The translations under genes and the position numbers were made by a program. A stretch of DNA of 40,171 bases. Source: Tindallia sp. GTDB taxonomy: Bacteria > Bacillota > Clostridia > Peptostreptococcales > Tindalliaceae. The notes under the pieces were generated by a model. It did no database searches and was not told the origin of the DNA. It worked only from the letters and a program-made list of their open reading frames with translations. Position 1 is the stretch's first letter; every line of letters begins with the position of its first letter. This document shows, piece by piece, positions 1-40,171 of this stretch. The DNA lies in NCBI GenBank assembly GCA_007134225.1, contig SLLE01000094.1, positions 1 to 40,171 of the forward strand, read 5' to 3'.

Positions 1-34
1 CGCAAAAAGATATGCTGGCATAAGGAGAATTTGG

Positions 35-820
35 ATGAAAAGAACATGGCTGTGGTATGGTATTATATTTATTTTTTTTATTGGGCTGGCTGGTTTTGCC
101 ATTGGCTTTGGAAACGCCTTTCTCATTGGTGTTGAAGTAACTCAGCCTCAGCCTGCAGCTGAAGTGACGGTTGACACACCGGAGGAGCCCCCTGTAATTC
201 AGGCTGAAGGCGATTTCAGGGTTGTCGCCCTGGGAGATTCACTGGCACGGGGAACCGGAGATTCTGCCGGTGGTTTTGTGGAGCGAATGGTTCAGGGAAT
301 GGAAGCCCTACAGGACAATTCCATTGATTTGTATAATTTTTCAAACGAAGGAATGCGCTCCGGACAGCTGCTGGAGCAAATCACAGATCCACTGTTAAAT
401 CAGGCGCTTGAAGATGCTCGTTACACGGTAATTTCTATTGGAGGAAATGACTTGCGGGATATCCGGAACGTGCCGCTGGAAAGACAGGACCAGGCATTTG
501 AAGACCAGTTCAGCACCTATTATGAGAACCTGGAAAAGATACTGGAACAGATCCGCAGGACTAATGAAGAAGGGGTGATTATCTTTCTTGGCCTGTATAA
601 CCTGCAGGATGATGAATTTGATGAAAGGGAAACAACATATTTACTGGAATGGAGCTATCGGACCCAGCAGCTGCTAACTGGTTTTGGAAACACGCTCTTT
701 ATTCCAACCCAAGACTTGTTTCAACTAAATTACGATCAGTTTATTTCTTTTGACGGACTACACCCCAATGAAGAAGGGCATCAGGCGATTGCCGATAGAA
801 TTTTGGAGAACGTCCGCTAA
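35..820 (+). CDS. Membrane-anchored SGNH/GDSL-family hydrolase
   Basis: A 261-aa protein with one hydrophobic segment at about residues 7-31, so it is probably anchored in the membrane with the enzyme domain outside the cell. The hydrolase blocks are visible: GDSL with nucleophile Ser69, GGND at 136-139 (oxyanion hole), and DGLHP with Asp240 and His243 completing the triad. SGNH enzymes cleave esters of lipids, sugars or cell-wall groups; the substrate here is unknown. An AAGGAG site lies about 9 bases before the ATG. A reading frame open from the window edge stops at base 23, so an upstream gene may end there and share the transcript. Confidence 0.88.
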   Translation: MKRTWLWYGIIFIFFIGLAGFAIGFGNAFLIGVEVTQPQPAAEVTVDTPEEPPVIQAEGDFRVVALGDSLARGTGDSAGGFVERMVQGMEALQDNSIDLYNFSNEGMRSGQLLEQITDPLLNQALEDARYTVISIGGNDLRDIRNVPLERQDQAFEDQFSTYYENLEKILEQIRRTNEEGVIIFLGLYNLQDDEFDERETTYLLEWSYRTQQLLTGFGNTLFIPTQDLFQLNYDQFISFDGLHPNEEGHQAIADRILENVR

Positions 821-912
821 GACAAGGGTAAGTTTTTCCTGCATCGGCTAGAGAGATATGAAAATAAATGGGACGCGTGAAAAGTTCCGTGTCTTGAAAG
901 GATGGACAGATA

Positions 913-1308
913 ATGTTGGTAACATATAACGTTCAAACAAAGTCTGAATTCATGCACGACATTACCCAGCAGGTAAAGGAAGCTGTCGCTCGAAGCAACG
1001 TGCAGGAGGGGATCTGTATCGTCTTTTGTCCGCATACAACAGCTGCGATCACAATTAATGAAAATGCAGATCCAGATGTCGCGACAGATTTCTTAACAGG
1101 GTTAAATAAAGCCTTTCCGGATAGAACAGAATTCAGACATGCTGAAGGTAACTTGGCAGCCCATTTGAAATCCAGCTGCGTTGGTGTCAGTGAAACCCTT
1201 CTTATCAGCCGGGAACGTTTGTTATTGGGTACCTGGCAGGGAATTTATTTCTGCGAGTTTGACGGTCCGCGTCAACGCTCTTTTCATGTTAAGCTGGTAA
1301 CTGATTAA
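913..1308 (+). CDS. yjbQ: YjbQ/UPF0047 family protein
   Basis: A 131-aa single-domain protein of the YjbQ (UPF0047) family, at the usual length. Family hallmarks include HTTAAITINENADPDV near residues 42-57, the later HAEGNLAAHLK segment, and GTWQGIYFCEFDGPR near the C-terminus. E. coli YjbQ has weak thiamine-phosphate synthase activity, but the main role of the family is unsettled. The ribosome site is weak (AAAGGA about 10 bases upstream). It is a stand-alone gene between two hydrolases; nothing nearby points to thiamine synthesis. Confidence 0.9.
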   Translation: MLVTYNVQTKSEFMHDITQQVKEAVARSNVQEGICIVFCPHTTAAITINENADPDVATDFLTGLNKAFPDRTEFRHAEGNLAAHLKSSCVGVSETLLISRERLLLGTWQGIYFCEFDGPRQRSFHVKLVTD

Positions 1309-1366
1309 TAGGGCTGGAACAATAATAGTGCTACTTGGAAGAAATCAGAAATAAAGGGGTTTTAGT

Positions 1367-2197
1367 ATGTCTGAACAATTGTTGAAAGTCGTGGGAGGGC
1401 TGCTATTAGTCTATGTGATCATTAGCGCCTTTATGTATTTTAAGCAGGATCAATTTGTGTTTTTTCCGCAAAAAATTTCGGATGCACGGGTTCAACAGTT
1501 AAGAAATGAAAGTGGTCTCGAAGAAATCACTATTTCAACAGAAGATGGGAAGTTGCTTCATGGTTGGCTGCTTCATGGTTCCGAAACGGATGATATAGAA
1601 AAGAACATTGTGATTTATTTTGGCGGAAACGCAGAAGAAGTATCTCATCTGATCGATTATTTTTCAAGGTTTTCCGACTGGTCTTTTGCCCTGGTCAATT
1701 ATCGTGGGTATGGAAAAAGCGAAGGGCAACCAGGAGAAAAATACTTTTTTCAGGATGCTGTTAGAATCTATGATAAAATAAAGGAGCGAATCGATGAGGA
1801 CGATCTTAATATTGTAACCATGGGGCGAAGTATTGGAGCGGGTGTTGCTCTTCATGTGGCACAAAACAGAGAAGTGAACGGTATGATTCTTGTCTCGCCT
1901 TATGATCGTCTTGTTGATGTGGCAAAAGACGCCTATCCGTTTCTGCCGGTTGAAATCCTGGCCAGGCAGCGTTTTAATGCCATTAAAAAGGCACCTGACA
2001 TTGAAGTCCCAGCGTATGCGCTGGTAGCAATGGAAGATAGAACGATCCGGCCGATTCGCTCCAGGAAGCTCCTGGAAGCCTTGGCTGGTGAAGTATTCCT
2101 GACAGAAATAGACGGTGAAGATCACAATTCAGTGGCACATACAAGTGAATATGATGAATTTTTAAAGAACAGCCTGCAAGAATTGAGTATGGAATGA
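1367..2197 (+). CDS. Membrane-anchored alpha/beta hydrolase (BEM46-like)
   Basis: A 276-aa alpha/beta-hydrolase-fold protein with one N-terminal membrane helix (residues about 6-24) followed by the DQFVFFP segment typical of the BEM46/YfhR group. The triad can be placed: Ser155 in GRSIG, Asp224 in AMEDR, and His253 in GEDHN. The oxyanion strand is YFGGNAEE near 84-91 and the NYRGYGKSEG loop is at 111-120. The substrate is unknown; related proteins are called peptidases or esterases without strong proof. The AAAGGGG site lies about 9 bases before the ATG. Confidence 0.88.
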   Translation: MSEQLLKVVGGLLLVYVIISAFMYFKQDQFVFFPQKISDARVQQLRNESGLEEITISTEDGKLLHGWLLHGSETDDIEKNIVIYFGGNAEEVSHLIDYFSRFSDWSFALVNYRGYGKSEGQPGEKYFFQDAVRIYDKIKERIDEDDLNIVTMGRSIGAGVALHVAQNREVNGMILVSPYDRLVDVAKDAYPFLPVEILARQRFNAIKKAPDIEVPAYALVAMEDRTIRPIRSRKLLEALAGEVFLTEIDGEDHNSVAHTSEYDEFLKNSLQELSME

Positions 2198-2346
2198 TCC
2201 AGACAACTGATGGCGTCATTCATCGAATTAATTGCATCAAACAATGCAAGAGACTAGAGGGAATGCTATAGAAGACTGCAATAGAAGAAAAAAAATGAAA
2301 AGCCTGACTTTTTCAGAAGGCTGCAATATTTTGGAGGAGAATACCG

Positions 2347-2751
2347 ATGCTCAAAGAAAAAGCGGCAGTATATTATACACCGTTATATGATTATAATTGT
2401 GCCGAAGCGATGATTTATGCAGCTAACGATGTGTATGAGCTTAATCTGTCAAAAGATACTCTGAAAGTAATGGCGGGGTTTGGCGGTGGTATGGCGGTTG
2501 AAAGCACTTGCGGTGCACTTGCCGGTGGTATAGCCGTTCTTGGGATTCTATTTGTGAAGGAAAAAGCCCATGAAAGTGATCAGATGAAGAATTTGGTTAC
2601 TGAATTCATGAACCTGTTTGAAACAAGAATGGGAACCATTTACTGTGGGGAATTGAAAGATCGATATCGTGAAGAACCTCCCCAAAAATGCCGTTGTGTT
2701 GTGGAGGTAGCAGCTGATATCCTTGAAAAAATCATTGTTGAAAATAATTAA
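2347..2751 (+). CDS. C_GCAxxG_C_C family protein (putative redox/metal protein)
   Basis: A 134-aa protein of the C_GCAxxG_C_C family, named for its conserved cysteines, common in strict anaerobes and of unknown function. Seen here: Cys18 in YNCAEAM, a glycine-rich stretch leading to Cys55 in STCGALAGG, then Cys100, Cys115 and Cys117 (YCGEL and CRC). The cysteines probably bind a metal or cluster or carry out redox chemistry. It has a strong GGAGGAG site and is a single-gene unit with about 150 bases before it and 320 after. Confidence 0.88.
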   Translation: MLKEKAAVYYTPLYDYNCAEAMIYAANDVYELNLSKDTLKVMAGFGGGMAVESTCGALAGGIAVLGILFVKEKAHESDQMKNLVTEFMNLFETRMGTIYCGELKDRYREEPPQKCRCVVEVAADILEKIIVENN

Positions 2752-3075
2752 TGAAAAATAGTACTGGTACTGCCATGTTAGAATCCAGCCTTTGTTTCCG
2801 CCTCTGTTTATAGTAATTTTCTTTGGGTAATTTTTGTAAAATAAATACTGCCAAAAACATGGGCATTAAGTTTAGGCGTATTATAATGGTAAACGTTAAC
2901 CATAGAAAAAACTTATAGAAGGTGAACAATGATGATTGATCAAATAACATGAGCGGCAAAATGATTCGGTTAAAAGTAAACCATCGGAACCATCTCCACT
3001 GTATAGGTGGTCCGATGGTTTTTTAAGCCCATAATATAAGTATCTTTACTATTAATAACAATTGAGGTGAAAGTC
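2752..3075 (+). other. Intergenic region with possible short terminated transcript
   Basis: About 320 bases without a normal gene. A TATAAT stands at 2882-2887 without a good -35 box. A very short reading frame, MMIDQIT then stop, begins at about 2930 behind a GAAGGTG site. A strong hairpin with a T run follows at 2979-3025. This could be a small RNA, a leader for the thioesterase gene, or the remains of a gene. Confidence 0.35.
2979..3025 (+). terminator. Rho-independent terminator
   Basis: A ten-base arm AACCATCGGA (2979-2988) pairs perfectly with TCCGATGGTT (3011-3020); the T run extends to 3024. It lies before the thioesterase gene rather than right after the gene at 2751, so it ends either a long 3' tail or a short separate transcript. 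Confidence 0.8.
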
Positions 3076-3546
3076 ATGGAAAAAAAATCAGTCAGCAATT
3101 CAGCAACAAACTTGTGCTACATCATGCAGCGAGAGCACTCTAACCTGGTGGGATATGTGCATGGTGGTGAAATGATGAAAATAATGGATAATACAGCGGG
3201 AATTGTCGCATATAAGCATTCATTCGCCAGTCGTGCTGTTACAGCCAGCGTAAGCGAAATGGAATTTCATCGGGCAGTTCATATCGGCAACCTGATTACC
3301 AGTGAGGGCAGGCTGATGTATGTCGGAAACAGTTCGATGGAAATAAAGGTGGAAGTGTGGGTAGAAAACATTAAGAGTAATGAGCCGAAATTCAAAGCGA
3401 TTACGGCGTACTTTACCATGGTTGCGCTTAATGAAGAAGGAAAGCCAATGAAAGTGCCTGAGATTATGATTGATTGCGAAGAAGATCGGGCATTGTTCGA
3501 AGAGGGGAAACAACGTTATGAAGCTAAAAAGAAAAAAAGAATCTAA
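3076..3546 (+). CDS. Acyl-CoA thioesterase (hotdog fold)
   Basis: A 156-aa single hotdog-domain thioesterase of the YkhA/BACH type, which hydrolyses acyl-CoA to free acid and CoA. Recognisable parts are the Asn/His-Gly-Gly region GYVHGGEMMKIMDNTAGIVA, the strand with FHRAVHIGNL, and SSMEIKVEVWVE. An in-frame GTG at 3067 lies inside the GAGGTGA ribosome site (3064-3070), so I place the start at the ATG at 3076, six bases after that site. The lysine-rich tail is normal for the family. The substrate range cannot be read from sequence. Confidence 0.9.
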   Translation: MEKKSVSNSATNLCYIMQREHSNLVGYVHGGEMMKIMDNTAGIVAYKHSFASRAVTASVSEMEFHRAVHIGNLITSEGRLMYVGNSSMEIKVEVWVENIKSNEPKFKAITAYFTMVALNEEGKPMKVPEIMIDCEEDRALFEEGKQRYEAKKKKRI

Positions 3547-3590
3547 TACAAAGCCCCTACATCAATACGCTGGAGACAGTTTATGCTTAC

Positions 3591-3619
3591 TTGAGTTTTT
3601 CTGCCGATTGAGATAGAAT
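3591..3619 (+). promoter_or_regulatory. Candidate sigma-A promoter for the dehydrogenase gene
   Basis: TTGAGT (3591-3596) and TAGAAT (3614-3619) with a 17-base spacer, about 115 bases before the start of the D-2-hydroxyacid dehydrogenase gene. A small hairpin (GCTTC/GAAGC near 3661-3674) lies in the leader; I recognise no riboswitch there. Confidence 0.5.
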
Positions 3620-3732
3620 AGGAAAATAGAACTAAATGTAAAAATCATTTACGTGAACTGAGCTTCCGAAGAAGCCAGTGGGCATGTGGTTTAATCGGTG
3701 ATAAAAGAAACGTTGGACGAGGAGGATGCTGA

Positions 3733-4728
3733 ATGAACATAGTTGTCTTGGACGGGTATACACTGAACCCGGGGGACTTAAGCTGGAAAGAGTTTGAGAC
3801 GATGGGAAAATTGACGGTATATGACCGAACAGGGTACGACTTGAAAGACCAGGAAATAGTGATTGACAGAATGAAGAACGCAGATATTGTATTGACGAAT
3901 AAGACGCCTGTCACTCAACAGGCGATTGAGAAGGCAAAAAATTTGAAATATATTGGCATGCTGGCAACAGGCTACAATGTGGTGGATGTGGAAGCGGCGA
4001 CAAAAAAAGGGGTTGCTCTGGTTAATGTACCAACCTATGGAACAGAATCTGTGGCACAAATGACATTTGCCTTACTACTCGAAATATGCCATCATATTGG
4101 CGAGCACCATCGTGCGGTGAAAAACGGTGAATGGGAAAAAAATCCGGACTGGAGTTTTTGGAAGTATCCTTTGATGGAACTGGCTGGAAAAACCATGGGC
4201 ATTGTCGGATTTGGAAGAATTGGTCAGGCAGTGGGCCGTATTGCTGAGGCCATTGGCATGGAGCTAATGGTTCATAACAGGAGCATTGATCCGGCACTGG
4301 AAGCTCAGGGAATTCGTTATGTAGATCGAAATACACTTTTTAAAGAAGCGGATGTGATTAGTTTGCATTGCCCGCTTTTTCCGGATACGGAAGAAATGAT
4401 CAACCGCGAGGCGATCCACTTGATGAAAAAATCAGCCATATTGATCAACACATCCAGAGGTCAGCTTGTCTCAGAACAGGACCTGGCAGAGGCATTAAAT
4501 TCAAACAGGATTGCGGCAGCGGCAGTGGATGTGGTGTCGAAAGAGCCAATTGAAGCATCAAATCCATTGCTGAGTGCAAAAAATTGTCTCATCACCCCTC
4601 ACATTGCCTGGGCACCCACGGAAGCCAGAATAAGGTTGATGGATTTAGCTGCTGAAAATCTCCGTCTATTTTTGAATGGTAATCCTGTTAATGTTGTTAA
4701 TCCAGATTATCAGCAATATATAGATTGA
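3733..4728 (+). CDS. D-2-hydroxyacid dehydrogenase (NAD-binding, glycerate dehydrogenase-like)
   Basis: A 331-aa NAD(P)-dependent D-2-hydroxyacid dehydrogenase, interconverting 2-keto acids and D-2-hydroxy acids. The nucleotide-binding GFGRIG is at 159-164. Catalytic residues can be placed: Arg242 in NTSRG, Glu271 in SKEP, and His290 in TPHIAW. The overall pattern, including the KYPLMELAGKTMGIVG lead-in, resembles glycerate/hydroxypyruvate reductases, but specificity is inferred. A GAGGAGG site precedes the ATG. It is followed after 13 bases by the thioredoxin-like gene, so these genes probably share a transcript. Confidence 0.9.
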   Translation: MNIVVLDGYTLNPGDLSWKEFETMGKLTVYDRTGYDLKDQEIVIDRMKNADIVLTNKTPVTQQAIEKAKNLKYIGMLATGYNVVDVEAATKKGVALVNVPTYGTESVAQMTFALLLEICHHIGEHHRAVKNGEWEKNPDWSFWKYPLMELAGKTMGIVGFGRIGQAVGRIAEAIGMELMVHNRSIDPALEAQGIRYVDRNTLFKEADVISLHCPLFPDTEEMINREAIHLMKKSAILINTSRGQLVSEQDLAEALNSNRIAAAAVDVVSKEPIEASNPLLSAKNCLITPHIAWAPTEARIRLMDLAAENLRLFLNGNPVNVVNPDYQQYID

Positions 4729-4741
4729 GAGGAAGGATAAC

Positions 4742-5059
4742 ATGGATTCATTGAGCAGTCTGGAATCCTGGACTTCAAACCTTGAAAAATATCCAGTATC
4801 TGTTCTATATATAGGATCGGATAGCTGTGACGTTTGTCAGGCAATGAAACCAAAAATAATGGAAGTGCTTAATCATTACCCATCTATTTTGGTGGCGGAA
4901 GCTAAGATCAATCAAATACCGGAACTCTCAGGAGCCTACCTGGTGTTTACCGTTCCAACTGTCCTGATATTTAGTCAGGGAAAGGAAATATATCGGACAT
5001 CCCGGTATATTGATTTGAAGGAATTGGAATTACGGCTGAAAGCAGAGGTGGAGCAATGA
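4742..5059 (+). CDS. Thioredoxin-like protein
   Basis: A 105-aa thioredoxin-fold protein with the redox pair Cys29-x-x-Cys32 (SCDVC) and the expected cis-proline segment FTVPTVLIF. The middle dipeptide Asp-Val differs from Gly-Pro of classical thioredoxin, so its redox potential and partners may differ. The ATG follows AGGAAGG. Its stop overlaps the start of the DUF445 gene by four bases, pointing to translational coupling. Confidence 0.85.
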   Translation: MDSLSSLESWTSNLEKYPVSVLYIGSDSCDVCQAMKPKIMEVLNHYPSILVAEAKINQIPELSGAYLVFTVPTVLIFSQGKEIYRTSRYIDLKELELRLKAEVEQ

Positions 5060-5661
5060 GTTCGATTTATTGGATTTTATTAATTGTGATTGGTGGTCTG
5101 ATTGGATGGGTTACAAACATATTGGCAATTCGCCTCTTGTTTAAGCCTTATCTTCCAATCCGAATTCCTGTTTTGGGTTTTGAAATTCAGGGATTGATTC
5201 CAAGACGGAAAAAGGAAATAGCAACAAATGTGGGTCAACAAATAGAAAAAGAACTGGTTTCCATGGCCGATATTCTCCAGACCTTTGGTAAAGCGGAGCA
5301 GCGGGAGGACCTGAAAATTTTTCTGAAGATCTACCTAAACAACATGATTCTGGAACGAATTCCGGGCATGCTTCGAAGAGCCATGCGAAAACCGGTTGGC
5401 ATTTTCGTCAGTGATTTACTGGATCAGGAAGGTGATCGGATTATTACGGAAATGATTGAGCATCTGGTGGATGATCAGGCGCAGAAACTGAAATTGGCGC
5501 ATATTGTGGAAGAGAAAATTAATGAATATCCGATGGAACATCTCGAAAAAATGATTGTCAGTGTTGCCAGAAAAGAATTGCGTCATATTGAACGGCTGGG
5601 CGGTATTTTGGGAATGATGATTGGGTTTTTCCAGGCTTGGTTTTTAACGTTGATTTCTTGA
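5056..5661 (+). CDS. DUF445 family membrane protein
   Basis: A 201-aa protein of the DUF445 (YheB-like) group. It begins with a membrane segment containing GGLIGWVTNILAIRLLFKPY, the family signature, and ends with a second hydrophobic helix (GGILGMMIGFFQAWFLTLIS). The soluble middle is helical and charged. It is shorter than the roughly 370-aa Bacillus YheB, matching the short clostridial form. The function is unknown. The start overlaps the previous stop (ATGA), and the thrS promoter -35 box overlaps its own stop codon. Confidence 0.85.
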   Translation: MSSIYWILLIVIGGLIGWVTNILAIRLLFKPYLPIRIPVLGFEIQGLIPRRKKEIATNVGQQIEKELVSMADILQTFGKAEQREDLKIFLKIYLNNMILERIPGMLRRAMRKPVGIFVSDLLDQEGDRIITEMIEHLVDDQAQKLKLAHIVEEKINEYPMEHLEKMIVSVARKELRHIERLGGILGMMIGFFQAWFLTLIS

Positions 5662-5687
5662 CATTCTGCAAGGAATATCTGTATAAT
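5658..5687 (+). promoter_or_regulatory. thrS T-box promoter
   Basis: A perfect TTGACA (5658-5663) and perfect TATAAT (5682-5687) with an 18-base spacer. The -35 box overlaps the stop codon of the DUF445 gene. Transcription would begin near 5694, at the foot of the T-box leader. Confidence 0.85.
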
Positions 5688-5693
5688 AGTGTT

Positions 5694-5941
5694 AATGTAA
5701 AGATTATAAACGCGTTGAAGCGAAAAGAGTAGGTCGAGAACTGCAGGTCAGAGAGGAAGCACCGTGGCTGAAAGTGTTTCCGTGCAAGCTCAACTGAAAA
5801 CCATTCGCCAGCAGCTTCCCAAAGAAGCCGGTGATCCCGATATCGTCTTAATGAGTGGAGCAGCAACGCTGCTTTAATCAGGTGGAACCGCGGAGTCCTT
5901 TTTCGCCCTGAATATGATGGGAAAGAAGGATTTTTTTGTGT
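5694..5941 (+). promoter_or_regulatory. T-box leader of thrS (Thr, specifier ACC)
   Basis: A tRNA-sensing T-box leader. The T-box sequence GGTGGAACCGCGG is at 5881-5893 and the terminator arms are TCCTT (5896-5900) and AAGGA (5926-5930) with a T run to 5937. The Stem I tip is GAAGCAC...GTGTTTC around CGTGGCTGAAA. The specifier loop reads TGAAA-ACC with ACC at 5800-5802, a threonine codon that matches the downstream gene. Uncharged tRNA-Thr should favour the antiterminator and allow thrS transcription. Confidence 0.93.
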
Positions 5942-5976
5942 TTTTGATGAATTGGATGGAAGATAGGAGGAAAAAA

Positions 5977-7905
5977 ATGGAAACGATAAAAGTCACGTTA
6001 AAAGATGGAACAGTAAAAGAATTTCCTAAAGGCACAACAGTGCTGGAGGTAGCGGAGGATATCAGCAAGGGGCTTGCCAGAGCCGCAGTTGGAGGCGAGA
6101 TCTATGGAGAGCCAGTGGACTATATGCATCGTCTTGAAGAAGATACGGAATTAAACTTGGTAAAATTTGAAGACGATAATGGAAAAATTTTTCTGCGGCA
6201 TACCGGATCTCACATTTTAGCGCAGGCAGTAAAACGACTTTATCCGGGAACCAAGCTGGCCATTGGGCCGGCAATCAAAGATGGTTTCTATTATGATTTC
6301 GATACAGAGCATACCTTTGGTCCTGAGGATCTGGAAAAAATTGAAAAAGAGATGCAAAAAATCGTGAAAGAAGACTTGCACGTTGAACGTTTTGAATTAC
6401 CTCGGGATGAAGCCATTGAATATGTAAAGAAAGCCGGCGAGCCTTATAAAGTAGAGCTAATCGAAGAATTGCCGGAAGGGGAGATCATTTCTTTTTATAA
6501 GCAAGGTGAATTTGCTGACCTCTGCGCTGGCCCTCATGCACTTTCTACCGGAAGGGTTAAGGCCATCAAATTGTTAAGCGTGGCCGGAGCCTATTGGAGA
6601 GGCAGCGAAGAGAATAAAATGCTCCAGCGAATTTATGGCACAGCTTTTGAAAAAAAGAAAGAACTGGAAGAGTACCTGGAACGAATTGAAGAAGCAAAGA
6701 AAAGAGATCACCGCAAAATTGGGAAAGAAATGGACTTATTCAGCTTGTTGGATGAAGGGCCGGGATTTCCATTTTTCCATCCAAAAGGAATGGTGATTCG
6801 AAATGAATTAGAACATTTTTGGCGACAAGCTCACGTTGCCCGGGGATATGATGAAATTCGCACGCCGATTATCCTGAACGAAGATTTATGGCACCAATCC
6901 GGCCATTGGGAACATTATCAGGAAAACATGTACTTTACTAAAATCGATGAAATGAACTATGCGGTGAAACCAATGAACTGCCCAGGAGCTGTGCTGGTCT
7001 ATAAACGGAAAAAGTATAGTTACAGAGACTTTCCCATTCGCATGGGAGAGTTGGGACTGGTGCACCGTCATGAAATGTCCGGAGTGCTTCACGGACTGAT
7101 GAGAGTTCGTTGCTTCACTCAGGATGATGCCCATATTTTTATGCTTCCGGAGCAAATCAGGGATGAAATTATTGGTGTCATCGATTTTGTCGATCATGTT
7201 TATAAAATGTTTGGTTTTAAGTATCACGTGGAGTTATCAACACGACCGGAAAAATCCATGGGAACTGAGGAAGAATGGAATATGGCTATTTCCGCTCTAC
7301 AGGATGCCCTGGAGGAACGGGAGCTGTCATACAAGATTAATGAGGGAGATGGCGCCTTTTATGGTCCCAAAATTGATTTTCATCTGGAAGACTGCCTTGG
7401 CCGTACCTGGCAGTGTGGAACCATTCAACTTGATTTTCAGATGCCTCAGCGCTTTGATCTGAACTATATCGGTTCGGATGGGGAGAAACATCGCCCCATT
7501 ATGATTCATCGGGTCATTTTTGGAAGCATTGAACGGTTTATCGGGATATTGATTGAGCATTTTGCCGGCAAATTTCCGCTTTGGTTATCACCGGTACAGA
7601 CTCGGATCATGCCAATTTCGGATAAACAGATGGCATATGCGGAAAAACTACGCGACCTATTATTGCGAGAAGGAATCCGTGTAGAGCTGGATGATCGCAA
7701 TGAAAAAATCGGATACAAAATCAGAGAAGCACAGCTGCAAAAAGTTCCATATATGTTGATTATCGGGGATCGGGAAATGGAAAGCGATACGGTTAATCTC
7801 AGGGTTAGAGATGGTGGCGAAACAGGAGCCATGAAGCCAGAAGCCTTTTTGACCCATTTAAAGGAAAAAATCGCCAGAAAAGAATTGTCGATTGAAATGG
7901 AATAA
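5977..7905 (+). CDS. thrS: Threonine--tRNA ligase
   Basis: A 642-aa threonyl-tRNA synthetase with the full bacterial layout: TGS domain (about 1-62), editing domain with HxxxH zinc site (His75 and His79), class II catalytic core with the zinc ligand Cys335 in MNCPGAV and motif 2 around LGLVHRHEMSGVLHGLMRVRCF, and the C-terminal anticodon-binding domain from about residue 540. In-frame ATG codons from 5914 lie in the T-box terminator region and are not used; the start at 5977 has AGGAGG at 5965-5970. Expression is controlled by the Thr T-box. Confidence 0.98.
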   Translation: METIKVTLKDGTVKEFPKGTTVLEVAEDISKGLARAAVGGEIYGEPVDYMHRLEEDTELNLVKFEDDNGKIFLRHTGSHILAQAVKRLYPGTKLAIGPAIKDGFYYDFDTEHTFGPEDLEKIEKEMQKIVKEDLHVERFELPRDEAIEYVKKAGEPYKVELIEELPEGEIISFYKQGEFADLCAGPHALSTGRVKAIKLLSVAGAYWRGSEENKMLQRIYGTAFEKKKELEEYLERIEEAKKRDHRKIGKEMDLFSLLDEGPGFPFFHPKGMVIRNELEHFWRQAHVARGYDEIRTPIILNEDLWHQSGHWEHYQENMYFTKIDEMNYAVKPMNCPGAVLVYKRKKYSYRDFPIRMGELGLVHRHEMSGVLHGLMRVRCFTQDDAHIFMLPEQIRDEIIGVIDFVDHVYKMFGFKYHVELSTRPEKSMGTEEEWNMAISALQDALEERELSYKINEGDGAFYGPKIDFHLEDCLGRTWQCGTIQLDFQMPQRFDLNYIGSDGEKHRPIMIHRVIFGSIERFIGILIEHFAGKFPLWLSPVQTRIMPISDKQMAYAEKLRDLLLREGIRVELDDRNEKIGYKIREAQLQKVPYMLIIGDREMESDTVNLRVRDGGETGAMKPEAFLTHLKEKIARKELSIEME

Positions 7906-7906
7906 C

Positions 7907-7935
7907 TTGACAATCATCAATACGGATGGTAGAAT
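7907..7935 (+). promoter_or_regulatory. infC operon promoter
   Basis: A perfect TTGACA (7907-7912) and TAGAAT (7930-7935) with a 17-base spacer. It starts one base after the thrS stop codon, so the infC operon has its own promoter. Confidence 0.82.
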
Positions 7936-7941
7936 GTTGGT

Positions 7942-8154
7942 CTAAACAAAGTAGAACGATCCGTTTCTCACCCTGCAGCGATGCTCGACAGGGTTAATAG
8001 ATGACATGGTTGCCGGGATGAATGTATCTCGGGAAGGTGTGTATGAATATCTATGGAGCGGATGGGAATACCCATCCGCTTTTATATGTCGCGAAAGTCT
8101 GTTGTGCGTGAATCGTTCTAATTCTGTTATCCACAAAGTGTTCAGGGAGGTGCC
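7942..8154 (+). promoter_or_regulatory. infC-rpmI-rplT leader with attenuator (L20-leader-like)
   Basis: A leader of over 200 bases with no convincing gene. It holds a CCCTG...CAGGG hairpin (about 7971-7993) and a perfect 10-bp terminator stem, 5' arm 8057-8066 (AGCGGATGGG) and 3' arm 8071-8080, loop AATA, then TTTTAT. In Bacillus subtilis ribosomal protein L20 controls this operon by ending transcription in the leader; the terminator here fits the same design. The L20-binding fold itself was not modelled. Confidence 0.7.
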
Positions 8155-8160
8155 ATTACG

Positions 8161-8670
8161 ATTAAAGAACTGCAAATTAATGATGAAATCAGAGAAAAGG
8201 AAGTAAGACTGATTGATTCGGAAGGCGAACAGATGGGAATTGTTTCGACAAAAGAAGCGCAAAAAATGGCGGACGAAAAAAATCTTGATCTGGTTAAAAT
8301 TGCACCCCAGGCCAAACCGCCGGTATGCCGCATCATGGATTACGGCAAGCACAAATACGAACAGGCTAAGAAAGAAAAAGAAGCTAAAAAAAATCAAAAA
8401 GTGATTAATGTGAAAGAAATTCGTCTTAGTCCGAATATTGAAGAGCATGATATGCAGGTGAAAGCCAATCAGGCAATTAAGTTCATCAAGAACGGAGATA
8501 AGGTAAAGGTGACCCTTCGTTTTAGAGGGCGTCAGTTAAGTAACATTGGATTAGGCCGCAAAGTGATGGATGAATTCAAAGATATGATGGACGAATATGC
8601 AGCTGTTGAAAAAGCAGCTAAAATGGAAGGTCGACAGCTGATTATGTTCCTTACGCCCAAAAATCAATAA
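8161..8670 (+). CDS. infC: Translation initiation factor IF-3 (AUU start)
   Basis: IF-3, about 169 aa, with N-domain ([18 protein letters not shown] onward), helical linker and C-domain ([20 protein letters not shown] onward). The first in-frame ATG (8233) would cut off 24 conserved N-terminal residues. Between the in-frame stop at 8119 and the conserved region there is no ATG, GTG or TTG, only ATT at 8155 and 8161. GGGAGG at 8145-8150 lies 10 bases before 8161 and 4 before 8155; the neighbours use 8-9, so 8161 is preferred. An AUU start is known for infC and permits self-control by IF-3. Confidence 0.93.
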
Positions 8671-8699
8671 GGAGCTTCACTAAAAGGAGGGAAATTTTC

Positions 8700-8888
8700 A
8701 TGCCAAAAATGAAAAGTCATCGTGGCGCTGCCAAGCGTTTCAAAAAAACAAAATCCGGGCTGCTTAAAAGAGCAAAAGCCTATAAGAGCCATATTTTGAC
8801 GAAAAAGTCTGCTAAAAGGAAAAGAAAACTTCGAAAGCCGACTACTGTATTTAAAGGTGAACTGAAAAAAATCAGAGAAATGATTTAA
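8700..8888 (+). CDS. rpmI: Ribosomal protein bL35
   Basis: A 62-aa, very lysine- and arginine-rich protein starting [20 protein letters not shown], the recognised bL35 start, at near the usual length (about 65). It is part of the 50S subunit. A strong AAAAGGAGG site lies nine bases before the ATG. It sits between infC and rplT in the standard operon and is 29 bases after infC. Confidence 0.97.
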
Positions 8889-8914
8889 GGATCTGTTGAA
8901 GGAGGAAATCAACC

Positions 8915-9274
8915 ATGGCCAGAGTCAAAAAGGCTGTCAACGCCAAAAAGAAGCATAAAAAAATACTTAAACTTGCAAAAGGGTATCGTGGTGCGCGCAG
9001 CAAGCTGTTTAAAACCGCCAACGCCACCGTTATTAAAGCCCTGAGTCATGCATATAAAGGCAGAAAGCTGAAAAAACGTGATTTTAGAAAACTATGGATT
9101 ACAAGAATTAATGCAGCTGCCCGCATGAACGGAATGTCTTATTCCCGTTTTATGAACGGATTAAAGCAAGCCGGTGTGGAAGTGAATCGAAAAATGCTGT
9201 CGGAAATGGCAATTCATGACAAAGATGGTTTTGCCAAGTTAGTAGAAATGTCCAAAGAAAAACTGAATGCTTAA
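8915..9274 (+). CDS. rplT: Ribosomal protein bL20
   Basis: A 119-aa bL20, which binds 23S rRNA early in 50S assembly and, in Bacillus, represses its own operon. The sequence is typical throughout: basic N-terminal helix with [19 protein letters not shown], then [23 protein letters not shown], which is near-universal. AAGGAGG lies 9-10 bases before the ATG. It is the last gene of the operon and is followed by a terminator at 9284. Confidence 0.98.
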
Positions 9275-9283
9275 TCAGTCTAG

Positions 9284-9307
9284 AAAGAGCCGAAACGGCT
9301 CTTTTTT
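9284..9307 (+). terminator. Terminator after rplT
   Basis: AAAGAGCCG (9284-9292), loop AAA, CGGCTCTTT, then a run of T to 9307. A classic intrinsic terminator that closes the infC operon. Confidence 0.93.
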
Positions 9308-9381
9308 GCATAGATGAAGCAAATGATTTTGTGATACAATAACATCAGCATTATGAAGTAAATCGGTAACGAGGTGAGCCT

Positions 9382-10047
9382 ATGTCTAAAAAAACAAGAA
9401 AACAATTTGCTGTCATCGGTTGCGGTCGATTTGGTTCCAGTGTGGCGAAAACCCTCTACAAAAATGGATATGATGTCTTGGCAATTGATGATGACGAGGA
9501 TGTCATTCGAAGTATTTCTGAATTTGTTACACATGCAGCTACCTTAAACATTCATGATGAACACGCATTAAAAGAAGTTGGGATAAATGAGATTGACGTT
9601 GCAATTATTGCTGTTGGTTCCGATATGCAGGCTTCCATCATGGCTACATTGCTCGTCAAGGAATTAGGTGTTAAGTATGTTGTTGCCAAGGCCCAGGATT
9701 CATTGCATTCCAAGGTGCTGTACAAAATTGGTGCCGATCGGGTGATTTTTCCGGAAAGAGATATGGGCGTTCGATTGGCTCATAACCTCACGACGACAAA
9801 TATATTGGATATTATTGAATTATCCCCGGAATACAGCATTATGGAGGTTTCTGCCCCGCAAAAATGGGTTGACAGTTCACTGAAGGATAATGATATCCGG
9901 GCGAGATTTGGCTTAAGTGTCCTCGCTATTAAACGAGGTGAGGATATAAAGGTATCGCCTCCTGCGGATGAAAAAATCCAGTCAGGGGATGTTTTAATTG
10001 TGATTGGATCCAACGAAGATTTGCAAAAAATTCAGGAAAATGTATAA
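9382..10047 (+). CDS. Potassium channel regulatory subunit (KtrA/TrkA family)
   Basis: A 221-aa RCK protein: an N-terminal NAD/nucleotide-binding fold (VIGCGRFGSSVA at about 11-22, then a conserved acidic VLAIDDDED end of the second strand) and a C-terminal RCK_C domain (about 140-221, ending GDVLIVIGSNEDLQKIQ). Such proteins gate a membrane K+ channel (KtrB/KtrD) in response to ATP, ADP or cyclic di-AMP. No channel subunit lies in the window, so its partner is coded elsewhere. The RBS is GAGGTGA. It sits 12 bases before the TrmH gene. Confidence 0.9.
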   Translation: MSKKTRKQFAVIGCGRFGSSVAKTLYKNGYDVLAIDDDEDVIRSISEFVTHAATLNIHDEHALKEVGINEIDVAIIAVGSDMQASIMATLLVKELGVKYVVAKAQDSLHSKVLYKIGADRVIFPERDMGVRLAHNLTTTNILDIIELSPEYSIMEVSAPQKWVDSSLKDNDIRARFGLSVLAIKRGEDIKVSPPADEKIQSGDVLIVIGSNEDLQKIQENV

Positions 10048-10059
10048 GGATGTTGGTTT

Positions 10060-10878
10060 ATGATAATAAAATTAATTGAAAGCACTTCAAATCCGATTAT
10101 TAGAAAAGCATTATCCCTCCAACTGCGTAAAAATAGGAAAAAATATCAACAATTCCTACTTGAAGGCATTCGGGGAATTCAGGATATCTTATCGGAAGCT
10201 TCTCAGATTGAGATTATTCTTTTTGAAAAAAGAATTGAATCATTAACGGGCGGCGAAGATCTGATCCGTAAATGTGAGGAAGCAGGCATTAAATCTGCGC
10301 AAGTGACGGAGAGTATCATGAAAAAAATTGCTGACACACAGACTCCGCAAGGAGTGGTGGCTATTGTTCATGTGCCGGAATATGATTTGAATGAAATACT
10401 TCGAGGAAGCCAATTTCTCCTCATGTTGGATGAAATTCAGGACCCTGGAAACATGGGGACACTGATTAGATCTGCTGAGGCTGCAGGATTTGACGCTGTT
10501 ATTCTGACACCGGGCAGCACTGATCCATACAGTATGAAATGTATACGTGCGGCCACGGGAGCGGTGCTTTACATACCAGTTTTTGAGCTGAAATCAACAG
10601 AAGAAGCTTGGGAAAAACTGAGGCAGAATCAGTATCGAATTCTGGGTGCTGCATTGGAAAATGGGAAAGTATATACGTCGGAAACCTATGATCCGCCTGT
10701 GGCATTGATCATTGGAAATGAAGCCAGGGGAATTAATCCAACATTGCTGGCAAAAATGGATGGAGCCATTACCATACCAATGAAAGGCAAAACCCAGTCA
10801 TTGAATGCGGCGATCGCGGGAAGCGTGTTAATGTTTCATGTGGCGGCTGCTTGTTGCGAAGATCAAATTATGGTATAA
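10060..10878 (+). CDS. TrmH family RNA 2'-O-methyltransferase
   Basis: A 272-aa SpoU/TrmH-class protein that methylates a ribose 2'-OH on rRNA or tRNA using S-adenosylmethionine. An N-terminal substrate-binding domain (about 1-105) is followed by the knotted SPOUT domain with the three motifs: DEIQDPGNMGTLIRSAEAAG, ALIIGNEARGI, and IPMKGKTQSLNAAIAGSVL. The same gene (ysgA) precedes pheST in Bacillus. The exact RNA site is unknown. The pheS promoter -10 box overlaps its stop codon. Confidence 0.9.
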   Translation: MIIKLIESTSNPIIRKALSLQLRKNRKKYQQFLLEGIRGIQDILSEASQIEIILFEKRIESLTGGEDLIRKCEEAGIKSAQVTESIMKKIADTQTPQGVVAIVHVPEYDLNEILRGSQFLLMLDEIQDPGNMGTLIRSAEAAGFDAVILTPGSTDPYSMKCIRAATGAVLYIPVFELKSTEEAWEKLRQNQYRILGAALENGKVYTSETYDPPVALIIGNEARGINPTLLAKMDGAITIPMKGKTQSLNAAIAGSVLMFHVAAACCEDQIMV

Positions 10879-10879
10879 T
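10851..10879 (+). promoter_or_regulatory. pheS T-box promoter
   Basis: TTGTTG (10851-10856) and a perfect TATAAT (10874-10879), 17-base spacer. It lies inside the last codons of the TrmH gene; the -10 box overlaps the stop. Confidence 0.72.
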
Positions 10880-10885
10880 CTTGAG

Positions 10886-11128
10886 GAAATTAATGTGGCG
10901 ATGATTGAGAGAGTACATTGAAGGGTCATTAAGAAAGAGAATGGATGCCTCGGCTGAAAGCATCGTTAGTGATTTCAATGGAAGTTCGCTCAGGAGCTCT
11001 AATGTTGAATGGAGTAGGCATTGGCGGCAAGACACCGTTATCGTCTCTGAGAGGCACGGGGAGACCTGTGTTAGTAGGGTGGTACCGCGGAATAGCTTTC
11101 GTCCCTTGTGGGAAGATGGCTTTTTTTG
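10886..11128 (+). promoter_or_regulatory. T-box leader of pheST (Phe, specifier TTC)
   Basis: T-box sequence GGGTGGTACCGCGG at 11077-11090; terminator stem from AGC (11094-11096) through GTCCC/GGGA to GCT, then a T run to 11127. The Stem I tip is GATGC...GCATC around CTCGGCTGAAA. Stem ATTGAA/TTCAAT borders a specifier loop reading GGAAG-TTC with TTC at 10985-10987, a Phe codon, in the same position as ACC in the thrS leader. Uncharged tRNA-Phe should allow read-through into pheS. Confidence 0.92.
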
Positions 11129-11173
11129 GTTTTTGACTTCATTATTGACAAGAAGGAAGGGGAGTATTGATCG

Positions 11174-12193
11174 ATGGAAGAAAAACTGAAGCAACTTCAG
11201 GAAGAAGCGGCTGAAATGCTGGAAAAAGTTAAAGACTCAAAAGAAGTGGAAAATATTCGGGTTAAATACCTTGGGAAGAAAGGTGCGCTTACAGAAGTGC
11301 TCAGAAGTATGGGTAGTCTTCCAAAGGATGAAAGACCACGAGTGGGTCAGGTGGCAAATGAAGTAAGGGAACACTTGGAAAAGGCGATCAATGAAACAAG
11401 AGAGCGGATCCATGAAGATGCCCTTGAAGCCAGGCTGATGAAAGAAACTATTGATGTAACCATGCCAGGACAAACACCGGTCCAGGGATCAAGACATCCG
11501 TTGACGCAGGCCCTGGACGAATTGAAAGAAGTATTCATCGGTATGGGTTTTACGGTGGTGGAAGGTCCGGAAGTGGAAACGGTAAGCAATAATTTTGATA
11601 TGCTGAATGCACCGCCGAATCACCCATCAAGAGATTTTTCCGATACGTTTTATATTGATGAGAACACGATTCTTCGAACACAGACTTCACCGGTGCAGGT
11701 TCGTGTGATGAAAAAAAATAAACCGCCTATTCGGGTAATTTCTCCTGGTAGATGTTTCCGGAATGACACGCCGGATGCGACTCACTCACCGATGTTTAAT
11801 CAGTTGGAAGGCTTGGTGGTGGATGAAAAAAGCACCTTGGGAGATCTGAAAGGCAGTTTGGAAATTTTTGCAAAACACCTTTTTGGTGAAAACACTCAAA
11901 CAAAATTTCGTCCTCATTATTTTCCTTTTACAGAACCAAGCGCTGAAGTCGATGTAACCTGCTTTAAGTGCCAGGGAAAAGGGTGTCCTATGTGTAAAGG
12001 GAGTGGTTGGATTGAGATGCTGGGATCCGGAATGGTTCATCCAAATGTGCTGAGAAACTGCGGGATTGACCCGGAAAAGTACAGTGGCTGGGCCTTTGGA
12101 ATGGGAATTGATCGAATCGCTATGCAAAAATATGGCATTGATGACATACGATTGCTTTACGAGAACGATCTCCGCTTCTTAAGCCAGTTTTAG
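11174..12193 (+). CDS. pheS: Phenylalanine--tRNA ligase alpha subunit
   Basis: A 339-aa PheRS alpha chain: coiled-coil N-terminus (about 1-90) that grips tRNA and a class II catalytic domain that activates phenylalanine. Motif 2 is near RVISPGRCFRNDTPDATHSPMF, and motif 3 near GWAFGMGIDRIAM. The usual CFKCQGKGCPMCKGSGW segment is present. GGGGAG lies about nine bases before the ATG. It works as an alpha2-beta2 enzyme with PheT, coded 37 bases downstream. Confidence 0.98.
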   Translation: MEEKLKQLQEEAAEMLEKVKDSKEVENIRVKYLGKKGALTEVLRSMGSLPKDERPRVGQVANEVREHLEKAINETRERIHEDALEARLMKETIDVTMPGQTPVQGSRHPLTQALDELKEVFIGMGFTVVEGPEVETVSNNFDMLNAPPNHPSRDFSDTFYIDENTILRTQTSPVQVRVMKKNKPPIRVISPGRCFRNDTPDATHSPMFNQLEGLVVDEKSTLGDLKGSLEIFAKHLFGENTQTKFRPHYFPFTEPSAEVDVTCFKCQGKGCPMCKGSGWIEMLGSGMVHPNVLRNCGIDPEKYSGWAFGMGIDRIAMQKYGIDDIRLLYENDLRFLSQF

Positions 12194-12230
12194 CATTAAT
12201 ACAGATACGATACTAAAGGAGGATATACGC

Positions 12231-14633
12231 ATGCTGGTACCGGTAAAATGGTTAAAGGAATATGTTGACATTAATATTAATACAGATGAATTGGCTGATC
12301 AAATGACGATGTCTGGATCCAAAGTGGAAGAAGTACGCCACTGGGGGGAAGGGCTGGATGAAGTTATTGTTGGCAGAATTGAAAAAATAACACCCCATCC
12401 CAGGGCGGATAAGCTGGTTGTTGCAAAGGTGACAATTGGTGGTAAGGAGTTGCAAATTGTAACCGGCGCAGAGAACATTCATGAAGGGGATAAAATTCCC
12501 ATGGCGCTGGAAGGGACTGAACTTCCTAATGGCGTGATTATTGAAGAAACCTTTTTCAGGGGTGAAGCATCACAGGGTATGATGTGTTCGCCGGATGAAC
12601 TGGGAATTCCAAAACATATGGTGCCGGAAGAGTTCAAAGGCGGAATCTGGATCCTGGACCCTGATTCCGAGATCGGCAAGCCCTTTACAGAAGTGCTTCC
12701 GTTGGTAGAAGATGTCATTGAGTTTGAAATTACATCAAATCGGCCGGACTGTTTAAGTGTGTTGGGAATGGCACGTGAAGCGGCAGCGACAACAGGCATG
12801 GAGCTGAGTCCTCCTCAAATCAAACTGAAAGAAGAAGGAATTGATTGGAGTAACGATGGGGCTGTTAGCATTGAAGATGAAGATGGCTGTTATCGCTACG
12901 TTGCAAGAAGAATTTCAGATGTAAAGATAGAACCCTCGCCGCAGTGGATGCAGCAGCGACTCATTCAGGCAGGCGTCCGGCCCATTAGCAATGTGGTGGA
13001 TATTACCAACTACGTGATGCTGGAAATCGGACAACCACTGCATGCCTTTGACGCTGAAAAGATTGTTGATCAGCATATCATTGTCAGACAGGCAAAAGAA
13101 GGAGAAGCTTTTAAGACCCTAGACGGAGTGGAGCGAAAACTAACATCGAACATGACATTAATTGCCGATGCGGAAAATGCGCTGGGGATTGCAGGTGTCA
13201 TGGGAGGCGAAGAATCGGAAATCACTGATCAAACAACCTCAATTATTTTGGAGTCGGCAAATTTTAATCAGGACCGTATCCGAAAAACATCTCAGGAATT
13301 GGGCCTTCGAACAGAGGCGTCCTCCCGATTTGAAAAAGGAATGGATCCGGAATTATGCTTACTGGCGGCCAATCGTGCCTGTCAGCTTATCGAAGAGCTG
13401 GGGACCGGAAAAATTAACGCAGGTGTGCTGGATCAGTATCCTAAACCGGCAAAATGTTTCCAGATGGAAATTCGGCCGGAAAAAGTTAACGGATTATTGG
13501 GAACGGACCTTTCAACAGATGAAATGATCGATATTCTTAATAGCCTGGAAATAAAAGCTGAAAAGAGTCAGGAGAACATAATGGTCACCGCGCCTTCTTT
13601 TCGAAAGGATTTGCAGCAGGAAGCTGATTTTATTGAAGAAATCGGACGGATCTATGGCTTTGACAAGATCACACCTACTTTAATGAAGGGAGATATTATG
13701 GTCGGTGGGTTGTCGGAGCGACAAAAGATGGAGGAACGGCTGAAGGATACGTTAGCCGCCTGCGGTTGTTTTGAGTCCTTAACCTACTCTTTTGTCAGTC
13801 CATCAAGTGTTGATGCGATTCGACTCCCAAAAGACAGCTTTAAAAGAGATTTTGTCAAGCTGCTCAATCCGCTAGGCGATGAAACCAGCGTAATGAGAAC
13901 CTCTATTTTGCCGAATATGATGGAAGTGATTGCCAGAAATATTCATCGAAATGTACCGACAGGTCGTTTTTATGAAATAGGGCATGTATTTTACTCCGAG
14001 TTGGAAGAAACGGCTGATGAACTGCCCATGGAAGTGACCGAATTAGTTATTGGTATCTTTGGGAAAGACGAAGACTTTTTTACCCTGAAGGGAATTGTTC
14101 AGCATTTACTGGAAAAAATGGGGATCAAACAGATTTCCTACGAAGCAGAAACCAATCATCCCAGTTATCACCCGGGAAGATGTGCAACGGTATATGCAGA
14201 CGGAAAGCTGTTGGGAACCATGGGAGAAATTCATCCCATCGTTGGAAAGAATTATGATTTGGATAAAGACAGGTGCTATGCAGCAGAAATTAACGGAAAT
14301 CTTTTGCTGGAAATGGCGTCCGTCAAACCATTATATCAGACCCTGCCACGATATCCATCCATCGTAAGAGACTTGGCGCTGGTTTTGGAAGAAAGTGTTC
14401 CGGTTAAGTCAATTGAAGAGATTATATGCGAATATGGTGGGGACTGGTTGGAGTCCTTTGAACTATTTGATGTATACCAAGGCAATCAGATAGGAGAAGG
14501 ATTAAAAAGCGTTGCCTATACCATGACCTTTCGACATACTGAAAGAACACTGAAAGACAGTGAAGTGGATCAAGTAGTCCAAAGGTTAGTAAAAGAACTC
14601 CAAAAACAGCTCAAGGCAAAACTGAGAGAATAA
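12231..14633 (+). CDS. pheT: Phenylalanine--tRNA ligase beta subunit
   Basis: An 800-aa PheRS beta chain of the usual bacterial length. Domains in order: B1 start (MLVPVKWLKEYVDI), an EMAP/tRNA-binding domain (about 40-150), the B3/B4 editing domain that removes Tyr-tRNA-Phe (about 200-400), the B5 domain, a catalytic-like core, and the C-terminal ferredoxin-like anticodon domain (about 705-800). A strong AAAGGAGG lies eight bases before the ATG. It is co-transcribed with pheS under the Phe T-box. Confidence 0.98.
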   Translation: MLVPVKWLKEYVDININTDELADQMTMSGSKVEEVRHWGEGLDEVIVGRIEKITPHPRADKLVVAKVTIGGKELQIVTGAENIHEGDKIPMALEGTELPNGVIIEETFFRGEASQGMMCSPDELGIPKHMVPEEFKGGIWILDPDSEIGKPFTEVLPLVEDVIEFEITSNRPDCLSVLGMAREAAATTGMELSPPQIKLKEEGIDWSNDGAVSIEDEDGCYRYVARRISDVKIEPSPQWMQQRLIQAGVRPISNVVDITNYVMLEIGQPLHAFDAEKIVDQHIIVRQAKEGEAFKTLDGVERKLTSNMTLIADAENALGIAGVMGGEESEITDQTTSIILESANFNQDRIRKTSQELGLRTEASSRFEKGMDPELCLLAANRACQLIEELGTGKINAGVLDQYPKPAKCFQMEIRPEKVNGLLGTDLSTDEMIDILNSLEIKAEKSQENIMVTAPSFRKDLQQEADFIEEIGRIYGFDKITPTLMKGDIMVGGLSERQKMEERLKDTLAACGCFESLTYSFVSPSSVDAIRLPKDSFKRDFVKLLNPLGDETSVMRTSILPNMMEVIARNIHRNVPTGRFYEIGHVFYSELEETADELPMEVTELVIGIFGKDEDFFTLKGIVQHLLEKMGIKQISYEAETNHPSYHPGRCATVYADGKLLGTMGEIHPIVGKNYDLDKDRCYAAEINGNLLLEMASVKPLYQTLPRYPSIVRDLALVLEESVPVKSIEEIICEYGGDWLESFELFDVYQGNQIGEGLKSVAYTMTFRHTERTLKDSEVDQVVQRLVKELQKQLKAKLRE

Positions 14634-14675
14634 AATCGAAAGTGGATAACAGCCTATACGGCTTAATTCGGAATA

Positions 14676-14684
14676 TGTTATAAT
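14676..14684 (+). promoter_or_regulatory. Extended -10 promoter for zapA-tyrS
   Basis: TGTTATAAT (extended -10) with no good -35 box, about 40 bases before zapA. The same nine bases recur before several other genes in this window. Confidence 0.6.
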
Positions 14685-14719
14685 TATGAAAACAGTTTTG
14701 AGTCAAGGAGTGGATATCG

Positions 14720-15241
14720 TTGGCGGAGAAAAAAAATCGTGTGATCATGAAAATCAATGGACAGGAATATCCTATTGCCGCAAATGAGTCGAAAGAATAT
14801 TTGATTCGAATCGGCACATTTGTGGATGATAAAATGCAAGAAATCGCCGTGTATAATCGTCAACTTAGTCTATCCATGGTGGCGGTGCTGACTTCCATCA
14901 ATATTGCCGATCTTTACCTTAAGTCGCAGCAGGAAAATACACCATTAAATGAACAGAAACCCCTAAAAAATGAAGACGTTCATCAAATGAAAAGTGATTT
15001 GGAGAAAAAAAGTCAATCTTTGAGCCAGGAAAAGGAACATAGCAGAAACCTTCAACAGAAATTAAGTGAAGCGCGAAAAGAAAATGAACGCAAACAGGGC
15101 GAAATGAAAAAACTTCAGGAAAACCTGAATATAAAGGATCAGGAGCTAAATAAAGCAAATGACGTTATAAAAGAACTTCAGGATCAGCTTTACGAAAGTC
15201 AACTGCAGGTTGTGGAGTTGCAGCAAAGTGATAAAGACTGA
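14720..15241 (+). CDS. zapA: Cell division protein ZapA (FtsZ-ring associated)
   Basis: A 173-aa protein whose first about 80 residues are ZapA-like ([25 protein letters not shown]...) and whose remainder is a long charged coiled coil. ZapA bundles FtsZ filaments at the division site. It is longer than Bacillus ZapA (about 85 aa) owing to the coiled-coil tail, as seen in clostridia. It starts with TTG, nine bases after AAGGAG (14705-14710). The position after pheT is conserved in Firmicutes. tyrS follows 26 bases later. Confidence 0.87.
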
Positions 15242-15267
15242 CAGCAGAACGAGGAGGCAGGAAGCGA

Positions 15268-16491
15268 ATGGCAAATGTGTTTGATGTGTTAAAGGAAAGG
15301 GGTTATGTAGCCCAGGTTACCCACGAAGACGAACTTCGTGAAAGAATGGAAAAAGAACCGATTACGTTCTATATTGGGTTTGATGCAACAGCAGAAAGTC
15401 TGCATCTTGGTCATTATGTGCAGATCATGGTAATGATGCACATGCAAAACGCCGGCCATCGACCGATTGTGTTATTAGGCGGCGGAACCACAATGGTGGG
15501 CGATCCTTCCGGTAAAACGGATATGCGTAAAATGTTGACACCGGATCAGATCCAGCACAATGCAATGCGTTTTAAAGAGCAATTCGAACGATTTTTGGAT
15601 TTTTCATCTGGTAAAGCTATTCTGGTGGATAATGCGGAGTGGTTGCTGGGATTAAATTACATTGACTTTTTAAGAAGCGTGGGCCGACATTTTTCCATCA
15701 ATCGCATGCTGTCGGCAGAGTGCTATAAGGCTAGACTGGATCAGGGTCTTACATTTTTGGAATTCAATTACATGATCATGCAGGCCTATGATTTTCTCGA
15801 GTTGTACCGGCGTTATGACTGTCAGTTGCAAATGGGCGGTGATGATCAATGGTCAAATATCCTGGCTGGATATGAACTGATTCGAAGAGTTGAAAGTGGA
15901 AATTCTTATGCCCTGACATTCCAGTTACTGACCACCAGTGAAGGAATTAAGATGGGTAAAACCGAATCCGGTGCATTGTGGCTGGATCCGGAAAAAACAT
16001 CTCCGTATGAGTTCTACCAATATTTGAGAAATGTTGATGACCGGGATGTGGAGAAGACACTGAAACTGTTAACGTTTTTACCGCTGGAAGAAATAAGCGA
16101 ACTTTGTCGTATAGAAGGCGCTGCACTAAATACGGCTAAGGAACGTCTTGCCTTGGAAGCAACCAAAATTGTCCATGGCGAAGAAGAAGCAAATAAAGCT
16201 CAGGAAGCAGCTAAAAAAGTATTTGGAGGCGGCCTGACGGAAGATTTGCCGACAACGGAATTTGCCTCAACCGACTTTGATGAAGAAAAGGATGTTTTAT
16301 CACTATTAATCGAAACAGATCTGGTGCCGTCCCGCTCAGAAGGACGTCGATTGATTCAACAGGGCGGAATTTCTATTAACGATGAAAAAGTAACCGATAT
16401 TGATCATGCTATTGAAAAAAATGATTTTGAGGGTGGATCGCTGCTTATTAAAAAAGGAAAGAAGACGTACCATCGCGTCGTAATTAAATAA
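15268..16491 (+). CDS. tyrS: Tyrosine--tRNA ligase
   Basis: A 407-aa class I tyrosyl-tRNA synthetase. The HIGH-type motif is HLGH at 46-49 and the KMSKS-type motif is KMGKT at 228-232. The tyrosine pocket includes [16 protein letters not shown]-terminal S4 RNA-binding domain (about 345-407) is present. There is no T-box before it, unlike thrS and pheS here; it is read with zapA. The ribosome site is GAGGAGG. Confidence 0.98.
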
Positions 16492-16503
16492 GAAAAAAAT
16501 GAA

Positions 16504-16544
16504 AAGGCCCTTGAAAAGCAATATGCTTTTCAGGGGCTTTTTTT
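16504..16544 (+). terminator. Terminator between tyrS and the UPF0210 gene
   Basis: Arms AAGGCCC-TT-GAAAAGC and GCTTTTC-A-GGGGCTT with loop AATAT, one G-G mismatch and one bulge, then seven T. On the other strand the hairpin is followed by TTTTCATTTTTT, so it probably serves both tyrS and the converging UPF0210 gene. Confidence 0.88.
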
Positions 16545-16578
16545 CACAACAACTTAAGAAAGAACCGAGATAAAGGTG

Positions 16579-17949
16579 TTAATTGTTGAAGGACTGTAAT
16601 GGGGCTGGAATGCGACCGCCACGTTTTACAAAAGCGTCTGATTTTTCTTCGTGAATTTTCATAATCGGTGCAGATCCAAGTAGACCGCCAAAAACGGCTT
16701 CATCGCCCACTTTTTTCCCGTGAACGGGAATGATTCGCACAGCTGTGGTTTTTCGATTAATCATGCCGATGGCCATTTCGTCAGCAATAATGGCGGAAAT
16801 CGTCTCTGCGCTCGTGTTGCCAGGTATCGCAATCATATCAAGCCCTACTGAGCAAACGGAAGTCATGGCTTCGAGTTTATCAAAAGTTAGCGTACCCTGT
16901 TTCACAGCTTCGATCATCCCTGCATCCTCACTGACAGGAATAAAAGCACCGCTTAGTCCGCCGACATGGGAAGAAGCCATAATGCCACCTTTTTTGACAG
17001 CATCGTTGAGCATGGCAAGGGCTGCGGTTGTCCCATGGGTGCCGGTGCGTTCGAGGCCCATGCCCTCCAATATATCGGAAACGCTGTCTCCGATGGCTGG
17101 TGTTGGCGCTAAGGAAAGATCAATAATTCCAAAAGGAATATTGAGCGCTTCCGAAGCGACGGAACCGACCAATTCGCCGGCTCTGGTTATTTTAAAGGCT
17201 GTTTTTTTAATGACACTGGCCAGCTCTCCAAAATCAGCATTGGGGTGTTTAAGCACCGCATTGCGGACAACTCCGGGTCCGCTGATTCCAACATTAATGA
17301 CGGCTTCAGGCTCTCCGATTCCATGAAAAGCGCCGGCCATAAAGGGGTTGTCTTCCGGTACATTACAGAAAACAACCAGCTTGGCGCATCCAATACTGTC
17401 ATGGTCTTTCGTTTGGTAGGCCGTCTTCTTGATGAGATGTCCCATCTCGTTGATGGCATCCATATTTATGCCTGCTTTTGAGGAGGCAACATTAATGGAG
17501 GAACACACTCGCTGTGTTTCTGCCAACGCGTGCGGGATAGAGTGAAGAAGCTTCTTATCACCGGAGGTTAGTCCTTTCTGAACCATGGCTGAAAAACCCC
17601 CAATAAAGTTGACACCCACGGCTTGGGCTGCGTCGTCCAATGCTTTGGCAAAAGGGACGTAGTCTCTTGTATCGGAAGATTCGGCGACCATAGCCATCGG
17701 AGTGACGGAAATGCGTTTGTTGACAATAGGAATGCCATAACGACTTTCGATCTCTTCTCCTACAGAAACCAGCGTTTCTGCTTTTTGCGTTATTTTATCA
17801 TAAATATTGCGGCAAGCCTTCTTGGGATCTGGATCAGAACAATCTCGCAGACTAATACCCATGGTAATCGTTCGGATATCAAGGTTTTCCATTTGGACCA
17901 TGCGAATTGTCTCCATAATTTCCTGTCTGGCAACGGATGATTGGAACAT
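16579..17949 (-). CDS. UPF0210 (PFL/DUF711) family protein
   Basis: A 456-aa protein of the UPF0210/DUF711 family at its usual length. It is distantly related to pyruvate formate-lyase-type folds, and its function has not been shown. Recognisable stretches are [16 protein letters not shown] near the start, [15 protein letters not shown], and GISGPGVV and [18 protein letters not shown] further on. The TAGGAGG site precedes the ATG. It begins 15 bases after the ACT-domain gene, a pairing common in Firmicutes, which suggests that the ACT protein regulates it. Confidence 0.92.
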
Positions 17950-17963
17950 GTTTATATAACCTC

Positions 17964-18242
17964 CTAAATGCGGTGCATGTAGTCAAAAATTTCTGTGTTT
18001 TGAACATTAATATCCATCCCGATGGAATCACCGGCATCAGCAACTCGTTTTTTTAGTTCGTTAAACTCTAGGGGAGAATGAGTAATGTCCACCAGCATGA
18101 TCATAGTAAAGTAATCCTGTAAAATAGTTTGACTTATATCAACGATATTTGCATTGTGATCCGCTAAAACCTTGGATATCGTTGATATAATTCCCACACG
18201 ATCTTTTCCCAAAACCGAAATAATGACTTTTTGATTATCCAT
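17964..18242 (-). CDS. ACT domain protein (UPF0237 family)
   Basis: A 92-aa stand-alone ACT-domain protein, related to the GcvR group: [36 protein letters not shown] is the ligand-binding beta-alpha-beta start. ACT domains usually bind amino acids. The frame is open further upstream, but those extra residues are not family-like; the ATG at 18242 has GGAAGGA about eight bases before it. It is first gene of a two-gene unit with UPF0210. Confidence 0.88.
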
Positions 18243-18326
18243 TGAAATATTCCTTCCCTTCATCATCAAATTCCTGCGAACATTCATCCGCCGGTAGCAT
18301 TCATACCTTTCTGAATAATATGCAAA

Positions 18327-18335
18327 ATTATAACA
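18327..18335 (-). promoter_or_regulatory. Extended -10 promoter for the ACT-UPF0210 unit
   Basis: On the minus strand this reads TGTTATAAT, about 90 bases before the ACT start. It is one half of a divergent pair with the promoter at 18406. Confidence 0.55.
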
Positions 18336-18405
18336 CGTTATCGGAAGCTTTGAAATAGCAAATTGCGAATGAAAGCGTTTGCCTACCATGTTTTTGATCA
18401 ATTTG

Positions 18406-18414
18406 TGTTATAAT
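18406..18414 (+). promoter_or_regulatory. Extended -10 promoter for dpaL
   Basis: TGTTATAAT on the plus strand, 34 bases before the dpaL start, without a clear -35 box. It faces away from the copy at 18327. Confidence 0.6.
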
Positions 18415-18447
18415 AGGTGAATCGAATAGACGTGGGAGGGTATTTTG

Positions 18448-19680
18448 ATGACTAAAAACACTGGTGGCGTTCATTGGGTTATAAATGAGAAGGCAAAAAC
18501 AAACCGATACGAAGAAAAATGGACTGCGTTTCTGAAGCCAGACAAAGTAAGTGAGACACAACAATGGCTGATGCAAATGGAAGAATACGAAGAAACACCG
18601 TTAATTCACATGAAAAAACTGGCAGAATACCTCCAATTGGAAGATATTCTGATTAAAGACGAGGCGCGTCGATTTGATTTGAACGCCTTTAAAGTCTTGG
18701 GGGGAGCATATGCTCTGGTCCGCGTGCTTTGCGAAAAACTGGATAAAGATCCGGCTTCCGTATCCTTGGAGGAACTTCGTTCACAAGAAGTTAAGGAGAG
18801 ATTAGGAACCATCCTTTTTGTTACTGCAACAGATGGCAATCATGGGCATGGATTAGCCTGGGCTGCCAAAAAATTGGGCCATCAGGCGCATATCTTTATG
18901 CCAAAAGGATCATCGACCCTTCGGTTGGAAAGAATTAAACTGGAGGGTGCTGAAGCAGAGATCACAGATCTAAACTATGATGATGCGGTTCGTTACGCTC
19001 AGGAATATGCAAAGAAGCATAACGGCATTGTGGTTCAGGATACGGTTTGGGAGGACTATGAAAAAATTCCGGGGTGGATTATGCAGGGATATGCTGTCAT
19101 GGCAGAAGAAATTGTTGAAACGCTTCATGCTGCTGAGGAAAAAGCTCCAACACATGTGATCCTTCAAGCTGGCGTAGGTTCTTTTGCAGCGGCAGTTCTT
19201 GGTTATTTTGTAGAACGGTACCAGGAAGAAGCGCCGATTTTTATCATTGTTGAACCGAATCAGGCGGATTGCTATTATCGATCGGCTAAGATTAACGATG
19301 GACTTCCACACTCTGTAACCGGAGACATGGATACCATTATGGCTGGGCTCGCCTGTGGAGAACCGAGTTTTATTGCATGGAAAATCATCAACCGATATGC
19401 GACCACCTATATTTCCTGCCCAGATGAAGTGGCAGCCAGAGGCATGAGAATATTGGCCGCACCTTTGGAAGGCGATGAGGCAATTATTTCCGGGGAATCT
19501 GGTGCTGTAGGAATCGGTGTGTTGAGCCTCATGATGAAAAATGAATCCCTGAGAGAATTGAAAGAAAAACTGAACCTAAATCAACAATCACGTGTGCTTT
19601 GCATTAACACAGAGGGCGATACAGATCCGGAGCACTATCGGAAGGTGGTATGGGATGGCAAGAATCCATACGAAGCCTAG
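18448..19680 (+). CDS. dpaL: Diaminopropionate ammonia-lyase
   Basis: A 410-aa fold-type II PLP enzyme that converts 2,3-diaminopropionate to pyruvate and ammonia (YgeX in E. coli). PLP lysine is Lys82 in NAFKVLGGAYA; the glycine-rich phosphate loop lies in the later ILQAGVGSFAAAVLG; ATDGNHGHGLAWAAKKLG is also characteristic. A TTG precedes the ATG, but GGGAGGG is spaced seven bases from the ATG at 18448. It probably serves amino acid catabolism. The last 26 bases overlap the next gene. Confidence 0.94.
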   Translation: MTKNTGGVHWVINEKAKTNRYEEKWTAFLKPDKVSETQQWLMQMEEYEETPLIHMKKLAEYLQLEDILIKDEARRFDLNAFKVLGGAYALVRVLCEKLDKDPASVSLEELRSQEVKERLGTILFVTATDGNHGHGLAWAAKKLGHQAHIFMPKGSSTLRLERIKLEGAEAEITDLNYDDAVRYAQEYAKKHNGIVVQDTVWEDYEKIPGWIMQGYAVMAEEIVETLHAAEEKAPTHVILQAGVGSFAAAVLGYFVERYQEEAPIFIIVEPNQADCYYRSAKINDGLPHSVTGDMDTIMAGLACGEPSFIAWKIINRYATTYISCPDEVAARGMRILAAPLEGDEAIISGESGAVGIGVLSLMMKNESLRELKEKLNLNQQSRVLCINTEGDTDPEHYRKVVWDGKNPYEA

Positions 19681-20887
19681 TTTGTATCTGATCGTCCTTT
19701 TGATCCTCATGTTTTCAGGTTGCGGTTCTGAAATCGTTGAGGATACAGAAGAAAATGAATTGGCACAAGAGATGGAAGACAGGTCAGAGGATGAATCAGA
19801 TGCTAATAAAGAAATGGAAGTTAGCCAGGATATGGTGGAAACCGTTTTAGACAATATGAGCCTGGAAGAAAAAGCCGGGCAGGTTTTAATGCCCGCCTTT
19901 CGTAAAGATGAATGGGGCGCTCCGATACAGACTATTCATAATAACTTGCAAACGACATTGAATCAGTTAAAGCCGGGCGGGATCATTCTGTTTTCAGAAA
20001 ACATCCGGGACGAACAACAGCTAAAAGCCTTGATTCAAGACTTGCAGGAAACATCTGATATTTCACTGCTGATTGCGGTGGATGAAGAGGGTGGAAGGGT
20101 TTCACGATTAACCGGAAAAGAAATCGTATTTCCGGAACTGCCTGGTAATAGAGCCTTGGGATTAACGAAAGACCTCCCCCAAATTCGGAATTCTGGAAAA
20201 GTACTGGGAAAACGTCTTAGGGAGTTGGGTTTCAATATGAACATGGCACCGGTGGCAGACGTGGACAGTAACCCTGCGAATCCGGTTATTGGAGAACGAT
20301 CTTTTGGTTCAGACCCGGAACTCGTTGCGACTTTGGCAGTGACGCAGGCAGAAGGCATGATGGAAGAAGGAGTGATCCCGGTATTTAAGCATTTTCCAGG
20401 ACATGGAGATACGGGTGCGGACACGCATTTTGGTCAGGTCGTTCTACCGCATACCCGGGAGCGAATGGAAAAGGTTGAATTGGTTCCCTTTCAAAAAGGA
20501 ATCGATCATGGAATTCCAGTGATTATGACGGCGCATTTAATGGTGCCTGCCTATGATGAATCTCATCCGGCGACTTTGTCTGAAGCTATTTTAACAGATT
20601 TGTTGAGGGGAAAAATGGGATTTAAAGGTTTGATTGTGACAGATGCACTTGAGATGGCAGCCATCAGCAATGAGTGGGACAGTGGTGAGGCGGCGGTGAT
20701 GGCCTTGAAAGCTGGAGCAGATTTATTACTGATGCCATCCGAACCATTGGAAGCACATAAAGCGATCATTGCAGCTGTGAAAAAAGAAAGACTTTCGGAG
20801 GAAAGGCTGGATGAATCGGTGGTTAAAATCTTGCGGTTAAAAAAAGAATACAAACTAACGATTGGTACACTGGAGAACAAAAAATAA
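19655..20887 (+). CDS. nagZ: Beta-N-acetylhexosaminidase-like lipoprotein (GH3, NagZ type)
   Basis: A 410-aa glycoside hydrolase family 3 protein. The N-terminus has a lipoprotein signal with lipobox FSGC and Cys23 as lipid site, then an acidic linker (about 25-60). In the catalytic domain KHFPGHGDTGADTH (from Lys245) is the NagZ-type acid/base loop with His250 and Asp252, and Asp330 in VTDALEM is the nucleophile. It should release N-acetylglucosamine from cell-wall fragments outside the membrane, as Bacillus NagZ does. The start at 19655, after GGAAGG, lies inside the dpaL end, suggesting coupled translation. Confidence 0.92.
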   Translation: MARIHTKPSLYLIVLLILMFSGCGSEIVEDTEENELAQEMEDRSEDESDANKEMEVSQDMVETVLDNMSLEEKAGQVLMPAFRKDEWGAPIQTIHNNLQTTLNQLKPGGIILFSENIRDEQQLKALIQDLQETSDISLLIAVDEEGGRVSRLTGKEIVFPELPGNRALGLTKDLPQIRNSGKVLGKRLRELGFNMNMAPVADVDSNPANPVIGERSFGSDPELVATLAVTQAEGMMEEGVIPVFKHFPGHGDTGADTHFGQVVLPHTRERMEKVELVPFQKGIDHGIPVIMTAHLMVPAYDESHPATLSEAILTDLLRGKMGFKGLIVTDALEMAAISNEWDSGEAAVMALKAGADLLLMPSEPLEAHKAIIAAVKKERLSEERLDESVVKILRLKKEYKLTIGTLENKK

Positions 20888-20976
20888 CCATACAACGATT
20901 AAAAAAAGCAACCCTTCCGACTACACTGGACAACTTCAAATAAGAAAGATTTGTCCATATGAAAAGAAGAAAGCTA

Positions 20977-21005
20977 TTGACATAAAAAATGGTCACGTGT
21001 ATAAT
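20977..21005 (+). promoter_or_regulatory. Promoter of the phenylacetate-CoA ligase T-box
   Basis: A perfect TTGACA (20977-20982) and perfect TATAAT (21000-21005), 17-base spacer. Confidence 0.88.
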
Positions 21006-21011
21006 GTTTTT

Positions 21012-21310
21012 CTAATCAATTAATATTCAGAAAAACAATGATGGGGAAAAGTAGACAATGTGATGCTACACAGGGAAGAATGCCGTTGACTGAGAGCATT
21101 CCTGGGGTCAAATTGTTGAAGTTCTCTCTGGAGTTTTCAGGTTGAAATGGCAGTAGGCTTGAACGGAGCCCCCGTTATCGGGTGCGTATATAAGAGTCAA
21201 CGGATTCTCGTATTCAGAGTGAAGTGGGCTGCAATAATGTCAGTCAATAAGGGTGGTAACGCGGAAACCTTTCGTCCCTTGACAGGAGGAAGGTTTCTTT
21301 TTTTATTCTC
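21012..21310 (+). promoter_or_regulatory. T-box leader before phenylacetate-CoA ligase (Phe, specifier TTC)
   Basis: T-box sequence GGGTGGTAACGCGG (21251-21264); terminator arms AAACCTT (from 21265) and AAGGTTT (to about 21296) with a T run to 21304. The Stem I tip is GAATGC...GCATTC around CGTTGACTGAGA. The base stem pairs GAAAAAC with GTTTTC; ACAATGTGA pairs with TCAAATTGT. The specifier loop begins TGAAG-TTC with TTC at 21122-21124, the same place as TTC in the pheS leader and ACC in the thrS leader. Read as phenylalanine; folding by hand only. Confidence 0.9.
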
Positions 21311-21362
21311 TTTTCCTCCTTCAAGGACTTGGATGCACACAAAAATGGAGGAGGGTATAAAG

Positions 21363-22661
21363 ATGTACTGGAATCAGCAAAAAGAATGCATGGCAAGAGA
21401 AGAACTGGAAAATTTACAATTAAAACGACTGCAGAAAACGGTGGAAATGGCCTTTCATAATGTTCCTCATTATCGAAGGGTTTTTCAGGCGGCAGGAGTG
21501 GATCCCAGTGAAATTGAGAGCTTTAAGGATTTGGAGAAACTGCCTTTTTGCCGCAAACAGGATTTGCGGGATAACTATCCTTATGATATGTTTGCCGTTG
21601 CGATGCAGGAAGTGGTGAGAATTCACTCTTCTTCCGGAACGACCGGCAAACCTACGGTGGTGGGATATACACGCAAAGATCTTAATACCTGGTCGGAATT
21701 AATGGCGCGCTCCTTAATGAGTGCCGGTGTTCAGCGGCAGGATGTGATTCAAAATGCATACGGATACGGACTGTTTACCGGCGGCTTGGGAGTGCATTAT
21801 GGAGCTGAAAAAATTGGTGCCTCCATTATTCCGATATCAGGAGGTAATACAGGCCGGCAGATTATGATTATGAAAGATTATGGCAGCACCGTCATTACCT
21901 GCACGCCATCTTATGCGTTATATTTGGCGGAATCCATTGAAGAAAATGGTATTAAACTTTCAGATCTTAAGCTTAAAATAGGTATTTTTGGAGCAGAACC
22001 CTGGTCGGAAAATATGCGAAAAGAAATCGAACAGCGGCTAAGTCTGAAAGCCATCGATATTTATGGACTAAGCGAAATCATTGGTCCCGGAGTAGCAGTG
22101 GAATGCCAGGAACAGAATGGACTCCATGTGATGGAAGATCATTTTCTGATGGAAATTATTGATCCGGAAACCGTTGAGGTGCTTCCGGAAGGTGAACGAG
22201 GCGAATTGGTTTTCACCTCCCTGACGAAAGAAGCTCTTCCAATTATTCGATATCGTACTGGCGACATTACCCGGATTCTTCCCGGAGCATGTGCCTGTGG
22301 AAGAACACTGAGAAGAATTGGACGAATTGAAGGCAGAAGCGATGATATGCTCATTATTCGTGGTGTCAATGTATTTCCATCTCAGGTGGAGCATGCGCTC
22401 CTTCAAATGGGCGAGGTTGAACCACACTATCAGCTGGTTGTTGAACGGCATGGTCAGATGGATATGCTTGAAGTTCAGGTGGAGATTTCTGAAACTACCT
22501 TGTTCGATGAAGTCAGATCCCTGGAGGATCTGGCGAATCGGATTCGGCACAATATTGAAAGTGTGTTGGCCGTGTCTGTTAAAGTGAAACTGGTGGAGCC
22601 TAAAACGATTCCAAGAAGTGAAGGAAAAGCAAAAAGGGTAATCGATCGTCGAAAACTATGA
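21363..22661 (+). CDS. paaK: Phenylacetate--CoA ligase (aryl-acid:CoA ligase)
   Basis: A 432-aa adenylate-forming enzyme of the PaaK type that makes an aryl-acetyl-CoA from acid, ATP and CoA. The AMP-binding loop is [15 protein letters not shown]; further motifs are [15 protein letters not shown] and YRTGDITRI, then the C-terminal AMP-binding domain after [24 protein letters not shown] precedes the ATG at 21363; earlier in-frame starts fall in the T-box. With a Phe T-box before and an ACT protein after, a role in making phenylalanine from phenylacetate is likely. Other aryl acids such as indoleacetate are possible. Confidence 0.93.
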
Positions 22662-22681
22662 ATTAGTGTGGATGGAAAATA

Positions 22682-22690
22682 TGTTATAAT
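22682..22690 (+). promoter_or_regulatory. Extended -10 promoter for the tandem ACT gene
   Basis: TGTTATAAT, 33 bases before the tandem ACT gene, in the short gap after paaK. It suggests that the ACT gene can also be transcribed apart from the T-box. Confidence 0.55.
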
Positions 22691-22723
22691 AGGATAACGG
22701 AATAGATTAGAGGAGGTCTTACG

Positions 22724-23176
22724 ATGGTTATTAAACAATTATCCGTATTTTTGGAGAATTCACCTGGTCGTCTAAAAGCAGCAACAAAAGTATTGGCGGA
22801 AGCCAAGATTAATATGAGAGCCCTAACACTGGCAGACACGGCGGATTTTGGTGTTTTACGAATCATTGTCGACAAACCGGAAGAGGCAATGAGTATTTTG
22901 AAGAAAAATCACTTTGCTGTTAAAATGACGGAAGTTTTGGCGGTAGAGATGGATGATACCCCTGGCGGGCTAAACACAGTGCTGGAAACTTTGGAAAACA
23001 GTCTGGTCAACATTGAGTATATGTATGCATTTATGGGGTCTAAACCCAGAAAAGCTTTGGTGATTTTCCGTGTGGATAAGCTGGAAAAAGCCATTGAATG
23101 CCTCCGTAAGGAAGGTGTTCGTCTGATCAGCACCGAAAAGGAAGTAGAAGAATTAATTCATTTTTGTTGGGAATAA
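22724..23176 (+). CDS. Tandem ACT domain protein
   Basis: A 150-aa protein made of two ACT domains: residues about 1-70 (VIKQLSVFLENSPGRLKAATKVLAEA) and about 71-145 (EVLAVEMDDTPGGLNTVLETLEN). Tandem ACT proteins are regularly found next to phenylacetate-CoA ligase and indolepyruvate oxidoreductase genes in anaerobes and archaea, and are thought to sense aromatic or branched amino acids. AGGAGG precedes the ATG. It is 62 bases after paaK, with its own candidate -10 box, and has a terminator after it. Confidence 0.92.
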   Translation: MVIKQLSVFLENSPGRLKAATKVLAEAKINMRALTLADTADFGVLRIIVDKPEEAMSILKKNHFAVKMTEVLAVEMDDTPGGLNTVLETLENSLVNIEYMYAFMGSKPRKALVIFRVDKLEKAIECLRKEGVRLISTEKEVEELIHFCWE

Positions 23177-23192
23177 TGCAGTGAATAATGTT

Positions 23193-23243
23193 GCGGCTTA
23201 TTTCAAAGACATTCTGTCCAAGAAAAGAGCCGCTATTGTTTTT
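23193..23243 (+). terminator. Terminator after the tandem ACT gene
   Basis: A long stepped hairpin, GCGGCT / TTTC / GACA pairing with TGTC / GAAA / AGCCGC, separated by small symmetric loops (23193-23233), then TATTGTTTTTT. Confidence 0.82.
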
Positions 23244-23244
23244 T

Positions 23245-23511
23245 CTATAGCATTTTTTTCTGAGCGATCCGCTCGTTGTTCCAATAAAAAGTAACTTTGT
23301 CTGTGAAAAGTCCTAAAGATAGCTCAGCACGAATCATGGCACCCCTGTTGCTTCCTTTGTCAATGACCGCCTCCAAAATCGTATCCACTTTATGATTCCT
23401 GAGGCTCCCCTTTTTTCGATCCAGTACTTCGCCATCCAAAGACAAAGTGAACTCCGCCAGGGAACGGTTGAATTCAATCGCATGACCCTTAAAGCTCGTT
23501 TTAACCTTCAT
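23245..23511 (-). CDS. Hypothetical 88-aa protein
   Basis: I do not recognise this protein. It is 88 aa, basic, without a signal or membrane segment, without cysteine, and appears rich in beta strands with alternating hydrophobic residues (AEFTLSLDGEVLDR, GAMIRAELSLGLFTDKVTFYW). The AGGAGGAG site is well placed before its ATG, which supports a real gene. It lies 45 bases after the split chromate transporter on the same strand, so it may be read with it. It is possibly a small beta-sandwich binding protein; no function is assigned. Confidence 0.75.
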   Translation of the reverse strand: MKVKTSFKGHAIEFNRSLAEFTLSLDGEVLDRKKGSLRNHKVDTILEAVIDKGSNRGAMIRAELSLGLFTDKVTFYWNNERIAQKKML

Positions 23512-23556
23512 ATATATGTCTCCTCCTGTCCTTATTGATTTAATTTCATGGTCCAG

Positions 23557-24075
23557 TTAAAAGATAAGCACTCCAACAATTCCGGAACAAAGAATAATGG
23601 GTACCGGGTGTATTTTGGATTTCCAGAACACCAGGAAAGCGCCCAACATAATACCGGTTGATTTGAGGTCCGGAACGGACACTTCATACAAGGAAAGAAT
23701 GGCTGCCAGAATAAATGAAATGACAGCAGGTCGGATTCCTTTGAAAAATCCCTGCACAAGAAAATGATCCGGATTCTTGGTTAAGACCCTGGCGGCGATC
23801 AGTACCAGTACGGAAGTTAAGAAAACAACTCCAAAGGTTGCGGCCAATCCCCCGATAACCCCTGCCTGCGTATATCCAATAAAAGTGGCAAGATTGATGG
23901 AGATGGGTCCCGGTGACATTTGTGATATAGCAATCATATCTACCAGACCGGAAGCGGAAATCCATTCCTGCGAACGCACCACTTCCCGGTGAATCAATGG
24001 CAGCATGGCGTAGCCGCCTCCGAAAGTGAAAGCGCCAATACGCATAAAAACAAGCATTAAGCGTAAATGGATCAT
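23557..24075 (-). CDS. Chromate transporter family protein, second half
   Basis: A 172-aa half-size protein of the CHR (chromate ion transporter) family with about five to six membrane segments. The family start MRIGAFTFGGGYAMLPLIHREVV is clear, followed by SQMSPGPISINLATFIGY. Two short CHR genes in tandem together correspond to one full-length ChrA, working as a pair with opposite membrane orientation. The true substrate in an anaerobe is uncertain; many are not tested for chromate. Its start overlaps the previous gene by four bases. Confidence 0.9.
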   Translation of the reverse strand: MIHLRLMLVFMRIGAFTFGGGYAMLPLIHREVVRSQEWISASGLVDMIAISQMSPGPISINLATFIGYTQAGVIGGLAATFGVVFLTSVLVLIAARVLTKNPDHFLVQGFFKGIRPAVISFILAAILSLYEVSVPDLKSTGIMLGAFLVFWKSKIHPVPIILCSGIVGVLIF

Positions 24076-24620
24076 GATGAGGTCCGCTCCTTTCGTTTTT
24101 CACTGATCAATCCAGCAATCATGCAAGTAATGATGACACCGATGGGATGGACTTCTAACCAGTGAAGAGCAATGATTGCAAAGAGAGAAACGACTAGTGA
24201 GAAAGTAGTTTTAGGAATGGTAGGAAGTAGCTTCATCAAAGAAACCACCAACAAGGCAACGATGGCAGGGCGTACGCCAAGTAAAAACAATTGGATTGAT
24301 TCCATGCCGACGATTTGTTGGTAGAAACGGGCAATCAGTAAAATAACCATGATAGAAGGAGTGATGTTACCCAAAATACAGGCAACAGAACCTTTGTATC
24401 GGGCTATTTTGTAACCGGCATAAGCGGAAATGTTCGTTGAAATGGCACCCGGCATACTTTGACAAACGGCAAGAATGTCGATAAAATCTTCATTTGAGAG
24501 AATTTTTGCTTTTTCCACCAATTCTTTCTGGATAATGGGAACCATGGCATAGCCACCGCCAAAGGTAAAAGCACCGACACGAAAAAAAATGGTAAATAAT
24601 TTACATATATTTGGATTCAT
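24072..24620 (-). CDS. Chromate transporter family protein, first half
   Basis: A 182-aa half-size CHR-family membrane protein, partner of the downstream gene. It carries FFRVGAFTFGGGYAMVPIIQKELVEK near the N-terminus and VCQSMPGAISTNISAYAGYK, matching the same positions in its partner. GGGAGGA lies before the ATG. It is the first gene of the minus-strand unit and is divergent from lon across about 208 bases. Confidence 0.9.
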   Translation of the reverse strand: MNPNICKLFTIFFRVGAFTFGGGYAMVPIIQKELVEKAKILSNEDFIDILAVCQSMPGAISTNISAYAGYKIARYKGSVACILGNITPSIMVILLIARFYQQIVGMESIQLFLLGVRPAIVALLVVSLMKLLPTIPKTTFSLVVSLFAIIALHWLEVHPIGVIITCMIAGLISEKRKERTSS

Positions 24621-24828
24621 TTAGGAATCCTCCCGTTAGAAAATATGATATTCTTGTAGCAGAAGACAGGAAAAGGTATAATAATCTTTGTTTTGCTATA
24701 ACACCATTATTTTAACAGAAAAATGGGTAGATATCCATACAGGGCCTCTTGATAAATAAATGAGGTAGCCTGAGTTAAGTAAGTGAATGAAATTTTGCTA
24801 AGGAGATTCACATAAAGGAGATGATCAC

Positions 24829-27180
24829 ATGGATGAACAGGAAATGAAATTAGATCAGCATACACTGCCGCTAATTCCCTTAAGGGGACTGACTGTATTT
24901 CCACATATGGTTTTGCATTTTGATGTGGGGAGGGAAAGATCCATCAATGCGTTGGAAGAAGCAATGGTAAGCGACCAGATGATTTTCCTTTCTGCCCAAA
25001 AAGAAGCAGAAACTGGTGCGCCGACATCTGAAGATGTCTATGAAGTAGGCACCATTTCAAAAGTTAAGCAAATGTTGAAGCTCCCGGGAGACAATATTCG
25101 GGTATTGGTGGAAGGGATTAAGCGAGGCCGCGTGAAAAAATTCGTACAGGAAATTCCATACTTCGTGGTAGAGGTGGAAGGACAGGAGCAAGAAGAGGAA
25201 GATGTATCTGATGCAGAGACAGAAGCATTGATGCGAAGTGTAGTGGATACGTTTGAAAAATACATCGAAGCCAGCAACAAGATTTCTCCGGAAATTTTTA
25301 TTACCATAACGGAAATAGAAATACCAGGGCGCTTAGCGGATACCATTGCAGCTAATATTGTGCTAAAACCCCATCAAAAACAGGAAATGCTTGAAGCCTT
25401 CAATCCTTCAGAAAGACTTGAAACCTTATATCGATTCCTGTTGGAAGAAATTGAAATTCTGGAAATTGAAAAGAAAATAAATACAAGAGTGAAAAAGCAA
25501 ATTAATAAAGTGCAGAAAGAGTACTACTTACGGGAACAGCTTCGAGCCATTCAGAAAGAATTGGGCGAAGACGAAGGTGTTCTTGAAGAGGTAGAAGAAT
25601 ATAAAAAACAACTGAAAAAAATCAAGCTACCAAAAGAACTGCACCAAAAAATTGAGCGTGAAATTGAGCGCTTGGTTAAACTGCCGGCTTCGTCAGCGGA
25701 AACCGGCGTTATTCGAAACTATATCGACTGGGTGCTGAACCTGCCTTGGAAAAAAGAAACAAAAGATCGTATGGATCTGAAAAAATCCTCCGACATTCTG
25801 GAAGAAGACCATCATGGACTGGAAAAAGTCAAGGAAAGAATACTGGAATACCTGGCAATTCGGCAGCTGTCCAAGTCCATGAAAGGCCCAATTCTTTGCC
25901 TGGTGGGACCGCCGGGAGTAGGAAAAACTTCTATTGGAAAGTCCGTAGCCCGCGCTTTGAATCGAAAATTTGTCCGAATGTCATTGGGTGGCGTTCGAGA
26001 TGAAGCAGAGATTCGTGGTCATCGTCGGACTTATATCGGTGCGATTCCGGGAAGGATTATTAGTTCCATTCGACAGGTGGGAACAAAGAACCCGGTATTC
26101 CTATTAGACGAAATTGATAAGCTGGCCAGCGACTTCAGAGGAGATCCGGCATCTGCTTTGCTGGAAGTTTTGGATCCGGAGCAGAATTATGATTTTACGG
26201 ACCACTTTTTAGAGCTGCCCTTCAATCTGTCAAAAGTGATGTTTATCACAACGGCCAATTCAATGGATACTATCCCCAGAGCTTTACTGGACAGAATGGA
26301 AGTTATCAGGATTCCTGGCTATACGGAAGATGAGAAGTTGAGTATTGCAGAAAAATATTTATTGCCGAAACAAATTAAGGATCATGGGTTAAAAACAGAA
26401 AACCTTAAAATATCGGAAAAGTCCTTAAGAGATATTATTAACAACTATACACGCGAGTCTGGAGTGCGTAACCTCGAGCGTCAGATCGCCAACATTTGCC
26501 GTAAAGTGGTTAAACGAATTGTTGAGGAAGACATACAATATGTAAGGATTAATCCGGACAATCTAAAGAAGTATTTAGGGACTCCGCAGTTCCGATATGA
26601 AATGGCTGCCCAAAAGGATGAAGTTGGAATTGCCAGGGGGCTTGCCTGGACAAGAGTGGGCGGCGATACGATTTCTATTGAAGTAACGCCCATGAAAGGA
26701 ACTGGAAAACTGGTCCTAACCGGTCAATTGGGAGATGTGATGAAAGAATCCGCCAGGGCAGGCATATCCTATATTCGATCCAGAATTGATTTATTGGGGA
26801 TCGATGAAGAATTCCATTCCAATAAAGACATACACATTCATATCCCCGAAGGTGGAACCCCAAAGGACGGTCCTTCAGCGGGGATTACAATGGCAACGGC
26901 TGTCATTTCATCGTTAACCGGAGTACCGGTCCGCAAAGACGTTGCGATGACAGGAGAAATCACATTACGTGGAAGAGTGTTGGTCATCGGAGGTGTCAAG
27001 GAAAAAGTGCTGGCAGCTAAAAGAGCTGGTATTAAAAAAGTATTGCTTCCGATGGAAAACAAAAAAGACATGGAAGAAGTACCTGAGAACGTAAAGAAAA
27101 AAATTGAATTTGTGTTTGTTGAACACATGGATGAAGTGCTTGAGCATGCACTGCTAAGGGAGCCTAAAAATGAAAATTAA
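24829..27180 (+). CDS. lon: ATP-dependent Lon protease
   Basis: A 783-aa LonA: N-terminal substrate-recognition domain (about 1-200), a helical linker, AAA+ ATPase with Walker A GPPGVGKT at 360-367 and Walker [10 protein letters not shown], and the C-terminal serine protease domain with the Ser683-Lys726 dyad (PKDGPSAG and [11 protein letters not shown]). It degrades misfolded and some regulatory proteins. AAAGGAG precedes the ATG. The 3' end overlaps ysxC by 11 bases, the lonA-ysxC order of Bacillus. I see no clear heat-shock operator upstream. Confidence 0.98.
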
Positions 27181-27766
27181 AGAAGCATCGTTTGTTGGCA
27201 GTTTTGTAAAACCAGAGCAGTTTCCGGATGAAATGATGCCTGAAATTGCTCTGGCAGGTCGTTCTAATGTAGGAAAATCATCGTTAATTAACACATTGCT
27301 TGGGAGGAAAAAACTGGCTAAAACCAGTGGAGCACCTGGAAAAACACGAACCATCAATTTTTATAGAATCAATCAGAATTTTTTCTTTGTGGATTTGCCA
27401 GGATATGGATACGCAAAGGTTTCTAAAAAAGAACGGGATTCCTGGGGGAAAATGATTGAGAACTATCTCGCTAAGCGAGAAACTCTTAGAGAAGTTGTGT
27501 TACTGGTTGATATTCGCCATGACCCTTCGGAAGACGATCGAATTATGTATGAATGGATTCGTCATCAGGGTTTTGGTCATCTGGTAGTGGCCACCAAGGC
27601 GGATAAACTGTCCCGTTCCAGGCAAATGCAGCAGATGAGACGAATCAAAACGAAACTGGCAATGCCGGATTCTGCTGTTATTCTTCCATTTTCAGCACTT
27701 AAAAAAACCGGCACAGAAGAAGTATGGAAATTGCTGGAAACTCATCTGGAGACGAGTGAAACGTAA
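27170..27766 (+). CDS. ysxC: Ribosome biogenesis GTP-binding protein YsxC/EngB
   Basis: A 198-aa essential GTPase that takes part in late 50S subunit assembly. GTPase motifs: G1 [10 protein letters not shown]2 threonine in GKTRTINF, G3 DLPGYG, G4 TKADK, and a G5-like SALKKTG. It is standard length. Its ATG lies within the last codons of lon, so translation is coupled. A bidirectional terminator follows. Confidence 0.97.
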
Positions 27767-27769
27767 AAA

Positions 27770-27808
27770 AAACCACCCGACAGAAAATCTCTGTTACGGG
27801 TGGTTTTC
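27770..27808. terminator. Bidirectional terminator between ysxC and rubredoxin
   Basis: AAAACCACCCG (27770-27780) and CGGGTGGTTTT (27798-27808) with an inner ACAGA/TCTGT stem. T runs stand on both strands, so it serves ysxC from the left and rubredoxin from the right. Confidence 0.9.
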
Positions 27809-27822
27809 ATTTTTACGTATGA

Positions 27823-27984
27823 TTAGTCTTCAGGCTCGAACATATCTTTGCCAACTCCACAAACAGGGCATACCCAATCTTCTGGAATATCGGCAAAAGC
27901 AGTTCCTGCATCCACACCGGAATCAGGATCTCCAGTTTCCGGATCATAAACGTATCCACATGGCAAACAAACATATTTTTCCAT
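27823..27984 (-). CDS. Rubredoxin
   Basis: A 53-aa rubredoxin, a small iron protein that carries single electrons in anaerobes. The two iron-binding pairs are [10 protein letters not shown] and [11 protein letters not shown], with the usual [20 protein letters not shown] between them. The frame extends upstream, but the standard start is the ATG at 27984, with AAAGGAG before it. Likely partners (rubrerythrin, oxidoreductases) are not in the window. Confidence 0.97.
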
Positions 27985-28075
27985 CGTATCGTCTCCTTTC
28001 AATTGGTTGGTTAATATTAGCCACAAACCGGCTTCAGGGTTGATAATACCCGGTGAGTTTGATGTTAAACAAAAA

Positions 28076-28106
28076 TTGATAGGCGGATAGTGAATTATGT
28101 TATAAT
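28076..28106 (+). promoter_or_regulatory. Candidate promoter of csoR-phoP-phoR
   Basis: TTGATA (28076-28081) and TATAAT (28101-28106) with 19 bases between; the -10 is extended (TGTTATAAT). No Pho-box repeats are seen here, unlike before pstS. Confidence 0.6.
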
Positions 28107-28158
28107 ATTTCTATCAAACAAAGAAACGATGGAGCTATCCTATTTGGGAGGAGTTATT

Positions 28159-28416
28159 ATGGAAGAGAAAGCCAGAAAAGATATGATTAAACGTCTAAAA
28201 ACCATTCGAGGTCATATTCAGGGTGTAGAAAAGATGATTGAAGAAAACAAGGAATGCGATGCTATTATGCAGCAAATAACGGCTGTGAAGTCTTCCATTG
28301 AAAAGGTGGGTTGGATTTTAATCAAAGATCATGCAGCAGAGTGCATCATTCAAAACCCAATGGACCGTGAGGAAGTTAATAAGACGATCCAAAAAATTGC
28401 ACAATTTTTAAAATAG
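28159..28416 (+). CDS. CsoR/DUF156-family metal-sensing repressor
   Basis: An 85-aa all-helical CsoR-like repressor. The metal-binding set Cys33, His58, Cys62 (ECD ... DHAAEC) matches the Cys-His-Cys of copper sensors, and the preceding RLKTIRGHIQGVEKMIEE is characteristic. Relatives sense Cu(I), Ni, persulfide or formaldehyde. GGGAGGAG precedes the ATG at 28159; a longer in-frame reading runs into the promoter. It sits only about 20 bases before phoP with no terminator, so it is probably the first gene of the phoPR transcript. No copper pump is nearby. Confidence 0.88.
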   Translation: MEEKARKDMIKRLKTIRGHIQGVEKMIEENKECDAIMQQITAVKSSIEKVGWILIKDHAAECIIQNPMDREEVNKTIQKIAQFLK

Positions 28417-28436
28417 GACAAGGGGGCATGTCATTA

Positions 28437-29132
28437 ATGGGTCAGAGCGGAAAAACAATTTTAGTTGTGGATGACGAAGAGAATATTCTGGAGCTGATTC
28501 GTTACAACCTGGAAAAATCAGGTTATCGTGTATTGACTGCCGGCAACGGTTCGGACGCTATGTCAGTACTCGAAGAAAACAGCGTGGATCTCATGGTCTT
28601 GGACCTGATGCTTCCGGATACGGATGGGGTGGAAATATGTAAAAAAGTCAGAAACTCAGAAAAGTATGACCAGTTGCCTATTATTATGCTAACGGCAAAA
28701 TCAGAGGAAATTGATCGGATTCTTGGGCTTGAACTGGGTGCAGACGATTATATGACAAAGCCATTTAGTGTCAAAGAATTGGCGGCCAGAGTTAAAACGG
28801 TACTGAGACGTTCTGGCAGCAATTCTTCTGCAGGAAAACAACTCTTATGCATCAAAGATCTGGAGCTCGATTTAACAAGGCACGAAGTAAAAGTTGCCAA
28901 TGTCCCTATTGAATTAACCCTTAAAGAATACGATTTGCTTAAAATTTTAATGATGAATCAGGGAAAAGTATTGTCCCGAAATTATTTACTGGACGAAATA
29001 TGGGGATATGATTACTTTGGTGAAACGCGAACAGTGGATGTTCATATTCGTAATATCAGAAAAAAAATTGGGGATGATGGCCTGGAAGAATACATTGAAA
29101 CCGTTAGAGGTGTTGGATACAAAATCAAATGA
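28437..29132 (+). CDS. phoP: Phosphate response regulator PhoP
   Basis: A 231-aa OmpR/PhoB-class response regulator: receiver domain (about 1-125) with acidic pocket VVDDEE, phosphate acceptor Asp56 in VLDLMLPD and KPF switch lysine, then a winged-helix DNA-binding domain ending WGYDYFGETRTVDVHIRNIRKKIG. ATG codons at 28428 and 28437 are in frame; AAGGGGG is one base from the first and ten from the second, so 28437 is preferred. It precedes phoR and a Pho-box-controlled pst operon, which supports the phosphate role. Confidence 0.94.
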   Translation: MGQSGKTILVVDDEENILELIRYNLEKSGYRVLTAGNGSDAMSVLEENSVDLMVLDLMLPDTDGVEICKKVRNSEKYDQLPIIMLTAKSEEIDRILGLELGADDYMTKPFSVKELAARVKTVLRRSGSNSSAGKQLLCIKDLELDLTRHEVKVANVPIELTLKEYDLLKILMMNQGKVLSRNYLLDEIWGYDYFGETRTVDVHIRNIRKKIGDDGLEEYIETVRGVGYKIK

Positions 29133-29177
29133 ATGAATCCATATGGATTGTAATGATGCTAAAGAAGGTGATACGGC

Positions 29178-30950
29178 TTGAAACGAAAAATCTTTTGGTC
29201 CTTTGTAATCATTTTGCTGATCAGTTCAACCCTTATTGGATTTTTATCGGTGAATCTCGTCAATAGAAGTTATACAGATGAGCTGGAAAAGCGATTGCAG
29301 ACGAATGCTCAGTTGATTGCAGCGATGATTCGTTCAAACGAAACAGAACCAGGTTCGGAATCCTTTAAAAATGTCATGCAGGAAATGGCGGATGCTGGTG
29401 AAGTGCGTATTACCGTCGTAGATAGCGGTGGGAAGGTTCTTTTGGACACGCGATCAGATGCGTCGGACATGGACAATCACTTGGATCGACCCGAAATACA
29501 GGCTGCTCTCTCTGAAGGTGATTCGGGTCGCGTGGTTCGCTTTAGCAATACCACAGACAGAGAAATGATGTATGTGGCACTGCCGATGGTAACGGATTCT
29601 GGAATTGGCTATATCGTTAGGCTTTCGATGGATTTATCCGATGTTGATGCATTAACAAGAAATATTGTATGGTATATCGCCTTTGCAACTTTATTAGGAC
29701 TTGTTATTGCGATTATTTTGGGTTCAAAACTGATTGATAAAATGATTGAAAGTATTCAGGCGCTTGTCAATATGACGAAAAAGATGGCGGAAGGTAATTA
29801 TGATAAACGCATCTACCTTTCTTCAGGGGATGAACTTGGTGAACTGGCAGAGCATTTTAATCATATGGCGGATCAACTGAACCAGTTAATTCCCCAGCTT
29901 TCTGAAAGCAATTCCCGGTTTCAGGCTTTGCTGGCCAGCATTAACAATCCGATTATAGCCGTTGATCCCAAAGAGTCGGTTATTTTGATGAATGTGGCGG
30001 CTGAACGATTATTTAACGTCTCCTTCGAGGAGGTAAAACATCGTCATATCCTGGAAGTTATTCGTAATAACGAGCTGGATGAACTGATTAAGGAATCTAT
30101 ATCGCTTCGTTCAGAAAATCAGTTTGAAATCAGCGTGAAGACTCCGGAAGAAAAAGTGTATCGAGTTTATACGAATCTGATCCGGCAGGAAGAGGATCCG
30201 GAGAAACTTATGGGTTTAGTCATTTTAATTGATGACATAACAGAAGTTAGAAAGCTGGAAAAAATAAGGTCTGACTTTGTAACGAATGTAACCCATGAAT
30301 TAAAAACGCCGCTGACGTCGATCAGTGGCTTTGTGGAAACCTTGAAAACCGGTGAAATAGAGGATGAAGAAACGAGGATCCGATTCCTTGAAATTATTGA
30401 AATTGAAACAGAACGCTTAACCAGATTGATAAACGATATTCTGACCCTTTCTGAGATTGAGAATATACGAAACAAAGAGAATGCCCCCATATTTTCACCT
30501 GGAAAAGTTTTACATGAAGTGGAAAATATGATGGAAACAATTGCAGCATCCAAAGGAATAGAGTTTTATCTGGAAATGCCAGGAAAATTATCGCCTATCA
30601 AAGGCAACGAAGACAGAATGAAGCAAATGCTGATTAATCTTATTGATAATGCAATTAAGTACACACCAAGCGGTGGAAAGGTCAGCCTCATTGTATACGA
30701 ACGATATGAGCAATTGATCCTTCGAGTAAAGGATACAGGAATAGGAATTCCAGAAAAAGACATTCCCAGGCTTTTTGAGCGTTTCTATCGGGTGGATAAA
30801 GCAAGGTCTAAGAAAATGGGAGGTACAGGTCTTGGGTTGGCCATTGTAAAGCATATTGTATTATCCATGGCCGGAAAAATCAAAGTGCATAGTGCTGGTT
30901 CTGGAAAAGGAACAGAATTCATCATATCGCTGCCAATACATCAGGAATGA
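29178..30950 (+). CDS. phoR: Phosphate sensor histidine kinase PhoR
   Basis: A 590-aa membrane histidine kinase. It has a membrane helix at about 6-27, an extracellular sensor of about 130 residues, a second helix near 160-182, HAMP linker, PAS domain (about 250-360), HisKA with phospho-acceptor His373 in VTHELKTPLTS, and HATPase_c with N box NLIDNAIKYT and G boxes DTGIGIP and GTGLGLAIV. It starts with TTG seven bases after GAAGGTG. Under phosphate limitation it should phosphorylate PhoP; PhoU and Pst normally restrain it. Confidence 0.94.
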   Translation: MKRKIFWSFVIILLISSTLIGFLSVNLVNRSYTDELEKRLQTNAQLIAAMIRSNETEPGSESFKNVMQEMADAGEVRITVVDSGGKVLLDTRSDASDMDNHLDRPEIQAALSEGDSGRVVRFSNTTDREMMYVALPMVTDSGIGYIVRLSMDLSDVDALTRNIVWYIAFATLLGLVIAIILGSKLIDKMIESIQALVNMTKKMAEGNYDKRIYLSSGDELGELAEHFNHMADQLNQLIPQLSESNSRFQALLASINNPIIAVDPKESVILMNVAAERLFNVSFEEVKHRHILEVIRNNELDELIKESISLRSENQFEISVKTPEEKVYRVYTNLIRQEEDPEKLMGLVILIDDITEVRKLEKIRSDFVTNVTHELKTPLTSISGFVETLKTGEIEDEETRIRFLEIIEIETERLTRLINDILTLSEIENIRNKENAPIFSPGKVLHEVENMMETIAASKGIEFYLEMPGKLSPIKGNEDRMKQMLINLIDNAIKYTPSGGKVSLIVYERYEQLILRVKDTGIGIPEKDIPRLFERFYRVDKARSKKMGGTGLGLAIVKHIVLSMAGKIKVHSAGSGKGTEFIISLPIHQE

Positions 30951-30956
30951 GCTACT

Positions 30957-30984
30957 GAGCCGCTAATGAGCGGTTCTTTTTTTT
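30957..30984 (+). terminator. Terminator after phoR
   Basis: GAGCCGCT (30957-30964), loop AATG, AGCGGTTC (30969-30976), then eight T. It separates phoPR from the Pho box and pst genes. Confidence 0.92.
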
Positions 30985-30994
30985 ATTTCATTTC

Positions 30995-31033
30995 TTTACA
31001 GGATCTTAACAATTCGTTTACCAGCGCTTAACC
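30995..31033 (+). promoter_or_regulatory. Pho box: four 11-bp-spaced PhoP repeats
   Basis: TTTACA (30995), TTAACA (31006), TTTACC (31017) and TTAACC (31028) stand exactly 11 bases apart. This is the Bacillus-type Pho box, TT(A/T/C)ACA repeats on one face of the helix bound by PhoP dimers. The array ends about 20 bases before the -10 box of pstS, as in activated Pho promoters. Confidence 0.88.
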
Positions 31034-31053
31034 ATCTCCAACGAAATAGGAAT

Positions 31054-31059
31054 TATAAT
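31054..31059 (+). promoter_or_regulatory. -10 box of the pstS promoter
   Basis: A perfect TATAAT with no good -35 box; the last Pho repeat takes that place, fitting an activator-dependent promoter. The start of transcription would be near 31066. Confidence 0.75.
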
Positions 31060-31107
31060 TCATTGTGAAGTGAGATGCAAAACAAATTTATGAGGAGGAT
31101 TCAAGCA

Positions 31108-32001
31108 ATGAAGAAATGGATGGTTATGCTTTTATGCATGATGATGGCAACTGCGGTTTTAAGTGGCTGTGGAGGACAGGAAGAGCCTGCAAATGAGGCG
31201 CCTGCAACAGAAACGGAGTCGGTAAATGATAATACGGCAGATGTGGATTATGGAGAAATGATTGAAGTGAGAGGTTCTGACACGATGGTTAACTTAGGTC
31301 AGGGATGGGCGGAAGCCTTTATGGACAAGCATCCGGAGGCAATGATTTCGGTTACAGGAGGTGGATCCGGAACGGGTGTTGCAGCGCTGATTAACGGAAC
31401 CATTGACATGGCACAGGTTTCCAGATCCATGAGTGAAGAGGAGCTTCAACAGGCAGCCGATAATGGCATTGATGTTCATGAGATTGTTGGTGGAAGAGAT
31501 GGTATTGCTATTACCGTAAATGTGAACAATCCAGTGGATACACTCTCAATGTCTCAGGTGAAAGCCATTTACACCGGAGAAATAACTAATTGGAGCGAAG
31601 TAGACGGGGAAGATATGGAGATTGGTCTTTATTCAAGAGATACCAGTTCTGGTACGTATGTTTTCTTTAGAGAATTTGTGCTGGATGAGGAAGATTTTTC
31701 AGACGATGCATTGTTAATGCCGTCAACTCAGGCAATTGTTGAGGGTGTTATACAGGATGAAGGTGGAATTGGATATATTGGTCTTGGATATTTATCTGAC
31801 GAAACAAAAGCTGTCCAAATCTCCATGGAAGATGGCGGTGAAGCATTCGATCCGGAAAGTTCGGAATATCCGGTAGCAAGACCCTTGTTTCTGTATGTTG
31901 CTGGAGAGCCAACAGGTGTGATGAAAGAGTATGTCGATTTTATTCTTAGCGACGAAGGACAGGAAGTCGTTGCAAATGTAGGATTTATTCCATTGAACTA
32001 A
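31108..32001 (+). CDS. pstS: Phosphate ABC transporter substrate-binding lipoprotein PstS
   Basis: A 297-aa phosphate-binding lipoprotein. The signal peptide ends in lipobox LSGC with Cys21, followed by an acidic low-complexity linker. Phosphate-contact segments are visible: VRGSDTMVNL and TGGGSGTGVAAL near the N-lobe, and YSRDTSSGTYVFF. The ATG at 31108 has GAGGAGG ten bases upstream; an earlier in-frame start lies in the promoter region. It captures phosphate outside the membrane for PstCAB. Confidence 0.95.
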   Translation: MKKWMVMLLCMMMATAVLSGCGGQEEPANEAPATETESVNDNTADVDYGEMIEVRGSDTMVNLGQGWAEAFMDKHPEAMISVTGGGSGTGVAALINGTIDMAQVSRSMSEEELQQAADNGIDVHEIVGGRDGIAITVNVNNPVDTLSMSQVKAIYTGEITNWSEVDGEDMEIGLYSRDTSSGTYVFFREFVLDEEDFSDDALLMPSTQAIVEGVIQDEGGIGYIGLGYLSDETKAVQISMEDGGEAFDPESSEYPVARPLFLYVAGEPTGVMKEYVDFILSDEGQEVVANVGFIPLN

Positions 32002-32071
32002 GACATTGCCGTCATGATTGATGAATTTGTTTGATTTAAAATTGCACAGCAGAAGGTATACTAGATGAAAA

Positions 32072-32110
32072 ATGTCTGATGGATCGCTTGGATTGCGGTC
32101 CATCAGGCAT
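32072..32110 (+). other. pstS-pstC intergenic stem-loop
   Basis: An uninterrupted 15-bp stem (32072-32086 with 32096-32110, two G-T pairs) and a nine-base loop. No T run follows, so it is more likely an mRNA-stabilising or processing hairpin than a terminator. Such hairpins after pstS are known to keep the binding protein more abundant than PstCAB. Confidence 0.8.
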
Positions 32111-32206
32111 GTACTGATTCTTAGAATAATCTGAAGGAAACTATGGGGGTTTCACGGATGATGAATTTTGGAAGGTTTGGACAAAGTGTCCTGGGAGGTG
32201 TGATGA

Positions 32207-33202
32207 ATGAAACAGCAAGTATTTAGTCTGGGAAAAGAAAAAAATGAACTCGCCCGGAAAGAAAAAACATCAGCTGATGGAGAAGAGAAGCCTTTTAAAC
32301 ATGAAAAAAACCTAAAAAGCAACTATAAAAATAGATTAAGTGAATTTATTATCGAAAAGATTATTTTTGTCTTGGGAATTGTATCTATTTTGATTTTGGC
32401 TTTGATTTTTGCATTTCTGATTCGTTCAGGAACTTCATTGTTTGACACTATGACCATTGGTGAGTTTCTTACGGGAACTTCCTGGTCGCCAAGAAGTTCC
32501 CCTCAACGATTTGGCGTTATTCCGCTGGTCCTGGGAACGCTTTGGATTACTGCAGGTGCTATCCTCATATCCGTCCCCATAGGAATCGGCAGTGCCATTT
32601 TCATTTCAGAAGTGGCACCGCCGAAAACCCGGACGGCATTGAAGGTTATCATAGAATTTTTATCAGCAATCCCTTCGGTTGTACTTGGTTTTCTGGGTAT
32701 CGTTGTCCTGTCAAACTGGGTTCGCCTGTCTTTTAATTTGTCATCAGGCTTCACGCTGCTGACGGGTTCCATCCTGGTTGCCTTTATGGCAATGCCTACG
32801 ATTATCAGTGTGTCCGATGATGCCATAACAGCCTTACCTAAAGAGTATCGGGAAGCTTCGCTGGCATTGGGAGCGACACGCTTTGAAACCATCTTTCATG
32901 TACTGGTACCGGCAGCCTCTTCTGGAATTATTGCCGGTGTGATGTTGGGCATTGGCCGTGCCATTGGCGAAACCATGACAGTGATGATGGTAACCGGCAA
33001 TGCAGCCAGAATTCCCACCTCTTTACTCCAGTCCGGAAGAACCATGACAGCGACCATCGCGTCAGAAATGGGCGATACGGTACGTCAGAGTGCTCATTAT
33101 TATTCACTTTTTGCGGTTGGAATTGTACTGCTGATCATGACGAGCACCATCAACCTGATTGCTGATTATGTTTTGCAAAAAGCTCGTAAAGGTGGGAAGT
33201 AG
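32207..33202 (+). CDS. pstC: Phosphate ABC transporter permease PstC
   Basis: A 331-aa integral membrane permease with about six helices after a long charged N-terminal cytoplasmic stretch of about 50 residues. The EAA loop contacting PstB reads [31 protein letters not shown]. Also typical are TLWITAGAILISVPIGIGSAIFISE and GRAIGETMTVMMVTGN. GGGAGG precedes the start; another ATG four bases earlier is out of frame. It forms the channel with PstA, coded three bases later. Confidence 0.95.
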   Translation: MKQQVFSLGKEKNELARKEKTSADGEEKPFKHEKNLKSNYKNRLSEFIIEKIIFVLGIVSILILALIFAFLIRSGTSLFDTMTIGEFLTGTSWSPRSSPQRFGVIPLVLGTLWITAGAILISVPIGIGSAIFISEVAPPKTRTALKVIIEFLSAIPSVVLGFLGIVVLSNWVRLSFNLSSGFTLLTGSILVAFMAMPTIISVSDDAITALPKEYREASLALGATRFETIFHVLVPAASSGIIAGVMLGIGRAIGETMTVMMVTGNAARIPTSLLQSGRTMTATIASEMGDTVRQSAHYYSLFAVGIVLLIMTSTINLIADYVLQKARKGGK

Positions 33203-33204
33203 AA

Positions 33205-34047
33205 ATGAATAAACGCACAAAAGAAAAGTTTGCATTTGGTATTCTGACCTCGTTAACGGCTTTGGTGGTTATTCCCACGATTCTCACCATCGGATTTATC
33301 ATTGTAAAAGGAATTGGTACGGTTAACTGGGAGTTTTTGACAGCGATGCCTCGTCAGGGTATGAGAGAAGGCGGCATTTTTCCTTCTATAGTCGGTACGA
33401 TTTATTTGATCATCGGTACAATTCTTTTTGCGCTGCCTTTGGGAGTTGGCTCGGCAATATACCTTACCGAATATGCAAAACAGGGCTTACTGACCCGAGT
33501 GATTCGTTTAGCGGTACTTAATTTGGCAGGCGTTCCGTCGGTAGTCTACGGATTGTTTGGCCTTGGACTTTTTGTCCTGTTTATGGGCTTTGGAAGTTCT
33601 ATCTTAGCCGGTGCATTGACGTTAGCATGCCTGATTCTTCCTATTATCATCACGACTTCAGAAGAGGCACTTAAAAGTGTCCATCAAAAATACCGGGATG
33701 CATCTTTGGCCTTAGGAGCAACCAAGTGGCAGACCATCCGACATGTTGTGTTGCCTCATGCGGTGTCAGGTATTATCACCGGCGCTATTCTTGGGATTGG
33801 ACGGGCGGCTGGTGAAACGGCACCAATTCTGTTAACCGTTGCAGCCTTCTTTTTGCCCCGGCTTCCGAACTCGATTTTGGATCAGGTAATGGCATTACCT
33901 TATCATCTGTATATCATATCAACCCAAGTGCCAGGGATGCCGGAAAGCATTAAATATGGAACGGCGCTGGTTCTGTTAGGTATTGTATCGATATTTTTCG
34001 CCATCGCAACTGCTATTCGAATTAAATTCAAGATGGCAAACCGATAG
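33205..34047 (+). CDS. pstA: Phosphate ABC transporter permease PstA
   Basis: A 280-aa integral membrane permease, partner of PstC. Its EAA loop is [31 protein letters not shown], and [18 protein letters not shown] is characteristic of PstA. The six predicted helices begin with [20 protein letters not shown]. It starts two bases after the pstC stop and is followed by pstB after about 30 bases with AAAGGAG. Confidence 0.95.
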
Positions 34048-34076
34048 TCAATCGCAGGGAAAGGAGTTCAAATAGC

Positions 34077-34829
34077 ATGCCAAAAATATCTGTCAGAGAT
34101 TTAAGCTTGTTTTATGGTGATTTTCAGGCTTTAAAAGACGTTCAGACGGACATTGAAGAAAATAAGGTAACGGCACTGATTGGTCCCTCAGGTTGTGGAA
34201 AATCCACCTTTATTCGTGTGCTCAACCGCATGAATGATTTGATAGACGGGGTTATCATCAAAGGAGATCTTCTTTTGGAGGATCAAAACATCTATGCACC
34301 AGAAGTGGATGTAGCTTCGCTCAGAAGAAGAATTGGGATGGTTTTTCAAAATCCCAATCCATTCCGAAAATCGATTTATGAGAATGTGGTTTACGGCCCG
34401 CGGCGTAACGGGGTGAAATCAAAAGCCAAACTGGATGAAATTGCAGAAAAAAGTTTAAAAGAAGCGGCTTTGTGGGATGAAGTGAAAGACCGGTTAAAAA
34501 ATTCCGCATTGGATCTCTCCGGAGGGCAACAGCAACGATTATGTATTGCCAGAGCCCTGGCCATGGAACCAGAGGTACTGTTGATGGATGAACCTACTTC
34601 CGCGCTGGATCCCATTGCGACATCCAAAATTGAAGAATTAATAGAACAACTTAAAAAAGACTATACCATCGTAATTGTCACCCATTCCATGCAGCAGGCA
34701 GCACGCATATCGGATAAAACCGTATTTTTCCTGATGGGAGAGGTTATTGAGTCCGGCGATACGCAAATGATTTTTACGGCACCATCCGATAAACGAACCG
34801 AAGACTATGTCACCGGTCGATTTGGTTAG
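34077..34829 (+). CDS. pstB: Phosphate ABC transporter ATP-binding protein PstB
   Basis: A 250-aa ABC ATPase that powers phosphate uptake. Walker A is GPSGCGKST at 36-44, Q-loop at MVFQNPNPF, signature LSGGQQQR, Walker [13 protein letters not shown], and switch histidine in VTHSM. Length and the MNDLIDG segment match PstB. It lies between pstA and phoU. Confidence 0.97.
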
Positions 34830-34840
34830 GGGGATTAGGG

Positions 34841-35491
34841 ATGAGAACTACTTATACGGAACGTCTAAACGGATTGAAAATTAAGTTGTTGAAAATGGGA
34901 TCCATGGTTCAGGAGATTATCGAGGAATCCTTACAGGCACTGTTGGAACAGGATATTCAAAAAGCCGCTAAAATTTACAAAATGGATGATCGAATTGATG
35001 AACTGGAGTTGGAAATAGAAAATGAGTGCATGGAACTCATAGCCCTTCAACAGCCGATGGCAAAGGATTTGCGTATTATTGGGACTATATTGAAGGCAAT
35101 AACAGATTTAGAACGAATGGGCGATCATGCCGTTAATATCGCAAAGCAGACAAGATTAATAGGAGACGAGGAATTCATAAAACCATTGGTGGATATTCCA
35201 AGAATGGCACGATTATCGGAAAAAATGGTTGCCAAATGCCTGGATGCTTTCCTGAAAGAAGATCTGGATCTTGCCAGAGAAGTGGCGTACGATGATCAGG
35301 ACGTAGACGAAATATATGAAAGGATTTATGTGGAGTTAATGGAAATGATGATCGATGATCAGAAAATCATCCGTCAGGCATTTCATTTGCTGTTGATTGC
35401 ACGTTTTCTTGAAAGAATAGCCGATCATGCCACCAATATAGGCGAAAGAGTGATTTATATGGTTACGGCAGAACGCGTGGAAATCAATTAA
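34841..35491 (+). CDS. phoU: Phosphate signalling protein PhoU
   Basis: A 216-aa all-helical protein of two PhoU repeats, each with the metal-binding E/DxxxD pattern (LRIIGTILKAITDLERMGDHAVNIA and FHLLLIARFLERIADHATNIGERV). PhoU links the Pst transporter to PhoR, preventing activation when phosphate is plentiful. It is the last gene of the pst operon, 11 bases after pstB. I see no strong terminator after it, only a weak AT-rich hairpin at 35495-35524. Confidence 0.96.
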   Translation: MRTTYTERLNGLKIKLLKMGSMVQEIIEESLQALLEQDIQKAAKIYKMDDRIDELELEIENECMELIALQQPMAKDLRIIGTILKAITDLERMGDHAVNIAKQTRLIGDEEFIKPLVDIPRMARLSEKMVAKCLDAFLKEDLDLAREVAYDDQDVDEIYERIYVELMEMMIDDQKIIRQAFHLLLIARFLERIADHATNIGERVIYMVTAERVEIN

Positions 35492-35582
35492 ATTGATTTT
35501 CAAGAATAAAAACCTCTGAAAATCTGTATAATCATCGTTATTAGTGGTACAATATGGGTAAATGTCCAATTGAGATTCTTGG

Positions 35583-35611
35583 TTGACAGCGTAACTGGAA
35601 ACAGGTATCAT
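35583..35611 (+). promoter_or_regulatory. arsR promoter
   Basis: A perfect TTGACA (35583-35588) and TATCAT (35606-35611) with a 17-base spacer, about 50 bases before the arsR-type gene. A repressor site here would allow self-control. Confidence 0.75.
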
Positions 35612-35661
35612 TAATAAAAACATAATGATGTAATTATATGGGATGGAAAGAGGTGTAATGG

Positions 35662-36006
35662 ATGAAAGTAAATGCAGACTGCTTTAAGGCTCTTGGAGAT
35701 GATACGCGTCTTAAAATTCTAATGATGCTTTCAGATGGCGAAAAATGTGCCTGCGATATCCAGGAAAACTTCCAACTTAAGCAGCCTACTATTTCGCATC
35801 ATATGAAAATATTACAGCAGGCAGAGTTGGTTCTGGTGGAAAAAAGAGGCAAATGGATGTTTTATGCGCTAAACAATGATATGCTGAAAGACATGATTCG
35901 ATTTATTGATGAAGACCTGATCAATGTGGATCAATTTCCATACGTGCTGTCGGAACATACCTGTGACGGCGTTCGGGAGCCTAAAACGGATAAATCAGCT
36001 ATTTAA
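35662..36006 (+). CDS. arsR: ArsR-family metalloid-responsive repressor
   Basis: A 114-aa winged-helix repressor. Cys29-x-Cys31 in EKCACDI is at the site that binds As(III)/Sb(III) in classical ArsR, and the recognition helix is QPTISHHMKILQQAELV. The binding of metalloid should release it from DNA. No arsenite pump or arsenate reductase lies in the window; the next gene, 98 bases on, is the selenocysteine glutaredoxin. Metal specificity is inferred from the CxC only. Confidence 0.9.
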   Translation: MKVNADCFKALGDDTRLKILMMLSDGEKCACDIQENFQLKQPTISHHMKILQQAELVLVEKRGKWMFYALNNDMLKDMIRFIDEDLINVDQFPYVLSEHTCDGVREPKTDKSAI

Positions 36007-36104
36007 ATGTGCCGTTTTGTCGACGAAAAATTACTAATCGTGTTTGCAATCCTGCTTAATGGGTAATTAGATTATGAATTCATAAATAATGGGGAGGTTA
36101 TTTC

Positions 36105-36335
36105 ATGTCAAAAAAAGTAGTGCTTTTTTCATCAACCACGTGACCGCACTGTGCCACGGCTAAGGATTATTTAGCCCAAAAAGGGATTGAATTCGAAGAA
36201 AAAAATGTTCAGTCCGATGTAGCAGCAAGGAAAGAACTAATGGAAAAAGGAATCATGGCAGTTCCAGTCATTAAAGTGGACGATGAGATGGTTGTAGGTG
36301 TTGATAAAGAGAAACTGGACAGCCTGCTTGGATAA
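36105..36335 (+). CDS. Glutaredoxin-like selenoprotein (UGA = Sec13)
   Basis: A 76-aa glutaredoxin-like protein read through an in-frame TGA at 36141-36143. The protein starts [12 protein letters not shown], then Sec13-Pro-His-Cys16, so the UGA stands exactly at the first residue of the CPxC redox motif. The fold continues with the cis-proline segment [15 protein letters not shown] and ends at TAA. GGGGAGG is seven bases before the ATG. A hairpin GGCTAA/TTAGCC (36158-36176) lies where a bacterial SECIS is expected. Similar Sec-containing glutaredoxins are known in clostridia. A simple nonsense mutation is the alternative, but its position would be a coincidence. Confidence 0.9.
36158..36176 (+). 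promoter_or_regulatory. Candidate bacterial SECIS hairpin
   Basis: GGCTAA (36158-36163) pairs with TTAGCC (36171-36176) around a seven-base loop beginning GG. The loop is 21-27 bases after the UGA, in the range for bacterial SECIS elements, which carry a G early in the loop. It is inside the coding sequence. No covariation was checked. Confidence 0.7.
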
Positions 36336-36349
36336 TGAGTACTTTCATC

Positions 36350-36388
36350 AAAGCCTTCAGACAGCAATAAGCTGTCTGAAGGCTTTTT
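36350..36388 (+). terminator. Terminator after the selenoprotein gene
   Basis: A perfect 16-bp stem (36350-36365 with 36371-36386), loop AATAA, followed by a T run (TTTTTAT). It is 14 bases after the stop. Confidence 0.95.
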
Positions 36389-36394
36389 ATCTAT

Positions 36395-36423
36395 TTTGCA
36401 GCATTCCTTAGCTGTGTTATAAT
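36395..36423 (+). promoter_or_regulatory. Promoter of trpS
   Basis: TTTGCA/TTGCAG (36395-36401) and TATAAT (36418-36423), the latter extended as TGTTATAAT. The leader to trpS is only about 60 bases, too short for a T-box. Confidence 0.65.
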
Positions 36424-36490
36424 GGTCTGGTAATTATCGATGGCGATGGCAAGGAGTTGATATCATTTCAACAGGAAAGGAGCAAACAAT

Positions 36491-37492
36491 ATGCAAAGTC
36501 AACAGCAAAAAGTGATTTTCAGTGGTGCACAACCAACAGGAAGCATGACCCTTGGAAATTACATAGGAGCATTTCAAAACTGGAAACAATTGGAGAAAGA
36601 CTACCAATGTTACTATTCCATTGTCGATCTGCATTCTTTGACGGTTAAACAGGATCCGGAAACCTTCAGGCACACATGTCTGTCATTCTTAGCACAATAC
36701 CTGGCTTCTGGATTGGATACGGAAAAGAATGTGATTTTTTTTCAGTCGCATGTGCGTGAACATACTGAATTAGCATGGTTGTTGAATTGTTACACATATA
36801 TGGGTGAGTTAAGCAGGATGACTCAATTTAAAGATAAATCGGAAAAACATCAGGAAAACATTAACGCAGGACTCTTTGCGTATCCGGTGCTGATGGCAGC
36901 TGATATTCTTCTGTATCGGTCGCATCTTGTGCCGGTTGGAGAGGATCAGCGTCAGCATTTGGAACTTTCCCGAGATATCGCTCTTCGGTTTAACAATATT
37001 TTTGGAGAAACCTTTGTGGTTCCCGACATCCATGTTGGGAAACAGGGGGCGCGAGTCATGAGTCTGCAGGAACCGAATAAAAAAATGTCTAAATCTGATG
37101 AAAATCAGAATTCTGTCATTTACATGCTGGATGAAGATGATGTCATCATAAAAAAATTAAAGAAAGCGGTGACAGACAGCTACAATGAGATTTTGGATAG
37201 GCCGGAGCAACCAGGAGTGCAAAATCTTCTGTCGATTTACAGCGCTCTATCCGGCGAAAGCAGGGAAACGGTAGTTGCTTCTTTCGAAGGAAAAGGATAT
37301 GGTGCATTAAAAATGGAAGTTGCGGAAATTATTGTTGAAAACGTAAAGCCTTTCCGTGAGAAATATCGTCAGTATATGGAAAATATCCATTATCTGGAAA
37401 AAGTATACCAATCAGGTGCGAATCGTGCCAGGATGGCTGCATCAATAACGATGGAGGATGTAAGAAAAAAAATTGGCTTGGTAAGCGTATAA
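36491..37492 (+). CDS. trpS: Tryptophan--tRNA ligase
   Basis: A 333-aa class I tryptophanyl-tRNA synthetase. The HIGH-type motif is TLGN at 20-23 in SGAQPTGSMTLGNYIGAF, and KMSKS is at 198-202. The tryptophan pocket includes PVGEDQRQHLELSRDIA. Length matches bacterial TrpRS. AAAGGAG precedes the ATG. Unlike thrS and pheST it has no T-box. Confidence 0.98.
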   Translation: MQSQQQKVIFSGAQPTGSMTLGNYIGAFQNWKQLEKDYQCYYSIVDLHSLTVKQDPETFRHTCLSFLAQYLASGLDTEKNVIFFQSHVREHTELAWLLNCYTYMGELSRMTQFKDKSEKHQENINAGLFAYPVLMAADILLYRSHLVPVGEDQRQHLELSRDIALRFNNIFGETFVVPDIHVGKQGARVMSLQEPNKKMSKSDENQNSVIYMLDEDDVIIKKLKKAVTDSYNEILDRPEQPGVQNLLSIYSALSGESRETVVASFEGKGYGALKMEVAEIIVENVKPFREKYRQYMENIHYLEKVYQSGANRARMAASITMEDVRKKIGLVSV

Positions 37493-37552
37493 GCTGGCAA
37501 GTGCAAGAAGTCGTTTCAGGTCGGTTATGAATGCTGAGAAGGATGTGGGCAC

Positions 37553-38260
37553 ATGGAAAACAAAAAACCACAAATACTCTTGCTACTCTTTTGTATTATC
37601 TCCGGGATTTTGTTGGGGATCAATATGGATGTCAACCAGCATTTTGAGTTACAGGATCCATTGGCTATGACGAAGAACACAGAAAATATTCAGGAAATCG
37701 AGGACTTGAAAAAAGTGAATAATGATATGCACCAGCGAATTCAGCTATTGAGAGAAGAGATACAGGCCGTTGAAGCAGAACGGGCTGAAGAAAGCCTGGC
37801 AATACAAAAGCTGATGGGTGAGATCGCTGAGTATCAGATGCTTGCCGGACATCAGGAAGTAAAAGGACCTGGCATACAAATCGCATTGGAAGGCATGTTT
37901 GAAGAGAATATTGCCGAGCTGGTTGAGCGAAAAAAATACCTTGTTACGTTGGTAAATGAACTGCGCACCCATGGGGGCGAAGTAATATCCGTTAATGACA
38001 GGCGTGTGACAGCAAGAAGCGAAATGACACTGGCCGGCAACCATATTCAGATTAATGGCTATCCCATCGCTCCGCCATATGTCATCAAAGCAATTGGAAG
38101 CCAACAGGAGTTCAAGCGATATGTCAAACACCGCACCTTTATCTTTGACCTGATGCGAGGAGAAGGAATCGTATCCTCCATTGAATATGCAGATGAACTG
38201 ATCATAGGGAAACCATCCAGAGAAAAAGCCGTCCAGTTCATGGAAGCTAATATCAATTAA
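37553..38260 (+). CDS. DUF881 family protein
   Basis: A 235-aa protein with an N-terminal membrane helix (about 7-24), a coiled coil (about 45-95) and a DUF881 domain including GPGIQIALEGMFEEN, LVNELRTHGGEVISVNDRRVTARSEM and the later YPIAPPYVIKAIG. The family (Bacillus YlxW/YlxX) is found near division and cell-wall genes; its function is not established. The RBS is GAAGG. It has a hairpin terminator after it and faces the bactofilin gene. Confidence 0.88.
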   Translation: MENKKPQILLLLFCIISGILLGINMDVNQHFELQDPLAMTKNTENIQEIEDLKKVNNDMHQRIQLLREEIQAVEAERAEESLAIQKLMGEIAEYQMLAGHQEVKGPGIQIALEGMFEENIAELVERKKYLVTLVNELRTHGGEVISVNDRRVTARSEMTLAGNHIQINGYPIAPPYVIKAIGSQQEFKRYVKHRTFIFDLMRGEGIVSSIEYADELIIGKPSREKAVQFMEANIN

Positions 38261-38265
38261 AAAAG

Positions 38266-38295
38266 CAGCCCCATTAAATCAATGAGGCTGGTTTT
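38266..38295 (+). terminator. Terminator after the DUF881 gene
   Basis: CAGCC/GGCTG and CATT/AATG stems (38266-38290) with loop AAATC, followed by GTTTTGTCTT. Moderate strength. Confidence 0.7.
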
Positions 38296-38331
38296 GTCTT
38301 GTTACGAACGATTTTTACGGGGAGCGTTTCT

Positions 38332-38763
38332 TCAATCGGATTGTGAATTTTTATCGCTTGAAGAGGGATCTTCCGACTCCTCCGTAGAAACACGCTTACT
38401 CTCCTCGGATTTCTTCATATGGCAGCTACCGTCAAAAATTCCTTTTTCATCAACGATAAAAGAATAAATGGAAGCATCGCCGTAAAGCGCTCCAGTTCCA
38501 GTAATATGAAGTTGACCCGTTGCTTCAATATTCCCATTTGTTTTCCCGGCCAGAAGGATATTTTTGCATTTAATATTTCCTTTAACCTCAGATCCTTCAC
38601 CAATCACAATGTCTGATTCACTCATAATTTCACCATTAACAACACCATCAACTCGAATGGGTTCCTTTATTTTGATGGTTCCCTCGAAGGTCGCCTTTTT
38701 ACCAATTAGCGTATCGAAATTATCGAATTGGGGAGAGGCTGATTCTTGTTTCTTTTTGAACAT
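38332..38763 (-). CDS. Bactofilin
   Basis: A 143-aa bactofilin (DUF583), a right-handed beta-helix protein that forms filaments at the membrane. The core is a run of short strands: TLIGKKATFEGTIKIKEPIRVDG, VVNGEIMSES, and KGNIKCKNILLAGKTNGNIEA. Ends are polar and disordered, with a Ser/Glu-rich tail. AAGGAGG precedes the ATG at 38763. It follows an M23 peptidase by 20 bases, a common pairing in which the bactofilin positions the wall hydrolase. Confidence 0.92.
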   Translation of the reverse strand: MFKKKQESASPQFDNFDTLIGKKATFEGTIKIKEPIRVDGVVNGEIMSESDIVIGEGSEVKGNIKCKNILLAGKTNGNIEATGQLHITGTGALYGDASIYSFIVDEKGIFDGSCHMKKSEESKRVSTEESEDPSSSDKNSQSD

Positions 38764-38783
38764 AAAATCCTCCTTCATGCCTT

Positions 38784-39779
38784 TTATCGTAAGTAACTCA
38801 TAGGATTTTTGGGTTCTCCATTGACTCGAATTTCAAAATGCAAATGAGGACCGGTAGCACGACCGGTTTGGCCCATTCTTGCGACGACCTCACCCTCTTC
38901 TACTTGGTCGCCGACTTCTACAAGATTTTGGCTGTTATGCGCATAAACAGAAGTATAGCCATATCCATGAGAAATAATAATCATTCGTCCATAGCCACCG
39001 TTGTATCCGGAATATGTAACAATGCCACTGCCAGCTGCCTTGACGGCGGTTCCGGAAGAATTGGCGATGTCAATCCCCTGATGAAACTCAGTTGTCCGAC
39101 GATTCGTGGGGGAAATTCTTTCGCCGAAGGGAGAACTAATCCTTCCCTGGGCTGGCCAGGAATTTGGTTTTGCTTCCAAATATTCTAGCTGATTCTCCAC
39201 ATCGTCTACGAGCTGTTCCATTTTATTCTTTTGAGACGCAATCAAATCGTTTAAATAGGTGACATTCACCTGGTAATTGTCAAGTCGTGGTCCGGTGGAG
39301 CGTGAGCTGGCAGATCTGCTTACCATGGCCAAAATAGGATGTTCATCCTCTATGAACTTTGAGGAATTGTCAGCAACCATTATTTCGTTAACAGGGTCAC
39401 CCCCGTTGTCCGTTTCAAGACCTACCATGTCCAACAGCTGATGCTCAAGCTGTTGGAGTGAAGCCAACCGCTCGTCAATTTTTTGGTACTCGTACTTGAG
39501 GAAAGTAATTTCTTCCAGGTGATCCTGGTTATCCTGTTTTAGCTGCGCAGTCAAAATTCTTTCGCTGGTTAATGCTTGTTGAGTCTCGCTGAGCTCTCCG
39601 GCATAATGCCAGGTCCCGAAAGTCAGGCTGCATAAGGCAAATATGAGGAAACTTAGAATTACTTTAGGAATCCAGGCAAGAATGGAAAAACGATATATTC
39701 TACCGGTGTGATTCGGTACAAGCATAAACGTATATTTCCGCTGACGTGTATTGATCAAATGAGGCGGCTTTTTAACCAT
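38784..39779 (-). CDS. M23 family peptidoglycan endopeptidase
   Basis: A 331-aa membrane-anchored wall peptidase. It has a cytoplasmic basic start, a membrane helix (about 33-53), a coiled coil (about 60-115), a linker, and a C-terminal LytM domain (about 225-325). Zinc and catalytic residues are in FHQGIDIAN (His, Asp) and GPHLHFEIR (HxH), with SHGYGYTSVYAHN between. The RBS is AAGGAGG. Sequence motifs for metal binding are intact, so it is probably active. It is co-transcribed with bactofilin. Confidence 0.94.
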   Translation of the reverse strand: MVKKPPHLINTRQRKYTFMLVPNHTGRIYRFSILAWIPKVILSFLIFALCSLTFGTWHYAGELSETQQALTSERILTAQLKQDNQDHLEEITFLKYEYQKIDERLASLQQLEHQLLDMVGLETDNGGDPVNEIMVADNSSKFIEDEHPILAMVSRSASSRSTGPRLDNYQVNVTYLNDLIASQKNKMEQLVDDVENQLEYLEAKPNSWPAQGRISSPFGERISPTNRRTTEFHQGIDIANSSGTAVKAAGSGIVTYSGYNGGYGRMIIISHGYGYTSVYAHNSQNLVEVGDQVEEGEVVARMGQTGRATGPHLHFEIRVNGEPKNPMSYLR

Positions 39780-39800
39780 ATAAACCCTCCTTACGTCACC

Positions 39801-39828
39801 ATTATATATAAAAACAGGAAAGATGCAA
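39801..39828 (-). promoter_or_regulatory. Promoter of the M23 peptidase-bactofilin unit
   Basis: On the minus strand: TTGCAT (39828-39823) and TATAAT (39806-39801) with a 16-base spacer, just before the M23 start. Confidence 0.7.
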
Positions 39829-40171
39829 TATTTAAATAAAATTATCCAGTGATTAATCGATTTGTTTTAAAATATTATATACGGTTATAAAATACACTAA
39901 TAGAACTCTAGACCTGACTTCGGGTCCTTATTCCTATATGATGAATTAAAGTGGCATTTATGATAGTATAAACAAGGATTGAAAATAGTTAATGTTAACG
40001 CTAAAAGACTTGTGGTAATAAGTCAAGGGGGTAATGAGAAAAAAGATTAAAACAGTCAGTAAAAGTAAGTGAAAAAGCGTACACAAACTAAACCCGAACC
40101 AAAACAAGAATGCTTGTTTGGATAAAAAAGGTCATACGGATCGATCAGTAGAGATCGATGCTTACACGCTC
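39829..40171. other. Right-end region without a supportable gene
   Basis: About 340 AT-rich bases. A weak plus-strand promoter-like run (TTAAAG ... TATAAA) is near 39945-39975, with hairpin-forming stretches at about 39912-39928 and 40012-40024. A short frame starts at 40034 behind AAGGGGG but stops at TGA after 12 codons; past that TGA the frame is open to the window edge. No family is recognised. Confidence 0.4.

Follow-up and report, generated by a model that had tools for sequence, protein, structure and literature searches.

The gene at 36105-36335 of the window (the whole stretch of 40,171 nucleotides that was analysed, which is contig C10 of the draft Tindallia genome G000) encodes, in our firm judgement, a functional selenoprotein glutaredoxin of the Clostridium oremlandii Grx1 type, into which selenocysteine (Sec) would be inserted at an in-frame UGA by way of SelB and a hairpin. 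The UGA at 36141-36143 is, from the sequence evidence set out below, almost certainly read as Sec at the catalytic site. The features of the gene are as follows.

36091 to 36097, plus strand: ribosome-binding site GGGGAGG, spaced 7 nt from the ATG, from reading of the sequence.
36105 to 36335, plus strand: predicted Sec-glutaredoxin gene (76 aa), translated with TGA as U; Pfam Glutaredoxin 3.7e-17, PDB 7c10 9e-30.
36141 to 36143, plus strand: UGA codon, predicted to specify selenocysteine, residue 13, the catalytic first position of UxxC; TGA or TGC/TGT in all 70 loci.
36150 to 36152, plus strand: resolving Cys16 (TGT) of the UPHC motif, from the sequence; conserved in all aligned homologues.
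36158 to 36176, plus strand: bSECIS-type hairpin GGCTAAGGATTATTTAGCC with 7 bp and the loop GATTA (or GGATTAT), at 21 nt from the UGA; the Sec genes L024 and L025 of the sister genus have the identical sequence.
36350 to 36386, plus strand: intrinsic-terminator-like hairpin at the transcript end, a 16-bp stem and then a T-rich tail.

Re-reading of the sequence placed the ATG at 36105-36107 and the stop TAA at 36333-36335 and found no further internal stop, so that the frame is open on both sides of the TGA as an earlier note on this DNA had claimed, and the ribosome-binding site is as well placed as that note had it. The product matched PF00462 with 62.7 bits against a Pfam cut-off of 22.9. 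Residue 13, the UGA, opens the UPHC redox motif and aligns with Cys in homologues, which upholds the claim that the TGA stands at the first Cys position of such a motif. The case confirms a UGA-interrupted gene of the kind that simple ORF calling splits.

Homologues were drawn from a named genome collection and from 297 genomes of the same order, and others were fetched by coordinates. Among 70 homologous loci codon 13 is TGA in 38 and TGC or TGT in the other 32, a ratio that is not to be taken as a frequency since certain genes entered the set twice and some loci were picked for their TGA. No stop was found at any other codon inside the gene in these 70 loci, the three TAA at position 1 lying before the true start. 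The alignment of Cys- and Sec-containing homologues, proposed earlier as a check, matched at exactly this codon. Within the same and the sister genus, TGA is found in the window gene, L024 and L025, and Cys in L022/L043, L044, L045 and L023/L046. Since three other genomes of the same genus have Cys at codon 13, the locus can do without Sec. On the protein tree Sec and Cys must have replaced one another 10 times, with well-supported branches forcing at least 6 of these changes, though resolution from the 77 columns is poor. The gene offers a clear example of Sec and Cys replacing each other repeatedly at one codon of a conserved locus, including exchange between species of one genus. A divergent Sec homologue, L091 of genome G059, has UPAC in place of UPHC and is without a hairpin in the usual register.

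The Cys codons of the nearest same-genus copies would also fit a TGA that arose as a nonsense mutation in a gene now decaying as a pseudogene. We consider this very improbable, since the frame carries no other lesion, TGA recurs at the identical codon, with a hairpin following, in loci from many families, and the part downstream of the TGA is under purifying selection, with dN (0.11 against L024) much below a saturated dS.

In the selenoprotein reading the hairpin beyond the UGA would serve as the bacterial SECIS (bSECIS). Its arms GGCTAAG and TTTAGCC (36158-36164 paired with 36170-36176) form 7 bp around the 5-nt loop GATTA, and with the closing G-U pair opened the loop becomes GGATTAT, at 21-27 nt past the UGA. 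This is the very GGCTAA/TTAGCC hairpin with a loop beginning GG that had been described before. Published rules for bSECIS elements specify a loop of 3-9 nt, a stem of 4-16 bp, a G in the first two loop positions, a distance of 16-37 nt from the UGA and a free energy of at most -7.5 kcal/mol (PMC13188914). The window hairpin has this geometry, since its loop of 5 nt begins with G, its stem has 7 bp and it lies 21 nt from the UGA, and its energy straddles the threshold, being -6.9 kcal/mol for the hairpin alone and -8.0 kcal/mol for the 30-nt fold. By itself it is only marginally unusual against synonymous recodings (P 0.06-0.08 under the codon usage of the window, 0.013 under bSECIS constraints), and the 60-nt fold was no better than shuffles (z -0.17).

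It is because of the comparative evidence that the hairpin is regarded as more than chance. Nine successive degenerate codons over the hairpin are unchanged against L024 where downstream dS overall is saturated (permutation P 0.02). When the best hairpin per gene was taken under the bSECIS rules, the 34 Sec genes had a median energy of -6.2 kcal/mol and the 30 Cys genes one of 0 (Mann-Whitney P 2.6e-11, nominal since the sequences are related), and a hairpin of this type is nearly universal in the Sec genes and weak or absent in most Cys genes. The stem centre lies in one register in most Sec genes, from which that of the window gene and its group is shifted by about 2 nt. In 24 Sec genes that share the common register, pairing holds in 91.7% of cells, compensatory changes on both sides occur at 3 of 8 pairs, and none of the 500 shuffles and none of the slid versions reached the covariation score; as these sequences are related and were chosen for their common register, the score is strong but is not a probability. 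The clearest covarying pair changes from C20-G36 to U20-A36, an Ala to Val codon change being matched by a synonymous change of a Ser codon. The SECIS covariation that the earlier note had wished to see is therefore present in the Sec homologues. An Rfam scan of the locus gave sub-threshold matches only, among them CsrC over the SECIS region, which was rejected as spurious. A few Cys genes retain a SECIS-like hairpin, the clearest being that of L065 in genome G073, CGAAAGAGTATCTTTCG, which is apparently the relic of a recent change from Sec to Cys.

The hairpin also bears on whether the TGA might be a sequencing or assembly error for TGC or TGT, a thought invited by a draft genome of 199 contigs and by a codon one base away from Cys. 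This is less likely still than a decaying gene, since independent sister-genus assemblies (L024, L025) share both the TGA and the identical 19-nt hairpin, and Cys orthologues in the same gene order are without that hairpin.

The genome (2.35 Mb, 96.5% complete) has the apparatus that Sec insertion at residue 13 would call for. The genes selD, selA, selB and tRNA-Sec are consecutive on a single contig, C143, with scores of 397 bits (cut-off 125), 599 bits (cut-off 268), 397 bits (cut-off 242) and 72 bits (cut-off 47), respectively, and the tRNA-Sec (selC) has the anticodon UCA. The prediction that selA, selB, selC and selD would be found in this genome thus came true, and of the two observations named in advance as speaking against a selenoprotein, an absence of sel genes and random stops elsewhere in the gene in relatives, neither was made, the sel genes being complete and the 70 loci clean. 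Among 30 genomes examined selA was found in 29, and the sole genome without it, G014, has Cys at the glutaredoxin codon. We propose that SelB carrying Sec-tRNA(Sec) would recognise the hairpin just past the UGA and insert Sec at residue 13. The selD gene (L018 34-1071 on C143) is itself a selenoprotein gene with an in-frame UGA at TQSAGUAAK, downstream of which lies a short G+C-rich hairpin, AGGACC-GGA-GGUCCU, with its loop starting 17 nt after the UGA. A genome-wide reassignment of UGA (Trp or Gly code) with no local recoding to Sec, to which the other in-frame TGAs of the genome (selD, msrA) might seem to point, can practically be dismissed, since those TGAs are classical Sec sites of known selenoproteins, TGA closes 8 of the 31 main window genes, with a further stop or a gene close behind, and the sel gene set is complete.

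Returning to the selenoprotein reading, the closest solved protein is PDB 7c10, with 45 of 76 residues identical (59%) and no gaps. Its most probable identity is Grx1 of Clostridium (Alkaliphilus) oremlandii, since 7c13 holds both an MsrA and a Grx, the latter with Ser at position 16; very probably 7c10, 7c12 and 7c13 are U13C forms of that protein. The selenoprotein glutaredoxin Grx1 of C. oremlandii OhILAs was reportedly the subject of Kim et al. 2011, Mol Microbiol 79:1194, as cited in PMC4479559 and PMC4333827. A mutant of C. oremlandii Grx1 is named U13C/C16S (PMC4479559), and the Sec13 and Cys16 that its mutants imply are shared by the window protein, which also falls in the same tree region and likewise has a Sec-MsrA in the same organism. 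Unlike C. oremlandii Grx1, the window gene belongs to a different genus, the comparison being one of protein sequences. The UXX-star selenoproteins (NCBIfam NF041212, NF041114) resemble the window protein in the glutaredoxin fold and in Sec at the catalytic position, but the window protein keeps the resolving Cys in its UPHC motif, and membership of that family was rejected with scores below the curated cut-offs (51 versus 66 bits and 31 versus 72). The novelty implied by the earlier note did not hold, since the bacterial selenoprotein families characterised by experiment already include Sec-glutaredoxin (PMC9312934, PMC13188914), a family of which the window protein is, by its sequence, an additional member.

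The selenoprotein MsrA of C. oremlandii has glutaredoxin, not thioredoxin, as its reductant, and a C-terminal helical region marks this enzyme, CoMsrA (PMC4479559). G000 encodes one MsrA, on contig C117 outside the window, whose gene has TGA in frame at the catalytic position (GLGUFWG) and a hairpin downstream of that TGA. It is best matched by the C. oremlandii MsrA structures and has the C-terminal helical region, and is a probable second selenoprotein of the genome. A search for GrdA gave no match, but as its controls gave none either it carries no information. The gene (L092, minus strand, about 1300-2100) has a possible lipoprotein signal (VVIMTGC) ahead and apparently ends in tandem TGA stops. 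The Sec catalytic site and helical region are those of the 1-Cys-type selenoprotein MsrA of C. oremlandii (PDB 4lwj, 4u66, 7c13), but in G000 the gene of this putative partner lies apart from grx. With glutaredoxin as the reductant of MsrA in C. oremlandii and a Sec-MsrA present in G000, the latter is likely to be a glutaredoxin client, and the Sec-glutaredoxin and Sec-MsrA set of C. oremlandii would be repeated in a second lineage. From the known glutaredoxin mechanism and C. oremlandii Grx1, the Sec13 selenolate would attack oxidised substrates and Cys16 would resolve the mixed selenenylsulfide; by analogy, the protein is likely to use Sec13 for reducing disulfides as well as oxidised Sec-MsrA, the probable main client.

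That Sec-glutaredoxin and Sec-MsrA are obligate partners was rejected on 48 genomes. A full-length MsrA match with one TGA was found in 12 of the 48, and the glutaredoxin there is about half Sec and half Cys. In the same-genus genomes with Cys-glutaredoxin an MsrA match carrying TGA in frame is likewise present, and Sec-glutaredoxin is therefore not required for Sec-MsrA. Neither gshA (PF04262; E. coli control positive) nor gshF (TIGR01435) was matched in the 96.5% complete draft, so that a glutathione cycle is not assured for the glutaredoxin. We would offer as speculation, and as rather unlikely, that the protein works in a cell seemingly without glutathione synthesis, recycled by another thiol or directly by a reductase, as a dedicated selenium relay to Sec-MsrA, possibly under an ArsR-type regulator.

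Such a regulator is the conserved upstream neighbour of grx.

35662 to 36006, plus strand: ArsR/SmtB-family regulator gene (NF033788 1.2e-28), in the same order in same- and sister-genus relatives.

The gene order pstB-phoU-arsR-grx-trpS is common to relatives of the same and the sister genus around both Sec and Cys orthologues, pstB being seen upstream where the fetched stretch reaches that far. A link of the regulator to redox gene control is possible. The regulator has a CAC motif.
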